From Sulfurovum sp. NBC37-1 (lineage in GTDB: Bacteria > Campylobacterota > Campylobacteria > Campylobacterales > Sulfurovaceae): a stretch of DNA of 64,000 nucleotides. Positions 1-64,000 of this stretch are shown piece after piece. A program made the position numbers and the translations under genes. The stretch spans positions 1,984,001 to 2,048,000 of the forward strand of contig NC_009663.1 in the NCBI RefSeq assembly GCF_000010345.1, given 5' to 3'. The notes below the pieces were generated by a model. It worked only from the letters and a program-made list of their open reading frames with translations. It did no database searches and was not told the origin of the DNA. Numbering within the stretch: the first letter of the stretch is position 1; every line of letters starts with the position of its first letter.

Positions 1-682
1 AAAAACCGTCCACACCGACTGCTGCGGCCGCACGTGAAAGATATGGCACAAAAGAACTGTCTCCTCCACTGCTTGCTCCGCCTGATGCAGGCATCTGTAC
101 CGAGTGTGTCGCATCGAAGATCACTGGTGCAAACTGACGCATAGTGACCAATCCGCGCATATCGACCACCAGGTTCCCGTACCCGAAGCTCGAGCCGCGT
201 TCTGTCAGCCAGACATTGTATTTCTCGGCATTTTCGTAATTCACCTTACCGTCAAACCCTCTGGTTTTAAGTACTTTGGCTACAGAGTGTTCCATAGCCG
301 CCGGTGCAAGGAACTGCCCCTTTTTGATGTTCACTACAGCAGAGGTCTTTGCCGCGGCTACCAGCAGGTCTGTCTGGCGGGAAAGGAATGCCGGTATCTG
401 CAAAACATCCGCCACTTCAGCCACCGCTGCGGGCTGTGTATAGTCATGCACATCGGTCAGTATCTTGTAACCGAACTGCTCTTTGACCTCCTGCAGCATT
501 TTGAGGCCTTCTTCCAGGCCGGGGCCTCTGAAACTGTCCAGACTGGTACGGTTAGCCTTGTCAAAACTCGCTTTGAAGTAGAAATCCTTGGTACAGTCAT
601 CATCATATTTCCCCAGTGACTCGGCTATACGCATTACATTCTCACGGCTTTCAAGGACACAGGGTCCGGCGATCAGTATCAT
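1..682 (-). CDS. kdsA: 3-deoxy-D-manno-octulosonate 8-phosphate synthase (KdsA), 3' end cut by window edge
   Basis: Condenses phosphoenolpyruvate with arabinose 5-phosphate to Kdo-8-phosphate, the committed step of Kdo synthesis for the LPS inner core, in the cytoplasm. I translated 227 codons from the ATG at 682-680; the usual length is about 270, so roughly the last 45 residues lie outside the window. Visible family motifs are [10 protein letters not shown] (residues 3-12), [12 protein letters not shown] (36-47) and, further on, a KKGQFLAP stretch and the [12 protein letters not shown] segment. Cys8 in AGPCV sits where metal-dependent KdsA enzymes carry their metal-ligand cysteine (asparagine in the metal-independent class), so I infer the metal-dependent type. 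GGAG lies a few bases before the start. The EamA transporter gene ends 18 bases upstream on the same strand, so the two are probably cotranscribed. Confidence 0.95.
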
Positions 683-700
683 ATCAACTCCATTCTTTGC

Positions 701-1603
701 TTACGGTTTCTCTTTGACCAACGCGACCATCAGCCCTGAGACAATAACCAGGATTATACCCAAAATTGTCCAAAAATCAGGAATGGGGTCCCCAAGCAGT
801 GTCCCTATGATCAGAGCGAAGACGATATTGCTGTAGGAGATGGTCCCTACGATCCCCGCTTTGGTCAGTTCATAGGCTTTGGTCATCAGAAGTTGAGACA
901 TCGTGGCGAAAATACCCACGGCGGTCACATAAAGCCATGCTATTCCTTCGGGCATCACGAACTTTGCGAACATCCAGTCGAATCCCTCCGGGACGCTTAC
1001 ATATGGTGTGATGAGCATCAAAAAGAGCGGTGCTATGGTTCCTACGCCCATAAAGGACATGACTATGGCCCGGGTATCGTAATATCTTCGAAGTTCCCTG
1101 ATAGACGTGTATGCCAGGGCCGCACCGATACCCGAAAAGATACCCAGGATATCGTATTTGTCAAAACTGCCTCCCTGTGGCTGTGCGATCAGCACAATAC
1201 CGACGAAGCCGATCACGATCGCGATCATCGCCGGGGGAGGCAGTTTCTCTTTCAGAAAGATATAGGCAAAGATCGCCACGAAGATCGGAGAAGTTTTGTT
1301 GTAGGTCACCGCTTCCCCGAGAGGAATATGCGCCATGATGTAGAAGTATGCCAGCAGTGCGGCAAAGCCCATGGAGCCCCGAAAGATCAGAAGCAGGAAC
1401 TTACCGCCTGTCTGTTTTAACGGCACTTTGTAAATGGAAATCCCGACAAGCACCACACCGAAGATATTTCTGAAAAAAGTCACCTCAACAGGAGGCAGGA
1501 TCTGAGAGACCACTTTGGCGAAGCCACCCATGAAAGCAAACGAGAGTGATGCCAGCAGCATAAAAAGGATACCTCTGTCCATGTTCCTGATGATCTGAGT
1601 CAT
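701..1603 (-). CDS. EamA/DMT-family inner-membrane transporter
   Basis: A 300-residue, very hydrophobic protein with about ten membrane segments arranged as two halves, the pattern of the drug/metabolite transporter superfamily (EamA domains). The first half carries SLSFAFMGGFAKVVSQ near residues 18-33 and an R-N-x-F segment typical of the family; the second half repeats the fold after about residue 150. The substrate cannot be read from sequence; family members export amino acids, nucleosides or drugs, or import metabolites. It lies 18 bases upstream of kdsA on the same strand. The ATG at 1603 has only a weak Shine-Dalgarno sequence, and an internal ATG at 1582 is possible. Confidence 0.85.
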   Translation of the reverse strand: MTQIIRNMDRGILFMLLASLSFAFMGGFAKVVSQILPPVEVTFFRNIFGVVLVGISIYKVPLKQTGGKFLLLIFRGSMGFAALLAYFYIMAHIPLGEAVTYNKTSPIFVAIFAYIFLKEKLPPPAMIAIVIGFVGIVLIAQPQGGSFDKYDILGIFSGIGAALAYTSIRELRRYYDTRAIVMSFMGVGTIAPLFLMLITPYVSVPEGFDWMFAKFVMPEGIAWLYVTAVGIFATMSQLLMTKAYELTKAGIVGTISYSNIVFALIIGTLLGDPIPDFWTILGIILVIVSGLMVALVKEKP

Positions 1604-1694
1604 TTGCGGTCTGCCTTGATTAATTTTTTCGGAAGTTTAGCATAAAAAGGAGCATTCAGTGACATTTCAATCGATTTTGTTTTGAAAGTAGAAG

Positions 1695-2435
1695 TTATTT
1701 GATCCTTTTTGCCACCAAGTCACCATACAATATCAAGTCTTTCAGAACAGCTTTTTGGGCGATCCCGTCTTTGCCGATGGCGATCATTAATTCACCTTTG
1801 TTGCTCTCGAATATCTTCTGGTAAACGATGGCCGTCAAATACCAAAAGTCTCCCTTCCCCAGTGTTTTTTCATAATCAACCTGTCTGTTATCATCAGGAA
1901 TCACTATTTTCACCTTTCCGTTCTGCTTCTCTGCGCCGACCGCACTCAGCTCATAGGTCCCGGCTTTTGCCAGATCCATCTTCTTTGATAAATTGAAATA
2001 GAGTGTGAGCAGATCATCCTGAGAGTAAAAATCAAGCTCTTTCGTTTCGTTCCTGTAAACCTTTCCCTTTTTCTTCGCTATGGAGGTTTTCGTTACTTTT
2101 CTGTTCTGATGGTCGACAGTATAGATCTTTTCAGCATATTTGTCACCGTAACTCCTGATCACCTGCAGCGAATCGGAGATCAGCATACCGTCGACAATGT
2201 GCCCTTTGCTGATGTACTTCTCCTGTCGGTTCCTGCTCAGTTTTTTGACGATGCCTGTTGTTCTGGCCCCTGCTTCTATGACATAAGTATCCCCTTTTGT
2301 CTCGAGATGCGCTTTACTAATACCGAGCTGTCCGAACATACCGTAGCTGACACTGTATGTCGCATCGAGCACTTTTGCCTGCACGCCGGATGCTGCAAAG
2401 ATCATAAAAAGTACATAGCGTATTGTTTTCTTCAC
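1695..2435 (-). CDS. DUF3108 domain-containing exported protein
   Basis: A 246-residue protein with an N-terminal signal peptide (MKKTIRYVLFMIFAASGVQA, likely cleaved after QA near residue 20). The mature part matches my recollection of the DUF3108 family: an initial beta-rich segment beginning DATYSVSYGMFGQLG, a central Y-x-Q-D-D-L-L-T-L-Y motif near residue 140, and a C-terminal portion ending in VLKDLILYGDLVAKRIK. Periplasmic location is inferred from the signal peptide. Function is not established for the family. It is a single gene, facing away from the mechanosensitive channel gene that starts about 65 bases away on the other strand. Confidence 0.8.
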   Translation of the reverse strand: MKKTIRYVLFMIFAASGVQAKVLDATYSVSYGMFGQLGISKAHLETKGDTYVIEAGARTTGIVKKLSRNRQEKYISKGHIVDGMLISDSLQVIRSYGDKYAEKIYTVDHQNRKVTKTSIAKKKGKVYRNETKELDFYSQDDLLTLYFNLSKKMDLAKAGTYELSAVGAEKQNGKVKIVIPDDNRQVDYEKTLGKGDFWYLTAIVYQKIFESNKGELMIAIGKDGIAQKAVLKDLILYGDLVAKRIK

Positions 2436-2500
2436 TGTTTGCTCCTACTTGAATAATATTTTACTATAATTATGTGGATAAAACGTGGAGGAACTTTTTT

Positions 2501-3691
2501 ATGGATATAAATAGCAGTGCAGAACAGAATCTGACAAATGTGCTCAATGTCGTTGACGGTCTTGATATGGGATTTGCCCAGGATGTACAAAACCTGCTTA
2601 TCCCGTTGTATACATCAAAATACGGGGAATTCTTCCAGCAGATGATCTTTGATATCCCTCTGGCAAATTTTGTATTGGCCATTTTTGTCTTTCTATTCAT
2701 ATTGCTTCTCCGAAAATTCTTTACCCGCATTGTACTGGCATTTTTACAGAGACTTGCCAAACATTCGGAAACATTTTACGATGACCGTATTATCTCGGCA
2801 CTGAAAGGCCCTCTACGTTTTGGCTTCATCATCATAGGCCTGCACTTTTTCTTTCTGCTGATTTTCAAAGAAACGGAGTTTATAAAACATATACTCAACA
2901 CTTTGGTAATCTATGCGCTATTCTGGGCTATACTTGCCATTATCGAAGCTCTGCGCGAACTGATTTACGATGTGACGGCAAAGTTCAACCCCGATCTTTC
3001 CAAAGAGATGGGAAACTTTATTCTTGCGATACTCAAGATCATCGTCGGCGGTATCGGACTGGCTGCCATTTTGCAGACATGGGGTATTAACGTCACTGCG
3101 CTCATTGCATCTTTGGGACTGGGTGGTCTTGCATTTGCTTTGGCAGCAAAAGATACAGCCGCCAATCTTTTCGGTTCTTTTGCCCTGCTTGCCGACAAGT
3201 CCATCCGTATCGGTGAATGGGTAAAAGTCGGAGGTGTGGAAGGGGTAGTGGAAGATGTAGGAATGCGTACGACCAAGATACGCTCTTTTCAGAAAACACT
3301 TATTACTGTTCCAAATCAACTGGTAGCCAACCAGCCCATAGAGAATTTCTCACGCAGAGGTATCCGCCGTATCAAAATGCATATCGGACTTACATATGGT
3401 ACAACCTCACAGCAGCTCATCAAAATAAAAAGTGACATCGAAGCGATGCTTCGTTCACACAAAGGCATTAGTCAGAAAGATTCACTGATGGTCTTTTTTG
3501 ACTCTTTTGGAGATTCATCTCTGAATATCTTCATCTACACCTTCACTGCAACGGCGAACTGGGCAAATTACCTTGAGATCAGAGAAGATATTCACCTCAA
3601 AACCATGCAGATCGTCGAAGAGAACGGCAGCAGTTTCGCCTTCCCAAGTCAGAGTATTTATGTGGAACAATTACCCCCTGCCCAATCGTAG
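2501..3691 (+). CDS. Small-conductance mechanosensitive channel (MscS family)
   Basis: Inner-membrane channel that opens under membrane tension and releases solutes during osmotic downshock. I chose the ATG at 2501 because GGAGG ends nine bases before it; an in-frame GTG at 2474 has no such site. The 396-residue product has several N-terminal membrane segments, then the pore helix with the alternating small residues of MscS (IASLGLGGLAFALAAKDTAA around residues 205-225) and the beta domain beginning DKSIRIGEWVKVGGVEG, followed by the V-x-E-D-V-G-M-R-T-T-K segment. The C-terminal alpha/beta domain ends SIYVEQLPPAQS. Its TAG stop is the first three bases of a GTAGG repeat (see 3688-3785). Confidence 0.93.
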   Translation: MDINSSAEQNLTNVLNVVDGLDMGFAQDVQNLLIPLYTSKYGEFFQQMIFDIPLANFVLAIFVFLFILLLRKFFTRIVLAFLQRLAKHSETFYDDRIISALKGPLRFGFIIIGLHFFFLLIFKETEFIKHILNTLVIYALFWAILAIIEALRELIYDVTAKFNPDLSKEMGNFILAILKIIVGGIGLAAILQTWGINVTALIASLGLGGLAFALAAKDTAANLFGSFALLADKSIRIGEWVKVGGVEGVVEDVGMRTTKIRSFQKTLITVPNQLVANQPIENFSRRGIRRIKMHIGLTYGTTSQQLIKIKSDIEAMLRSHKGISQKDSLMVFFDSFGDSSLNIFIYTFTATANWANYLEIREDIHLKTMQIVEENGSSFAFPSQSIYVEQLPPAQS

Positions 3692-3785
3692 GTTGGGGTA
3701 ACCTTACCCCAACATCCTTATCAACTTCGTATAAATTAACTCATATGCGAATGATTGTCGGGACGAGGGCATCCCGACCTACGTT
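3688..3785. repeat. BIME-like pair of inverted GTAGG hairpins
   Basis: Two hairpins face each other. The left one reads GTAGG then a stem GTTGGGGTAA/TTACCCCAAC (3692-3701 with 3704-3713). The right one is a stem GTCGGGA/TCCCGAC (3757-3763 with 3772-3778) followed by CTACG, so it is the same head-and-stem plan on the other strand. The head GTAGG is constant and the stem differs. The left copy overlaps the mscS stop codon. Related pairs lie at 10235-10330, 43217-43304 and 56979-57044. Confidence 0.7.
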
Positions 3786-3787
3786 AT

Positions 3788-3821
3788 TTTCTGCTATAAT
3801 TGCATCAATTATCTACAGAAA
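3788..3821 (+). promoter_or_regulatory. Promoter of der inside a palindrome
   Basis: An extended -10 box gcTATAAT lies at 3795-3800, 30 bases before the der start. It is embedded in an imperfect palindrome: TTTCTG at 3788-3793 pairs with CAGAAA at 3816-3821, and TAATT at 3797-3801 pairs with AATTA at 3807-3811. No convincing -35 box is visible, as is common for the vegetative sigma factor in this phylum. A similar arrangement is seen at trpS (5453-5483). Confidence 0.55.
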
Positions 3822-3829
3822 GAATATTC

Positions 3830-5233
3830 ATGCAAGAACACAACCTAACAAAAGTAGCCATACTCGGCCGTCCCAATGTCGGAAAGAGTTCCCTCTTCAA
3901 CCGTCTTGCCAGGCAGAGAGATGCCATTACCTCTGATGTATCCGGTACAACACGCGATATCAAAAAACGCCTTGTGACCATTTCAGGCAACCGGGAATTC
4001 GAAGTCATAGACACCGGAGGAATAGACTACTCCTCAGAACTTTTCTCCAAAGTGGCGGACTTCTCGCTCAAGGCAGCCGATATGGCTGATGTGATCATTT
4101 ACATGGTCGACGGGAAGACCCTGCCCGATGAAGAGGACAGGGAACTCTTCTACAAACTTCAGGCACTGGGCAAACCGCTTGCGCTTGTAGTCAACAAGAT
4201 CGACAACGACAAAGAGGAAGAACGCTACTGGGAATTCCTTGAATTCGGTGCCGATGCCACCTTCCCTATGTCGGTGAGCCATAACCGTTATTTCAACGAC
4301 TTCTACGCTTGGCTGGAACAGTATATTCCGGCTGTAGAAGAAAAAAAACCGCTTGAACTGACAGAAGATGAGATCGATCCCTTCGAGGAGATCGTACGCG
4401 ATATCAACAGTACCGCTGAAGAGGCGGACAACAAGATCAGCGTGGCTATTATCGGACGGGTCAATACAGGAAAAAGTTCCCTGCTCAATGCCCTGCTCGG
4501 GGAAGAGCGCTCCGTAGTATCGGATGTCGCCGGTACGACCATCGATCCTATCGATGAAACGATAGAACACAATGACTATGAGATCACCTTTGTGGACACA
4601 GCCGGTATCAGAAAACGAAGCAAGATCGTCGGTATAGAGAAGTACGCTCTGGGCCGTACGGAAGCGATGCTCGAAAAAGCGGATATCGCCCTTCTTATCA
4701 TCGATGCTACAGTCGGTGTGACAGAGCTGGATGAAAGAGTGGCCGGACTCATAGAAAAGTTCAGACTCAGTGCGCTCATCGTTATCAACAAGTGGGACAT
4801 CCGCGGCGAAAAGACGTATGAAGAGGCGGTGGACGACATCCGTGACGAGCTAAAGTTCCTGCACTATGCCCCACTCATCACCATCTCGGCAAAGACCGGC
4901 ATGCGCGTGAACAAGATTCTCGACCAGATCACGGCGATCTATGAGAGATACAAGCAGCGTATCTCTACTTCCAAGCTCAACGACGTACTCAGGGAAGCCA
5001 TGCAACGCCACCATGTCCCATCATACAACGGTGCACTGGTCAAGATAAAGTTCGCCACACAGTACGAGACCAAACCGCCAAAGATCGCACTGATCACCAA
5101 CCGTCCCGACGGCCTGCACTTCTCCTACAAGCGTTACCTGGCAAACTACATCAGAAGCAAATTCGATTTCGAAGGTGTACCGCTGGATATCGTTGCCAGA
5201 AAACGCGGAGAACGCTTCGAAGAAGATGAGTAG
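3830..5233 (+). CDS. der: GTPase Der (EngA), ribosome biogenesis
   Basis: Tandem-domain GTPase that binds the 50S ribosomal subunit and is needed for its maturation. The 467-residue protein shows the first G1 loop GRPNVGKSS at residues 13-21, the DTGG motif of G3 soon after, NKID as G4, then the second G domain with GRVNTGKSS at 209-217, DTAG and NKWD, and a C-terminal KH-like domain ending KRGERFEEDE. I started it at the ATG at 3830, which begins directly before the first beta strand; an in-frame TTG at 3800 overlaps the -10 box and is therefore unlikely. It appears to be monocistronic and is followed directly by a structured element at 5234. Confidence 0.97.
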   Translation: MQEHNLTKVAILGRPNVGKSSLFNRLARQRDAITSDVSGTTRDIKKRLVTISGNREFEVIDTGGIDYSSELFSKVADFSLKAADMADVIIYMVDGKTLPDEEDRELFYKLQALGKPLALVVNKIDNDKEEERYWEFLEFGADATFPMSVSHNRYFNDFYAWLEQYIPAVEEKKPLELTEDEIDPFEEIVRDINSTAEEADNKISVAIIGRVNTGKSSLLNALLGEERSVVSDVAGTTIDPIDETIEHNDYEITFVDTAGIRKRSKIVGIEKYALGRTEAMLEKADIALLIIDATVGVTELDERVAGLIEKFRLSALIVINKWDIRGEKTYEEAVDDIRDELKFLHYAPLITISAKTGMRVNKILDQITAIYERYKQRISTSKLNDVLREAMQRHHVPSYNGALVKIKFATQYETKPPKIALITNRPDGLHFSYKRYLANYIRSKFDFEGVPLDIVARKRGERFEEDE

Positions 5234-5307
5234 CGTTAAGAAATCGTGAACTGCTTCACGATTTTAGCTACGGAACCAGAGTGGTGGAACGAAGTGACCC
5301 ACGAAGG
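5234..5307 (+). other. Structured two-hairpin element, copy A (after der)
   Basis: Starts at the base after the der stop codon with CGTTAA, then a perfect 10-bp stem AAATCGTGAA/TTCACGATTT (5241-5250 with 5255-5264) closed by the loop CTGC. A linker TAGCTACGGAACCAGA follows, then a second hairpin: GTGG, bulged T, G, a GA/GA tandem mismatch, AC, loop GAA, GT, then CCCAC (5281-5302). Copy B at 58789-58862, on the other strand after rimP, keeps the loop, linker and tandem GA while the paired bases differ in a compensatory way. It could act as a terminator or a processing site, or be a mobile repeat. I do not recognise it. Confidence 0.6.
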
Positions 5308-5418
5308 GATCAAACTCTAACAATAAAAACAAATCTGCTTCTCATTTGGTGCCTGTTTACTCATTCTGCACACCACACATACTTTAAAATAGCAAGCTTT
5401 TTGAAAAAAGCATACCCC

Positions 5419-5446
5419 AATTTCTAATTTCTAATTTCTAATTTCT
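5419..5446. repeat. Heptanucleotide tandem repeat (AATTTCT)x4
   Basis: Four perfect units of AATTTCT followed by a partial unit, directly upstream of the trpS promoter palindrome. The 5308-5418 stretch before it is AT-rich and I see no gene in it. The unit length of seven is shared with arrays at 6458-6478, 13266-13334 and 15861-15888. Confidence 0.9.
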
Positions 5447-5452
5447 AATTCT

Positions 5453-5483
5453 CCTGCTATAATTTTGCAAAAATTACAGCAGG
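5453..5483 (+). promoter_or_regulatory. trpS promoter inside a near-perfect 31-bp palindrome
   Basis: CCTGCT (5453-5458) pairs with AGCAGG (5478-5483) and TAATTTT (5460-5466) with AAAATTA (5470-5476), with one mismatch and a three-base centre. The palindrome contains the -10 box TATAAT at 5458-5463, and its right arm supplies the Shine-Dalgarno CAGGA before the ATG at 5493. This would suit a dimeric repressor site or a 5' hairpin in the message; which one cannot be told from sequence. Confidence 0.6.
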
Positions 5484-5492
5484 AATTCAAAA

Positions 5493-6452
5493 ATGCGCGT
5501 ACTCACAGGAATCCAGGCTTCGGGCAAACTTCACATCGGGAACTACTTCGGTGCTATGAAACCGATGGTCGAACTTCAGGAAGAGCATGAACTCTTCACT
5601 TTCATCGCCAACTACCATTCACTTACCTCTTCCACGGATGCCGAAACACTCAGACAGAACACGGTCGAAGCCGCAGTGGACTATCTTGCCATAGGTATCG
5701 ACCCCGAGAAAACGACTTTCTGGGTACAGAGCCATGTACCCGAAGTCCTCGAACTCTACTGGATACTCTCCAAGTTCACACCGATGGGGCTGCTGGAACG
5801 TGCACACAGCTACAAAGACAAAGTGGCCAAAGGGATTCCTGCCAGCCATGCGCTCTTCTCCTACCCTGTACTGATGGCCGCAGACATTCTGCTATATGAT
5901 GTCGAAAAGGTCCCCGTAGGCAAAGACCAGATCCAACACGTAGAGATGACAAGAGATATCGCCATCAAGTTCAACAACGAATACGGTGAGCTCTTTACCC
6001 TGCCTGAGCATATGGTCGCGGAAGAGGTCGCCACCGTCCCAGGCATAGACGGACAGAAGATGAGCAAGAGTTACGGTAATGCCATCGACCTTTTCATGGA
6101 TGAAAAACCCTTACAGAAGAGATGCAACAAGATTGTCAGTTCCTCCACACCGCTGGGCGAGCCACTGGAATGGGAGAATTGCAACATCTACAACCTTTCG
6201 GCACTCTTTTTGGACGATGCAAAGAAACAGGAACTTCAGGAACGCTACAAAAGCGGGAAAGAGGGATACGGACACTTCAAAAAATATCTCAAAGAGCTTA
6301 TCTGGGAAGAGCTGGCCGAAGCCAGAGAGAAAAGGGCCTACTACCTCGACCATATGGACGAGGTCAATGACATCCTGGCCATGGGTGCCAAAAAGGCGAA
6401 GTGTATCGCCGATGCCAAGATGGAACAGGTCAGAGCCGCTATAGGACTGTGA
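5493..6452 (+). CDS. trpS: Tryptophan--tRNA ligase
   Basis: Class I aminoacyl-tRNA synthetase that charges tRNA-Trp. The 319-residue protein is of usual length for the bacterial enzyme. It begins RVLTGIQASGKLHIGN, where HIGN (residues 14-17) is the HIGH-type ATP-binding motif, and carries KMSKS at residues 189-193. Between them lies the Rossmann fold with the segment MAADILLYDVEKVPVGKDQ typical of TrpS. The ATG at 5493 is preceded by CAGGA at a good distance. The gene converges with murI; the 17 bases between the two stop codons contain most of a heptanucleotide array. Confidence 0.97.
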   Translation: MRVLTGIQASGKLHIGNYFGAMKPMVELQEEHELFTFIANYHSLTSSTDAETLRQNTVEAAVDYLAIGIDPEKTTFWVQSHVPEVLELYWILSKFTPMGLLERAHSYKDKVAKGIPASHALFSYPVLMAADILLYDVEKVPVGKDQIQHVEMTRDIAIKFNNEYGELFTLPEHMVAEEVATVPGIDGQKMSKSYGNAIDLFMDEKPLQKRCNKIVSSSTPLGEPLEWENCNIYNLSALFLDDAKKQELQERYKSGKEGYGHFKKYLKELIWEELAEAREKRAYYLDHMDEVNDILAMGAKKAKCIADAKMEQVRAAIGL

Positions 6453-6457
6453 AAATC

Positions 6458-6478
6458 AGAAATTAAAAGTTAAAAATT
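6458..6478. repeat. Degenerate heptanucleotide repeat at the murI 3' end
   Basis: Three seven-base units on the plus strand (AGAAATT, AAAAGTT, AAAAATT). On the minus strand they form the last coding bases and the TAA stop of murI, so the array defines the C-terminal residues of that protein (SNF at the end). Confidence 0.6.
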
Positions 6479-7267
6479 GGATGTTTTAACGGAAATAAAT
6501 TTGAAGCAGTCATATTCGGGAATGATCTGTTTGATGATCTCCTGATCGATCTTCGCCGTACTCATGATACATAGAGAGAACTTTCCCCTGTTCTCATAGC
6601 CTTTCTCCTCTGCCAAAGCAAGCAGGCGCTTTGCAATGGCATCTCCTGTATGGATCAGGTTCATTTCTCTCTTCATGATCTCTTCGATCTTGTGTGCCAC
6701 CAGCGGATAATGGGTACATCCGAGCACGATCGTATCAACATCGTTCTCACGCATAGGATGGAGCCATCCTTCGAGCATGTCATGCGTTTTTCCGCTCTCT
6801 ATCTCGCCGTTTTCGATCTGCTCCACCAGGCCGGGGCACGCCTGTTCATAAAGCGTAACCTCTTCTTTGGCCGAAAGCACATTGACCAGATCCTGATACT
6901 TCTCACCCACCAGTGTCGCAGGCGTTGCGAGCACACCAATATTTTTTGTCCTTGTTTGTTCAAGGGCCGGCTTGATCCCCGGTTCCGTACCGATGATGAT
7001 CAGTTCCGGGTATCTTTCTCTCAGTGTTTTTACTGCCGCGGAAGTTGCCGTATTGCAGGCAATGATAAGTACATCGATCTGGTGTTCGTCAAGGAAGTAA
7101 GCTGTGATATTGAGACTGTACTGGAGGATCTGTTCGGGAGTTTTTTCACCGTAAGGTGCATGTTTCGTATCGGCTACATAGAAGATATCGGCACCTTTGA
7201 TCACCCGGCTGAGTGCCTGAACTACCGTCAGACCGCCCAACCCGGAATCAAAGACACCTACACGCAT
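6470..7267 (-). CDS. murI: Glutamate racemase
   Basis: Interconverts L- and D-glutamate and so supplies D-Glu for peptidoglycan. The 265-residue protein opens with MRVGVFDSGLGGLTVV, containing the catalytic Asp-Ser pair, and carries the two catalytic cysteines in ACNTATS (around residue 70) and GCTHYPL (around 180). Length is normal. The start is 12 bases after the rho stop on the same strand, so the two are probably cotranscribed. The C-terminus (VKTSNF) and stop lie in the heptanucleotide repeat at 6458-6478, which suggests the original 3' end was replaced. Confidence 0.96.
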   Translation of the reverse strand: MRVGVFDSGLGGLTVVQALSRVIKGADIFYVADTKHAPYGEKTPEQILQYSLNITAYFLDEHQIDVLIIACNTATSAAVKTLRERYPELIIIGTEPGIKPALEQTRTKNIGVLATPATLVGEKYQDLVNVLSAKEEVTLYEQACPGLVEQIENGEIESGKTHDMLEGWLHPMRENDVDTIVLGCTHYPLVAHKIEEIMKREMNLIHTGDAIAKRLLALAEEKGYENRGKFSLCIMSTAKIDQEIIKQIIPEYDCFKFISVKTSNF

Positions 7268-7279
7268 AGAAAGGCAGCC

Positions 7280-8605
7280 CTACTCGTTCATCATTGAAAG
7301 AAATTCTTCGTTGCTCTTTGTCTTCATCATTTTGGAGAAGAGGAACTTGAGTCCTTCCACCTCTTCCATGTTCTGCATCGCATTTCTGAGCGCCCAGACC
7401 TTCTGGAGTGTTTCAGGGTCTGTGAGAAGCTCTTCTTTTCTGGTTCCGGACTTCGTCACGTCGATCGCAGGGTAGATACGTCTTTCTGAAACGTGGCGGC
7501 TGAGTACCACTTCGGAGTTACCCGTACCTTTGAACTCTTCAAAGATCACTTCATCCATACGGCTACCCGTATCTATAAGTGCAGTGGCGATGATGGTCAG
7601 GGAGCCGCCCTCCTCGATATTCCTTGCTGCACCGAAGAACCTTTTGGGTTTATGAAGCGCATTCGCATCGACACCACCGGAGAGCACTTTCCCCGAACTG
7701 GGCGTTACCGTGTTGTAGGCACGCGCCAATCTGGTGATCGAATCCAAAAGGATGATGACATCTTTCCCCATTTCCACGCGTCTTTTGGCTTTCTCGATGA
7801 CCATCTCAGCGGTCCTGACATGGTTCTGTGCGGGAAGGTCGAACGTGGAGGCATAGACTTCACCCTTAACCGAGCGTTGCATATCTGTAACTTCTTCGGG
7901 TCTCTCGTCTACAAGCAGTACCATCAATGAAGCATCCGGGTTGTTATGCGTGATCCCGTGTGCCAACTCTTTGAGCAGTTCCGTCTTACCTGTTCTCGGC
8001 GGTGCAACGACCAGGGCTCTCTGTCCCTTTCCTATAGGAGTAAAGAGGTCAAGCACGCGGCCTGTCATTCGCATAGGATTGTATTCGAGTTTAAGTTTTT
8101 CATTGGCATAGAGCGGTGTCAGGTTGTCAAAAAGCGGTCTCTGCTTGGATTTTTCAGGCGCCACATAGTTGATCGCTTCGATCTTGAGCAGCGCATAGTA
8201 CTTCTCCTGATCTTTTGGAGGACGTACCTGACCGGTCACAATATCACCGTTTCTCAGGGCAAAACGCTTCACCTGTGTCGCAGAGACGTAAGTATCGTTG
8301 CTTGAGTTTGCGAAGTTCCCGTCGATGGAACGGAGGAAACCGTATCCGTCATTCATCACTTCGAGGATACCCGTATAGAGGATGAATCCTCCCTGGTTCA
8401 CCTGTGATTTCAGGATCTCGAATATCAGGTCGCGTCTCTGGTATTCGTTGGGGTTCTCTACCTTGACCTCTTTGGCAATGGTGACGAGTTCATCCAAAGG
8501 TTTTTGCTGAAGGTCTTCGATCTTGTAGCCCTGTACGGGGACGTGTGTTCTGTTCTTTCTACCGGCATGGTTGCCACTGGCAGGTTTTTTGTTGTTATCG
8601 CTCAT
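7280..8605 (-). CDS. rho: Transcription termination factor Rho
   Basis: Hexameric RNA helicase that terminates transcription at Rho-dependent sites. The 441-residue protein has a short basic N-terminal extension, the Rho N-terminal domain ([20 protein letters not shown]), the cold-shock-like RNA-binding domain with GYGFLRS, and the RecA-type ATPase with Walker [10 protein letters not shown], the [11 protein letters not shown] segment, and the Q-loop area [15 protein letters not shown]. It ends [14 protein letters not shown]. The 120 bases upstream (8606-8725) contain a small GC hairpin, CCGC/GCGG around 8692-8703, and no gene. Confidence 0.98.
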
Positions 8606-8774
8606 TGTTCCTCTTGTGTTGGATATGAAATTGAAGGGAGCTTTAATAAATTAGGTTCCCTGAAGATTGTGCACGGATAATGTTTACCACCGCCTTTTAG
8701 CGGCAATAGATTATTCTTGTGTAGTGAGTGTATTATAATCCTTTTTGGCTGAAATGTCAAACTTACAGCGATAT

Positions 8775-8804
8775 CCTGATAAAATCGGATAATCTAAAAT
8801 CAGG
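8775..8804 (+). promoter_or_regulatory. Probable gdhA promoter within an inverted repeat
   Basis: CCTGAT at 8775-8780 pairs with ATCAGG at 8799-8804, and the -10-like gaTAAAAT lies at 8780-8785. The right arm runs into the Shine-Dalgarno AGGAG before the ATG at 8815. The plan resembles those at der and trpS but the arms are shorter. Confidence 0.4.
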
Positions 8805-8814
8805 AGATACCCTC

Positions 8815-10176
8815 ATGTCAGTCCAATCCCATATCGATAAAGTATTGCGGCATATTCAAATTTACAGTCCCGGGCAGGAAGAGTTCTATCAGGCGGCGCA
8901 TGAGGTACTTCATTCTCTGATCCCCCTGCTTGAGGAAGACAACCGCTATGACCTGCACAACATTCTGGAGAGAATCGTGGTGCCAGAGCGGACTATTATC
9001 TTCCGTGTTTGCTGGATAGATGACAACGGGAAGGTACAGACGAACCTCGGATACCGGGTACAGTTCAACTCAGCCATAGGCCAGTACAAGGGCGGGCTGC
9101 GTTTCCACCCTACCGTCAACCTCGGTATCATCAAGTTTCTCGGTTTCGAGCAGATCTTCAAAAATGCCCTGACCGGACTGCAGATAGGCGGTGCGAAAGG
9201 TGGGAGTAATTTCGATCCCAAGGGGAAAAGTGACAATGAAATCATGCGTTTCTGCCAGGCATTTATGTCCGAACTCTTTAAACATATCGGAAAGACAAGA
9301 GATGTGCCTGCCGGAGATATCGGTGTGGGCGCCAGGGAGATCGGCTACCTCTTCGGACAGTACAAAAAGCTGACAGGCCATTTTGAAGGTGTCATTACAG
9401 GGAAAGCGATAAACTGGGGCGGTTCCAATGCCAGAAAAGAAGCGACCGGCTACGGTACCGTCTACTTTGCGGAAAATATTCTGACCAAATACGATGATTC
9501 GCTTAAAGGAAAGATATGTACAGTATCGGGCTCGGGAAATGTGGCTATTTATACTATTGAAAAACTTTATGAGATGGAAGCGATCCCCGTGACCTGCAGT
9601 GACAGTAAAGGAACAATCTATCATAAAACAGGGATCGATGTCAATTCGCTCAAAGCGATCAAAGAGATCAACCACCAGTCACTTGAAGCTTATGCACAGG
9701 TACATCCTGACAGTGTTTACACGCCTGTCAGCCACTACCCTGAAGGACGGCACCAGACATGGGCTACCCCCTGTGATATCGCTTTTCCCTGTGCCACACA
9801 GAACGAACTCGACCTTGAAGATGCCAAGACACTCGTTTCCAACGGATGCATACTCGTCAATGAAGGCGCCAACATGCCTACCACGCCTGATGCAGTCGAG
9901 TATTTAAAGGAGCATAAAGTCTTTTTCGGGCCGGGGAAAGCGGCCAATGCCGGAGGTGTTGCCACCAGTCAGCTTGAAATGAGCCAAAATGCCAGTATGG
10001 AGAATTGGAGTTTTGAAGAGGTGGACATAAAACTCCGCCAGATCATGCGTAACATCTTCGATACCGCCTATAACACTTCAAAAGAGTTCGGTGTGGAAGG
10101 CGACCTGGTCACAGGTGCGAACATTGCCGGCTTCAGGAAAGTAGCGGACTCGATGATCGATCAGGGAGCCGTGTAG
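8815..10176 (+). CDS. gdhA: NADP-specific glutamate dehydrogenase
   Basis: Reductive amination of 2-oxoglutarate to glutamate, one route of ammonium assimilation. I start it at the ATG at 8815, which has AGGAG eight bases before it and gives 453 residues, the usual size of the hexameric NADP enzyme. Visible motifs are YKGGLRFHP, the catalytic-lysine loop IGGAKGGSNFDPKGKSD (GGAKGG at about residues 125-130), the PAGDIGVGAREIG segment, and the Rossmann GSGNVA of the dinucleotide domain. It appears to be monocistronic and is followed by a BIME-like repeat. Confidence 0.97.
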   Translation: MSVQSHIDKVLRHIQIYSPGQEEFYQAAHEVLHSLIPLLEEDNRYDLHNILERIVVPERTIIFRVCWIDDNGKVQTNLGYRVQFNSAIGQYKGGLRFHPTVNLGIIKFLGFEQIFKNALTGLQIGGAKGGSNFDPKGKSDNEIMRFCQAFMSELFKHIGKTRDVPAGDIGVGAREIGYLFGQYKKLTGHFEGVITGKAINWGGSNARKEATGYGTVYFAENILTKYDDSLKGKICTVSGSGNVAIYTIEKLYEMEAIPVTCSDSKGTIYHKTGIDVNSLKAIKEINHQSLEAYAQVHPDSVYTPVSHYPEGRHQTWATPCDIAFPCATQNELDLEDAKTLVSNGCILVNEGANMPTTPDAVEYLKEHKVFFGPGKAANAGGVATSQLEMSQNASMENWSFEEVDIKLRQIMRNIFDTAYNTSKEFGVEGDLVTGANIAGFRKVADSMIDQGAV

Positions 10177-10234
10177 ATGATGGAATGTTTCACACATTTT
10201 TACTTTAGGCAAACTGAAAAAATGCTATAAAAAC

Positions 10235-10330
10235 CGTAGGGTGCTGTCCCCTGACGGCACCACTTCAAAACAAGATGTAATATATCTTTCGCATGAACAT
10301 AAATGGTGCTGTGGGGGCACAGCACCCTAC
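10235..10330. repeat. BIME-like pair of GTAGGGTGCTGT hairpins
   Basis: Left hairpin CGTAGGGTGCTGTCCCC with a return arm GGCACC, then about 45 AT-rich bases, then the mirror hairpin GGTGCTGTGGGGGCACAGCACCCTAC written here in two parts as GGTGCTGTGGGGG and CACAGCACCCTAC. Heads point outward. The right head gives the TAG stop of the minus-strand gene at 10327. Confidence 0.75.
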
Positions 10331-10716
10331 ATAAGGCCGTAATACAACAACGGCGGGTACAGTGCCACCCCCATCAGAAAAAACCATGAAGGGATCTTCC
10401 ATTCCAGCATGGCAGCCAGGTCCTGAGGTACATCACCCCTCATGAATATCTTTTTGATCAATTCCAGCTTGTAGAACAGGTCGAAGATCTTGAATGACAA
10501 TATCAGGATCATATAAATGTTGAGTGTATTGGTCGCTATGACCACGAAAAGTATGAAATAGAATGCCGGATGCATTGCAAAAAAGAGGAAAATACTTTTT
10601 TGATACCAGCCATAGAGTCTTTCCATAACTCCGTAAAGCGTATCTGATCGCTGCATAAAAGCTTCAAAAAGTTCAAGAAATACCAATATTATGGTGAATG
10701 TCATTGCCGTTTGCAT
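10327..10716 (-). CDS. Small inner-membrane protein of unknown function
   Basis: I do not recognise this family. From the ATG at 10716 the product has about 129 residues; an in-frame TTG at 10755 would add 13. It has three probable membrane segments: MTFTIILVFLELFEAF near the start, FLFFAMHPAFYFILFVVIAT in the middle, and WFFLMGVALYPPLLYYG at the C-terminus, with a charged loop (KLELIKKIFMRGDVPQDLAAMLEWK) before the last one. It is divergent from ccoI, with about 70 bases between the two, so shared regulation with the copper ATPase is possible. The TAG stop is provided by the GTAGGG repeat. Confidence 0.6.
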   Translation of the reverse strand: MQTAMTFTIILVFLELFEAFMQRSDTLYGVMERLYGWYQKSIFLFFAMHPAFYFILFVVIATNTLNIYMILILSFKIFDLFYKLELIKKIFMRGDVPQDLAAMLEWKIPSWFFLMGVALYPPLLYYGLM

Positions 10717-10787
10717 GGCAAATTTTACCCATATTTGGATAAAATCCGAACACAAATAAACCTGTACACAATATATTAAGGACTCAT

Positions 10788-13205
10788 TTGGCCCAGATCG
10801 CCTGTACCCACTGCAACCTGAAATTTGACGAATCCGTCATGATTACCGAACAGAAGAATGGTAAAACGCTCTACTTCTGCTGCAAAGGATGTCAGGGAGT
10901 TTACCATCTGCTTGAAGATGAGGGGCTTGACACATTCTACGACAAACTGGGTGACACAGAGCTGCAACCGGCCGTACAGAGCAGTGAAGACCTGGAAAAA
11001 TTCGATCTTGAAGGCTTCAAAAACAAATACATCAAGGAGCATGAGGATGGCCTGTACGAGATCAATCTCATCATAGAAGGTATCCACTGTTCCGCCTGTG
11101 TCTGGCTCAATGAAAAGGTACTGCATAAAACAGACGGGGTCATCGAAGCGACCATCAATTACACCAACAACAAAGCCAAAGTGGTCTGGGACCCTGATGT
11201 GATCCAGCTCTCGAAGATCATAGAGACCATCCGTTCCATCGGATACAACGCCTACCCTTATGATCCTGCACTGCAGGAGGAACGGGCAAACAAGACAAAA
11301 AAAGAATACTACTCCCGTATCCTGGTCGCTGTCTTTGGGTCCATGAACATTATGTGGATCGCTATTGCCCACTATGCCGGCTATTTCAGCGGTATGGAAC
11401 AGCGCTTCAAAGATATTTTGAATGTTGCCGAATTCATTCTGGCTACACCTGTACTTTTCTACAGCGGCTGGGTCTTTTTCCGGGGAGCATACTACGGCTA
11501 CAAAAACAAAATAGTCAATATGGATACCCTCGTCGCCTCCGGTGCACTTTCGGCCTATCTCTACTCCATCTATGCCATGGTCACGCAGAGAGGCGAGGTC
11601 TATTTCGATTCGGTCGCCATGATCATCACTTTTGTTCTGGTAGGCAAATACCTCGAAGTTCTCAGCAAAAAACATGCCGTCGATACGCTTGACTCCATCA
11701 TGGGAAGCACACCCACCGAAGTGACCGTGATCCAGAACGATGCAAAAGCACTCGTTTCCGTAGAAAATGTCTCTTTGGGGGATATCATCGAGCTGAAACC
11801 CGGTGAAAAAGTGGTCATTGACGGTGTCGTTACTTCAGGAGAAGGTTCCTTCGACGAAAGCTCTCTTACAGGAGAGAGCGAAGCGGTCTTCAAGCAGAAA
11901 GGCGACAGTATTCTGAGCGGATCCATCTGTCTTGATTCAGTAATACGTTACGAAGCGACCAAAGACGCCTCCTCTTCCCTGCTCCACTCCATTGTCTCAC
12001 TTCTGGAAGAGTCTATTACCAAAAAGCCACGTATCGAGCAGCTTGCCGATACCGTCTCAGGGTATTTCTCCAGCATCATTCTCATCATTGCCCTGCTGAC
12101 CTTTGCCGGGTGGTGGTTCTTTGCCGGGGAATTTGAACAGGCGCTCATCATCGGTATCTCTGTCATCGTCATCGCCTGTCCCTGCGCCCTGGGACTGGCA
12201 ACCCCTATGGCTACACTGGTGGGCATCGGAATGGCTGCCAAACGCAACATCCTCTTTAAAGAAGCAGGCTTTCTGGAGACCATGGCCAAAAGCAACCTGC
12301 TTGCACTCGACAAGACCGGTACCATTACAGAAGGGAAACCCTCCGTTGTAAACGAAGAGCGTTACCACGACTACGATGCATATCTTCTATATGCCCTCGT
12401 CTCCACTTCGAACCATCCCATCTCCAACGGGATCAAAAGATATCTCGAAGGTAATGAAGATACATTCCAGACACTCACCCTTGACAAGGTCAAAACCATT
12501 CAGGCCAAGGGGATCGAAGCTGTGTATAATGGTCAGAAACTTGTCGGAGGGAACGCTTCTTTTATGAAAGATTTCGACATTGCATGTGACGAAACTTCTG
12601 AAAATACCCTTTTCTATTTTGCAGTTGACGGCAAGCTGATGGCAAAATTCAAATTAAGCGATACCATCCGGGAAGGGGCAAGAGAAGCAATCCAAAACAT
12701 CCGCTCTCTTGGGATCAAAGTGGTCATGCTCACCGGTGACCATGAAAAGAGTGCCGATAAAGTTGCCGAAGCCGTAGGGATAGACCATGTCCATGCCAGA
12801 CTTCTCCCACAGCAGAAAGCCGAGATGATCGACAGATTCCATGAGGAAGGCCACATCGTCGTTATGGCTGGAGATGGCATCAACGACACCATCGCGCTTG
12901 CCAAGTCAGACATCGCCATCGCTATGGGTAACGGTGCGGATGTAGCCATCTCTGTCAGTGACGTCGTACTGATGGACGAAAAACCGCAAAGTATCTATGA
13001 AGCTTACAGGCTCTCCAAGCGTACCTATCGGGCTGTCAGGGAGAATCTCGGTTTTTCACTGCTCTACAACCTCGTTGCTGTACCACTCGCCATGGCAGGC
13101 TTCGTCAATCCGCTTGTTGCAGCCCTCTCCATGAGTTTAAGTTCCCTCATCGTCGTGGGCAATTCGATGCGGATCAAGTTTCTGAAATTCAAGAATGAGC
13201 ATTAA
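10788..13205 (+). CDS. ccoI: Heavy-metal P-type ATPase, CcoI/FixI type (copper delivery to cbb3 oxidase)
   Basis: Copper-translocating ATPase of the inner membrane. The 805-residue protein has a Cys-rich N-terminal metal-binding region (C6, C9, and FCCKGCQG near residue 30), an HMA-like domain with IHCSAC at 99-104, eight probable membrane segments, the actuator loop TGES, the transmembrane metal site CPC at 464-466, the phosphorylation site DKTGT from Asp508, and GDGINDTIALAKSD in the nucleotide domain. The start is a TTG with AGGA five bases before it. The N-terminal Cys domain plus the ccoS gene just downstream point to the CcoI subgroup that loads CuB of cytochrome cbb3, rather than a detoxifying CopA. 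Confidence 0.92.
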   Translation: MAQIACTHCNLKFDESVMITEQKNGKTLYFCCKGCQGVYHLLEDEGLDTFYDKLGDTELQPAVQSSEDLEKFDLEGFKNKYIKEHEDGLYEINLIIEGIHCSACVWLNEKVLHKTDGVIEATINYTNNKAKVVWDPDVIQLSKIIETIRSIGYNAYPYDPALQEERANKTKKEYYSRILVAVFGSMNIMWIAIAHYAGYFSGMEQRFKDILNVAEFILATPVLFYSGWVFFRGAYYGYKNKIVNMDTLVASGALSAYLYSIYAMVTQRGEVYFDSVAMIITFVLVGKYLEVLSKKHAVDTLDSIMGSTPTEVTVIQNDAKALVSVENVSLGDIIELKPGEKVVIDGVVTSGEGSFDESSLTGESEAVFKQKGDSILSGSICLDSVIRYEATKDASSSLLHSIVSLLEESITKKPRIEQLADTVSGYFSSIILIIALLTFAGWWFFAGEFEQALIIGISVIVIACPCALGLATPMATLVGIGMAAKRNILFKEAGFLETMAKSNLLALDKTGTITEGKPSVVNEERYHDYDAYLLYALVSTSNHPISNGIKRYLEGNEDTFQTLTLDKVKTIQAKGIEAVYNGQKLVGGNASFMKDFDIACDETSENTLFYFAVDGKLMAKFKLSDTIREGAREAIQNIRSLGIKVVMLTGDHEKSADKVAEAVGIDHVHARLLPQQKAEMIDRFHEEGHIVVMAGDGINDTIALAKSDIAIAMGNGADVAISVSDVVLMDEKPQSIYEAYRLSKRTYRAVRENLGFSLLYNLVAVPLAMAGFVNPLVAALSMSLSSLIVVGNSMRIKFLKFKNEH

Positions 13206-13251
13206 AGTGTTTCACGGTTATAATTTTAAAATCATCACGTAAAAAGGATAC

Positions 13252-13605
13252 ATGAATGTTTCCACTATTCACTCTTTACCCCAAGGGCACTTGTCCCTCC
13301 GGTCGGGCGCACTATTCACTATTCACTATTCACTTGCACTCAAAGAGTGCATAGTGTCTGACAACATCATCATAGTCATGATCGGCATCTCCACACTTCT
13401 GGGTGCTACAGGCCTGGCCGCTTTGCTGTGGGGCGTTAAAACAGGCCAGTTCGATGACAAGTCCAAATTCATCGATGCTGCCCGATATGACAACGAGGAA
13501 GACCTCAGAGATGCAGTAATGATGGAAGAGAAGAAAAAAGCACGGAAGAAAAAAAAGGCACAGGAAGCCGAAGAGAAGAAAAAAAACTATATGCCGGCGG
13601 ACTGA
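13252..13605 (+). CDS. ccoS: Cytochrome cbb3 oxidase assembly protein CcoS with repeat-derived N-terminus
   Basis: Small membrane protein needed to insert heme b and copper into cbb3 oxidase. The recognisable CcoS part is SDNIIIVMIGISTLLGATGL and ALLWGVKTGQFDD, a single membrane helix followed by an acidic then very lysine-rich tail. It begins at a GTG at 13354. In-frame upstream, an ATG at 13252 has AAGGA and a TATAAT -10 (near 13219) in front, but the 34 intervening codons are made of heptanucleotide repeats and a GC-rich insert (residues 4-34). The native start was probably at or near 13252, now separated from the body by the insertion. Which start is used cannot be settled here; both give the same helix. 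Confidence 0.8.
   Translation: MNVSTIHSLPQGHLSLRSGALFTIHYSLALKECIVSDNIIIVMIGISTLLGATGLAALLWGVKTGQFDDKSKFIDAARYDNEEDLRDAVMMEEKKKARKKKKAQEAEEKKKNYMPAD
13263..13350. repeat. Heptanucleotide repeat plus hairpin inserted in the 5' end of ccoS
   Basis: ATTCACT occurs once at 13266-13272 and three times in tandem at 13314-13334, around a segment ACCCCAAGGGCA that recurs in similar form near 13640. A perfect hairpin GCACTC-AAA-GAGTGC follows at 13336-13350, immediately before the alternative GTG start. Confidence 0.8.
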
Positions 13606-13627
13606 TATACGAACAACTCAATTTTAC

Positions 13628-13735
13628 CATTACGTCATTCTACACCCCAAGGGCATTTCCGATGGGCAACTCGTTTCAGAATCCCTCATAGACCTATGCA
13701 GTCAGCAAGATCCTGAAATAAATTCAGGATGACAT
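13628..13735. repeat. Intergenic palindromic repeat (GTCATYCTGAA type)
   Basis: ACGTCATTC at the left and a hairpin TCCTGAA-ATAAA-TTCAGGA then TGACAT at the right frame a stretch that includes CACCCCAAGGGCA, a near-copy of the insert in ccoS. The whole looks like a composite of small intergenic repeats. No gene is visible between 13606 and 13821 apart from a -10-like TATAAT near 13790. Confidence 0.5.
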
Positions 13736-13821
13736 TAACTTTTCCATTAACTCACTTTCATAAAAATTACCTTTAACCTGTTTCTCGTTATAATATGAAT
13801 AAATATTAACAAGGAAACAAC

Positions 13822-14403
13822 ATGTACTGGAAAAAAATTCTACTCTCATCATTATTAGTTACAGGTTTTCTACAGGCAGAAACAGGCATTGGACTTGACA
13901 TCAACAATGAAGATGTTGAACTAATCGGGGAGGTCAACTTCAATTCACTTGCAGACTATTCGAGCGGGACCACCTATGTGATCAGCGGGACCTACCTTTA
14001 CTCCGGAGCTAATGACAATGACAACGGCGAGCATCTCTTTACCCTTGGTTTCAGTGGACAGAATGATTTGCCTGGAGTAGAAGGCCTTTCCGTCGCACTC
14101 GGAGCAAAAGGCGTGTTTGCTGACAGCTTTGCGGCACTTCCTCTTTTTGTGCGCGCGAACTATGCACTACCACTCATAGACACCATTCCGACCACCTCTT
14201 TCTTTGCCAATTTTGCCTATGCCCCTTCCGTACTTACGTTCAGCGACGGAGAGGACTACAGTGAATTCAGGATCGGCGCCGACATGGAGGTGATTTCCAA
14301 TACGCACGTTTTTGTAGGCTACAGAAATATCGATACTGACTACACCTATGGTGATTACAACTTCAATGACAGCTTCTACGGCGGATTAAAACTTAGTTTC
14401 TAA
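13822..14403 (+). CDS. YfaZ-like outer-membrane beta-barrel protein
   Basis: A 193-residue exported protein: signal peptide MYWKKILLSSLLVTGFLQA, cleaved before ETGIGLDINNEDVELIGE, then alternating beta strands with aromatic residues, and a C-terminal phenylalanine after GGLKLSF, the usual signal for outer-membrane insertion. The overall pattern agrees with the YfaZ family, whose function is not established. AAGGAA lies before the ATG. It ends 12 bases before galE, so it may share a transcript with the sugar-nucleotide genes. Confidence 0.75.
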   Translation: MYWKKILLSSLLVTGFLQAETGIGLDINNEDVELIGEVNFNSLADYSSGTTYVISGTYLYSGANDNDNGEHLFTLGFSGQNDLPGVEGLSVALGAKGVFADSFAALPLFVRANYALPLIDTIPTTSFFANFAYAPSVLTFSDGEDYSEFRIGADMEVISNTHVFVGYRNIDTDYTYGDYNFNDSFYGGLKLSF

Positions 14404-14415
14404 AGGAATTACTGA

Positions 14416-15456
14416 ATGTCACCATCAAGCAGCGACTATCAGCCATCAACCGTTCTCGTTACCGGCGGTGCCGGATATATCGGTTCCCATACAATCATCC
14501 TGCTTGTTGAAGCAGGCTATGATGTGGTGATCTTTGACAACTTCTGCAACTCTTCAAGAGAAAGTATCCGAAGGGTTGAAAAGATCGTAGGCAAAGAGAT
14601 CCCGACCATTGAAGGTGATATCAGGAACAAAGCTGATCTTCGTGCTGTTTTTAATGAGCACAAGATCGATGCAGTCATCCATTTTGCGGGCCTAAAAGCC
14701 GTGGGTGAATCTGTAGAACAGCCTCTCAGGTACTACGACAACAATGTGTACGGCACTGTCGCACTCTGTAAAGTGATGCAGGAACATGGCTGCAAGTCCA
14801 TCATTTTCAGTTCTTCCGCTACGGTATACGGAGATCCTGCAACGACACCGATTACGGAGAATTTTCCGACATCTGCGACGAATCCCTACGGCAGAAGCAA
14901 ACTCTTCATCGAAGAGATACTACGCGATCTCTATGTAGCCGACAACAACTGGAAGATCGTTCTGCTTCGCTACTTCAACCCCGTAGGTGCCCACCCCTCG
15001 GGAACCATAGGCGAAGATCCCAGCGGCATCCCCAACAACCTTATGCCCTACATTACCCAGACAGCGGTTGGAAAGCTCTCCTGCCTGAGCGTTTTCGGTG
15101 ACGACTACGAGACCCATGACGGTACAGGTGTACGTGATTACATTCATGTTATGGACCTGGCTGACGGACATGTCAAGGCCCTGGACAGGCTCAAGGATTT
15201 CAATAAGGTCATGACCATTAACCTTGGTACCGGTACAGGGTATTCCGTGCTTGACATGGTCAAGGCATTTGAAAAAGCTTCCGGTAAAGAAGTACCTTAC
15301 TGCTTCGCGCCAAGACGTCCCGGTGATATTGCCAAATGTTATACCGATCCCTCTTATGCCAAAGAGGTATTGGGATGGGAAGCGACAAAGGGAATCGATG
15401 AAATGTGCAAAGACAGCTGGAGATGGCAGGAAAAGAATCCGCAAGGCTATCGCTAA
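14416..15456 (+). CDS. galE: UDP-glucose 4-epimerase
   Basis: Interconverts UDP-glucose and UDP-galactose (in some relatives also the N-acetyl forms) for surface glycans. The 346-residue short-chain dehydrogenase-type protein shows the NAD-binding GGAGYIGSH near residue 17, the catalytic serine in SSSATVYG, and YGRSK with Tyr158 and Lys162, followed by [13 protein letters not shown] and the RRPGDIA segment near the C-terminus. All catalytic residues are present. It leads the group galE-pgm-pgi-galU, which supplies hexose phosphates and UDP-sugars. Confidence 0.95.
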
Positions 15457-15457
15457 T

Positions 15458-15527
15458 GTTACGTGCTATTACGAATAATACCATTGCTTTTGTCTCTTTC
15501 GCAGCACGTAATTCGTAACACGTAGCA
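15458..15527. repeat. Imperfect inverted repeat between galE and pgm
   Basis: GTTACGTGCTATTACGAAT (15458-15476) and ATTCGTAACACGTAGCAC (15510-15527) are imperfect reverse complements built from the words ACGT, GTAAC and ATTCG. It may be a transcript hairpin; a -10-like gcTATACT follows near 15536-15541, so pgm may have its own promoter. Confidence 0.35.
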
Positions 15528-15568
15528 CTCTTTTGCTATACTTGACAAAACATTATTCAAGGATAATT

Positions 15569-16993
15569 ATGCCAATCAACAAATCCATCTTTCGTGAATA
15601 CGATATCAGGGGCATCTACAACAAAGAGCTCAACGAACAATCTGTAAAACTCATAGGCTACCACCTGGGACAGAAGATTGGTAAAGGCAAGGCAGTATCC
15701 ATCGGTTACGATGCCAGGTCACACTCCCCTGTTTTAAGAGATTATCTCACCTCAGGACTCAACGCAGCAGGCTGTACAGTACTTGACATGGGCATGGTAG
15801 CCACTCCGGTAAACTACTTTAGTAACTATCAAAAGATCGAAGATCTCAACCCAAAAACCCCTCACTCCTCACTCCTCACTCCTCACTTGGAAGCATCCCC
15901 CGACACTTCCATTATGATAACGGGATCACATAATCCTTCCGAATATAACGGCTTCAAGATCACCCTTGATAAAACACCTTTCTTTGGTGAGGATATTTAC
16001 ACACTCGGAGACGCCATAATCGCCGATCAGGCCAGGATTGTGCCTGACGATACAGAGAAGATCGATATCGATGTCAAGACCCCTTACATCAATTTTATGA
16101 TCAAAGAGTTCAGCCATCTAAAGGGCCTGGACAAGAAGATCGTCATCGACTGTGGCAACGGCGTGGCAGATACGGTTATTACAGATATATTCGATGCTCT
16201 ACAGTTCAACTATACCGGGCTCTATTGTGAACCGGACGGTACTTTCCCAAACCATCACCCGGACCCTTCGGTAGAAAAGAATCTTGCCGATGTTAAAGCT
16301 GCTTTGAAAAAAGAGGGGGACATCGCTTTTGCCTATGACGGTGATGCCGACCGTATCGCGGTACTGACGCACAAACACAACATCAAAGGCGACCAGATGG
16401 CACTGCTTTATGCCATGAAGATGGAAAACCCTACCGTTATCGGAGAAGTCAAATGTTCACAGGTCATGTATGATGAGCTTGAACGACGCGGGGCCAAAGC
16501 CATCATGTACAAAACCGGCCACTCGAACCTCAAAGTCAAAATGAAAGAGACCAATGCGGACCTTGCCTGCGAGGTCAGCGGCCATATCTTCTTCAAGAAC
16601 CGCTATTTTGGCTATGACGATGCCATCTATGCCACGTTGCGTATGCTTGAGCTCATCGCTGAGGGTATAGACTTAGACAAAGAGATAGAAGCACTCCCGA
16701 CTGTCTACTCGACCGAGGAGCTAAACGTAGAGACCACGGAAGAAGAGAAATTCGCCATCATCGACAAAGTCAAAGAACTGCTTATAAACCCTCCTGCAGA
16801 TTTCCCTGTCATCAAGAGCATCATCGACGTGGACGGTGTACGCATCAACTTTGACAAAGGATGGGGCCTGGTAAGGGCTTCCAACACCACTCCCGTACTT
16901 GTCACCCGTTTTGAATCAACAGATGAAACATTGGCAAAAGAGTATGAAGAGAAAGTCAATCAATTAATAGAGAGTGCAAAAGTATTATTATGA
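15569..16993 (+). CDS. Phosphomannomutase/phosphoglucomutase with an internal heptanucleotide-repeat insertion
   Basis: Moves phosphate between C6 and C1 of mannose or glucose, feeding GDP-mannose and UDP-glucose synthesis. The ATG at 15569 follows AAGGAT and gives 474 residues. Landmarks are FREYDIRGIYN at the start, the phosphoserine loop TGSHNPSEYNG, the metal-binding DGDADR, the sugar loop CEVSGHIFF, and RASNTTP near the C-terminus. Between the strand ending TPVNYFSNY and the phosphoserine loop lies an unusual stretch, NPKTPHSSLLTPHLEAS, encoded by four seven-base repeats (15861-15888). Relatives as I recall them run almost directly into the loop here. The stop overlaps the pgi start as ATGA. 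Confidence 0.92.
   Translation: MPINKSIFREYDIRGIYNKELNEQSVKLIGYHLGQKIGKGKAVSIGYDARSHSPVLRDYLTSGLNAAGCTVLDMGMVATPVNYFSNYQKIEDLNPKTPHSSLLTPHLEASPDTSIMITGSHNPSEYNGFKITLDKTPFFGEDIYTLGDAIIADQARIVPDDTEKIDIDVKTPYINFMIKEFSHLKGLDKKIVIDCGNGVADTVITDIFDALQFNYTGLYCEPDGTFPNHHPDPSVEKNLADVKAALKKEGDIAFAYDGDADRIAVLTHKHNIKGDQMALLYAMKMENPTVIGEVKCSQVMYDELERRGAKAIMYKTGHSNLKVKMKETNADLACEVSGHIFFKNRYFGYDDAIYATLRMLELIAEGIDLDKEIEALPTVYSTEELNVETTEEEKFAIIDKVKELLINPPADFPVIKSIIDVDGVRINFDKGWGLVRASNTTPVLVTRFESTDETLAKEYEEKVNQLIESAKVLL
15861..15888. repeat. Heptanucleotide tandem repeat (CTCACTC)x4 inside the pgm coding region
   Basis: Three perfect units CTCACTC and a fourth CTCACTT, encoding the serine/leucine/histidine-rich insert of the mutase. 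Because the unit is not a multiple of three, loss or gain of one unit would shift the reading frame before the catalytic serine. Confidence 0.9.
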
Positions 16994-18204
16994 TCAACAA
17001 ACTCTACTTCTCTTCTGAAAACAAGCAGATACAACAACATGCTTTTGAATCAATAAAAAAAGAACAGCCTACGATAGGATACTATACCCTTCCCGATCAG
17101 GATATCTCTCCTATTTTGCATTATTACCAAACGATCCCAGATAAAATCAATACGATCGTAGTCATTGGAATCGGAGGAAGTTCACTCGGCGCTAAAGCCG
17201 TTTATGAATTCGTGAAACCTGTCAAAGTACTCAAGAGAAAACTTTATTTCTTTGAAAGTACAGACCCCATTAACATTACCACGCTTCTTTCAAAGATCGA
17301 TCTTGAAAACACACATTTTCTTGTTATTTCAAAATCTGGAACTACGGTAGAGACCTTCTCCATCTACAAATATATCTATTCACTACACAGTAATCCATCA
17401 TCCTATACGTTCATCACAGATCCAAACTCACCGTTGGAACATTATGCAAAAGAAATCGATGCATCTGTTCTTCATCTGCCGAACAATATAGGAGGACGTT
17501 TCTCTGTGCTTTCAACTGTTGGGCTCGTTCCACTCGCACTCTGCGGTGTAGATATTCAAGCCCTGTTAAATGGTGCTCGTATTGTCAAAGAGAGTTTTTT
17601 CAATGACGGATATCTCAAGGATACACTATTAAAAAAAGCAGCCTATTATGCTAAAAATCATGCCCATTATCATATCAACTGTATCTTTGCCTACTCCGAA
17701 TCTCTCAAATATTTCTGCGAATGGTATGTCCAGCTCTGGGGGGAAAGTCTGGGCAAACATCAGCGACACTCGGCGTTCCATGTCGGCCTGACCCCTATCG
17801 GACTCATCGGTCCAAAAGACCAGCACTCCTTCCTCCAGCTCATTATGGAAGGGACACGAGATAAATCAGTCACATTCATCAAAATCGAAGATTTCAATGA
17901 CGCCATTACCATACCGGATATCAGTCTGCCACATTTGGAATCACTGGATGTTCTCAACGGCCTTCCTTTTGAAAAGCTAATCAATATGCAATGCGATTCT
18001 GTCATGGAAGCCCTGCTTAATGAAAACGACATTCCCATCGACCTGATCAGCATTCCCAAAACCGACGAAGCCAATATTGGTTCTCTCATCTTTTACTATG
18101 AACTTCTCACCTCATTGGTCGGTGAACTCATCGATGTCAATACGTATGATCAACCGGGAGTTGAAGCAGGGAAGATCATTTTGAAGAAGAAATTGCAAGA
18201 ATGA
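16990..18204 (+). CDS. pgi: Glucose-6-phosphate isomerase
   Basis: Interconverts glucose 6-phosphate and fructose 6-phosphate, linking central metabolism to the sugar-nucleotide genes around it. The 404-residue protein is the short bacterial form. It shows VVIGIGGSSLGAKAVYE, the phosphate-binding ISKSGTTVET, NNIGGRFSVLS with the catalytic arginine, the EL/ESLGK segment around residue 250, and a C-terminal DQPGVEAGK ending KKKLQE. Its ATG overlaps the stop of the mutase gene by four bases (ATGA), so the two are translationally coupled. Confidence 0.96.
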   Translation: MINKLYFSSENKQIQQHAFESIKKEQPTIGYYTLPDQDISPILHYYQTIPDKINTIVVIGIGGSSLGAKAVYEFVKPVKVLKRKLYFFESTDPINITTLLSKIDLENTHFLVISKSGTTVETFSIYKYIYSLHSNPSSYTFITDPNSPLEHYAKEIDASVLHLPNNIGGRFSVLSTVGLVPLALCGVDIQALLNGARIVKESFFNDGYLKDTLLKKAAYYAKNHAHYHINCIFAYSESLKYFCEWYVQLWGESLGKHQRHSAFHVGLTPIGLIGPKDQHSFLQLIMEGTRDKSVTFIKIEDFNDAITIPDISLPHLESLDVLNGLPFEKLINMQCDSVMEALLNENDIPIDLISIPKTDEANIGSLIFYYELLTSLVGELIDVNTYDQPGVEAGKIILKKKLQE

Positions 18205-18275
18205 TTTCTGCTTGATGGCACAAGAATATTACTCCTGCACTTCTATCAATTATCCGCCGCTAAATACTAATTCGC

Positions 18276-18338
18276 TATAATATTCTTAATAATCTATAAA
18301 TGGAGGGGTATCAATAACCGCCTCCTACGGAGGCTTTC
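18276..18338 (+). promoter_or_regulatory. galU promoter and Shine-Dalgarno-sequestering hairpin
   Basis: A -10 box gcTATAAT lies at 18276-18281. In the short leader, GCCTCC (18320-18325) and GGAGGC (18329-18334) form a perfect 6-bp stem with loop TAC. The right arm is the GGAGG Shine-Dalgarno of galU, so the hairpin would hide it. A second GGAGG at 18302-18306 could pair with the same CCTCC (18321-18325) and free the ribosome site. Translational control by alternative pairing is an inference from these complementarities. Confidence 0.5.
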
Positions 18339-19166
18339 TTGATCAAAAAATGTCTATTCCCTGCTGCAGGATATGGAACCCGTTTTCTCCCTGCTACAAA
18401 GGCCACCCCCAAAGAGATGCTCCCTGTCCTCACCAAGCCTCTTATACAATATGGTGTTGAAGAAGCACTTGAGGCTGGTATCACTACTATGGCTGTTGTT
18501 ACAGGTCGAGGGAAACGTGCGATAGAAGACCACTTTGACATCTCATACGAACTGGAACATCAGATCAAAGGTACCTCCAAGGAACCACTGCTCAATGAGA
18601 TCCGTGAACTCATTGCCCAATGTACCTTTTCCTATACCAGACAAACAGAGATGAAAGGTTTGGGACATGCCATCCTTACGGGGGAAACACTCATAGGAAA
18701 CGAACCTTTTGCCGTCATTCTTGCAGATGACCTCTGTAACAACAATGGAAATGACCCTGTACTGAAACAAATGGTGGCAGTTTATGAAAAATATCAATGT
18801 TCTGTTATAGCCATCGAAGAAGTACCTATGGATCAAACCGACAAATACGGCATCATTGCCGGAAACCTTGTTGACAATACTGATGACACTTACAGAGTGA
18901 CAGATATGGTAGAAAAACCGGACCCTGAAGATGCACCGACCAATATGGCCATCATCGGACGTTACATCCTCACACCCGATATTTTCAATATTTTGCGTAA
19001 TACCCAGCCGGGTAAAGGCGGGGAGATCCAGATTACCGATGCACTGCTTGAGCAGGCAAAACAGGGAAAGGTCATTGCCTATAAATTCAAAGGCAAGCGT
19101 TTTGACTGTGGTTCGGTTAATGGATTTGTTGAGGCTACGAATTATTTTTATCGAAATTTACATTAA
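18339..19166 (+). CDS. galU: UTP--glucose-1-phosphate uridylyltransferase
   Basis: Makes UDP-glucose from UTP and glucose 1-phosphate. The 275-residue protein has the nucleotidyltransferase opening LFPAAGYGTRFLPATKATPKE (broken here as LFPAAGYGTRF and LPATKATPKE), the ADD metal motif in AVILADDLC, the VEKPDPEDAPTN segment and the C-terminal FDCGSVNGFVEA. The start is a TTG at 18339 with a near-ideal GGAGG five bases before it; no ATG is available before the conserved N-terminus. The Shine-Dalgarno lies in a hairpin (see 18276-18338). Confidence 0.96.
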   Translation: MIKKCLFPAAGYGTRFLPATKATPKEMLPVLTKPLIQYGVEEALEAGITTMAVVTGRGKRAIEDHFDISYELEHQIKGTSKEPLLNEIRELIAQCTFSYTRQTEMKGLGHAILTGETLIGNEPFAVILADDLCNNNGNDPVLKQMVAVYEKYQCSVIAIEEVPMDQTDKYGIIAGNLVDNTDDTYRVTDMVEKPDPEDAPTNMAIIGRYILTPDIFNILRNTQPGKGGEIQITDALLEQAKQGKVIAYKFKGKRFDCGSVNGFVEATNYFYRNLH

Positions 19167-19265
19167 GGTTCTATTCACATTACATGTAGATACCATCACT
19201 TCGACCAGCACTCATAGCCAACACTTTCCCTGGGTTAAGTTCGATTCACGATCAAACATACACAT

Positions 19266-19620
19266 TTAGCATAAATAACTTTCCAAATATTTCGTTGCTA
19301 CTCCGTTAAAATGATGCATCAAATTTTTGAGTCTACCATCATAAGCATTAACGTTCTGAAGATGGAAAACCCCCTTTTTGATATATTTATACTCTTTGGC
19401 GCTGGCATTAATGACCTTATGGGTGAAATTCAATCTTTTGGCAAATGCCTGATGAAATACTATTGCCATCACTGCATAAGCAGTATATCTGCATCTATTT
19501 CTATTAAAGAAAAGATAACCCTACTAATCTCCTTTTCATTGACACTATCCGGTACCGCGCCTGGCATATGCCCCTCCCTGTCTCTTACAATCATTACAGG
19601 TGATTGATGTGGCTCGTTAT
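19266..19620 (-). pseudogene. IS1595-like transposase remnant (C-terminal part, frameshifted)
   Basis: Reading the minus strand, a first frame gives SPVMIVRDREGHMPGAV and then a D-A-D-I-L-L segment, and after a frameshift near 19480 a second frame gives FHLQNVNAYDGRLKN followed by FNGVATKYLESYL. These match the C-terminal half of DDE transposases of the IS1595/ISXO2 group as I remember them. The N-terminal half is missing and both frames are interrupted. The stretch 19167-19265 between galU and this remnant contains nothing I can identify. Confidence 0.6.
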
Positions 19621-19787
19621 ACTTGAAGGTGTGAGTGATACAGGTGCATTGACAGCTAATGACTTTTCAGATTTCAGCTAGAATTAGCATAAATAAAAAG
19701 ATATGTTATCTTTATCTTCGGTCCAAACCAGGGCTAAATAGTCACCCTTTAAAAACCCAAACACTCCTTAAAACAGGCACTTTGGAA

Positions 19788-21066
19788 GGTAGCGTAAAAA
19801 TATTTCTGTAAATTCCAAATCAGCTATGATAAAAAGAAAAAGGAATCATAGCAATGAAAGTAAAAGAAAATAAGATAGAGTTTGACCTGCAGGAGTTGGC
19901 ACCGCTGTTGATAGCCAATAAAACAGAAGGATTTAGACAGGTAGGAGAGAAGATCCTCAATGCGATATTGGAGAAGGAGTTCGAAGCCTTTATCGGTGCA
20001 GGTCGTCACGAACGCAATGAAGAGCGAAAAGATTACCGTAACAGCTATAAAGAACGACAGTTAAAGACAACCCTGGGTCAATTGAATCTGTTACGTCCCT
20101 ATGCCAGAAGCGGAAAGTTTGAAACCAAACTCTTCGAGAACTATTCCCGGATCGATAAAGCCTTGGTGTCGATGATCGTTGAGAGTTACCTCAAAGGGGT
20201 TTCCACCAGAAAAGTAGAAGCAGTGGTCTCGGCACTGGATATTGAACTTTCTCATAGCACGGTCAGTAACCTGAGCCACGAACTGGATGAACTGGTCACA
20301 GAATTCAAAACTTCACCGCTAAGATCCTACTATCCCTACTTGTACGTGGATTCACTCTATCTGAAAGTCTTTAACGGTTCACGGTTTGTCTCCAAAGCAG
20401 TGATGATAGCCATAGGAGTCAATGAAGAGGGATACAGAGAGATACTCGATATTGCACCAATGGAAAGTGAAGCTGTCTCAACGTATGAAGATTTCTTTGA
20501 TGGTTTAAAAGAACGGGGAATAAAGAAAGTGGATCTTATTATCTCTGATGGACACAAGGGGATCAAAAAAACTGCCAGTGAAAGTTTCGTAGGCTCAAGC
20601 TGGCAGTTATGCTCGGTACACTTTAAGAGAAACCTCATGAAAGTCGTACCTCAAAAGGATATCAAAACTATCCTTGAAGAGATAAATGTGATTCTGCATT
20701 CCAAAACTATGCAGGATGCTATTGACTATGCCAGCGGTATGGCTTCAGCCTATGAGATCTCACATCCAAAACTGATCAAATACCTGACCAAGAACCTGAT
20801 GGATGTACTGACATTTCTGGCATTTCTAAAAGCACATCATAGGAAAATTCATTCTACAAATGTATTAGAGCGATTTAACAAGGAGGTAAAGAGAAGAACG
20901 AAAGTGGTAGGTGCTTTCCCAGGTGACAACTCAGTACTACGCCTGTTGGTGCCCCTGGCAGTGGACACCAATGCCAAGTGGCTGGATAGAAAGTATGTTT
21001 CTTGGAATAATTTGGTACAATCTGATGAGGCTGAGGAAGAATTTACAGAAAATTTTTGACGCTATC
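19788..21066 (+). mobile_element. IS256-family insertion sequence, complete
   Basis: About 1279 bp bounded by imperfect inverted repeats: left GGTAGCGTAAAAATATTTCT (from 19788), right on the reverse strand GATAGCGTCAAAAATTTTCT (from 21066), agreeing over roughly 28 bases. The single transposase gene fills the element. The flanks (ctttggaa and catatcta) are not a target duplication, consistent with adjacent deletion after insertion into an IS1380-like element. Confidence 0.85.
19854..21059 (+). CDS. IS256-family transposase (mutator type)
   Basis: The 401-residue protein is intact and of usual length. It contains the early segment EAFIGAGRHERNEERKDYRNSY with the conserved R-x-x-Y-R-N-x-Y pattern, and the DDE triad: Asp in YPYLYVDSLYLK, Asp in LIISDGHKGIK followed by QLCSVHFKRNL, and Glu in NVLERFNKEVKRRTKVV. 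No frameshift or internal stop is present, so the element could be active. A good Shine-Dalgarno (AGGAA) precedes the ATG. The stop lies within the right inverted repeat. Confidence 0.93.
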   Translation: MKVKENKIEFDLQELAPLLIANKTEGFRQVGEKILNAILEKEFEAFIGAGRHERNEERKDYRNSYKERQLKTTLGQLNLLRPYARSGKFETKLFENYSRIDKALVSMIVESYLKGVSTRKVEAVVSALDIELSHSTVSNLSHELDELVTEFKTSPLRSYYPYLYVDSLYLKVFNGSRFVSKAVMIAIGVNEEGYREILDIAPMESEAVSTYEDFFDGLKERGIKKVDLIISDGHKGIKKTASESFVGSSWQLCSVHFKRNLMKVVPQKDIKTILEEINVILHSKTMQDAIDYASGMASAYEISHPKLIKYLTKNLMDVLTFLAFLKAHHRKIHSTNVLERFNKEVKRRTKVVGAFPGDNSVLRLLVPLAVDTNAKWLDRKYVSWNNLVQSDEAEEEFTENF

Positions 21067-21477
21067 CATATCTAGGATGAGCGGTTCATTTACAGACTTC
21101 AAATATCGTTTCAGTAAGATACGGCTGACATGTTCCAAAGCATAGACACCTTGAAGCCCTGTGCGTTTCAGCCACTTTCCTATCGTATCTGCTGTTGGCA
21201 TACGCTTGATATCCAATAATGCACGAAGCCCTTTATCCGAAGCAATGGTGCGTATATCTTCAAGCACCCTGCCGCCAGCATGCAGCATCAGCAATAACGG
21301 CTGTACGATCTCAAAGGGTTGGTATCCATGGTTACTTCCCGGAGTTGGAAAATGAGAGTTGCAAAGTTCTTCAAGCTCAATAGCTTGGAAGTACTCACCT
21401 AAAATTGCTTCACCTGCTCTTGGTGTCAGGCGCTCATCGGTACTTTCTACAGTAAAATTTAACACTCTCTGTGTCAT
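21067..21477 (-). pseudogene. IS1380-like transposase, N-terminal fragment cut by IS256
   Basis: The ATG at 21477 with AAGGAG in front starts a protein closely similar to the first 134 or so residues of the intact IS1380 transposase at 39941-41263 (shared words GVLNF/RVLNF, QPLLLMLH.GGRVL.D, IGKW). It is cut by the right end of IS256 just at the first catalytic aspartate (LILDMDS). The outer terminal repeat of this element, CTATTTCGATTTTAGGG, ends near 21612. All of the distal half is gone. Confidence 0.85.
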
Positions 21478-21606
21478 ACTTCTACTCCTTGGCAGAAGTC
21501 TCACCCAGCGGGTGCTAACGGTCAGGTGGGACCTCTGTCGGCTTTTCCCCTATTTTACGGCATCTTCTCTTATTTTTTTCAATGGTTTATTTTTCTATTT
21601 CGATTT

Positions 21607-21881
21607 TAGGGTTCAGAAGACGGGCTACCATTGAACCGATCATTGGTCATGTCAAGTCAGACCATAGGATGCAGAGGAACTATCTCAAAGGATTTATTGG
21701 CGATGAGATCAATTTGCTGCTTGCAGCAGCTGCATTTAATCTGAAGAAGTGGATGAACTGCTTCTTGGTGCTTATTTTTATCTGGAGAATAGAAATTATA
21801 GCCATGATATTGATACAGATTAAACCTAAAGACCGACAGAAATATACTGATCTTTATCTGATGCTTTACCGGTTGTGGTAG
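21607..21881 (+). pseudogene. IS5/IS1182-like transposase, C-terminal fragment
   Basis: Encodes FRRRATIEPIIGHVKSDHRM, then QRNYLKGFIGDEINLLLAAA and a hydrophobic tail ending LMLYRLW. It is a close relative of the fragment at 49994-50593, which has nearly the same sequence from FRRRAAIEPIIGH to LILYRLW. It contains the catalytic glutamate (IEPIIGH) but lacks the two aspartates. The reading frame runs into unrelated IS1380 sequence upstream. Confidence 0.85.
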
Positions 21882-22113
21882 AATTGATGGTATGGAATTA
21901 TTGGTCTGTCTTTGGAATGGGTTTTCAGGAGTGACTAAATAGATTCGGATTATACAGACCATAAATCGGAATCCTTTTGAAAGGTCCTACAATAATAAAA
22001 CCTTATAAGACAAGCATGTTTGGAAATGTTCTTAAGATTCTTGATAGTTATAAAAAGCATTGATACCTTACTGATTTTCTGATAGAATACAAATATAAAA
22101 ATTAAGGTAAATA

Positions 22114-23430
22114 ATGAAAGATATAATATCAAAAGCCATATTTATTTTTTTTGATATTATAATGATTATGCTTGCTATCTATTTCTCCTATGTGATCCGA
22201 GGAGAACTTGAGGGGTTGGAAGAACATACGATTCCTTTAAGCCAGTACCTTCAGTTTTATCCCCTTTTTGTTGTACCTATACTTCTCTTCACCTATGAGG
22301 GTATTTACTCGTACCGATACGATTTTTGGCATGAAAGCAGACTAATACTCAAAGGAATTGTATTCTCAGCTATACTTATATTTGCATACCTTGCTATGAC
22401 ACAGATGATCGTTGAATACTCACGACTCGTTATTGGAATTTCTTTTGTACTAATGGCCACTCTCATACCTCTTTCAAAAAATATTAATAAAAAAATAATG
22501 CATAAATTGGGACTCTGGCAAAAAAAAGCCAAAATATACGGCAATGATCCTTTTTTAACCGATGAAATCTACGGAAATCCCTACTTGGGTTATATAAAGC
22601 CAAAAGCCAATGAAACACCATCAACCGTATTTATCAATTCAAAAGAGAATGATCTTCCTACTTTGAAAAAGATCATTTCATCTCAAATAAAAGATAGCTA
22701 TGAAGTGATTTTTATCCCTCTTATGGACGATTATGACTTAACACATTCGCATATATATGATCTTGCCAATACACGTACCAATCTCATAGTATTTCAAAAC
22801 CGTCTAAAAAGCCCGATCAGAACACAATTCAAAAATATATCTGACTTTACCCTTTCATTAATGATCTTTCCTTTTTTAATTCCGATTATGCTTTTTATCG
22901 CCTATAAAATCAAACATAACAATCCCAATGAAAAAATACTTTTTAAACAAAAACGTTTGGGAAAGAGTGGAAAACCTTTTAGTTGCTATAAATTTCAAAC
23001 CATGTATGAGAATGGTAATAAAATATTGGAAGCATACCTAAAAGAACATCCAGAAGAGATAGCCTATTATGAAACATATCATAAATACAAAAATGATCCC
23101 CGCGTTACAGAAATCGGACACTTTTTGCGCCATACTTCCCTAGATGAACTACCTCAGATATATAACGTTTTCAGAGGTGATATGAGTTTTATAGGTCCCC
23201 GCCCCTATATGCTCAATGAAAAAGGAAAGATAGGCGAAGAGTTAGAAACTATACTCTCTGTAAAACCAGGAATAACTGGTCTTTGGCAGGTAAGTGGACG
23301 TAGCGATGTGGATTTTTATTCACGTGTGGAACTTGATGTCTGGTACATCAGAAACTGGAATTTGTGGATGGATCTTGTCATTTTACTTAAAACAATCAAA
23401 ACTGTTCTTGTCCGTGAAGGAGCAAGCTAA
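22114..23430 (+). CDS. Undecaprenyl-phosphate sugar phosphotransferase (WbaP/WcaJ type)
   Basis: Starts a surface polysaccharide by moving a sugar phosphate from a UDP-sugar to undecaprenyl phosphate at the inner membrane. The 438-residue protein has four N-terminal membrane segments, a cytoplasmic middle region, and a C-terminal bacterial sugar transferase domain with a membrane hairpin (FTLSLMIFPFLIPIMLFIAY), FKQKRLGKSGKPFSCYKFQT, LPQIYNVFRGDMSFIGPRP and PGITGLWQVSGRSDVDF. Galactose or glucose as substrate is plausible given galE and galU nearby but is not shown. A/T content is higher than in the housekeeping genes. The 22 bp region upstream and 21938-22113 hold only AT-rich sequence with a likely promoter. 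Confidence 0.88.
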   Translation: MKDIISKAIFIFFDIIMIMLAIYFSYVIRGELEGLEEHTIPLSQYLQFYPLFVVPILLFTYEGIYSYRYDFWHESRLILKGIVFSAILIFAYLAMTQMIVEYSRLVIGISFVLMATLIPLSKNINKKIMHKLGLWQKKAKIYGNDPFLTDEIYGNPYLGYIKPKANETPSTVFINSKENDLPTLKKIISSQIKDSYEVIFIPLMDDYDLTHSHIYDLANTRTNLIVFQNRLKSPIRTQFKNISDFTLSLMIFPFLIPIMLFIAYKIKHNNPNEKILFKQKRLGKSGKPFSCYKFQTMYENGNKILEAYLKEHPEEIAYYETYHKYKNDPRVTEIGHFLRHTSLDELPQIYNVFRGDMSFIGPRPYMLNEKGKIGEELETILSVKPGITGLWQVSGRSDVDFYSRVELDVWYIRNWNLWMDLVILLKTIKTVLVREGAS

Positions 23431-23435
23431 ATCAT

Positions 23436-23964
23436 ATGAAAGCTCTTTTTTTAGACCGTGACGGGATCGTCAATGTGGATCACGGATATGTCTACAGAAC
23501 AGATGATTTCGAGTTTGTCGAGGGAATTTTTGAGCTTGTCAGACTTTTTTTTACCAATGCGGGATATCTTGTCTTTGTTGTGACGAACCAGTCCGGGATC
23601 GGGCGTGGATATTACAGAGAAGATGATTTTCAAAAATTGACAAGCTGGATGAAAGAGCAGTTTGAAGAACAAGGTATTCACATAGAAGAGGTAAGCACTG
23701 CCCCATGCACCAAAAGAAAACGGCCGTTGCAGAAAACCAAAAATAGGTATGATAGAAGCAATAATGGCAACCTACGATATCGATCTGCCCTGCTTCTGGA
23801 TGATCGGCGACAAACAAAGCGACATCGATCTTGCAGAAAATGCCGGTATCGGCCACAGCATTGCGATCGGCAATACAAAGATTGAAAAGGCGGACTATTT
23901 TTTCCCTTCAATAGCAGAGTGCAAACGTTTTTTAGAGGAAAATCCAGCTATAATAACTGCATAA
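23436..23964 (+). pseudogene. gmhB: D-glycero-D-manno-heptose 1,7-bisphosphate phosphatase (GmhB), two frameshifts
   Basis: HAD-family phosphatase of the ADP-heptose pathway, here broken. Frame 1 gives MKALFLDRDGIVNVDHGYV (catalytic DxD) through VVTNQSGIGRGYY to IHIEEV. A shift near 23692 is needed to read HCPMHQK, and another near 23715 to read NGRCRKPKIGM and on through WMIGDKQSDIDLAENAG to the stop at 23964. The zinc-binding Cys/His loop is exactly where the two shifts fall, so neither frame alone makes a complete enzyme. It begins five bases after the sugar transferase stop. Confidence 0.88.
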
Positions 23965-23975
23965 AATACAATGAT

Positions 23976-24973
23976 ATGGACTTTAACGGAAAAACCATAC
24001 TCATTACCGGCGGTGCCGGTTTCATCGGCTCAAATCTGGCATTCTACTTTCAGGAGAACTTTCCCCAAAACAATATTGTCGTTTTTGACAAATTCAGAAG
24101 CTAAGAGACCTTTTCCAACGGCAATCTGAAAAGCTTCGGTCACTACAAGAACCTGATAGGCTTTCATGGCGACGTAATCTGTGCGGCGACCTCAATTCCA
24201 AAGAGGATCTCCCGCTGCTTGAAGCATACGATTTCGACTACATCTTCCATGAAGCCACCATCTCAGATACACGTGTGTACGACCAGGAGATCATCATGCA
24301 GACGAATGTCAACTCTTTTTATGACATACTGGAAATGGCCAGACGCATAAACGTCGTTCTGGTCTATGCCTCTTCGGCCGCGACTTACGGGTCCCTGCCC
24401 TCCCTACAGACCGTAGGCAAAGAACATCCTGAAAACCCTTATAGTTTCAGTAAATATGCCATGGAGCAGATAGCCTACCGATATATGAATATCTACCCCG
24501 ATATGACCATCGTGGGACTGAAGTACTTCAATGTCTACGGCTCAAGAGAATTCTTCAAGGACAAGACCACTTCGACGGTCATACAGTTCGGCCACCAGAT
24601 ACTCTCGGGCAAAGCACCGAGACTCTTTGAAGGATCGGACAAGATCGTCCGTGACTTTGTGTATATCAAAGATGTGATACAGGCGAACATAAAAGCCTGC
24701 GCACCCAAAAAGAACGGTGTCTACAATGTGGAAACTTCCAAACCAAGAAGTTTTCAGGATATTGCCAATATCCTCCAGAAAGAGCTGGGCACGGACTATG
24801 GAATCGAGTACTTCACCAACCCCTTCACCGGCTACCAGATGCATACACAGGCAGATATAAGTACCTCAAAAGAAAATCTCGGATATGCACTGGAGTGGGA
24901 ACCTGAAGAAGGGATCAGGGATTATACAGACGAGATCAAAACCCTCTACGAAACAGAAGTGGCGCATGGATAA
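23976..24973 (+). pseudogene. hldD: ADP-L-glycero-D-manno-heptose 6-epimerase (HldD), internal stop and frameshift
   Basis: Short-chain dehydrogenase-type epimerase, here broken. Frame 1 gives MDFNGKTILITGGAGFIGSN and on to FDKFRS, then TAA at 24102-24104. The same frame continues with ETFSNGNLKSFGHYKNLIGF up to a second lesion near 24180-24185, where one extra base shifts the frame; the downstream frame reads EDLPLLEAYDFDYIFHEAT and carries the YSFSK catalytic pair and NVYGSRE. The last four codons overlap the start of hldE by eight bases. A product restarting at the internal ATG at 24275 would lack the NAD-binding fold. Confidence 0.9.
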
Positions 24974-26304
24974 GATCAGAGCCAAAGATGCCAGGATCGC
25001 CGTAGTGGGCGATCTGATGATAGACCACTACATCTTGGGGGAGTGTGAACGTATCTCTCCCGAAGCACCCGTGCAGGTGCTGGGGGGGGAAGATGCCAAT
25101 GCCGCGCTCGCAGAACAGCTTCTCTCCCATGCAGGCGCGAACTGCGATACCGTCATTCAGCAGGAGAAATGCGTCACGACCAGAAAAAGCCGTGTGATCA
25201 CCTCCAACCAGCAGATCATCCGTTTTGACGATGAGAGCAGAGAAGATATTTCCTTAGGCTCACAGTATGCGCTTCTCACAGACCTTCAGAAGAATATCTT
25301 CTCTTATGATGTAGTACTGCTTTCCGACTACGGCAAAGGGGTCCTTACCCCGACACTTACAAGGGACATCATCTCCCCTTGCCAAAGCCCACGACAAACT
25401 GGTATTGGTAGATCCCAAAGGGACTGACCACAGCAAATACGAAGGTGCCACGCTTCTGACACCGAACAGGAAAGAAGCTTCTTTGGCCACAGGCATCGAG
25501 CTTTCGGATCACGACGCGCTCAGAGAAGCCGGTTTTAAACTCAAGGATGAACTTTCCCTTGCCTATAGCATCATCACACTGAGCGAAGAGGGGATCGCCA
25601 TTTTCAATGACGGGATGCATATCATCCCCACGGTCGTAAGAGAAGTGTATGATGTCACAGGTGCGGGCGATACGGTACTTGCATCACTGGGCGTCGCCAT
25701 AGCAAGCGGGCTTGACATTACCGAAGCCTGTGGATTCGCCAACAAGGCGGCCGCTATCGTTGTGGCAAAGGTCGGTTCGGCTACAGCGACACTCAACGAG
25801 ATAGAAGAGTATGAGCATTCACTGAACAAGGGACAGGCGGAAAGCAAGATTAAGGACTTTGCGCAGATAGAACGCATAGCCAAACGTCTGAGGGCACAGG
25901 GAAGGAAGATCATCTTTACCAACGGCTGTTTCGACATTCTCCACCGCAGACATGCGACCTACCTGCAGCAGGCCAAAGCGTTGGGAGATTTCCTCATCGT
26001 CGGCTTCAACTCCGATGAGAGTATAAGACGACTCAAAGGTGAATCAAGGCCGGTCAACGACCTTGAGGACAGGGGTTTTCTTCTGGCCGCACTGGAAAGC
26101 GTCGATTATGTCGTACCCTTCACCGAAGACACCCCTTACGAACTAATCAAACGTGTCATACCTGACGTGCTTGTCAAAGGAGCAGATTATGAGGGTAAAG
26201 AGGTGGTCGGTAGCGAAATCGCCAAAAAGGTAAAGCTCATTGATTTTGTCGAGGGGAAAAGCACTTCATCGATTATCGGGAAGATTTCCGGGAGCAGTTG
26301 TTAA
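24966..26304 (+). pseudogene. hldE: Bifunctional heptose kinase/adenylyltransferase (HldE), deletion, frameshift and active-site change
   Basis: Normally the N-terminal PfkB kinase makes heptose 1,7-bisphosphate and the C-terminal domain activates it with ATP. Three lesions are visible. After SPEAPVQVL the sequence jumps, through a run of eight G (25082-25089), to GEDANAALAEQLL. About 30 or more residues, including the sugar-binding LGGAGNV segment of the family, are missing. A frameshift near 25375-25380 separates RDIIS from LAKAHDKLVLVDPKG. In the nucleotidyltransferase domain the HxGH motif reads HRRH (25942-25953) instead of HRGH. The remainder (DVTGAGDTV, GADYEGKEVVG) is well preserved, so decay looks recent. 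Confidence 0.9.
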
Positions 26305-26309
26305 AATTT

Positions 26310-26339
26310 GTAGGGTACTGTATTCTCACAGCACCCTAC
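26310..26339. repeat. GTAGGG hairpin repeat, single copy
   Basis: GTAGGGT at 26310-26316 pairs with ACCCTAC at 26333-26339, and CTGT with ACAG inside, with one mismatch. It lies between the hldE stop and the convergent msbA. Its right head supplies the TAG stop of msbA (26336-26338), and it could serve as a two-way terminator. Confidence 0.7.
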
Positions 26340-28042
26340 GCTTCGCCCTTATTCGCCAGTCTTCTAAACGCTTCAGAACGGGACAGCAATTCACTGTAAC
26401 TTCCCCTGTCAATGATCCTGCCTTCTTCAAAAAGTAGGAGCGTATCGGCATTTTCCACCGTACTGAGCCTGTGCGCCACAATAAAGGTGATCATTTCATT
26501 TTTGATCCCTTCAAGCGCCTTCTGAATAGCTTTCTCACTTTTATTGTCCAGCGCAGAGGTTGCCTCGTCGAGTATGAGTATCTCCGGTGATTTGTAGAGC
26601 GCCCTCGCCAAGGCGATACGCTGCCGCTGACCACCGCTCAGGTTGACACCGAATTCGTCAAGCGGTGTATGTATCCCCTCTTCCATCTCTTTGACAAAGT
26701 CCCATGCCTGTGCTTTTCTCAATGCAGCAATAGCCTGCTCTTCATTGACCGAGCTTCCATACGCGACATTGGCAAGCACCGTGTCCTGGAAAATATAGAT
26801 ACGCTGTGTCACATAGGCGATCTTTTTATGCAGGGAATCAAGCGTGTATTTGGCAATATTCAGATCATTGATCTTCAGTTCTCCCGAAGTCGGTTCATAG
26901 AAACGAACAAGCAGATTCACAAAACTGCTCTTCCCCGCTCCGCTATCCCCCACCAGAGCATAGACTTTTCCTTTGTTTGCTTCAAGGTTTATTTCATCCA
27001 GTGCCTTTTTATCACCATAGACCAGTGAAACTTCGTCAAATACCACTTTTTCGACATGTTCCAGGACCTTGTCTCCTGATACGATCGTCGGTCTGCTTTC
27101 AAACAATTCGTTCATTCTTTCCATCGCCGCGACTGCATCCTGTATCATGTTATGTACATTGGAGAGTACTTTTATGGGATCGTAAAGCATGAAAAGTGCC
27201 GTTACAAAAGCGAAAAAGGTCCCTACTGTGATCTCGTTATGGATTACCTGAAGTGCACCGACATAGATGGCAACCGCAATGGCCACGGAACCGAAAACTT
27301 CAAGGGAGGGGCCAACGAGCGCATTGATCTTCATCTGCTTGATCGCCAGTTGGAAGAAATTCATATTTTCTTTGGAGAAACGTTCAAATTCATACTCCTG
27401 GGAAGAACTAGATTTTATCACTTCGATATTGTTGAAGATCTCAGTCAGGCGGGAGGTCAGGTCGGAATTGCTCTCCTGTGAACGTTTGGAGTACTTTTTC
27501 ATCTTGCGTGCCAGGATCTGAAGCGGCAGAAGTGCCAGCGGCATGACCACCAAAAAATAGAATGCCAGTTTCGGACTCTGGTAAATAACATAGGCAGTAA
27601 GCGTAACGATCAGCATCGATTTGACCATCAATGTCGGGATCATGGAAGAAACAACAGTTTGTATACGGTTGATGTCGTTCGTGACACGGCTCAGCAGCTC
27701 TCCACTGCGCATTTTGTTAAGGTACTCAATATCCTGATACATCAGGTGACGGGCCAGTCTGTCACGGAGTTTCCGGACGATATCATCCCCGATATAGACC
27801 GTATAGTAGGTCTGCACGAAACGCCCTGCGGATTTCAGCATGAAGACACCGACGATTGCAAAAGGGATCAGTTTCAGCATCTCCTGGTCCTTGTTGATGA
27901 AGATATCATCCAGTACAGGTTTTAAAAGCTGGGCCGTAAGTGTCGTACCTACTGCCACTGCAATCATACCAATGATAGCAAAGATAAACTCTCTTTTGTA
28001 ATTGAGCATATAGGGTAGAAAGTATTTTATAAGTTGTTTCAT
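26336..28042 (-). CDS. msbA: MsbA-type lipid/LPS ABC exporter
   Basis: Half-transporter that flips lipid A-core across the inner membrane. The 568-residue protein has six membrane segments in residues 1-310 and an ATPase domain with Walker A GDSGAGKSS, the Q-loop VTQRIYIFQDTV, signature LSGGQRQRIALARAL, Walker B ILILDEATSALD and the H-loop IVAHRLSTV. Assignment to MsbA rests on length, topology and the surrounding LPS genes; a general multidrug exporter is the alternative. It is convergent with hldE. A second, degraded copy of an MsbA-like ATPase lies at 34049-34495. Confidence 0.88.
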   Translation of the reverse strand: MKQLIKYFLPYMLNYKREFIFAIIGMIAVAVGTTLTAQLLKPVLDDIFINKDQEMLKLIPFAIVGVFMLKSAGRFVQTYYTVYIGDDIVRKLRDRLARHLMYQDIEYLNKMRSGELLSRVTNDINRIQTVVSSMIPTLMVKSMLIVTLTAYVIYQSPKLAFYFLVVMPLALLPLQILARKMKKYSKRSQESNSDLTSRLTEIFNNIEVIKSSSSQEYEFERFSKENMNFFQLAIKQMKINALVGPSLEVFGSVAIAVAIYVGALQVIHNEITVGTFFAFVTALFMLYDPIKVLSNVHNMIQDAVAAMERMNELFESRPTIVSGDKVLEHVEKVVFDEVSLVYGDKKALDEINLEANKGKVYALVGDSGAGKSSFVNLLVRFYEPTSGELKINDLNIAKYTLDSLHKKIAYVTQRIYIFQDTVLANVAYGSSVNEEQAIAALRKAQAWDFVKEMEEGIHTPLDEFGVNLSGGQRQRIALARALYKSPEILILDEATSALDNKSEKAIQKALEGIKNEMITFIVAHRLSTVENADTLLLFEEGRIIDRGSYSELLSRSEAFRRLANKGEA

Positions 28043-28098
28043 CGTCTATGTTCTTTTTTTACTTAATTGTACAGTAAAACTGCTGGTTTATTTCATTT

Positions 28099-28845
28099 TT
28101 ATTTTTCAAGTTCTTCGTTCTTTTCATACAGTTTCATATATTTGTAAAAATTCTCTATCATATTCGAATAAGCCATAATCAAGCCGGGATAACCGTCAAG
28201 AAATCCCAGTTTGAAAAAATATTTTCGAATAAATGTAAAACTTGAACTTCCTATAGCTTTCAGTGGTGAGGAATCTCTTTTCCCAACATTTTGTTCAGCA
28301 AAAAGTGTAGAATAACGGTCAGCTTTAATGATGAATTCCGATATGGACGTATATCTGAGATGTTTCAGCGAAATATTCAGATATTCCACTTTCATATTAT
28401 CAGTAACGACCCCCTCATGCACCATTTTTTCACTGATATTGGTTTTCGTTCTGTTGTAGAGCCTCGGAAGGATATCATTGCTCCAGCCATGCTTAATCTC
28501 AATGTCTTTATAATAGTTGACCCGCTTTATCGAATAGACAGTATCTTTATCCAGGCTTTTTGACCTCAACGTATTAACAAATGTGTTTGTGACAATCTCA
28601 TCACTATCAAGAGAAAGTATCCAGTCATGTTTTGCATAGGTCGAAGCAAGCCTTTTGGTTGGTCCAAACCCTATAAATTCACCTTCTACAAGATTTACGT
28701 TTGAAAATGCACGACAAATCCCCTGTGTACCGTCTGTAGAACCGTTATCGAACACTACCACATCATCAAATGCTGCAAGAGCCTTCAGACATTTTTCCAT
28801 GGTTTTTACGCCGTCCTTTACAATGATTACTATACTTATATCCAT
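28099..28845 (-). CDS. Family 2 glycosyltransferase (WaaE/KdtX-like)
   Basis: Likely adds a hexose to the LPS inner core. From the ATG at 28845, four bases after the lpxL stop and with GGAAGG before it, the product has 248 residues. It shows the family 2 opening ISIVIIVKDGVKTMEKCL, the nucleotide-binding VVVFDNGSTDGT, the metal-binding DSDE in WILSLDSDEIVT, and a tail with FKLGFLDGYPGLIMAY that is common in the KdtX/WaaE subgroup. An upstream in-frame start at 28923 would lie inside lpxL and has no ribosome site. Acceptor and donor sugar are not determinable. Confidence 0.85.
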   Translation of the reverse strand: MDISIVIIVKDGVKTMEKCLKALAAFDDVVVFDNGSTDGTQGICRAFSNVNLVEGEFIGFGPTKRLASTYAKHDWILSLDSDEIVTNTFVNTLRSKSLDKDTVYSIKRVNYYKDIEIKHGWSNDILPRLYNRTKTNISEKMVHEGVVTDNMKVEYLNISLKHLRYTSISEFIIKADRYSTLFAEQNVGKRDSSPLKAIGSSSFTFIRKYFFKLGFLDGYPGLIMAYSNMIENFYKYMKLYEKNEELEK

Positions 28846-28849
28846 TCGA

Positions 28850-29710
28850 TCATACCTTCCACCTGTTATGCATCCAGAACCACTGTGCAGGATACTTTCT
28901 GATGATCTTTTCCATTTCGTCATTGTATGCCTGCGTCATAGACGCAATATCATCATCTGCTTCCACAGGGTCTCCAACGAGCAATTCATATTTACCGTTG
29001 GAGACACGAGGTAGGAACATAGGGATAACCTGTATATCCAGCTTGTTTTTCATCGTAGCGACCAGTGGTGTTGCGTAGACATCTCTGCCAAAGAACTTGA
29101 CCTTTATACCTTCATGCTCCATGACCTTCTGATCGATCAGAATACCGACAATTCCCCCTTTTTTCAGGGTTTTCATAATGGTAACCGCCGCTTTTCTTTT
29201 ATGCACGGATCTGTTGTTGAAACGTTCTCTGAAAGGAGTGGTGATCTTACTGTCAATCTTTTTGTTGTCCCCTTCTCTTCCAATAACGACCATCGAATAG
29301 TCATGTTTTCCCAGGAATTGTGCCAGCAGTTCCCAGTTCGAGAAATGGGCCGTGATCATGATCCAACCTGTAGGATACAGCTGCTTCAAGGAAGCCAGTT
29401 TTACAAGGGCTTCTTCTTTATTGATGATCGCATCATCGATAGGAAAACGGTTCGAAAGCATCAGAAAGATCTCACTGACGGTCTTTGAAAGTTCGACATA
29501 AACCTCTTTTGCCAGAATTTCTATCTCTTTCCTGCTCTTATTGGGAAATGCAGCGGCAAGATTTTGTTTTGTGATCTCCCTGCGGGACCTTGAGAGATAG
29601 TAAAATACAAGTGCAACAGCTTTCATCAGGCTATATACCCATGATGTTGGTAGCAGTGCCGTAATGGCGATAAGCCCTCTTACGGATAGGTAAGCGGCAG
29701 TCTCACCCAT
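28850..29710 (-). CDS. Lipid A lauroyl/myristoyl acyltransferase (LpxL/HtrB family)
   Basis: Adds a secondary acyl chain to Kdo-lipid A at the inner membrane. The roughly 286-residue protein has an N-terminal hydrophobic anchor, the catalytic H-x4-E motif in ITAHFSNWE, the GREGDN segment, and IVGILIDQKV and FFGRDVYATPL farther on, then the C-terminal PAQWFWMHNRWK that is characteristic of the family. The ATG at 29710 (or a GTG two codons upstream) is the start. It is followed four bases later by the glycosyltransferase gene, an operon. Confidence 0.9.
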   Translation of the reverse strand: MGETAAYLSVRGLIAITALLPTSWVYSLMKAVALVFYYLSRSRREITKQNLAAAFPNKSRKEIEILAKEVYVELSKTVSEIFLMLSNRFPIDDAIINKEEALVKLASLKQLYPTGWIMITAHFSNWELLAQFLGKHDYSMVVIGREGDNKKIDSKITTPFRERFNNRSVHKRKAAVTIMKTLKKGGIVGILIDQKVMEHEGIKVKFFGRDVYATPLVATMKNKLDIQVIPMFLPRVSNGKYELLVGDPVEADDDIASMTQAYNDEMEKIIRKYPAQWFWMHNRWKV

Positions 29711-29881
29711 GTTCACCCGACCTGCACAGCTTCCGGATTACAGTAAAATAGAAAAGAGTTTGTTTCATCCGTCACCTTTTTGTAGTGATACAATTTTATC
29801 GAAATATCCTAAAAGAGTTTCAAATTGCAGAAATTATTGGATATAATTCTCCATGTTCAAAAAAAGGTGCTCTTCTTGGTT

Positions 29882-30610
29882 ATGGATAAAGTAAACATCA
29901 TCTGTATGAAATGGGGTGACAAGTTCCCTGCAGACTACGTCAACAGACTCTACGGCATGGTAGAAAGGAACCTCACTCTGCCTTTCAGATTTGTCTGTTT
30001 CACGGAAAATGGCAGAGATATCCGCCCGGAAGTAGAGATCCAACCCCTTCCCGAGCTCGATCTGCCTGAGAATATCCCCGAGAGAGGTTGGCGAAAGCTC
30101 ACCGTTTTTGCCGAAAACTTCGGCGGCTTGTCCGGTACAACACTTTTTCTTGACCTTGATGTCGTGATCGTAGACAGTATCGATGATTTTTTTACCTACC
30201 CGGGTGACTTTCTGATCGCCCATGACCGGCATCGTCCAAAAAAAATGGAAGGGAACTCATCGGTATTTCGTTTTGAAATCGGCAAATACCCCGAGATACT
30301 AAAATACTTCGAAGAGAATTTCGAACAGATAAAAAGTGAAGTGCGTCATGAACAGGCCTATCTCTCCCGTGAAATGTATAAACTAGGGAAACTTCAATTC
30401 TGGTCGGATGAATGGGTACCGAGTTTCAAATATCACTGTGCCCCCTCCTGGATAAAGTCCTGGTTCGAAGCACCTTCCATACCACAGGGAGCCAAGATCA
30501 TCCTCTTCCACGGTCTCCCCAACCCGCCTGAAGCCGTCAAAGGCATCAGCGGTAAATGGTATAGACACATTCAGCCATCTCCGTGGATAGAAGAGTATTG
30601 GAGAGAATGA
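29882..30610 (+). CDS. Putative glycosyltransferase with DxD motif
   Basis: The 242-residue product from the ATG at 29882 opens KVNIICMKWGDKFPADYVNR and contains TLFLDLDVVIVDSIDDFF, whose DLD is a typical metal/nucleotide-sugar site. Further on come FLIAHDRH, a conserved acidic stretch and a C-terminal FHGLPNPPEAV before PWIEEYW. This layout is familiar from uncharacterised glycosyltransferases of surface-glycan clusters; it lacks membrane segments. A TTG at 29825 would add 19 hydrophobic residues but has no ribosome site. It is followed four bases later by the O-antigen ligase gene, so the two are coupled. Confidence 0.75.
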   Translation: MDKVNIICMKWGDKFPADYVNRLYGMVERNLTLPFRFVCFTENGRDIRPEVEIQPLPELDLPENIPERGWRKLTVFAENFGGLSGTTLFLDLDVVIVDSIDDFFTYPGDFLIAHDRHRPKKMEGNSSVFRFEIGKYPEILKYFEENFEQIKSEVRHEQAYLSREMYKLGKLQFWSDEWVPSFKYHCAPSWIKSWFEAPSIPQGAKIILFHGLPNPPEAVKGISGKWYRHIQPSPWIEEYWRE

Positions 30611-30613
30611 TCA

Positions 30614-31846
30614 GTGAAAGACCTAATCAATAGAATAGATTTCGAACAAACCTATCACTATTTATTGCTTGCTTTTGCATTCACCTTACCACTTTCACGT
30701 GCCACGAACAGTTTATCTGTAGCATTGCTGATCTTACTTGTATTTCTTCAGGGACACTATAAACAGCAGATTGCACGCTTAAAACACTCACATTTTGCAA
30801 TTGCTATTCTTGCATTCATCTCCTTCACTGTTCTCTCTCTGTTATGGACCCATAATATGAAAATCGGCCTGAATGGCAAGATTCTTTATCTCTACTGGAT
30901 CGCCATATTCGCCATTGCACTTAATGTCAAAAAAGACAATATCCCGTCCGTCATCACTGCATTTGTACTGGGAATGGTCGTCAGTGAAGTACTCTCTTAT
31001 GGTATGTTTTTTGAATTGTGGACAATAAAAGGTCATGGCAAAGAGTATCCTTCTCCATTTATGATGCATATCGACTATAGTATTTTTCTTGCATTTACCG
31101 CCATAATTCTTCTAAACCGTATACTATCAAAACGTTATACACCCAAAGAGAAAATAGCTCTTTTGTTTTTCTTTATTACAATCACCGGTAATCTGTTCAT
31201 TAATGAGGGGAGAACCGGTCAACTTGCATTTCTAGTAGGTATATTCGCAACAGTGTTCATTCATTACAGAATCAATTTTAGGTCCATCATTGCAGCATTG
31301 GTTCTGATCGTCGTTATCTTTACTGGTGCATATACTCTGAGTGACAAATTCCAGACACGTGTACAGGCTGCCCAGCATGATATTACTAAAATCGAAAAGG
31401 GACAATTCACATCAAGCTGGGGTATGCGAGTTGCCATGTACATTGTGGCAGCGGATATCATTAAAGACCATCCATTAATCGGTGTTGGTGTTGGAGACTT
31501 TAGAGATGCCGCAACAGAAGCTCTAAAAAAGAATAATCACAACTTTAATAAAAAAGTCGTTCAGTTCATACCAAAATACCATTTTCACAGTCAGTACCTG
31601 AATGTCCTGGTACAAAATGGATTTATCGGATTCTTCCTGCTGCTTATGGTCTTTTATCAATTTACAAGGCTATCCATTTCAGATCCTGAGCTCAAGGAGC
31701 TAAGCCTGCTGATCGTTATTATGTTCCTGATCGGGTTCATACCGGAACCGCTTCTGATGAAGCAGTTCACCAACACGCTTTTTATTCTGTTCGCAGGCCT
31801 CTTCCTGGGTGCTTCCCTTCCACAAAGAACTCCTTCCGGAACTTGA
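30614..31846 (+). CDS. O-antigen ligase family protein (WaaL/RfaL type)
   Basis: Integral membrane protein of 410 residues with about eleven to twelve hydrophobic segments and one large periplasmic loop (roughly residues 240-345), the fold of the Wzy_C/O-antigen ligase family. In the loop the conserved positions include R-x-x-M-Y-x-x-A, HPLIGVGVGDFRDA and HFHSQYLNVLVQNG, where the H-x-x-Y-L histidine is typical. It would transfer a lipid-linked glycan to lipid A-core, or polymerise it. The start is a GTG at 30614, overlapping no gene but just four bases after the glycosyltransferase stop. Confidence 0.82.
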   Translation: MKDLINRIDFEQTYHYLLLAFAFTLPLSRATNSLSVALLILLVFLQGHYKQQIARLKHSHFAIAILAFISFTVLSLLWTHNMKIGLNGKILYLYWIAIFAIALNVKKDNIPSVITAFVLGMVVSEVLSYGMFFELWTIKGHGKEYPSPFMMHIDYSIFLAFTAIILLNRILSKRYTPKEKIALLFFFITITGNLFINEGRTGQLAFLVGIFATVFIHYRINFRSIIAALVLIVVIFTGAYTLSDKFQTRVQAAQHDITKIEKGQFTSSWGMRVAMYIVAADIIKDHPLIGVGVGDFRDAATEALKKNNHNFNKKVVQFIPKYHFHSQYLNVLVQNGFIGFFLLLMVFYQFTRLSISDPELKELSLLIVIMFLIGFIPEPLLMKQFTNTLFILFAGLFLGASLPQRTPSGT

Positions 31847-31858
31847 CAGGAATATGCA

Positions 31859-32105
31859 GTGAAACACAACTCTTTTTATATCAAGAACTTTTTATTTATT
31901 CTTTTTTCATACTTCCTATTGCAAATTGTTCTTAGAATTTTCATATCTCCAAATGTTGGACTTGATGAAGCGGAACAACTGTTATTTACACAGACTTTTG
32001 CATGGGGATACAATTCACAACCACCTCTTTTTATACATGGCTAAAATCTATTTTTTTTGAGCTGTTCGGAATAAATATATTTTCTGTGTTCTATATCCAA
32101 TACAC
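31859..32105 (+). pseudogene. ArnT-like (family 39) glycosyltransferase, N-terminal remnant
   Basis: From a GTG at 31859, with AGGA before it, the frame gives a first membrane segment and the motif GLDEAEQLLFTQTFAWG, the Asp-Glu pair of PMT/ArnT-type transferases, then stops at 32042. Shifting frame in a T run near 32030 restores PLYTWLKSIFFELFGIN and continues to about 32105, after which nothing of the roughly 500-residue family is left. Such enzymes attach a sugar from undecaprenyl phosphate to lipid A or glycans. The remnant lies between the O-antigen ligase and the phosphoethanolamine transferase genes. Confidence 0.75.
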
Positions 32106-32337
32106 CAGTATAGACAGCGTTTTCAACAAGTTCCAGAGAGCATATACACAAATATAGGCTTAATTCCTTTATATAATACAAATTAATAAAAAATTCATTG
32201 TCCTGCGCTTCTTTGATATATTTACAACAAGTGTATTCTACGTTCTTTCAAAAATACTATTTTACCTTTATGCGCCCAAAAGACACATAATCGAGTAAAA
32301 TTATTTTACTTTAATTTCGATATAATAAATATTTATA

Positions 32338-32381
32338 TTTTAATGACACTTTTATACTTTCAAACAAAAGTGTCATTAAAA
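32338..32381. repeat. Perfect 16-bp inverted repeat upstream of eptA
   Basis: TTTTAATGACACTTTT (32338-32353) and AAAAGTGTCATTAAAA (32366-32381) are exact reverse complements separated by 12 bases. The rest of 32106-32408 is AT-rich and without a readable gene. The hairpin could terminate transcription, act as an operator for the gene starting at 32409, or be the end of a lost element. Confidence 0.7.
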
Positions 32382-32408
32382 CAAGACTAAGGAACGTAAA
32401 TATTAAGT

Positions 32409-34013
32409 ATGATTAATAAAATAGCTTTTAGTAGTATTGCAACAGTTTATATATTTGCTCTAAATTTATTCAGCAACCAAAATCTAGACCAGATAGTAAT
32501 GTCAATCTGGCCTACACTCCTTTTATTTATTCTGTTTCTGATTATAGGTTTATTTCATCGTTTATTCTTGAAACTTTTTGTATCTTTTAATATTCTCATA
32601 GCATCTATTGCCATATTTTTCAAATGGCAATACGGTATTACCATTACTGGAGACATCATACTAAGTGGCCTTGTCAATGATACGGACCTGACAGCTGAAA
32701 TGATTTCCATGAAACTGCTGCTTTGGGTCCTGTCCACGGCCATATTGCCCATAATAGCTATTTTTTTTACAAAAATTCAACATCTTTCTTTCAAAAAACA
32801 ATTTTTACATACTTCCATATTGATCGCAGTGTCATTGGTCACTGTAGTATCAATTTTCTTTCTACAGGGGTACGAGTTTAGAGCAAAAGGGCAGATAAGA
32901 GACCCCAAATTTTCTCAGGCGTTAAGTAACTTTTCACCTTTAGATGTTGAGTATAGTTTCAACAAAGCACTTAGATCTTATAAAAAAATGAAGAAACTGT
33001 ATAGCAATATCGAAATTATGTCAAAAAAATATCACTACCGGTCAAAAGAAAATGACCTTTTGGTTGTATTTGTGCTGGGCGAATCCACACGCGGCGACCA
33101 CTTTATGCTCAATGGATACAACAGAAATACCACACCACTGCTTTCTAAAACCGAAGGCTTAAGCAGTTTCAGGAATGTTCGTTCCTGTGCCACGCTGACT
33201 ATACAGTCATTACCTTGCATCTTCTCACCGCTTGACAGGGCCCATTCAAAATCCTATGTTACGCATTCACCCTTTAGTGAAGTTTTTCACTCTTTGGGAT
33301 TCAACACGGAGATATATTCTCTTCAGACATTAGATGAGTTTTATCAGTATCTGGGTTATGATCATCTAAAATCAAAATATGCCATATTAAACGAGCAACA
33401 CAGTGGTGCAAAAGATATTTCTCTTCTGCCATATGCCAAGCAAATTATTAAAAACTATAAAAATGGGAAAAAGTTGCTTATTTTACATACCCTTGGATCC
33501 CATCAGACTTATCATGACCGTATCACTCCGGAACAGGAGATATTCAAACCAAGCTGTCGACATGCCGATGTCGCGAAATGTACACAGGAAGAACTTCTTA
33601 ATGCCTACGACAATACAATTATCGGAATTGATTCCTTTCTTGCAACGCTCATCAATGAACTCTCTGATAAAAAGGCAATACTCTTTTATATTTCTGATCA
33701 TGGTGAATCCCTGGGTGAGAACGGAAACTATTTCCATGGTAAACCCATAGATATAGCACCACAGGAACAGTTCGATGTTCCATTTATTATCTGGTTCTCC
33801 AAAAAATACCTCGATACAGAAGAAGGAAGAAAACGTTTCAGTCACCTTAAAAAATATAATCTTGATACTGCTTTATCCTCTGCCAATATTTTTTATTCCG
33901 TATTGGGTTGTTCCGCAATTGAGTCAACAGATGGCGGCATTGATCAAAGTTTGAATATTTGTTCAGCCCCGGAAGAAACAGCTAAGCAAAATCCTGTATT
34001 GAAGCGACCTTGA
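32409..34013 (+). CDS. Phosphoethanolamine transferase, EptA family
   Basis: Adds phosphoethanolamine to lipid A (or another surface acceptor), lowering negative charge and affinity for cationic peptides. The 534-residue protein has five N-terminal membrane segments and a periplasmic sulfatase-fold domain. The nucleophile is Thr227 in LGESTRGDHF, and the second metal site is DHGESLGENG from Asp430; C-x-T-L-T-I-Q-S-L-P follows the first motif as usual. Cysteines likely to form disulfides are present. The gene is low in GC and flanked on both sides by gene remnants, which suggests a transferred or rearranged block. The target cannot be told from sequence. Confidence 0.9.
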   Translation: MINKIAFSSIATVYIFALNLFSNQNLDQIVMSIWPTLLLFILFLIIGLFHRLFLKLFVSFNILIASIAIFFKWQYGITITGDIILSGLVNDTDLTAEMISMKLLLWVLSTAILPIIAIFFTKIQHLSFKKQFLHTSILIAVSLVTVVSIFFLQGYEFRAKGQIRDPKFSQALSNFSPLDVEYSFNKALRSYKKMKKLYSNIEIMSKKYHYRSKENDLLVVFVLGESTRGDHFMLNGYNRNTTPLLSKTEGLSSFRNVRSCATLTIQSLPCIFSPLDRAHSKSYVTHSPFSEVFHSLGFNTEIYSLQTLDEFYQYLGYDHLKSKYAILNEQHSGAKDISLLPYAKQIIKNYKNGKKLLILHTLGSHQTYHDRITPEQEIFKPSCRHADVAKCTQEELLNAYDNTIIGIDSFLATLINELSDKKAILFYISDHGESLGENGNYFHGKPIDIAPQEQFDVPFIIWFSKKYLDTEEGRKRFSHLKKYNLDTALSSANIFYSVLGCSAIESTDGGIDQSLNICSAPEETAKQNPVLKRP

Positions 34014-34048
34014 GAAAAAAGGCTCTCCTAATCTTTACAACAAGTCTG

Positions 34049-34495
34049 CAGGATGCCATTACCGCAAGAGATGATACTCCATATTTTCGACCAGAAACCT
34101 ACAATTTAAACGAAAAATGCCGCTATTGAAGATGTACATACGCTGGCATTTAAAGACGTTACACTCAAGTATGGTAAAAAAATGCGCTTAACGGTATTGA
34201 CTTTAGCATTTCAAAGGGAGAAAAGTTGGCACTCGTGGGTGGTAGTGGTGGAGGGAAAAGCTCAATCGTCAACCTCATCATGCGATTATATGATCCAAAC
34301 TCAGGTGAGATCAGTATAGACGGGAAGAGTATTGATCATTTTTCACTGGAATCTTTACGCAATACCATTTTCATCGTAACACAAAGGGTATACATCTTCA
34401 ATGATACTATTGCAGCCAATGTTGCTTACGGCAAAGAAATATTGAACAAATTAATGACCTTTACCGCTGAGCCGATACAAGCTCTTTCAATTTAA
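34049..34495 (+). pseudogene. Second MsbA-like ABC ATPase, internal fragment
   Basis: After a piece reading SLQDAITARDDTPYFRPETY, a shifted frame gives AIEDVHTLAFKDVTLKYG. A further shift in an A run near 34180 leads to ALNGIDFSISKGEKLALVG, Walker A GGSGGGKSS, and VTQRVYIFNDTIAANVAYGKE, where it ends. It is similar to the same region of the intact msbA at 26336-28042 (compare VTQRIYIFQDTVLANVAYG). The membrane domain, signature motif and Walker B are absent. The copy adjoins the end of eptA without a gap. Confidence 0.85.
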
Positions 34496-34500
34496 TTGGC

Positions 34501-34506
34501 TATAAT
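34501..34506 (+). promoter_or_regulatory. Extended -10 box, likely promoter of the hisH operon
   Basis: ggcTATAATcac at 34498-34509 matches the promoter type seen at der, trpS and galU. If used, transcription would start near 34513 and the nested inverted-repeat element at 34524-34791 would form the leader of the hisH-hisA-prmA-ftsH-pssA message. Confidence 0.45.
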
Positions 34507-34523
34507 CACAGTTATTTAACTAA

Positions 34524-34791
34524 AGGGCACTTCTAACAACCCCAGATACTCATAATGGGTTTTACAAATGTTAGATTTTGCAAGAGGCTTTCAAGTCCTA
34601 GCCAAAGCTAAGACGAAGTAAGCATCTTGTGAAAGATCGCGTTTGCAAAGCCCACCCTGTGGGCATCACTAGCTTTCGCCTATGCGTCGTTACTCTTTTT
34701 CGACTTAGCTACGGCTAGGCCTTCAAAAGAGTGCCTAGCCTAGACAAAAGCTAGTGATGTTATGAGTATCTGAGGTTATGAGAGGTGCCCT
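34524..34791. repeat. Nested inverted-repeat element (MITE-like or structured leader) before hisH
   Basis: Outer arms of about 31 bp: AGGGCACTTCTAACAACCCC with AGATACTCATA (34524-34554) against the reverse complement of 34761-34791, differing at a few positions. Inside, ATCACTAGCTTT (34665-34676) pairs perfectly with AAAGCTAGTGAT (34747-34758), GCCCAC-CCT-GTGGGC forms a hairpin at 34650-34664, and CCTAGCC..AGCTAAG occurs twice in opposite orientation (34597-34613 and 34702-34719). No coding frame is apparent and no target duplication is clear. It ends 20 bases before the hisH start. Confidence 0.75.
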
Positions 34792-34810
34792 CAACAAGGA
34801 ATACCAAATC

Positions 34811-35422
34811 ATGATCGGTATCGTCGACTACAATATGGGGAACCTTGCCTCTGTCATCAATGCATTCAAAAAAGTGGGTGCGGATGCCAGACTGGAAAGC
34901 GACCCTTCCAAACTCGATCAATATGACAAACTCATTCTCCCTGGTGTGGGGGCTTTCGGTGATGCGATGGCGCATTTGAAAAGTAACGGTATGGATGTAG
35001 CGGTCAAAGCATTTGCTGCTTCCGAAAAACCACTGTTGGGTATTTGTCTGGGAATGCAACTGCTTTTTGAGAGTTCCGAGGAATTCGGTGAAACAGAAGG
35101 TCTTAGTCTGATCCCCGGGAAAGTGGTGGCTTTTGATGAGAGCAAGTTCGATCATCCCCAGAAAGTACCGCATATGGGATGGAATGAGCTTTTTGTGCAA
35201 AAAGAAACACCTATATTTGAAGGACTGCCTCAAGAAATCTATCTTTACTTTGTACATTCATTCCATGCTGTCTGTGATGACAGGTATGCTATAGGAAAAA
35301 CACATTACGGATACGAGTTTGTTTCAGCCGTACAGAACGGGAATATATACGGTATTCAGCCACACCCGGAAAAAAGCCATGGGAACGGTTTGAAGATCAT
35401 AGAAAATTTCACAAAATTATAA
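34811..35422 (+). CDS. hisH: Imidazole glycerol phosphate synthase subunit HisH (glutaminase)
   Basis: Releases ammonia from glutamine for HisF in histidine synthesis. I start at the ATG at 34811, which follows AAGGA and directly opens the domain (MIGIVDYNMGNLASV); an in-frame ATG at 34778 lies inside the repeat arm. The 203-residue class I amidotransferase has the oxyanion GVGAFGDAM, nucleophile Cys79 in GICLGMQ, and the catalytic His/Glu in GIQPHPEKS. HisF is not in this window. HisA follows after a repeat-derived hairpin. Confidence 0.96.
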   Translation: MIGIVDYNMGNLASVINAFKKVGADARLESDPSKLDQYDKLILPGVGAFGDAMAHLKSNGMDVAVKAFAASEKPLLGICLGMQLLFESSEEFGETEGLSLIPGKVVAFDESKFDHPQKVPHMGWNELFVQKETPIFEGLPQEIYLYFVHSFHAVCDDRYAIGKTHYGYEFVSAVQNGNIYGIQPHPEKSHGNGLKIIENFTKL

Positions 35423-35425
35423 TAC

Positions 35426-35447
35426 GGTGTGGGATTCCACACCCTAC
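35426..35447. repeat. Half-unit hairpin GGTGTGG/CCACACC followed by CTACG
   Basis: A perfect 7-bp stem (35426-35432 with 35437-35443) with loop GATT and the trailing CTACG head of the GTAGGG repeat family, read on the minus strand. It lies between hisH and hisA and directly before the hisA Shine-Dalgarno GAAGGA. Confidence 0.65.
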
Positions 35448-35458
35448 GAAGGAAAACA

Positions 35459-36172
35459 ATGACAATATTGCCCGCTATCGATTTAAAAGACGGAAAAGCC
35501 GTCAGACTAAGCAAAGGGCTCATGGAGTCAGCCAAGATCTACTCTGACGAGCCGTGGCAGGTTGCCAAGCGTTTTGAAGAACTCGGAAGCGAATGGGTAC
35601 ACCTTGTCGACCTTAATGGTGCTTTTGCCGGAAAACCTGAAAACCTTGAACAGATCAAGAAGATCAGGGAGAACTGCAACCTCAAACTTGAACTTGGAGG
35701 GGGGATCAGGGATGAAGAGACCATCAAAATGTATCTTGATCTCGGCATCGACAGACTCATTCTCGGTTCCATTGCTGTCAAAGACCCAAAATTCGTCAGA
35801 GAGATGGCAGCAAAATACCCGATCGTTGTCGGTATCGATGCGATTGACGGCATGGTTGCGGTCGAAGGCTGGGGAGAAGTGTCCGATATGAAAGCCACCG
35901 ACCTTGCAAAGGAATTCGCCGATGCCGGTGTTGAAGCCATTATCTGTACCGATGTGGGGCGCGACGGGATGATGACAGGTGTGAACATTGACTTCACCCT
36001 TGCCATCAAGGAAGCCTCCGGACTGGAGACTATCGCAAGCGGCGGATTGAAAGATATGACGGATATCAATGCGCTCATTGAAGCGGGCATTGACGGTACT
36101 ATTGTCGGCAAAGCATTCTATGAAGGTACCCTCGACCTCGAAGAAGCGTTTAGGACTGTAAATGCAGGATAA
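35459..36172 (+). CDS. hisA: ProFAR isomerase HisA
   Basis: Isomerises ProFAR to PRFAR in histidine synthesis. The 237-residue beta/alpha barrel starts at the ATG at 35459 behind GAAGGA. It shows [17 protein letters not shown] with the first catalytic Asp, [18 protein letters not shown]-like [14 protein letters not shown], the second catalytic Asp in [12 protein letters not shown], and the phosphate-binding [10 protein letters not shown] and [11 protein letters not shown]. The 3' end overlaps prmA by 11 bases. Confidence 0.96.
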
Positions 36173-36992
36173 GTATTATGAACTGACGATCACTCTGGAT
36201 GATCAGTATGTCGATCTTATTTCTGATTACATTATGAATATCCATGATGAAGGCTTGGAGTTCGCTACAGGGAAGATCGTCATGCGAAGTGAATCCGATT
36301 TAACCTTCGTTAAAGATGCACTGGTAGCCTTACAGGATGAGCTTGAAAGTGACATCCATATGGATTTCAACTTGGAAGAGAAAGAGAATATTGACTGGAT
36401 CAAAAGTTATCAGGAGTCCATTCAGCCTATTGAAGCGGGAAAGTTCTATATCTTTCCCAGCTGGTACGAACCAAAAGAGGGGTATATCAATATTAAAATA
36501 GACCCTGCACTGGCCTTTGGTTCCGGTCACCACGCCACGACATTCTCCTGCCTTGAAGCGATCAGTAAAACTGTCAAAGCAGGAGACCGTGTTGTTGATG
36601 TGGGATGCGGTTCCGGTATTTTGGGGCTTGCGGCAAAAAAACTGGGTGCCACTGTCGAATTGTGTGATACCGACCCACTTTCGGTTGAAAGCTGCAAAGA
36701 GAACTTCAAGCTCAATGAAGCGCAGTACGACGAACTCTGGGAAGGCTCTATTGATAAAGCCGTAGGTACTTATGATGTGGTCATTGCCAATATCATCGCA
36801 GATGTGCTAAGATTCATCTCCAGGGATCTTAAAGCCGCAGTACAAGAAGGTGGATACCTGATACTTTCAGGTATTTTAGATAAAAAAGAAGAACTGGTCA
36901 AAGCATCTTTTCAAGATCTGACTTTAGAAAAAAGAACCCTAAAAGACGAGTGGGTAACACTCGTCTACAAAAAGGAAAAAATAAATGGCTAA
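36162..36992 (+). CDS. prmA: Ribosomal protein L11 methyltransferase
   Basis: Trimethylates ribosomal protein L11. The 276-residue protein has an N-terminal substrate-binding domain (residues 1-60), the linker region with [13 protein letters not shown] and [17 protein letters not shown], then the SAM-binding [20 protein letters not shown] and the catalytic-loop [10 protein letters not shown]. It overlaps hisA at its 5' end and ftsH at its 3' end (8 bases), so it sits in a tight operon. Confidence 0.95.
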
Positions 36993-39000
36993 TCCAAACA
37001 ATAACAATGATAATAAGCAAAACAATAATAACAACTTTTTCAATGACAATCCCCTGCTCGCCTTTGCGATCTTTTCCATTGTCATCATCCTGATCTTCAA
37101 ATCCTTCGTCGGTGAAGGAGAAAGTCTCGGTACTATGATGAATACTCAGGGTGTAGCGCAGACAAAACAGGTAAAATATTCGGAGATCAAGAAGAGAATC
37201 GAAGAGGGAGCGGTTAAAAGTGTCAAATTGACTCCCTCAATGGTCGAAGCAATCATTGAGGACAACGGGCGTAAAGTCCGCTATGTGGCACAGAATGTCC
37301 CAACATACGACAGAGATCTCATTCCACTGCTTGACAAAAAAAAGATCTCCTACGAAGGTGTGGTAGGCAACGGTTTCTTTTCTGAATTGATCAGCATGAT
37401 GCTGCCTATCCTCATTTTCTTTGCTATTTGGATCTTTCTTGCCAAAAAAATGAGCAAAGGTATGGGTGGGGGTATTCTGGGAGCAGGAAAGGCCGACAAA
37501 CTCATCAATTCCGAAAAACCGGACACCCGTTTTGACGATGTACAGGGGGTTGAGGAAGCCAAAGACGAAGTCAAAGAGATCGTCGATTTCCTCAAATTCC
37601 CGGAACGCTACATAGAACTCGGTGCCAAGATCCCCAAAGGGGTTCTGCTTGTGGGACCTCCGGGTACAGGTAAGACCCTGCTTGCCAAAGCGGTGGCAGG
37701 TGAAGCCTCTGTACCGTTCTTTTCCGTGAGTGGTTCCGGATTCATAGAGATGTTCGTCGGGGTCGGTGCCAGCCGTGTGCGTGACCTTTTTGCACAGGCA
37801 AAGAAAGAAGCACCTTCCATCATTTTCATCGATGAAATCGATGCCATCGGTAAAAGCCGTGCTTCCGGCGGACAAATGGGCGGAAATGATGAAAGAGAAC
37901 AAACCCTCAATCAGCTTCTTGCAGAAATGGACGGCTTCGGTACCGATACACCTGTCATTGTACTGGCTGCCACCAACCGTCCCGAGACACTTGATGCCGC
38001 CCTACTCAGGGCAGGACGTTTCGACAGACAGGTACTGGTGGACAAACCGGACTTCGAAGGACGTCTGGCGATCCTCAAGGTACACTCCAAAGATGTCAAG
38101 CTGGCACCGAATGTTGACCTTGAGATCGTTGCCAAACAGACTGCCGGGCTGGCCGGGGCCGATCTTGCCAACATTATCAATGAAGCGGCTCTGCTTGCGG
38201 GACGCCAGAACAAGAAACAGATCGAACAGTCAGACTTGCTTGAAGCCATTGAACGTTCCTTTGTAGGACTTGAGAAAAAGAATCGCAAGATCAACGAGAC
38301 GGAAAAGAAGATCGTTGCCTATCACGAGAGCGGACATGCACTCATGTCTGAACTCAGCGAAGGCGCTACCCGTGTCACCAAGGTCTCCATCATCCCACGC
38401 GGGCTGGGCGCACTTGGCTATACGCTGCATCTTCCCGAAGATGAAGAGCGTTTCCTGAAACAGAAACATGAACTGATGGCAGAAGTCGATGTACTCCTTG
38501 GCGGACGTGCGGCTGAAGATGTATTCATTGGAGAGATCTCTACGGGAGCAGGAAACGACCTTGACCGTGCTACTGCCATCTTAAAAGATATGGTCTCAGT
38601 GTACGGAATGACCGATGTAGCCGGGCTCATGGTCCTTTCCCGCAGCCAGAACTCTTTCCTCGGAGCCGGGGCTGTATCGACAGACTACAGTGATAAGACA
38701 GCTGAGGCTATGGACAGCTATATCAAATCCACTCTGAACGAACGCTACGGCTATGTAAAGGAAACACTCCAGAATTATTATGGCGCCATCGACAATATGG
38801 CTAAAGAGCTTTTGGGAACTGAAGTGATCGAAGGGAAGACAGTCCGCAGGATCATTGAAGAGTACGAACAAGAAAAAGGTATGCCTAGCCGTCTTGCCCA
38901 TAAAGACAAGGTCGCCAAAAACAAAGCAGAGGCAGACAAAAAAGAAGAAGCATTAAAAAAAGAGATATCCGAAGAGAGTGATAACAACAAAGAAGCCTAG
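36985..39000 (+). CDS. ftsH: ATP-dependent zinc metalloprotease FtsH
   Basis: Membrane-bound AAA protease for quality control and turnover of LpxC-type regulators. The 671-residue protein has an asparagine-rich cytoplasmic start, a first membrane segment ([15 protein letters not shown]), a periplasmic domain, a second membrane segment near residue 140, Walker A GPPGTGKT at 224-231, Walker [12 protein letters not shown], the second region of homology [20 protein letters not shown], and zinc site HESGH at 447-451. The charged tail is lysine/glutamate-rich. It is followed without a gap by pssA. Confidence 0.98.
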
Positions 39001-39720
39001 ATGAAACGCAACATAAAGCTGATCTACCTACTGCCGAACCTCTTTACCGCAAGCAGTATCTTTATCGGTGTACTCAGTATCGTAGAAGCCAGTAAAGGGG
39101 ATTTTAACTCCGCGTCATGGCTTATTCTTCTCGCACTGGTCTTTGACGGCCTTGACGGGCGTGTTGCCCGTATGACCAATACCACCAGCCAGTTTGGTGT
39201 GGAGTTCGACTCACTTGCCGATGTCATCTCTTTTGGTATCGCACCGGCCATGCTGCTCTATTTTTTCACAGGGAACGAATTTGGTCGTTTCGGTATACTG
39301 GTATCGGCACTTTATGTCATCTTCGGTGCCATTCGTCTGGCACGTTTCAACATCTGTACGGCAAAAGCGGATCCCAATGTTTTCATTGGCTTGCCCATTC
39401 CAACAGCCGCGATCTTCATCTCGATGTGGATACTCCTTTTTGACCAATACACCCTTGAGCAGTACAGTATCGTACTTCTTTTTCTTGCCCTTGGTGTTGC
39501 TATCCTTATGGTCAGCAACTTCCGATACCCCTCTTTCAAAAAGATACAGCTTGATAGACCAATGGTCTTTAAGACTATGATCGCCCTGGTGCTTATCATC
39601 TCTTTACTCTACCTCTTTTCTGTCGAAGGATTTGCACTTATCATCCTGGCCTATGTACTTTATGGACCAATACGTGCCTTGAGAACACTGAATTTAAGAA
39701 AGATCAAAATCAGGAAATAG
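39001..39720 (+). CDS. pssA: CDP-diacylglycerol--serine O-phosphatidyltransferase
   Basis: Makes phosphatidylserine, precursor of phosphatidylethanolamine, in the inner membrane. The 239-residue protein is hydrophobic with about seven membrane segments and carries the CDP-alcohol phosphotransferase motif D-G-x2-A-R-x8-G-x3-D-x3-D as LDGRVARMTNTTSQFG then EFDSLADVISFG. The start codon directly follows the ftsH stop. The stop is six bases before an IS1380-type element, which therefore inserted just outside this gene. Confidence 0.95.
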   Translation: MKRNIKLIYLLPNLFTASSIFIGVLSIVEASKGDFNSASWLILLALVFDGLDGRVARMTNTTSQFGVEFDSLADVISFGIAPAMLLYFFTGNEFGRFGILVSALYVIFGAIRLARFNICTAKADPNVFIGLPIPTAAIFISMWILLFDQYTLEQYSIVLLFLALGVAILMVSNFRYPSFKKIQLDRPMVFKTMIALVLIISLLYLFSVEGFALIILAYVLYGPIRALRTLNLRKIKIRK

Positions 39721-39726
39721 GATCAT

Positions 39727-41387
39727 CCCAAATCCGTAAATAGCCCCAAAGTAATCATAAATTGAACTAAAATCAACGAGAGATATTATGCTAAAAGATT
39801 AGATGCATCATAAATTTGCGTATTACCTTGTTGTTTTTAGCACACCGACATGTTTATGCTAAAAATGCTGTTTTTTTAGGCACTATTCTAGTGTTTGAAG
39901 TTTCTATCGTATTGATGTTTTTGGTGACTTTATACGGGTATCATTCCAGTGAAACCCTATAGATGCATTCTCTTATGGAGTGAAATATTTCTACAAACTC
40001 TTTTTGAACTTTCAAGATAGTCTGCCTACTGTGTTTCACTACCTTTCCTGCTAAACGATAAAACTTATAGCGTATCGTGGCAACCGTATGTTTTTGCCAG
40101 CTATTTTGCAGTATTTGTTTAAAAAGAATGAAGAGATTATAAGCCAGTACACCTATCTGAAAGTAAAATGCATTGGAGATAAAATTTGATGAAGGAAGAT
40201 AATTGAGATTGAAACCATTTTTAAGTTCTTTGATCCGGTTCTCGCTTGTATCTCCACGCTTGCGATAAAACCTAACAACATCCTGAGCAGACATGCTTTC
40301 ATCTGCATTGGTAGCGATGACATAATAATGCTCTCTGGCAAGATCAAGTTTTTCGTCTATACTCAACATATCCCAGATCTCCGGAAGTACCGGTGTCACT
40401 GTCTTTTTGACAACAATCAGTCTAAAGGCATGGTCTGTGTGCTGCATGGTATGTATAAACTCAGCTACTTCTTCTTTAAGGTGATGTGCTGTACCTTCTT
40501 TGGTTTGGAATGATTGCCACTCTTTAATTTCTTTGATATTGGCGTAGACGGAATGATCTAAGTTAGCGCCCACGGTATAGGTGATATGATGATTATTGCA
40601 GTGGTTAAAAAGTTCAGCCTGATAAGAAGCAGAATCTGCTCTAAAAAAAGAGAGTGATTTTGCTTTGGGTAATTGTTCCCGACATCTTTTTAGAAACGTC
40701 AGATTATTATCTGCGGGCGCAATATTGCCTGAACGAAATTCACTGTGAATCACATATCCGCCATTGATATGACCAATCATAGGTATATATCCGCTTTGCA
40801 TTTTATAAGTTGTCACTGCTGTACTTTTTTGTGAAAATATTACCGAAGCATCAATATCAAGTACTAAAGGCTCATCTATCGTTTTTAAATGTCTTCGCAA
40901 CAGTTTACGATTGATGGATTCAATACCATAGATACCATGTAGTCCGTGACGTGTGATCCATTTTCCTACACTCTCTGATACAGGTATATGTTTAATCTTC
41001 AACGTCTCTTTGATGGCTTTATCTTTATGAATCATACGTAAGTCATCCAGGACCCTTCCTCCGCTATGAAGCATAAGAAGTAATGGTTGCATGTGTTCAA
41101 ATGGCATATAACCTCGATTACTTTGAGGTAAAGGTAGATAGGCATTACAGAATTGATCGATTTTAGTTGCTTTTAGATATTCACCGAATAATATGGTTCC
41201 GGCATTGGAAGTAAGTGACTCTTTAGTTCCCTCTACAGAAAAATTTAACACACCTTGTGGCATACTTTTACTCCTTGGCAAAAGCTTCACCAAATGGGTG
41301 AAAGTGTTTAGTGTCGCTTTTGTCTTTCTTTTCCCCTATTTTACGATACTTCTTCTTTTATGGTTATTTTCTATTTACGGATTTGGG
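39727..41387 (-). mobile_element. Complete IS1380-type insertion sequence with 5-bp target duplication
   Basis: The terminal repeats are CCCAAATCCGTAAATAG (from 39727) and its exact reverse complement CTATTTACGGATTTGGG (ending 41387). The bases ATCAT occur on both sides (39722-39726 and 41388-41392), a 5-bp target duplication. The element is about 1661 bp and carries one intact transposase gene on the minus strand. The clean duplication and intact gene indicate a recent insertion between pssA and the leu promoter. A truncated relative lies at 21067-21612. Confidence 0.93.
39941..41263 (-). CDS. IS1380-family transposase
   Basis: The 440-residue protein begins at the ATG at 41263, with AAGGAG seven bases before it; an upstream GTG-like start is less likely. 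It has the conserved N-terminal QPLLLMLHSGGRVLDDLR, the first catalytic Asp in EPLVLDIDAS, the second in SLSFFRADSASYQ, a YTVGANLDHS segment, and the glutamate in RGDTSENRIKELKNGF, followed by the hydrophobic NAFYFQIGVLAYNLFIL. There is no internal stop. The 39728-39940 stretch is the distal untranslated part of the element. Confidence 0.92.
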   Translation of the reverse strand: MPQGVLNFSVEGTKESLTSNAGTILFGEYLKATKIDQFCNAYLPLPQSNRGYMPFEHMQPLLLMLHSGGRVLDDLRMIHKDKAIKETLKIKHIPVSESVGKWITRHGLHGIYGIESINRKLLRRHLKTIDEPLVLDIDASVIFSQKSTAVTTYKMQSGYIPMIGHINGGYVIHSEFRSGNIAPADNNLTFLKRCREQLPKAKSLSFFRADSASYQAELFNHCNNHHITYTVGANLDHSVYANIKEIKEWQSFQTKEGTAHHLKEEVAEFIHTMQHTDHAFRLIVVKKTVTPVLPEIWDMLSIDEKLDLAREHYYVIATNADESMSAQDVVRFYRKRGDTSENRIKELKNGFNLNYLPSSNFISNAFYFQIGVLAYNLFILFKQILQNSWQKHTVATIRYKFYRLAGKVVKHSRQTILKVQKEFVEIFHSIRECIYRVSLE

Positions 41388-41400
41388 ATCATCCTGCAGC

Positions 41401-41429
41401 TTGACACATTGTCCTAAAGAGTGTATACT
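41401..41429 (+). promoter_or_regulatory. Promoter of leuL-leuA
   Basis: TTGACA at 41401-41406 and TATACT at 41424-41429 with a 17-base spacer, an unusually complete consensus for this window. The right end of the IS1380 element stops 13 bases upstream of the -35 box, so the promoter was left intact but everything upstream was displaced. Confidence 0.8.
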
Positions 41430-41455
41430 TTTGAAAAATTTGACAGGAGAACACT

Positions 41456-41527
41456 ATGAAAACAATCAGAATCCATACAACTATTTTCACCAAAGACTGT
41501 TCTCTCCTGCTACTGCTCGCATTCTAA
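41456..41527 (+). CDS. leuL: leu operon leader peptide with five consecutive leucine codons
   Basis: A 23-codon frame begins at ATG 41456 with AGGAG six bases before it and ends in TAA at 41525-41527. Near its end it reads Cys-Ser and then CTC CTG CTA CTG CTC (41504-41518), five leucines in a row, then Ala-Phe. It lies between a strong promoter and leuA, so it fits a classical ribosome-stalling attenuation leader that senses charged tRNA-Leu. Three different leucine codons are used. Confidence 0.85.
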   Translation: MKTIRIHTTIFTKDCSLLLLLAF

Positions 41528-41571
41528 TAGTCTAACTATCTATCTTTTTTACATTCAAACAGATCACTATT

Positions 41572-41630
41572 CTAATCCCCTAACCAAGTTTTAGGTAAAA
41601 TTAGACAATTTACAAGCCGATGGGCTTTTT
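41572..41630 (+). terminator. Putative leu attenuator: alternative hairpins and U-tract
   Basis: AAGCC-GATG-GGCTT (41614-41627) followed by TTTAT forms a short terminator-like hairpin 20 bases before leuA. Upstream, CTAAT (41572-41576) pairs with ATTAG (41600-41604) around an inner CCTAA/TTAGG stem (41579-41583 with 41591-41595). The switch between conformations is inferred; the terminator stem is only 5 bp, so strength is uncertain. Confidence 0.5.
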
Positions 41631-41650
41631 ATACCACGAAGGTTATAACC

Positions 41651-43207
41651 ATGAGTAAAGAAACAATTAAAATATTTGACACGACATTGAGAGACGGTGA
41701 ACAGAGCCCAGGGGCTTCCATGAACACTGAAGAGAAGATTCAGATCGCTACGCAGTTGGAGCGTTTGGGTGTGGACATCATCGAAGCGGGATTTGCCGCG
41801 GCAAGCCCGGGAGATTTCGATGCCATTGAAAAGATCGCGCAGCGTGTAAGCAACTCTACAGTCTGTTCTTTGGCAAGAGCGATAGACTCGGATGTCAAAG
41901 CAGCAGGCGAAGCTGTAACCAAAGCCAAGATGAAACGTATCCATACTTTCATCGCAACTTCGAAGATACATATGGAGCATAAATTGAAAATGTCTCCTGA
42001 CGAAGTCATCAAAAGAGCGGTCAGAGCGGTAGAGTACGCCCGTACTTTCGTTGAGGATGTGGAATTCTCCTGCGAAGATGCGGGACGCTCCGACATAGGC
42101 TTCATGAAAGAGATCTCCGATGCGGTCATCGAAGCGGGTGCCACTACCATCAACCTGCCGGATACCGTAGGCTTCAGGCTTCCCTTCGAGATAGGGGCAA
42201 TGGTCAAAGAGATGAGCGAATACGTCAAAGGACGTGCTATCATCTCGGTACACAACCATAACGATTTGGGCTTGGGTGTGGCTAACTCGCTTGAAGCTGT
42301 CATCAACGGTGCCAGACAGGTCGAATGCACCATCAACGGTCTGGGAGAACGCGCGGGGAATGCCGCCCTGGAAGAGATCGTCATGGCATTGAAGACACGT
42401 TCGGATGTCTTTTCGGATTTCAAAACCAATATAAACACCAAAGAGATCTACCCATCAAGCCGTTTGATCGCAAGTATCACCGGCATCGAACCGCAGCCGA
42501 ACAAGGCGATCGTCGGAAAAAATGCTTTCGCCCATGAGAGCGGTATACACCAGGACGGTATGTTAAAAAATAAAGAGACCTACGAGATCATCCGTCCCGC
42601 AGATATCGGTTTGGATATGGAAGACACTCTGGTCCTGGGTAAACATTCGGGCCGTGCAGCGTTCAAAGACAAATTGAGCAAACTGGGCTTTACATTGACA
42701 GATGAAGCATTGAACAGTTCTTTCGAGCGTTTCAAGATACTTGCGGACAGGAAAAAAAATATCTACGATGATGATCTGAGAGCACTGGTCACCAATGAAA
42801 TGACTTCCGCTCCGAAGATCTTCGAATTGATCTCCCTGCAGCTGATGGACTGTTCCAACGGTGTGCCTTCGGCAGCGGTAAGCATCAAAAAAGATAACAA
42901 TGAGATCATTGATGCGAGTATCGGTGACGGGACTATGGATGCCATTTTCAAGACCATTGACCGTATATCCGGCTATGAGGGTCAGTTGTTGGATTACAAG
43001 GTCAAATCGGTCAGCAAAGGAAAGGATGCTCTTGCAAACGTGACAGTCAAAGTATCCTTCAACGGAGAACCTGCTATTATAGGGCACGGTCTGAACATCG
43101 ATACCATGCTGGCATCTGCGAGAGCCTATACAGGTGCATTGAACAGCTATTTGAGCATGGAAGGGAAATTGAAGTCACGCTACAGTGACAGTTCGAAGAC
43201 GATATGA
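41651..43207 (+). CDS. leuA: 2-isopropylmalate synthase
   Basis: First committed step of leucine synthesis: acetyl-CoA plus 2-oxoisovalerate. The 518-residue protein has the HMGL-like TIM barrel with [52 protein letters not shown] and [11 protein letters not shown], and a C-terminal LeuA regulatory domain (about residues 385-505) that binds leucine in the family. It is preceded by a leader peptide and attenuator, so both allosteric and transcriptional feedback are likely. No other leu genes follow; the next gene is convergent serS. Confidence 0.97.
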
Positions 43208-43216
43208 TTATATTTT

Positions 43217-43304
43217 GCGCAGGGTGTGCAATAGCACACCTCATATAAATAATTGTGTTATATTTTTAATCATATTTAAATTGGTGTGCAATTGCACACC
43301 CTAC
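43217..43304. repeat. BIME-like pair of GTGTGCAAT hairpins between leuA and serS
   Basis: Left hairpin GCGCAGGGTGTGC-AATA-GCACACC, then about 43 AT-rich bases, then GGTGTGC-AATT-GCACACCCTAC. The heads point outward. The right head forms the TAG stop of serS at 43301-43303. The pair lies between two convergent genes and may double as a bidirectional terminator. Confidence 0.8.
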
Positions 43305-44545
43305 ATATATTTTTTTAACACTTCCGGAATCTCTATCGTCCCATCTTCATTCTGATAATTCTCCATAATCGCGATCAGCGTTCTTCCCACTGCCAATGCA
43401 GAACCGTTCAGGGTATGGACAAGTCTGTTCTTCTTGCCGTCTTTAAACCTGATCTTCGCACGTCGTGCCTGAAAATCCCTGGTATTGGAAATGGAAGAGA
43501 TCTCACGGTACTTGTTCTGCCCGGGGAGCCATACTTCAAGGTCTATCGTCTTTGCTGCTGAAAAACCAAGGTCACCTCCGCAAAGCTCTACCACTCTGTG
43601 CGGCAGTCCCAGTGCCGTCAGAATATCCGACGCATTCTGTACCATCATATCAAATACTTCATCACTGTTGTCTGGATGAGCAATAGCTACCATTTCCACT
43701 TTGTCGAACTGGTGTTGACGTATCATCCCGCGTGTATCACGTCCGGCTGACCCAGCTTCTTTTCTGAAACAGGGTGTATAGCCGGTCATAAGCACAGGCA
43801 GATCTATTTCTGCAAGTATCTCATCATGATACATATTGGTAAGCGGCACTTCAGCAGTAGGGATCAGGTAGAGGTCTTCATCTTCGATCTTAAAAAGGTC
43901 ATCTTCAAACTTGGGCAACTGTCCTGTACCCTGAAGCATTGCAGCATTATTCATGAACGGTACACAGAACTCTTCAAATCCTCTTTCCCTGTTCGTATCA
44001 AGGAAGAAGTTTATCAACGCTCTTTCCAGTCTTGCAGCATCTCCACGAAGTACAGAAAAACGGCTCTTGGCAAGTTTAACTCCACGTTCAAAGTCTATCC
44101 ATCCGTTTTTCTCTGCCAAGTCCCAATGTTCTTTAGGTTCAAAATCAAAACTTCTCGGTTCAAGGACTTTTATAAGTTCAACATTATCTTCCTCATCTGC
44201 ACCTTCCGGTACTGAGTCATCCGGCAAATTGGGTATGGCAAGAGCTACGGCATAGAGTGCCTCTTCAGCTTCTCTCGCTGCTTCCTGTAGAGGAACCATC
44301 GCCTCTTTGTTGGCATCGACTTTTGCTTTGAGCTCAGTGATATCCTTTCCTTCACGCTTATACTGTCCAAAGAGTTTTGACATGCTGTTCTGTTCCGCTT
44401 TTGCCGCTTCCAGTTTTGCGTTGGCTTCTTTGAGTGTTTTGAAAAGTGTCTGCAGATGCTCAAGTGATGCTGCATCTACACCTTTTTTTTGCAGTTTCAT
44501 ACTTACTTCATTAAAGTTATTTTGGAGGTATTTTAAGTCTATCAT
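43301..44545 (-). CDS. serS: Serine--tRNA ligase
   Basis: Class II synthetase that charges tRNA-Ser and tRNA-Sec. The 414-residue protein has an N-terminal coiled-coil arm (residues 1-105), then the catalytic core with [13 protein letters not shown], motif 2 [29 protein letters not shown], and motif 3 in [20 protein letters not shown]. It ends [11 protein letters not shown], with the TAG stop donated by a GTAGGG repeat. The 44546-44730 interval upstream is AT-rich without a visible gene. Confidence 0.97.
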
Positions 44546-44730
44546 AGTTATATAACCTAATATGAGATATTTATGAAATTATAGTAGAAAATTAAAAAAA
44601 AAAGATTAAAAAAGTCAACTCCAGATAGTGTATGTAATTTGATAGTGGTATTATAGTTAATTGTGTAGAAAAAGAAGATCAAAAGGCATATGGAGCCGGG
44701 GTAGAAATCCCGACTAGATTGATATTCTGA

Positions 44731-47109
44731 TCAATACTCCAAATAAATACTACCACCATCACTGGTCCAATTAGCAATACAATTCATCGTTATAGTCCCT
44801 GCAGTCCCCTTCGTTACAATTGCAATTTCAATATTACCATTTATATCAGATATAAAGTTTGAGTTTGCTTGGTCTATGCTGCACTGTTTGCCACTGAGGG
44901 GATCCTCAACATCAGGCTTAACCGTGATACTCCCAGGAACTATATTGACTCCTGATAAAGCCTCTATCGGTTGACTACCATCACATTGGTTGACATACAG
45001 AGACATTTGAACCTTGTGTGTTTGACCATCGTTGGGAACTTCAGGTTCCGTAGATCCATATCCACCAGGTCCAGACGCACTACCACCAGGCCATCTGAAT
45101 GCATCGACCTTAGATATGCCTGCTCGAACTACTTCTCCATTAGCATCTACGTCATTGGAAACAACGGATAGAGTAAATGTTCTGCCCGCCAATTTATAAT
45201 CATAGATAACTTCAAATGTCATAATACCATCTTCATTGGTTACATAGTTTGTCTTTGTGACACCATAATCATCTGATGTCTCTTTTCCTGAACGTGATAT
45301 ATTGGCTGTTGCTACACCAAATCCAGGGATGTATCGTCTCTCGTTACCCACTACATAGGCCAATCCAGTAACTGTTTTTCCACTATACTTCTCATCAAGA
45401 AAAAGGGTCCTGCTTGTAACATTATCTATATCCCATCTACCTAGATAGCCACTGTTATAATTTTGAGCATCAGGCAATATAGCCAAGCTATCTTCATTGG
45501 TTACGCCACTACCTGTAAAAGAACCCCTAGGATCAATAAATGTTGCATAACTACCAGGTTTAAGCTCCCCACTTGGATTTTTTCGACTGACAACTTTTAC
45601 CCCATTGATAATACTCGGGATCAGTGTTACGCCCCCTTTAGCCGGGTTACCGTGACTATCAACCGCCTGTACAGTAAATACCATTTTAGCCATCCTGCCA
45701 TCAGGAGATCCGTAGTTCGTATTACCATTGGTAATATCTTGATCTTCATCAAGGCATTGAGTATTATTGTATGTCAGTGAAAGGGTACTCACTGGACCAA
45801 ATTTAATCTTGGCATCTATAATCACTTTAATAGTTGTACTAGCTACTCTGTTTCCTTCAGCATCGACATAGTATATATGCATATCATGTTCTTTGCGGTC
45901 TTCGGGTATATCGTTACTATCGGGGCCTACATATTCAAACCTGATATATCCGTTATCATTGATCCCATCTGTTACATCTACGTCTCCATCATCTTGTTGG
46001 TTCCATACTATATTGTTGATACGTCCAAATTCTTTGGGTAAAGACTCTGGTATAACACAATCGCTGACAACTGTTTCAGAGCTATTTGCCCGATCCTTGC
46101 TTATCGTACAGGGACGTACCGGTAAGACTGGCAAACCATTATTTACCAACTGGACACTGATAATTTTGTTTGTATTAGGCTGTGTTACAACGATTGGTGT
46201 CGTAGCATTTGCTAATGCATATCCTGGGAAAGGGCCTTTTGGCTGCATATTGATTTTTACATTTGTTTGTGCAGCTATAGTTCCTTCACCATCAATATAA
46301 TAAAAATACATTTTATATTTTTTATCTTCTTTAGGCATTTCAGATGTAACAGGAGATATATATTCAAAGGTAAGATATCCTAAATTATCATCGCTGCATG
46401 TCCCCTCGGTACAGCCTGGAGCAAGACGTATCTTTCCAAATTCACGTGGAAGATTCCCAACCAGCACACAATTTTGGAGTGCAGAAAGGTTGTTGTCATT
46501 TGGTTCACATGCTGTAATAGATGTTAACGGCCCATTATTGGCCATGACTTGCATCTCTATCTTTTTAATTTGACTTGGATAGCTTATATTCATAGGTGGA
46601 TTATTGTTGACAAACCTATAACCTGTACTCATTGATTTCGCAACAAATGGTTCAGTTTGTGTTTTACCATTCAATGTTATTTTTGTTACACCACTTAGTA
46701 CGTAATCTATCTTATTTTCACACTCAGCATCAACTTTTCCTGCAACAATAAGAGGCATGGAAGAATCCCCATTTCCGTTTAATACTACAGGATTAGGACT
46801 AAATGTTACTTCAGAAACTTCACAACCAACAATATCGATAGCAGTATTTTCCACTTCCACATTGTAGTTGTTACTGAGGTTTTTTTTGTATCTTACAGTT
46901 AAAGTAAATGATTTTACTTCACTGCCAGATTTCACTGTATTCACTGAAGCATAATATATGTCTTCTGCCTTAACAAGTTCTACAGCATTTTCATTACTAA
47001 GTGAAATTTCACCACTCTGAGTATCTCCACCTCCTCCACTACTACCACATGCAGACAGAAACAGCGTAGCCAAAAGACTATATATAAGCATTAAATATTT
47101 TTTCATCAT
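44731..47109 (-). CDS. Large secreted lipoprotein with duplicated domain
   Basis: I do not recognise a named family. The 792-residue protein has a lipoprotein signal peptide ending LFLSAC with the lipobox cysteine near residue 21, then a glycine/serine linker. Two related segments follow, about residues 165-295 and 300-440. Each contains a proline-rich start, a cysteine pair, LPREFGKI or LPKEFGRI, YLTFEYISP or YIRFEYVGP, and YFYYIDGEG or HIYYVDAEG, which look like beta-sandwich repeats. The C-terminal half has Ig-like beta-rich sequence and a WPGGSASGPGGYG loop. A surface role is likely. The next gene, a small beta-barrel, is 15 bases upstream on the same strand, so they may be partners. Confidence 0.7.
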   Translation of the reverse strand: MMKKYLMLIYSLLATLFLSACGSSGGGGDTQSGEISLSNENAVELVKAEDIYYASVNTVKSGSEVKSFTLTVRYKKNLSNNYNVEVENTAIDIVGCEVSEVTFSPNPVVLNGNGDSSMPLIVAGKVDAECENKIDYVLSGVTKITLNGKTQTEPFVAKSMSTGYRFVNNNPPMNISYPSQIKKIEMQVMANNGPLTSITACEPNDNNLSALQNCVLVGNLPREFGKIRLAPGCTEGTCSDDNLGYLTFEYISPVTSEMPKEDKKYKMYFYYIDGEGTIAAQTNVKINMQPKGPFPGYALANATTPIVVTQPNTNKIISVQLVNNGLPVLPVRPCTISKDRANSSETVVSDCVIPESLPKEFGRINNIVWNQQDDGDVDVTDGINDNGYIRFEYVGPDSNDIPEDRKEHDMHIYYVDAEGNRVASTTIKVIIDAKIKFGPVSTLSLTYNNTQCLDEDQDITNGNTNYGSPDGRMAKMVFTVQAVDSHGNPAKGGVTLIPSIINGVKVVSRKNPSGELKPGSYATFIDPRGSFTGSGVTNEDSLAILPDAQNYNSGYLGRWDIDNVTSRTLFLDEKYSGKTVTGLAYVVGNERRYIPGFGVATANISRSGKETSDDYGVTKTNYVTNEDGIMTFEVIYDYKLAGRTFTLSVVSNDVDANGEVVRAGISKVDAFRWPGGSASGPGGYGSTEPEVPNDGQTHKVQMSLYVNQCDGSQPIEALSGVNIVPGSITVKPDVEDPLSGKQCSIDQANSNFISDINGNIEIAIVTKGTAGTITMNCIANWTSDGGSIYLEY

Positions 47110-47124
47110 TTATTTTCCTTTTGC

Positions 47125-47664
47125 TTATTTAAATATGTAGTTCAGGCCAAAAAGAATACTACCTGTATTGTTGACATACTCACTACTTGACAATGAATAC
47201 CTGTAACTTAAATCCAACTCTATTTCATCTGCTACACGAAAAAGAACACCAGCCTGTCCACCATAAATAAAACTATTTTCATCATTATTTCCATTAGGGT
47301 TGGATGTTTTATAGTTCATATAGCCTATATTTACTCCAATAAAAGGTTTGAATGAAGAATCCTGCATCAATAGGTAGTCAAAAGTTCCCAAACCTCTATA
47401 ATATTTCTGATCATCATCTGTACTATCAAAGTAATTAACAATCAATAAAGTCCGCCATGTATCATTTTGGGCACCAAGACGCAAACCGTATTCAACATTA
47501 TATGCTGACCTATGACTTTCTTCCCCAAATGGCCCATATGTATCAGCCTCTATCTGTGCCGAACCAATTTCCACTCCTATGATTTTTTCATTTATTGCAA
47601 TATCTTCAGCTACTAAAGAAGATACACAAGTTAACATTGCCAAGCTATACATTAATTTCTTCAT
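47125..47664 (-). CDS. Small outer-membrane beta-barrel protein
   Basis: A 179-residue exported protein: signal peptide MKKLMYSLAMLTCVSSLVA, mature start EDIAINEKIIGVEIGSAQ, then about eight amphipathic strands with turns such as DDDQKYYRGLG and NPNGNNDENSF, and a C-terminal GLNYIFK. It resembles the OmpA/opacity-like 8-strand barrel group. It is upstream of the large lipoprotein gene with 15 bases between them, suggesting co-expression. Specific function unknown. The 47665-47922 region on its 5' side holds AT-rich sequence and no gene. Confidence 0.75.
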   Translation of the reverse strand: MKKLMYSLAMLTCVSSLVAEDIAINEKIIGVEIGSAQIEADTYGPFGEESHRSAYNVEYGLRLGAQNDTWRTLLIVNYFDSTDDDQKYYRGLGTFDYLLMQDSSFKPFIGVNIGYMNYKTSNPNGNNDENSFIYGGQAGVLFRVADEIELDLSYRYSLSSSEYVNNTGSILFGLNYIFK

Positions 47665-47922
47665 TACACTTACTCCTATTTAAATTTTATTTACATAAAA
47701 ATACTCTACCTGCATAGAATACCATAAAAATTTTGTTTTTTTAATTAAATATTTAAAAATATTATTTTTTAGAACCACTTGCAAATTCCCGCAAAAAGTT
47801 GATCATTATTACTCTCCCACCAAATAACCTGAAAGATCAAGCTGCACAAGCCACACCCGTATGTTTATAACTTTTTTGATATCGTTCCACCCCTCCATGA
47901 GACAAGAGGGCAAAACTTTTTC

Positions 47923-49908
47923 CTATGGCCAGTTAGGCTCAATATTTCCTGGTCCTGCCCCCGTTAAGAACTCATCATGTTCTTTAACCTTTCCGACACT
48001 CCACAGACTCAAATCATGATTACTGAAAGATGAAGCATTATAGAACATCCTATTCATATAGAGCACGTTTGAAACATTCCATTTTTCAACAGGTTGATCA
48101 AATTTTTTATTTTCCTCAAACATATAACCCATATCGATAACACTAGAAACATCCCATTGTGAGATATCCTGATTGAATGAGCTATCAACAAACATCCAAG
48201 ACATATTGGTAACACTTGAGACATCCCACTGTGAAATATCCTGATTAAATGAGTCGCACCAACCAAACATCCCAGCCATATTGGTAACACTAGAAACATC
48301 CCATTGTGAGATATCCTGGTTAAATGAGCTATCTCTAAACATCTCAGTCATACTTTTAACACTAGAGACATTCCAACTACCGATTGGCTGATTAAATTGT
48401 ACATTGTTCATAAACATCCTAGCCATATTGGTAACACTGGAAACATCCCATTGTGAGATATCTTGGTTGAATGAGCTATAACTACTAAATATCTCAGCCA
48501 TACTTTTAACACTAGAGACATTCCAACTACCGATTGGCTGATTAAATTGTACATTGTTCATAAACATCCTAACCATATTGGTAACACTGGAAACATCCCA
48601 TTGTGAGATATCCTGGTTGAATGAGCTATATCTAAACATCCTAGCCATATTGGTAACACTGGAGACATTCCATTGTGAGATATTCTGGTTGAATACAGTG
48701 AAAGTGTAACCATCGCCTTCAAACATGGCATCCATATAGATTACATTGGAGACATTCCAACTACCGATTGGCTGATTAAATTGTACATTACTCTTGAACA
48801 TCCCTCCCATATCTAAAACACTGGAAACATCCCATTGTGAGATATCCTGATTGAATGGACTATAGGCAAACATCATATACATGCCGATAACACTGGAGAC
48901 ATCCCATTGTGAGATATCCTGGTTAAATGAGCTATCTTTAAACATAGAACCCATATCGATAACACTGGAGACATCCCATTGTGAGATATCTTGGTTAAAT
49001 GAGCTATCTCTAAATATCCCAGCCATATTAGTAACGTTGGAGACATTCCAACTACTGATTGGCTGATCAAATAAGCTACCCCTAAACATTTCAGCCATAC
49101 TTTTAACACTTGAGACATTCCAATCAGATATATCCTGGTTGAATACAGTGAGAAAGATATCATCTCCAAACATGTTATCCATATAGATTACATTGGAGAC
49201 ATTCCAACTACCGATTGGTTGATCAAATAAGCTACTCCTAAACATTTCAGCCATATTGGTAACACTGGAAACATCCCATTGTGAGATATCCTGGTTAAAC
49301 ATACTATAGGCAAACATCCCTTGCATATTGGTAACATTGGAGACATCCCAGTCTGAGATATCCTGATTAAATGCAGTGCCCCAAAACATATTTTTCAGGC
49401 TTTTTACATTCGAAATGTCGGGTTTGTCTGTCGTATTGGCTTCGAGATTTAGACAACATGTAAAGGCATTTTCAAAACTTTGCCATGGGTTCTCACCCCA
49501 TTGAGAAATAAGCCGGATCTGTTTTGAGTTATCATTGCTTTCATTTAGATCAGCAAAAAGACAAGCCAAGGGACCATCAAAAGCAATTGCAGGGAATTGG
49601 CCGCTGATTTTTACCTGATGACTTCCTGTCGCTGCATAAGTATGGGTAATGTTGCCATCAACATGCTCATCCTCACTTCCGTCACCCCAGTCTACTGTGT
49701 AATCATAAGCATATTTAGCATTAGTGGGGATCATGATATCACTGTCTGTAGCATTCGTTTCCCATATCGTGATAAACGGAGCTGGTTGAGGAGAGGGTGG
49801 TGAGGATTTTGAAGACGAACTACCGCATCCACTCACAAAAAGGGCAAAACCAGTAACCGCAAGGAGAAGAAGGTATATGCCTTTTCCCCATATTCTTTTT
49901 TTGTTCAT
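47923..49908 (-). CDS. BspA/DUF285-type repeat lipoprotein (19 repeats)
   Basis: A 661-residue surface lipoprotein with a signal ending FALFVSGC (lipobox cysteine near residue 28) and a Ser/Pro linker. A PKD-like beta domain (about 45-110) contains YTVDWGDGSEDEHVDG and THTYAATGSHQVKISG. From about residue 160 there are nineteen repeats of 24-29 residues of the form DVSSVTNMAxMF..SSFNQDISQW, the BspA-like DUF285 repeat found in adhesins and surface proteins. The repeats are nearly identical at DNA level, which favours expansion and contraction by recombination. The ending is SVGKVKEHDEFLTGAGPGNIEPNWP. Likely an adhesin or protein-binding surface protein. Confidence 0.88.
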   Translation of the reverse strand: MNKKRIWGKGIYLLLLAVTGFALFVSGCGSSSSKSSPPSPQPAPFITIWETNATDSDIMIPTNAKYAYDYTVDWGDGSEDEHVDGNITHTYAATGSHQVKISGQFPAIAFDGPLACLFADLNESNDNSKQIRLISQWGENPWQSFENAFTCCLNLEANTTDKPDISNVKSLKNMFWGTAFNQDISDWDVSNVTNMQGMFAYSMFNQDISQWDVSSVTNMAEMFRSSLFDQPIGSWNVSNVIYMDNMFGDDIFLTVFNQDISDWNVSSVKSMAEMFRGSLFDQPISSWNVSNVTNMAGIFRDSSFNQDISQWDVSSVIDMGSMFKDSSFNQDISQWDVSSVIGMYMMFAYSPFNQDISQWDVSSVLDMGGMFKSNVQFNQPIGSWNVSNVIYMDAMFEGDGYTFTVFNQNISQWNVSSVTNMARMFRYSSFNQDISQWDVSSVTNMVRMFMNNVQFNQPIGSWNVSSVKSMAEIFSSYSSFNQDISQWDVSSVTNMARMFMNNVQFNQPIGSWNVSSVKSMTEMFRDSSFNQDISQWDVSSVTNMAGMFGWCDSFNQDISQWDVSSVTNMSWMFVDSSFNQDISQWDVSSVIDMGYMFEENKKFDQPVEKWNVSNVLYMNRMFYNASSFSNHDLSLWSVGKVKEHDEFLTGAGPGNIEPNWP

Positions 49909-49935
49909 ATAGATTCCTTCTAAGATTATTTATAT

Positions 49936-50635
49936 TTAGTCAACCCTGAAAAACCTACTTCTCAGACAGACCAACTATTCTATACCATCAATTCTACCAC
50001 AACCTGTAAAGTATCAGATAAAGATCAGCATATTTTCGTCTTTCTTCGGCTCTGATATGCAGCATAAAGTAAATGACATATGCAATTTTGACTAAAAAAA
50101 GCACCACCGAGAAGTTATTCATCCACTTCTTGAGATTGAATGCCGTTGCAGCCAGTAAAAGGTTGATCTGATCTTCCACAAATCCTTTCAAATAGTTCCT
50201 TTGCAACCTATGGTCTGATTTTATGTGACCAATGATGGGTTCAATGGCAGCCCGTCTTCTGAACTTCTTTCGTTTTTGTTCTTTCTGGTATTTGGTATCT
50301 CGTTTCTTTGGAGTATCAGGAATGCAGATAGCTGTACTGCCTACTTCTTTTTTGCCACGGTATCCGCTATCACAGATGGCTTCAACAATAGGTTTGGTTC
50401 TGTGCTTGTTTGCGTGTGATAGTGCAGCTTCCAGTGTTTTGGAATCGTGTTCATTCTTTTCGTGTACCACAGCACCGATAATCACGTTACTCTTCATAGT
50501 GGTCACCAGTGAAGCCTTGGTGCCATACTCATATTTCTTATGGTCTTTGCCTTTGGTGTCAACCGGAAAGCATAAACCTTCCATATCCTTCATCGAATGC
50601 GGGATATAACCCTGTAAATATCATTTAGGGGTTTT
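49936..50635 (-). pseudogene. IS5/IS1182-like transposase remnant
   Basis: The terminal sequence TAGTCAACCCTGAAAAACC begins near 49936. The readable frame (stop at 49994, up to 50593 and a few codons beyond) gives TKGKDHKKYEYGTKASLV, EAICDSGYRGKKEVGST and FRRRAAIEPIIGHIKSDHR, then a hydrophobic tail. These are the second and third catalytic parts of an IS5/IS1182-type DDE transposase. The N-terminal domain with the first aspartate is missing, and the frame is closed upstream by a stop. The tail matches the fragment at 21607-21881 closely. Confidence 0.85.
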
Positions 50636-50642
50636 GGCTAAG

Positions 50643-50880
50643 TATCTTTACAGGAGCAAGCAGATACATTCACGCAGACTATACAACACTACAAGAGATA
50701 TTCGAGATCAAGAGACTGCCTTCCCAGGCAACCTATAGCCGCTTCTTTCACAAATAGATGTGGGGTGCTCTCACTCTCTATCTGGACTCTTCTGTCATAC
50801 ACGATACGGTAATCAGGAAGGAGCGAGAAAAGGATAAAATACGAAAAACAGAAAGAACTGCTAGTTTTAAAAATTAAAAT
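50643..50880 (+). pseudogene. IS1380-like (second type) transposase remnant
   Basis: On the plus strand one frame gives WLSIFTGASRYIHADYTTLQ then EIFEIKRLPSQATYSRFFHK and a stop. The following codons give WGALTLYLDSSVIHDTV, which resembles the first catalytic aspartate block of IS1380 transposases. The two blocks are normally separated by tens of residues, so an internal deletion is likely, and the rest is gone. Sequence is unlike the intact element at 39727-41387. Confidence 0.45.
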
Positions 50881-51272
50881 TACTGGAATCCAAAAATAAC
50901 TAACCATGTATATTTAACAAACAACTAACAGGTGACTGCATAGGAGGTTTTATAATCTATTCAGTAGTCATTTGAGCCCCTCTAACCTAAATTACAACTA
51001 AGAGTATAAACCAATTGCTAAGTCACGTTATTTACTCATTATAGCAATCTAAATAGCAACATTTAGCATTAAGATACAATGTGTTCTAAAAGAGGTGAAA
51101 AATACTTTTTAAAAGCGGTGTAAAAGTTAAAAAAATATCGAGACAAAAATCGGGACAAATTCGGGACAAAAGTGTAGACCTCCGACTCAAAATCTGTAAA
51201 TACTGAACAGTACTATGGCTTTGGATAAATTTTCAGAGTGTAAGTAAATAAGGGGATTGTTCATAAATTAAG
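50881..51272. other. Gene-free, AT-rich interval before the tRNA
   Basis: No reading frame with recognisable features. TCGGGACAAA-like words recur near 51139-51172 (tcgagacaaaaa, tcgggacaaat, tcgggacaaaa). The region lies between IS debris and a tRNA, where mobile islands often end, but I find no convincing attachment-site duplication. Confidence 0.5.
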
Positions 51273-51349
51273 TGGTAGCAAGACGGGAACTCGAATCCCG
51301 GACCTCCGCCTTATGAGAGCAGCGCTCTAACCAACTGAGCTATCTTGCC
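51273..51349 (-). tRNA. tRNA with CAT anticodon (tRNA-Met, possibly tRNA-Ile2)
   Basis: A full 77-base cloverleaf on the minus strand: acceptor GGCAAGA/TCTTGCT, D-stem GCTC/GAGC with AGTTGGTTA, anticodon stem CTGCT/GGCGG with loop CTCATAA (anticodon CAT), variable loop AGGTC, T-stem CGGGA/TCCCG with TTCGAGT, discriminator A and an encoded CCA. The first acceptor pair is G-T. It is not the initiator type, since there is no C1-A72 mismatch and no three G-C pairs above the anticodon loop. Elongator methionine is the default call. The lysidine-modified isoleucine tRNA has the same anticodon and cannot be excluded. Confidence 0.9.
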
Positions 51350-51412
51350 ACTAATGAAGAGACCGGAATTTTAGCTAAAGTTTGCTTTATTGTCAATAGT
51401 TTTTTGTAAAAA

Positions 51413-51655
51413 TCATAGATTTAGTAATTTTTCCACTTTTTTCTGATCGAATCCGCAAATCCATTGCGAACCGATCAGATAAACCGGTACACCTCTGCAT
51501 CCATGCTGTTCACAGTCTTTCGCTGCTTTCTGGTCTTTGGAGATATCGATAACCTTGAACTTAATACCGTGTGATTTCAGGTGGTTTTTTGCAGTTGTAC
51601 ACCATTTACATGTCGGTGTGGTAAAGAGTACGACTTTTTTCTGTTTTTTTTCCAT
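51413..51655 (-). CDS. Glutaredoxin-family protein
   Basis: An 80-residue thioredoxin-fold protein with the active site CKWC in VVLFTTPTCKWCTTAKNH, the cis-proline loop GVPVYLIG, and a C-terminal WICGFDQKKVEKLL. The active site differs from the CPYC of classical glutaredoxins. A second cysteine pair (CEQHGC) lies mid-protein. It probably acts as a small dithiol reductant in the cytoplasm. It is a single gene between the tRNA and groES, with a reasonable Shine-Dalgarno (GGAGAAG) before the ATG at 51655. Confidence 0.85.
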   Translation of the reverse strand: MEKKQKKVVLFTTPTCKWCTTAKNHLKSHGIKFKVIDISKDQKAAKDCEQHGCRGVPVYLIGSQWICGFDQKKVEKLLNL

Positions 51656-51756
51656 AATTTCATCTTCTCCTTTATGTTATTTCTAATACTTTTAAAATAA
51701 TTATACAACATTTAGAAAGCGAATTCAACAATAGATTAAAATAATTTGTTAAAAAA

Positions 51757-51777
51757 CTTTAGTCATTTACACTAAAG
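51757..51777. promoter_or_regulatory. HAIR-like inverted repeat (HspR operator candidate) at groES
   Basis: CTTTAGT (51757-51763), seven bases, ACTAAAG (51771-51777). The HspR-associated inverted repeat known from other bacteria is CTTGAGT-N7-ACTCAAG; this site has the same spacing and differs by one symmetric change in each arm. It lies four bases upstream of the -35 box of the groES promoter. HspR-type control of groESL is established in Helicobacter and Campylobacter. Confidence 0.65.
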
Positions 51778-51781
51778 GCTA

Positions 51782-51810
51782 TTGACAAAACAGACATTTT
51801 TTTGTATTAT
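51782..51810 (+). promoter_or_regulatory. groESL promoter
   Basis: TTGACA at 51782-51787 and TATTAT at 51805-51810 with 17 bases between, about 35 bases before the groES start. One of only two full two-box promoters I see in the window. Confidence 0.75.
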
Positions 51811-51844
51811 TCTTTTACAAAATCATAAATCGTAAGGAGATATC

Positions 51845-52105
51845 ATGAATTTTAAGCCATTAGGTGACAGACTTTTGATCCAGAGAGTTGAAGAAGCCAA
51901 TACAACGGCTTCAGGAATCATTATACCTGACAATGCAAAAGAGAAACCGTCAAAGGGTAAAGTGATTGCTGTAGGCAGTGAAGTTGAAGATATCAATGTG
52001 GATGACACGGTCGTATTCGGGAAATATTCCGGAAATGAGATCATCCTGGATGGAGAAGAATTCCTCATAATGGAAAGCTCCGACATCTTCGGAATACTTA
52101 TATAA
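51845..52105 (+). CDS. groES: Co-chaperonin GroES
   Basis: Forms the heptameric lid of the GroEL folding chamber. The 86-residue protein begins [16 protein letters not shown], has the mobile loop with [10 protein letters not shown] (residues about 20-29), GKVIAVG, and the roof-loop and C-terminal [23 protein letters not shown] precedes the ATG. Length is about ten residues short of the E. coli form and normal for this phylum. groEL follows 39 bases later. Confidence 0.98.
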
Positions 52106-52111
52106 TATTAA

Positions 52112-53822
<1,711 letters not shown>

Positions 53823-53831
53823 CCCCCTTTA

Positions 53832-55646
53832 TTAACGCAACATCTTTTGAAACTCGAAGACCGGTAATGGTCTGGAAAAATAATACCCCTGCATATAATC
53901 ACATCCATAATTCTCCAAAAGATCAACCATATTTTTATTCTCTATCCCTTCAATAACAACCTTCATTCCCAAACTATGACCAAGATTAATAATTGATTTC
54001 ACAATATGCTGATTTTCCTCATTGGTTATGATACAGTCGATCAATTCTTTGTCTATTTTTAGAGTTGTGGCCGGAAATCTTTTAAGATAGGCAAAAGAAG
54101 TATACCCTGTACCGAAATCATCCAATACAATAGCTACACCGAGCTTTCTCAGTTCTATGAACTGTTGGGATGAACGTTCTTCATTCTTCATCGCCAGTCC
54201 CTCGGTGATCTCATACTTTATCAATTCGGGATTGACCTGGTGATGTTTCAGGCGATCGAGCACATTGTTTACAAAGTTACCTGATTCAAGTTCAAGCAGG
54301 GAGAGATTGATAGATACCTCGATCTGTTGGAACTTGAAAAGTTCCCAGCGTTTTTGCTGCCTGAGCACTTCATTGAGTACGAATTTTCCCAGTTCGACAA
54401 TGAAACCGGTCTTTTCCATAATCGGAATAAAGACATCCGGTGGGATCATACCGTATTTGGGGTGACGCCACCGTATCAGTGCCTCGGCAGAAGCGATCTC
54501 TTTACTTTTGGAATCTACAATAGGCTGATAGTATACCTCGAACTGCTCACGTTCCAGTCCGGCATGCATATCATTGTAAAGTGTCAATTCATCATAATCA
54601 TACTTCTTCTTTTCCAAAAGATAAAGTTCTGTTCTTCCGTAACCGGCCTTCTCCGCTTTGGCCAAAGCCCGATAGGCATTGTCAAAAAGTCTGATCATCG
54701 GGCCACTGTCTGGATAGATACTGATACCCATGGAAGCGGAAAGGTAGAGTCTGTTTTCCCCTATTTTGTAAAAGGTACACAACTCTTCCTGTATTTTCTC
54801 CGTCAACGCTTTGATCTCATCAATATCGTCCACATCTGTAACCGTCAGCAAAAAATTGTTATAAAAAGTGTGGTAAGGAGTAAAATGATACTCTTTGGCC
54901 AGATTTTTAAGATACTCAGCAAATTTTTTCAGTATGGCATTGGTCTGCTCATAGCCTATAATGGAACGTAATACGGAAAGGTTGTCTATATCTATCAGGA
55001 CCAGTGCTATTTTCGCATCAGAAAGATGGAGCCTTGCATTGAGCACATTGATATCCTGCAGTGCTTTGATCTGATTTGGCAGATTCGTAAGTCGATGGCA
55101 ATACTCTGCCTCTTCCTTTTGCTTCTCTTCCGTAAGATCATGTATCGATACAATACTCCACCTGGAACTGCCATCATCTTCCTCTTCTGCTGTGTCGATG
55201 TAGAAGTTGACAGGTATTTCATTCTTCTCATGCGTGAGAAGCTTTGTCTGCATCAGTGAAAAACGATAGGACTCATTTTCCGTACGCTTCTCTTTGATCA
55301 GGCGGCTTAGCGTACGCCACTCCTTACCCATATCGACCTTGATACTGTTGTCCAAAACCGTCTTCTGATAGTCTTCATCCAGTTTAAGCAGTTTTCTCAT
55401 TGGTTTATTGGCATAGAGTATCTCCTGCTTCCGGGAAAGGATCAGGACAGCATCTTTACAGACTTCAAACGCCTTTTGCATCACGTCGATCTTGCCTGAG
55501 ACCATTGCTTGAAATTTTCTTTTTTCACGCTTGACAGAAAAAATATATAGTGCCAAAAAAAGAATCAATGTTATACTGAAAACAACAAGCGTTGTCGGGG
55601 TAAATTGCTGAGAGATGGTCTCACCTACTGCCGATAGTGTACTCAT
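53832..55646 (-). CDS. PAS / degenerate GGDEF / EAL cyclic-di-GMP phosphodiesterase
   Basis: A 604-residue signalling protein with one membrane helix (residues about 17-38), a PAS-like segment (about 55-165), a GGDEF-type domain (about 180-355) and an EAL domain (about 370-604). At the GGDEF position the sequence reads HTFYNNFLLTV, so cyclase activity is probably lost. The EAL domain keeps its metal and catalytic residues: EALIRW from Glu388, Asn447 in INLS, Glu479 in YEITEG, DDFGTGYTS from Asp509, Lys530, Glu566 and Gln586. It is therefore likely an active phosphodiesterase with a regulatory GGDEF-like domain. It stands alone, convergent with groEL. Confidence 0.9.
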   Translation of the reverse strand: MSTLSAVGETISQQFTPTTLVVFSITLILFLALYIFSVKREKRKFQAMVSGKIDVMQKAFEVCKDAVLILSRKQEILYANKPMRKLLKLDEDYQKTVLDNSIKVDMGKEWRTLSRLIKEKRTENESYRFSLMQTKLLTHEKNEIPVNFYIDTAEEEDDGSSRWSIVSIHDLTEEKQKEEAEYCHRLTNLPNQIKALQDINVLNARLHLSDAKIALVLIDIDNLSVLRSIIGYEQTNAILKKFAEYLKNLAKEYHFTPYHTFYNNFLLTVTDVDDIDEIKALTEKIQEELCTFYKIGENRLYLSASMGISIYPDSGPMIRLFDNAYRALAKAEKAGYGRTELYLLEKKKYDYDELTLYNDMHAGLEREQFEVYYQPIVDSKSKEIASAEALIRWRHPKYGMIPPDVFIPIMEKTGFIVELGKFVLNEVLRQQKRWELFKFQQIEVSINLSLLELESGNFVNNVLDRLKHHQVNPELIKYEITEGLAMKNEERSSQQFIELRKLGVAIVLDDFGTGYTSFAYLKRFPATTLKIDKELIDCIITNEENQHIVKSIINLGHSLGMKVVIEGIENKNMVDLLENYGCDYMQGYYFSRPLPVFEFQKMLR

Positions 55647-55699
55647 AAGCTACCTTGAAAAGAATTAAAGGTCATTATATCATATCCGATGTAAAACAG

Positions 55700-56968
55700 T
55701 TATATTGAATCATCATACAGTCTTTTTTTGTCGACGCATACCGCTTCGATCTTTGTAGAGGCATCTTCGAGAATAAAGTGCGCATTCTTTTCGATCGATG
55801 CAAGGGCTATGGGCTTACCACCCTGTGAAACCTGTGCCCACCCTATACGACACTGTGAGCGGGGATCACTCATCCGAAGTTTTTTCATCAAATGGTCGAG
55901 ATGCTGTTCTTTTCGCTGTAGCGTGAACTGCATCGTCTGTACATAAGCATCTCTCATGCTTGGCAATACTGACTCAAAACGTTCCATTCTATAAGAGATC
56001 ATACGCTTGAATTCTTCCTCCATGCGCTTGAATTCCATTTTGGACTCCTCCAGTCTTCGCAGCGGTGATGAACGATGAAGCATCTCTTTTACATGTTTGA
56101 GTTCCCGTGTCGATTGAGTGAGTCTGGAAGTGATCGCCTGTTTGAAACGCTCCTCATACTCTGAAAGGGTGTAAAGAATTTCCTGAAGATCGGGGAGTAT
56201 CATTTCCATCGCAGCACTGGGTGTCGGAGCACGAAGGTCCGCCACAAGATCACTGATCATCACATCCACTTCATGCCCGACCGCAGAGACAACCGGCGTC
56301 TGCATGGCAAAGATCGCATCAGCCACAAGCTCTTCGTTAAAACACCAGAGATCTTCCGTACTTCCACCTCCCCGTCCAACCACGACGACATCAGCTTCAA
56401 GGGTATCCGCATAACGAAGCGCATGGGCGATCTGTCCTGCTGCAGACTCTCCCTGTACCAGAGTATCAACGATCGTAACTTCCAACAGCGGCCAGCGCTT
56501 CTCTATGATCTTAAGCATATCGTAAAGAGCGGCACTCTCTCTGGCTGTCACCAGTGCGATCTTCCGTATGCTTTTTGGTATAGGCTTTTTTCGATGCGCA
56601 TCAAAATACCCTTTGGCTTTCAGCCGTTCTTTGAGCTGTTCATACGCTAGAGCCAATGCACCTTTGCCATAGGGTTCTATGCGCACAGTCTGAAACTGGT
56701 ATTCCCCTCTGGGGGTATAGACGGAGACCGACCCCTCCACAACGATGTGCATCCCTTTTTCAATACGGAATTTCATCCTGGCAACCGAAGAACGCCACAT
56801 TACACATTTAATGGCACTTTTGTCATCTTTAATGGAAAAATAGAGATGTCCTGAAGAGTGATAGGTCACAGAAGCCACTTCCCCCTCAACAAGGATATGC
56901 ATAAAGGTTGCCTCGAGCAGGGATTTGATCTTGGTATTGAGGGAAGATACTGTCATCATACTTGACAT
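55700..56968 (-). CDS. xseA: Exodeoxyribonuclease VII large subunit
   Basis: Nuclease acting on single-stranded DNA in repair. The 422-residue protein has an N-terminal OB-fold (VEGEVASVTYHSSGHLYFSI) and the central domain with DAHRKKPIPKSIRKIALVTA, VIVGRGGGSTEDLW-like VVVGRGGGSTEDLWCFNEE, AVGHEVDVMISDLVADLRAPTPSAA (given here in two parts AVGHEVDVMI and VADLRAPTPSAA), and a coiled-coil C-terminal part. ATGs at 56968, 56959 and 56956 are all possible starts. No small subunit gene is seen nearby. It lies downstream of ubiE, separated by a GTAGG repeat pair. Confidence 0.94.
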   Translation of the reverse strand: MSSMMTVSSLNTKIKSLLEATFMHILVEGEVASVTYHSSGHLYFSIKDDKSAIKCVMWRSSVARMKFRIEKGMHIVVEGSVSVYTPRGEYQFQTVRIEPYGKGALALAYEQLKERLKAKGYFDAHRKKPIPKSIRKIALVTARESAALYDMLKIIEKRWPLLEVTIVDTLVQGESAAGQIAHALRYADTLEADVVVVGRGGGSTEDLWCFNEELVADAIFAMQTPVVSAVGHEVDVMISDLVADLRAPTPSAAMEMILPDLQEILYTLSEYEERFKQAITSRLTQSTRELKHVKEMLHRSSPLRRLEESKMEFKRMEEEFKRMISYRMERFESVLPSMRDAYVQTMQFTLQRKEQHLDHLMKKLRMSDPRSQCRIGWAQVSQGGKPIALASIEKNAHFILEDASTKIEAVCVDKKRLYDDSI

Positions 56969-56978
56969 TATTTACCTT

Positions 56979-57044
56979 GTAGGATGTGCAATAGCACACC
57001 TCTGTGTATTCATTTTTATTTGGTGTGCAATGGCACACCCTACG
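56979..57044. repeat. BIME-like pair of GTGTGCAAT hairpins between ubiE and xseA
   Basis: Left hairpin GTAGGATGTGC-AATA-GCACACC, about 20 AT-rich bases, then GGTGTGC-AATG-GCACACCCTACG ending at 57044. It is the same family and stem sequence as at 43217-43304. Both flanking genes run in the same direction, so here the hairpins lie inside an operon. Confidence 0.8.
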
Positions 57045-57782
57045 TTATTTCTTTTGTGCAACCAGCAATGTTGAAATGCCCATTGAAAAAGACTTGGTAT
57101 ATTTCATCTCGAATCCGGCTTCTTCAAGTTCTTTGGCCAGCATTTCCGTGGTCAGGAACTCTTCGATCGAATCTGGCAGGTATTTGTACGCTTCATAATT
57201 TTTGGAGATAAAACCGCCTACTCTTGGAAGCACATTTTTCATTCCAAAATCCACAACTTTATCTACAAGTCCGCTGCGTTCCTGTTTGGTAAACTCGAGT
57301 ATCATTACAATACCCTCTGGTCTTAAAGCCCTGTGAAACTCCTGCAGAGCCTCAACTCTGTCAACGACATTGCGGATACCATAAGAGATGGAGATCACAT
57401 CTGTACTTCCGTCGCCTATAGGCAGTTCCTGCGCTTTGCCTTCTATGAACTCGGCAAAATCCACTTTTTGGCGAGCCACATCAAGCATACCTACGGAGGG
57501 ATCGATCCCTACGAACTTCTCTATGTTGACACCCTGCTTTGCCGCCTGTTCTTTCCAGTAAATCAGCAGGTCGCCTGTACCTGTCGCAACATCCGTGATC
57601 TGCCCCAGATTCTCTTTTCCCAGAATTTCAAAGGCTTTGTCACAACCTTTTTTACGCCACTGTATATCGATACCCATACTAAGTACCCTGTTGGCCTTAT
57701 CGTAGGTCGATGCGATATCATCGAACATATGTACGATCTTTTCCTGTTTTTCCTCTTTGTCCGTCAGTTTTTCAATGCCCAA
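57045..57782 (-). CDS. ubiE: Demethylmenaquinone/2-polyprenyl-benzoquinol methyltransferase UbiE (MenG)
   Basis: Methylates demethylmenaquinone; menaquinone is the expected quinone in this phylum. The protein has the family start segment MFDDIASTYDKANRVLSMGI, the SAM-binding VATGTGDLLI, GIDPSVGMLDVA, SISYGIRNVVDR and the C-terminal MGISTLLVAQKK. The start is uncertain: a TTG at 57782 has GGAG eight bases before it and overlaps ribD by 11 bases, while an ATG at 57812 would add ten residues deeper inside ribD. About 245 residues from the TTG. Confidence 0.93.
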   Translation of the reverse strand: MGIEKLTDKEEKQEKIVHMFDDIASTYDKANRVLSMGIDIQWRKKGCDKAFEILGKENLGQITDVATGTGDLLIYWKEQAAKQGVNIEKFVGIDPSVGMLDVARQKVDFAEFIEGKAQELPIGDGSTDVISISYGIRNVVDRVEALQEFHRALRPEGIVMILEFTKQERSGLVDKVVDFGMKNVLPRVGGFISKNYEAYKYLPDSIEEFLTTEMLAKELEEAGFEMKYTKSFSMGISTLLVAQKK

Positions 57783-58764
57783 TTCTTCTACTCCATAGTA
57801 ACAGATCCACATCTTTTTTACCCTGATGCAAAAATGTCAAATTCATGTCGATATTATAGGATAATTGGTTGGTAGAGAGCTTAGGCGTCTGATAGATCAA
57901 CATCCAGTCTATTTTCTCTTTGAGTGCATTAAGCATACCCTCACCCCCTTCCACAAGAACAAAAGAAGGTTTTTCCAAAAAGTTTAACTTATCTGTAACA
58001 GTGACCGTTCTATTCTTGACAGTAAAAAGTGGCATTTCTCTGTCTATATCATCTTTTTTTGAATAGATCACAACATCCGGTACCGTACCACCTGTAAATC
58101 GGCAATCCAATGTTGGTCTGTCCGTTCGTACCGTATTTCCTCCAATGAGCAGCCTATCACATTTTTCTCTGAGTTGATGCACGTGCTTGAGTGAACTTTT
58201 TGAACTGAGATACCCGCCGCCGATACGTCCGTTGGTCGTCTGTGCCAGCTTAAAAAGCACAAAGGCTCTCTCTTGCCATATTAGAAAAGGTTCTATCAGT
58301 GCCTGACAGGCTTCTTCAAGTACACCTGAAGTATTGTTTTTCAAACGATCCATTCCACCGCCGTGCCCTTCAATAGGGTCTTTTGTCCCGATAATGACTT
58401 TTTTGAGGTTCAGTGCTTCCAGGAGTGTCGCGCAGGCAGGCGTTCTGCCTTCATGGGAACAGGGTTCGAGCGTGACATAGATACTGCATTCCGAAAAAAA
58501 ATCTTTGGGTATGGTGTGAAGAAAATTATGTGCCTTTTGGGCATCCATCCGGTCGAAATCAACAGTACTTTGGGAAAGTGTTTCATAGGCTTTAAGCAGG
58601 GCAAGTACTTCTGCATGTGAAGTTCCTGCCTTTTTGTGGGCTTCAACAGCAAGAATAGTACCATCAAGTGTTACTACGGCACCAACGGCAGGATTCGGAT
58701 AGGTAAGGAGCTGATACTCCCAGGCTTTATCGAGTGCGAGTTGCATATAAAATTCATCGCTCAT
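57772..58764 (-). CDS. ribD: Bifunctional riboflavin deaminase/reductase RibD
   Basis: Deaminates then reduces the pyrimidine intermediate of riboflavin synthesis. The ATG at 58764 has AGGAG before it. The 330-residue protein has the zinc deaminase domain with the His-Ala-Glu of GTSHAEVLAL and the cysteines of LEPCSHEGRTPACATLL, then a reductase domain with FVLFKLAQTTNGRIGGG, RLLIGGNTVRTDRPTLDCR and FVLVEGGEGMLNAL. The reductase domain ends somewhat shorter than usual, with a weak C-terminus. It overlaps ubiE at its 3' end. Confidence 0.93.
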   Translation of the reverse strand: MSDEFYMQLALDKAWEYQLLTYPNPAVGAVVTLDGTILAVEAHKKAGTSHAEVLALLKAYETLSQSTVDFDRMDAQKAHNFLHTIPKDFFSECSIYVTLEPCSHEGRTPACATLLEALNLKKVIIGTKDPIEGHGGGMDRLKNNTSGVLEEACQALIEPFLIWQERAFVLFKLAQTTNGRIGGGYLSSKSSLKHVHQLREKCDRLLIGGNTVRTDRPTLDCRFTGGTVPDVVIYSKKDDIDREMPLFTVKNRTVTVTDKLNFLEKPSFVLVEGGEGMLNALKEKIDWMLIYQTPKLSTNQLSYNIDMNLTFLHQGKKDVDLLLWSRRIGH

Positions 58765-58788
58765 TGCCACTCCTTTTTTTATGCTTTG

Positions 58789-58862
58789 CCTTCGTGGGTC
58801 GCTTTGCTCCACCACTTCGGTTTCGAACCTACAAAGGACAAGCAGTTGTCCTTTGTTTAACG
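58789..58862 (-). other. Structured two-hairpin element, copy B (after rimP)
   Basis: On the minus strand, five bases after the rimP stop, CGTTAA is followed by a perfect 11-bp stem ACAAAGGACAA/TTGTCCTTTGT with loop CTGC. A linker TAGGTTCGAAACCGAA (itself able to pair GGTT with AACC) leads to a second hairpin GTGG-T-G-GA-GC, loop AAA, GC-GA-CCCAC, then GAAGG. Compared with copy A (5234-5307) the loops, linker ends and tandem GA are kept, while almost every base of stem 1 and the pair next to the second loop change in step. Confidence 0.6.
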
Positions 58863-58866
58863 GTTC

Positions 58867-59295
58867 TCACCACTCAAAATAGGTTTTTACTGTACCAAGA
58901 TCACTGTATGAGTAGCTCTCTTCACCCTGTTTTGTTTCAACAGTGATGCCCTTATCATCGGCAGCTTTCAATACACCTTTGAGCTTGTCACCCCCTAAGA
59001 GTTTGACCTTGACCTTTTCACCGATGGCATTTTGGAAATGTATTGGTTTGGAGAGTTTTCTCTCGATACCGGGAGAACTCACTTCCAGGCGATAATGGCC
59101 GTTCATGGGAGGATGTACATCTAGAAAAGGTGAGAGTTCATTGGAGATCGTTGCGCACAGATCGAGATTCACACCGCCCGTTTTGGTAATAAGTACGCGG
59201 TAGATCGTCTCATCGAATTCATTCGCTGTTTCGATATCATAAAGCGCCGCTCCGTTTGCTTCTACGATCTTTGAGATCTGTGCTTCAAGATTCAT
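58867..59295 (-). CDS. rimP: Ribosome maturation factor RimP
   Basis: Helps assemble the 30S subunit. From the ATG at 59295, with AAGGA eight bases before it, the product has 142 residues: an N-terminal alpha/beta domain (NLEAQISKIVEANGAALYDIE), the L-x-x-C-A-T-I-S-N-E-L-S segment, RLEVSSPGIERKLSKPIHF with the conserved SSPG-x-R, and a C-terminal SH3-like barrel ending TVKTYFEW. The start overlaps the end of rbfA. The stop is followed by structured element B. Confidence 0.94.
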   Translation of the reverse strand: MNLEAQISKIVEANGAALYDIETANEFDETIYRVLITKTGGVNLDLCATISNELSPFLDVHPPMNGHYRLEVSSPGIERKLSKPIHFQNAIGEKVKVKLLGGDKLKGVLKAADDKGITVETKQGEESYSYSDLGTVKTYFEW

Positions 59296-59674
59296 TTGGA
59301 CTGTCCTTTTCTTCTGCATCCTCTTTTTCTCTACTGATCTGCTTGAACAGCTCTTCCATGCGGCTTACTTTTTCCAGCTGTTCATCGAACTCAAAAGTAA
59401 AGCGCGGTGCTTTGAACCATCCTTCACTCTGTTTACAGTGGTTTTGAACATACCCTGCAACCGTTCTAAGCTGTCTGAGTGCTTCACTCTGCTCTTTGGG
59501 AGAGAGAAAGGACTTGTCCAGATAGACCTTGGCATCCGAACGCCCTTTTGAACAAATGACATCGGTGACCACCAACGCATTGATTCGTTCATCATCCAGG
59601 GTGCTCAACGCTTCGGGAATGATCTCTTTGAGAACGGACTCGACCCTGTGCCGTTTAATTTCTTCTTGTGTCAT
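59285..59674 (-). CDS. rbfA: 30S ribosome-binding factor RbfA
   Basis: Late assembly factor of the 30S subunit. The ATG at 59674 follows the infB stop by a single base and gives 129 residues: RHRVESVLKEIIPEALSTL, the strand INALVVTDVICSKGRSDAKVY (split here as INALVVTDVI and SKGRSDAKVY), and RFTFEFDEQLEKVSRMEELF, with the usual KH-like fold. The C-terminal tail is acidic. A longer form starting at 59701 would lie inside infB. Confidence 0.92.
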   Translation of the reverse strand: MTQEEIKRHRVESVLKEIIPEALSTLDDERINALVVTDVICSKGRSDAKVYLDKSFLSPKEQSEALRQLRTVAGYVQNHCKQSEGWFKAPRFTFEFDEQLEKVSRMEELFKQISREKEDAEEKDSPNES

Positions 59675-59675
59675 T

Positions 59676-62396
59676 TTACAATGTGACCTGCTCTTCAACA
59701 TCTTTGAATGTTTCGATCACATCACCCTCTTTGATATCGTTGAAGTTCTCAAGCATGATACCACACTCGTATCCGTTCTTAACCTCTCTCGCATCTTCGT
59801 TGAAACGCTTGAGTGAAGAGATCTTACTTTCATAGACGACCACACCGTCCCGGATAAGTCTCGCTTTGGAATTTCTGGTGATCACACCGTCAGAAACTTT
59901 ACATCCTGCAATAGTACCGACTTTTCCGACTACGAAGGTCTCTCGTACTTCAGCCTGTCCTGTTACTTCTTCTTTGATCACCGGACTCATCATACCGCCA
60001 AGCAATGCTTTGACATCGTCCAGCAAGTCATAGATGATCGTATAGGTTCTGACTTCAACACCGAGCTCTTTGGCTTTCTTCTTGACGGATCCCGTAGGAC
60101 GTACGTTGAACCCGAGGATCACGGCATGTTCACTGGCATCTGCCAATGTGACATCACTTTCTGTTACGCCACCAACACCTTCATGGATAATGTTGACCTT
60201 CACTTCTTCGTTCCTGAGTTTTTCAAGGCTTCCCTTGATCGCTTCAAGTGATCCCTGAACATCTGCCTTGATAATAACAGGAAGGGATTTTAGCTGGCCT
60301 TCGGCAATAAGCGCTGAAAGGTCATCAAGAGAAGCTTTGGTACTCTTGGAGAGCTGTTTGGCTCTGTCGTATTCCGCTCTTTTTTCAGCAAGTTCACGCA
60401 CTTCTTTATCCGTATCCATAGCCACCAGTGCTTCACCTGCACCCGGTACTTCATTCAGTCCCACGATTGCCGCAGGTGTACTTGGGCCGATCTCCTTGAC
60501 AGCACTTCCGTCATCAAGTTTGATCGCCTTGATACGACCGTAGGTTGTGCCTACAATCACATTGTCACCCACATGCAGCGTACCGTTCTTGATGATAACG
60601 TTGGCAACCGGTCCAAAACCTTTTTCGACTGAACTCTCTACCACGACAGCTTTCGCTTTTCTGGTCGGATCCGCTTTCAGTTCCATCATTTCTGCCTGCA
60701 GCAGGATCGTCTCAAGCAGGTCATCGATACCCAATCCTGTATGTGCAGAGACCGGGACGAATTCATATTCGCCGCCCCAGTCCGCAGCCATAACATCTAT
60801 CTCGGCAAGCTGCGATTTGATATTGTCTGGGTTGGCACTCTCTTTGTCCATCTTGTTCATCGCAATAATCATCGGAACACCGGCCGCTTTGGTATGTGCG
60901 ATCGCTTCCTTAGTCTGAGGCATCACACCGTCATCGGCCGCAACAACGATAATAACGATATCGGTCGCCTGGGCACCACGTGCACGCATCTCCGTAAAGG
61001 CTTCGTGACCCGGGGTATCCACGAACGTGATCTTCTTGCCGTTCTTCTCTACCTGGTAGGCACCGACATGCTGCGTGATACCGCCCGCTTCTTTGTCCGC
61101 CACTTTCGCAGAACGGATCTTGTCAAGCAAAGAAGTTTTACCGTGGTCAACGTGACCCATGATCGTAATGACCGGCGGTCTCTCTTCAAGGTGCGTATCT
61201 TCCACCTCATCATATGCCTGAACATAATCAAGCTCATCGAGCGGGTTCATCGTACTGACTTCCACACCGAACTCTTCTGCCAATATCTCGATCTCATCTT
61301 TGGAGAGGAAGTCGTTCTTCGTCACCATCATCCCAAGAGCGAAGAGGACTTTCACCACTTCACCCACGGACCGGTTCACCTTCTCGGCGAATTCATAGAC
61401 TCTTACATTTTCCGGGATTTCCACTGATGTTATGACCTCACTGCTTTCTTCTTTGGTATATTTCTTACGCTTTCCGCCACGCTTAAGTGATCGTCTCTGC
61501 TGAGGACGGAACGGTTGTCTGCCTTTGGCAGGACCGCCGTTCGCAGCTTCTCTCTTCTTTGCCTCTTCTCTACGCTTCTGTTCCTGGCGCATCATATCTT
61601 CATAGATATTCTTATCAGAGAAGTCAAGCAGGACCACTTCTTCTTCTCCAAAACCGCTGTCTATATCTCCGCTCATACTGTCATGGTTGAAGATATCAAT
61701 CTTCTTTCCTGTTTCTCTTGCTTCTGCAGGCCCTTTTTTGACCTTTTTCTTACTCGGAGGTGTCGGTGCTCCACTCCCCATCGATATTCTTGTAGCCGCA
61801 CGGACCGGTGCAGGCTTCGCTTTTCTGACGATCTTGATCCCTGTACGGGAAAGGGTTCTGCGTTTAGGCTTCTCTATTTCTGTTCCCTTTTCCGCTTCAG
61901 ATTCAGCTTTTTTACTCACCACAGAGATACCTTTGCGCTGTTTCACTTCTTTGACGACCGGTGCGGCTTCTACTGTTTCTTCTTTAGCGGTCTCTGCAGG
62001 CGTTTCAATTTCTTCAATAACTGCAGTTTCAGGTTCACTCTCTACTGTTTCTGCAGCAGTTGATTCCTCAACTGTGTTTTCTGTTTCTTCCGGAATAACT
62101 TCTGTCTTTTCAGGTGCTGTTTCTTTTTCGATAACAGGAGCTTCAACTATTGTTTCAGGCTCTTTCTCCACTGTTTTTTTCTTAACTACTTTAAGTTTCG
62201 GCTTCTCACCCGGTTTCTTGAAACCTTTAGGCAGAGTTCCGCTTATAGCAAAGTCTACAAGAATACCGGCGTCATCCATGCTGATGGCACTGTTGGCCGC
62301 TTTGACATTGAATCCCAACTCTTTGGCTTTCTCTATCAGTTCGCCGTTAGACAATCCCGCTTCTTCTGCTATTTCTTGGATCTTAACTTTATCCAT
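59676..62396 (-). CDS. infB: Translation initiation factor IF-2
   Basis: GTPase that brings initiator tRNA to the ribosome. The 906-residue protein has an IF2-N domain (MDKVKIQEIAEEAGLSNGEL), a long charged, low-complexity linker (about residues 90-300; rich in Glu/Val, then Lys/Arg), a second IF2-N segment (VRVYEFAEKVNRSVGEVVKVL), the G domain with ITIMGHVDHGKTSLLDKIR, DTPGHEAF and NKMDK, and beta-barrel domains ending VIETFKDVEEQVTL. It heads rbfA-rimP-ribD. Confidence 0.98.
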   Translation of the reverse strand: MDKVKIQEIAEEAGLSNGELIEKAKELGFNVKAANSAISMDDAGILVDFAISGTLPKGFKKPGEKPKLKVVKKKTVEKEPETIVEAPVIEKETAPEKTEVIPEETENTVEESTAAETVESEPETAVIEEIETPAETAKEETVEAAPVVKEVKQRKGISVVSKKAESEAEKGTEIEKPKRRTLSRTGIKIVRKAKPAPVRAATRISMGSGAPTPPSKKKVKKGPAEARETGKKIDIFNHDSMSGDIDSGFGEEEVVLLDFSDKNIYEDMMRQEQKRREEAKKREAANGGPAKGRQPFRPQQRRSLKRGGKRKKYTKEESSEVITSVEIPENVRVYEFAEKVNRSVGEVVKVLFALGMMVTKNDFLSKDEIEILAEEFGVEVSTMNPLDELDYVQAYDEVEDTHLEERPPVITIMGHVDHGKTSLLDKIRSAKVADKEAGGITQHVGAYQVEKNGKKITFVDTPGHEAFTEMRARGAQATDIVIIVVAADDGVMPQTKEAIAHTKAAGVPMIIAMNKMDKESANPDNIKSQLAEIDVMAADWGGEYEFVPVSAHTGLGIDDLLETILLQAEMMELKADPTRKAKAVVVESSVEKGFGPVANVIIKNGTLHVGDNVIVGTTYGRIKAIKLDDGSAVKEIGPSTPAAIVGLNEVPGAGEALVAMDTDKEVRELAEKRAEYDRAKQLSKSTKASLDDLSALIAEGQLKSLPVIIKADVQGSLEAIKGSLEKLRNEEVKVNIIHEGVGGVTESDVTLADASEHAVILGFNVRPTGSVKKKAKELGVEVRTYTIIYDLLDDVKALLGGMMSPVIKEEVTGQAEVRETFVVGKVGTIAGCKVSDGVITRNSKARLIRDGVVVYESKISSLKRFNEDAREVKNGYECGIMLENFNDIKEGDVIETFKDVEEQVTL

Positions 62397-62444
62397 ACTT
62401 GATTAACTCCTTTAATATACTGCGTCTTTGCGCATAGACCGGCT

Positions 62445-62678
62445 TTATGCCAGCGTTCCCAAAAGTCTTGCCAACTGTTCCGCATCCTGCTTGAAACGTT
62501 TGGCAAGACCTTTGAGCTTTTTGTCATCTTTCACACAGCTTTTACAAAGATAAAAACTTCTACCCATACCATTGAATTGCACTATCTCTTTACCGTCATG
62601 CTTTAATCTGATCAAACTTTTTTGAGGATGTCTACTGCGGCAGGCGATGCACATTCGAATGGGCTGTGATTTTTTCAT
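62445..62678 (-). CDS. YlxR (DUF448) family RNA-binding protein
   Basis: A 77-residue basic protein with two Cys pairs (RMCIACRSRHP and YLCKSCVKD), in the position next to infB where YlxR-type proteins are commonly found. The conserved segment R-x-C-I-A-C-R, then L-I-R-L and G-R-x-F-Y-L-C, matches the DUF448 family. Its role in the operon (RNA binding or regulation) is not settled. It lies 48 bases upstream of infB and about 40 downstream of thrB. Confidence 0.85.
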   Translation of the reverse strand: MKKSQPIRMCIACRSRHPQKSLIRLKHDGKEIVQFNGMGRSFYLCKSCVKDDKKLKGLAKRFKQDAEQLARLLGTLA

Positions 62679-62716
62679 GCGTATTATACCTAAAAAGAGA
62701 TTAAGCCTGTGGGCTA

Positions 62717-63595
62717 TTATTTGGTGATGACACCATTATTGTCCAAAGCGAGTACAAAAACCCTGAATTGGGGGAATCTGGCCCGCAAACTCTGTGCGAT
62801 CCTGTCGGTATCTTTTTCATAGGCAAGGTTGAAGAATGTCGACCCAGAACCTGAGAGCGTACTCATCAATGCTCCCTGTTTGAGTGCCAACTTCTGCACA
62901 TCAAAGAGTTCAGGCATCATCTTCATACGTCTGGCCTGATGCAGCTTGTCCTTCGAGGCGATACGAAGCAGGTCCCATGACTCGCTCATGAACAGGGCTG
63001 TCATATAGGCTGCTCGCGAAAGGGAATAGACGGTTTCCTCTTTTCGGTACATTTTAGGCAGTACCGTACGCGAACGTGCCGTGGAGATCGTTCTGTTGGG
63101 TACGACCACGACCGCCCGGAGATAGTCGGGCATCCGGCGCTTTTTACTGTAAACCCTGTCCCCTTCCACACAGGCAACATTGAAACCACCCATCACTGCC
63201 GGAGTGATATTGTCGGGGTGGTGTTCATAACGCAGTGCCTGATTGAGGATTTCACGTTTATTGTATTTCACCCCTGCCATAGCATAGGCACCGCTCAGAG
63301 CCGCGACGATCACAGCAGAGGAGCTTCCCAGACCTCGTGAGATTGGGATGCGGTTGGTGAATTCGAATCTGAAGTTGTTCGCTTTACCGCTCAAACGTTT
63401 ATAGTTCTCATTGAAAATACTCAAAAAAAGCGAATTTTTCTTGATCTTTGGGTTATCTGCCCCTTCTCCATGCGTTGAAAGACTCAGAAATTTCGAGGGT
63501 TTGATGACGATCTCATTTCTAAGATCGACTGCAAGTCCCAGGGTATCGAACCCCGGTCCCAAGTTTGCGCTGGTTGCCGGTACACTTATTAACAT
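62717..63595 (-). CDS. thrB: Homoserine kinase
   Basis: Phosphorylates homoserine in threonine synthesis. The 292-residue GHMP kinase opens [20 protein letters not shown], has the ATP-binding motif [17 protein letters not shown] (around residue 88) and the C-terminal [13 protein letters not shown]. Length is normal for the GHMP type. The thrB-ylxR-infB order is a recurrent arrangement in the phylum. It starts 14 bases after the tsaB stop. Confidence 0.95.
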
Positions 63596-63609
63596 CTGTT
63601 ACTACTTTG

Positions 63610-64000
63610 TCAAACGGCCGGAAGTACATACTCAGGTGTCGACTCTTCATCCAATTCAAGATCATGAATACGCTGAGGCAATGCAAACTTCGTTACAGGT
63701 GGCTGTTCATATTTTTTTGTAATTATAGTCTCTTTTTCCTTGATAAAGTAGAGCTTGCCTATCGCCTTGACAGGTTGGCCTCCATTCACCATAAACGCAC
63801 TGCATCCGTAACAGGGAATATTACGTACGATCTCAATGGTCTTGAGCATGATATAGGTCAGCTTGATCGCCATGTAGGATCCTGGACCTCTTGTATAAAT
63901 GATACTTTCTACAGAGTAACGTTCCAGCATTTCAGTGATAATCGGAAGCAGTACTTCAGAAGTTTTTTTATCGGAGCTGATCTCCTCGATCAGTTCACCT
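63610..64000 (-). CDS. tsaB: TsaB, tRNA threonylcarbamoyladenosine complex subunit, 5' end outside window
   Basis: Partner of TsaD and TsaE in making t6A37 of ANN-decoding tRNAs. The visible 129 or so codons run in open frame to the window edge and read, from the edge, GELIEEISSDKKTSEVLLPI, then IIYTRGPGSYMAIKLTYIML (the conserved GPGSYTGLR region with changes) and a C-terminal part ending ESTPEYVLPAV. Family members of this phylum are short (about 140-150 residues), so only a few N-terminal residues are missing. The P-G-S-Y-M-A-I-K stretch differs from the common G-S-F-T-G-L-R. Confidence 0.8.
   Translation of the reverse strand, partial: GELIEEISSDKKTSEVLLPIITEMLERYSVESIIYTRGPGSYMAIKLTYIMLKTIEIVRNIPCYGCSAFMVNGGQPVKAIGKLYFIKEKETIITKKYEQPPVTKFALPQRIHDLELDEESTPEYVLPAV

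Follow-up and report, generated by a model that had tools for sequence, protein, structure and literature searches.

What kind of element places the same two-hairpin fold, built from different bases, behind der and again behind rimP in Sulfurovum sp. NBC37-1? Both copies lie in the 64,000-nt stretch of this genome that we analyzed (NC_009663.1, positions 1,984,001-2,048,000, forward strand; hereafter the window). Re-inspection of the sequence agreed with a preliminary description on the positions of both copies, on their perfect stems of different sequence around an identical CTGC loop, on a closing pair that changes in step from A-T to G-C and on a conserved tandem G-A mismatch. The element that it outlined was real, but its extents (5234-5307 and 58789-58862) were too short: the true unit has 82 nt and starts with TGAG. 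Likewise, the stems and the loop had been drawn correctly, but an outer 5-bp helix had been missed, and the second hairpin as then delimited is flanked by a further pairing, CC 5276-5277 with GG 5306-5307 (Table 1). As developed below, we consider it probable that the two copies belong to a Campylobacterales family of non-autonomous mobile elements of about 82 nt, with two different hairpins, that persist as folded RNA at the 3' ends of genes.

Both 82-mers were recognized by covariance models of the family, copy 1 with 95 bits under a first model and 96.5 bits under a second, and copy 2 with 105.4 bits under the second. The minimum-energy fold of each reproduced the two-hairpin structure exactly (z -3.2 for copy 1 and -4.7 for copy 2), and the outer helix tabulated for copy 1 is replaced in copy 2 by GAACC/GGTTC. 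A chance origin of the pair could be excluded because the second-hairpin pattern GTGGTGGANCNAAGNGACCCACGAAGG, with up to three mismatches, matched just these two copies in the window and nothing in 100 shuffles. The upstream genes were identified with NCBIfam models, der by TIGR03594 (493.7 bits; cut-off 306.7) and rimP by NF000936 (246.4 bits; cut-off 205). Ahead of the gene that follows der (TrpS-like by eye), the window also carries a short tandem repeat, AATTTCTAATTTCTAATTTCTAATTTCTAATTCTC (5419-5452), and strings resembling it stand at the same place in several relatives.

Table 1. Coordinates in the window of the two element copies, their structural parts and the neighboring genes.
Feature	Position	Strand	Remark
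der, ribosome biogenesis GTPase	3800..5233	+	upstream of copy 1
Element copy 1	5227..5308	+	82 nt, overlaps der end; covariance model match
Leading TGA of copy 1	5227..5229	+	out of frame; der ends ...GAT GAG TAG
der stop codon TAG	5231..5233	+	within outer helix of copy 1
Hairpin 1, copy 1	5230..5271	+	outer helix, GTTAA/A loop, inner stem and CTGC loop
Hairpin 1 outer helix, copy 1	5230-5234/5267-5271	+	GTAGC/GCTAC, 5 bp
Hairpin 1 asymmetric loop, copy 1	5235-5239 opposite 5266	+	unpaired GTTAA opposite A
Hairpin 1 inner stem, copy 1	5240-5250/5255-5265	+	CTGC loop 5251-5254
Hairpin 2, copy 1	5276..5307	+	
Hairpin 2 base pairs CC/GG, copy 1	5276-5277/5306-5307	+	
Hairpin 2 stem GTGG/CCAC, copy 1	5281-5284/5299-5302	+	bulged T 5285
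Hairpin 2 upper part, copy 1	G5286-C5298; 5287-5288/5296-5297	+	G-C pair, tandem G-A, AC-GAA-GT tip
Gene after copy 2, start ATG	58764-58762	-	RibD-like by eye
Element copy 2	58788..58869	-	between rimP and next gene; covariance model match
TGA, first three bases of copy 2	58867..58869	-	rimP stop codon
rimP, ribosome maturation factor	58867..59319	-	upstream of copy 2

The short pattern was matched in 19 of 100 relatives, all from the host genus. A covariance-model search, as the preliminary description had suggested, did bring up further copies. The first model, built from 26 copies, matched in 113 of 299 sampled Campylobacterales genomes, spread over 42 of 81 genera; the second, built from 135 copies, matched in 46 of 249 genomes and 27 of 55 genera of a phylum sample. 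The host genome holds 14-16 copies, the weakest of which are fragments in arrays, and numbers per genome range from 1 to 20. As a negative control, we used 100 unrelated stretches (0.73 Mb) picked for containing the hairpin-2 core pattern; nothing convincing was found there with the second model, which we regard as specific because it gave just one match in this control, at E 9.1. The family had not been recognized from the letters, and Rfam 15 likewise gave no match, whether the element was taken from the window or from 16 related loci, while the short stretch alone produced chance-level matches only. Plasmid and phage collections yielded no match to the element, and five pattern matches in viral contigs were set aside, as none scored with the covariance model. 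We found no description of the element in the openly accessible literature searched, and it is apparently undescribed.

Throughout the family, the bases of the stems vary and their pairing is kept. In an alignment of 128 distinct copies, which was fitted to the structure and is therefore biased towards it, 97.2% of cells hold a standard pair and 23 of 25 pairs are changed on both sides; slid controls of the same alignment left 35-45% of cells paired, and the covariation score was 0.58 compared with 0.16 after shuffling and at most 0.08 after sliding. The first MAFFT alignment, which was not fitted to the structure, had 95.5% of cells paired and 17 of 25 pairs double-changed (31-41% paired in slid controls). 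The two outcomes that the preliminary description had named as speaking against it, no further copies and no excess of compensatory changes, thus failed to appear, and its suggestion of a conserved covarying structure at 3' ends was supported across the order. Two of the most constant features are the asymmetric GTTAA/A loop and, in hairpin 2, the CC-GAA...GAA-GG frame. For the top of this hairpin, at least three types were seen (GYGGTGGAGCAAAGCGACCYGC, GYGGTCGGAGCGAAGCGAAGCCGC and GGCGATGTCTCGAAGAGACCGCC), and more distant genomes have a different linker, GCAC with GGCG/CGCC. Compensation could be followed in place at one orthologous gene end, where three lineages carry the arms GAAGAAC/GTTCTTC, AACGCAC/GTGTGTT and GACGTAC/GTACGTC, and where the 5' arm doubles as coding sequence for the last residues of the protein. 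Judged from these sequences, selection on the RNA fold is likely; we do not call it proven, because templated correction of DNA hairpins could also keep the arms paired.

Of the loci, 62 sites were retained as independent. A purine directly precedes the element in 60 of them, and position -3 is A in 63%. The sites favor gene 3' ends, with 34 of the 62 overlapping a long upstream sense frame. At 19 sites the first triplet of the element is the stop codon of that frame, at 13 more the stop lies further inside, and two sites read through. The last sense codon of the 19 genes is ATG in 11 and TGG in five, that is, 16 of 19 against a background of about 5% (3 of 56 long window frames; in unrelated DNA, 27 of 809; binomial p about 4e-18). 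Where the orthologues of fabG, groEL, radA and rimP are empty, they keep a native ATG or TGG, followed by TAA/TAG or else by a short extension of one to a few codons. The target is therefore native sequence, and the TGA arrives with the element. The earlier observation that both window copies have CGTTAA within five bases of a stop codon is accounted for in the same way. Stops in all three sense frames were considered as a designed feature and dropped as unconvincing (39 of 62 sites; shuffled mean 29, maximum 40).

Neighboring copies stand head-to-tail in 40 of 41 pairs. At the grpE site (L164 and relatives), the first 20 bases of the element encode MVSTAK*, where the native GrpE end is MVSTSK* written in quite different codons; on sequence grounds, the element was apparently recruited there as the C-terminus of the protein. 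A repeat at this site, considered as a target duplication, is instead what is left of another tandem copy, which G015 has in fuller form.

The preliminary description had offered a mobile repeat as one possibility, and comparison of occupied with empty orthologous sites supports that the element is mobile. At the der site it is present in the host only: of 29 relatives compared, one ends before the site and the 28 readable ones are empty, the nearest of them with Der 95-96% identical. The rimP site is occupied in 7 of 30 genomes. When the flanks of further element sites were searched in eight genomes, the host and its close relative G050 were found to differ in both directions. G050 is occupied and the host empty at groEL, and the host is occupied and G050 empty at sites 1, 6 and 8, of which site 6 belongs to a PilT-family gene. 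Site 8 has a clean junction, reading CCAGG/element/T-GCCTGAACTC in the host and CCAGG-CAAAA-GCCTGAACTC in G050. At the end of host groEL (52145-53773), TAA and an inverted repeat of its own, AAACGCTTTGCAGCGTTT, run from 53773 where G050 carries the element; one 3' hairpin replaces another. In many genomes, the element is found at the ends of fabG, rimP, grpE and groEL. Vertical inheritance may account for some intact copies, and the recurrent presence at fabG, rimP and groEL could alternatively reflect long retention for function.

Copies also occur at the borders of stable RNA genes. In G111 and G077 (loci L386 and L389), they are found in the 16S-23S spacer, on the 23S side of the tRNA, and each genome has three identical, equal-scoring matches, which suggests one copy per rRNA operon; in G063 (L390) a copy lies ahead of 16S. 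Several genomes have copies antisense beside tRNA genes (L289, L290, L292, L297, L301 and L306); most follow directly on the T-arm complement (...CGAACC), and 15-60 nt of tRNA 3' end and flank recur downstream. Altogether, at eight of 95 loci, mostly tRNA/rRNA borders and one other site, the 15-60 nt before the element are repeated 33-105 nt after it, and the left copy of the repeat ends at the element start or within 3 nt of it. Gene-end sites generally have no such direct repeats. Target duplication was accordingly rejected as a general rule, being found at just these eight loci, which for their part fit poorly with a simple, duplication-free insertion of a single strand.

Two further settings were noted. 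In two genomes (G389 and G418), copies sit at the ends of tail-like prophage genes named by eye (L397, L398 and L383), a location that is a possible route of horizontal spread. At L184, an RHS-type frame (779-1584, named by eye and known from the occupied copy alone) is split by the element, and a RAYT-like Y1 gene follows on the same strand at a distance of about 190 nt; no other neighbor of this kind was seen.

A hairpin-recognizing transposase had been put forward as the agent of spread, and this suggestion was not borne out for the Y1 (HUH) enzymes that we took as the candidate mover within the genome. The host has 16 Y1_Tnp (PF01797) matches, genes as well as remnants, some of them RAYT-sized (258-270 aa); their positions include 1781128, 1048226, 1336840 and 755784 in host genome coordinates. 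Around ten host Y1 genes, the covariance model gave no convincing match to the element out to 1.5 kb, and no autonomous relative with the ends of the element around a Y1 transposase was found near these ten genes. Of the 113 element-bearing genomes, 49 have no Y1_Tnp match, and co-occurrence of the two, uncorrected for kinship, is weak (odds ratio 1.8, p 0.02). On these grounds, a Y1 transposase is not supported as the mover within the genome; a diverged, lost or different enzyme may be responsible.

We propose that the element moves as a single strand through the action of a trans-acting enzyme. It inserts in one fixed orientation behind a short target that ends in a purine (approximately A-K-R, typically ...ATG or ...TGG). 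Its left end, TGAG, provides the stop codon when it lands directly behind the last sense codon, and a stop further inside, such as the TAA of CGTTAA, otherwise terminates the gene. This supplied stop would make the element harmless at gene 3' ends, its usual location, and local multiplication would build the head-to-tail arrays. Once inserted, the element would form the first part of the transcribed 3' UTR. The fold would be kept most likely because the mobilizing enzyme recognizes the folded single strand; the RNA hairpins may also protect or delimit the upstream transcript, as is thought for REP elements, and by this analogy a host role as 3'-end RNA, with some benefit to the host, is plausible. 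Perhaps, and we say so tentatively, the family forms a class of its own among bacterial mobile elements, characterized by two covarying hairpins, a choice of gene 3' ends and tRNA/rRNA borders, a stop codon of its own, an unrecognized enzyme and order-wide retention as 3'-end RNA.

Other explanations place the emphasis differently. The element could be mainly a cis-acting 3'-end RNA (a stabilizer, processing signal or termination signal) that is kept for function and rarely copied. This would fit the pairs kept in place by different complementary arms in three lineages, the recurrence at fabG, rimP, grpE and groEL, the sense orientation at gene ends and the presence, in some genomes, of a copy in every rRNA spacer or leader. 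We nevertheless judge it unlikely, given that close orthologues lack the element at der and at most rimP sites, that copies lie antisense beside tRNA genes and interrupt the RHS-type frame, and that no intrinsic-terminator-like site, a G+C-rich stem with an immediate T run, is present at either window copy, on which anatomical ground an intrinsic terminator was rejected; templated correction would, moreover, also keep arms complementary. Covariation in DNA hairpins can occur without selection, and the element might be inert DNA from a short ancestral repeat whose arms are held complementary by templated (quasi-palindrome) correction alone. Such correction would not preserve an asymmetric loop and non-standard pairs, and both the GTTAA/A loop and the CC-GAA...GAA-GG frame persist across families; insertion is also sequence-selective, and this is the explanation that we consider almost certainly wrong. 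A retro-element or SINE-like mode, in which a structured RNA is copied into target DNA by a reverse transcriptase in trans with duplications of variable size, would make sense of the eight loci with direct repeats around the element. Those repeats could, however, be later tandem duplications, most gene-end sites have no duplication and readable junctions such as site 8 are clean, which leaves this mode improbable.

Slightly harder still to credit is that the element is a member of the GTAG or CGTC REP families catalogued for this strain. In its text, the survey by Di Nocera et al. 2013 (PMC3733652) names Sulfurovum NBC37-1 among the hosts of both types, describes REPs as adjoining gene 3' ends and states that GTAG termini often provide a stop codon; the host also has the RAYT-sized Y1 genes. 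The closest known kind is indeed the REP family (REPs and REPINs with RAYTs), with which the element shares short, palindromic, non-coding repeats, gene 3' ends, the ability to supply a stop and local clusters. However, REPs carry a GTAG or CGTC tag at the hairpin foot, whereas the element starts with TGAG, TGAA or GGAG and has no constant tag. A REP is a single palindrome of 20-40 bp, its dimers are mainly head-to-head or tail-to-tail and RAYT genes are flanked by REPs; the element is modeled as one family of 82 nt with two different hairpins, forms head-to-tail arrays, occurs in few copies and has no flanking transposase near the ten host Y1 genes. CGTC REPs (including RPE-4/RPE-6 and dRS3) are likewise palindromic, are reported in Sulfurovum and have no known dedicated transposase, but the same text gives them stems of 8-9 bp whose first two pairs have AT, together with a CGTC tag and a tail resembling CCA, none of which is constant in the element. 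The element works like a REP and is not filed as one, because it lacks the tag, the size, the dimer arrangement and the transposase link; this separation rests on text descriptions, the published Sulfurovum consensus in the figures of PMC3733652 lying outside the comparison.

Two other known systems share some traits with the element. Miniature elements derived from IS200/IS605 (PATEs) have a hairpin close to each end, a fixed orientation with respect to a short target and clean junctions. The element resembles them in its end hairpins, its clear target preference in one orientation and its clean junctions at some sites such as site 8, but differs in the 15-60 nt direct repeats at eight loci and in having no transposase-bearing relative with its ends near the ten host Y1 genes. 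Integron attC sites are imperfect hairpins with paired core boxes, RYYYAAC and GTTRRRY. The element is also an imperfect hairpin, and its string GTTAAGC/GTTAGGC resembles the core GTTRRRY; it has no complementary RYYYAAC box and no cassettes, and attC was ruled out because GTTAA is unpaired opposite a single A in the consensus structure.

On this reading, about 38% of the Campylobacterales genomes sampled would contain a mobile element that rewrites the ends of genes and has gone unannotated. The element also directs attention to a mobilizing enzyme that is yet to be found. Copies in rRNA spacers and leaders and beside phage-like genes can matter for annotation. The natural pairs of occupied and empty sites offer a way to learn how a stable fold at the stop codon affects termination and transcript ends.
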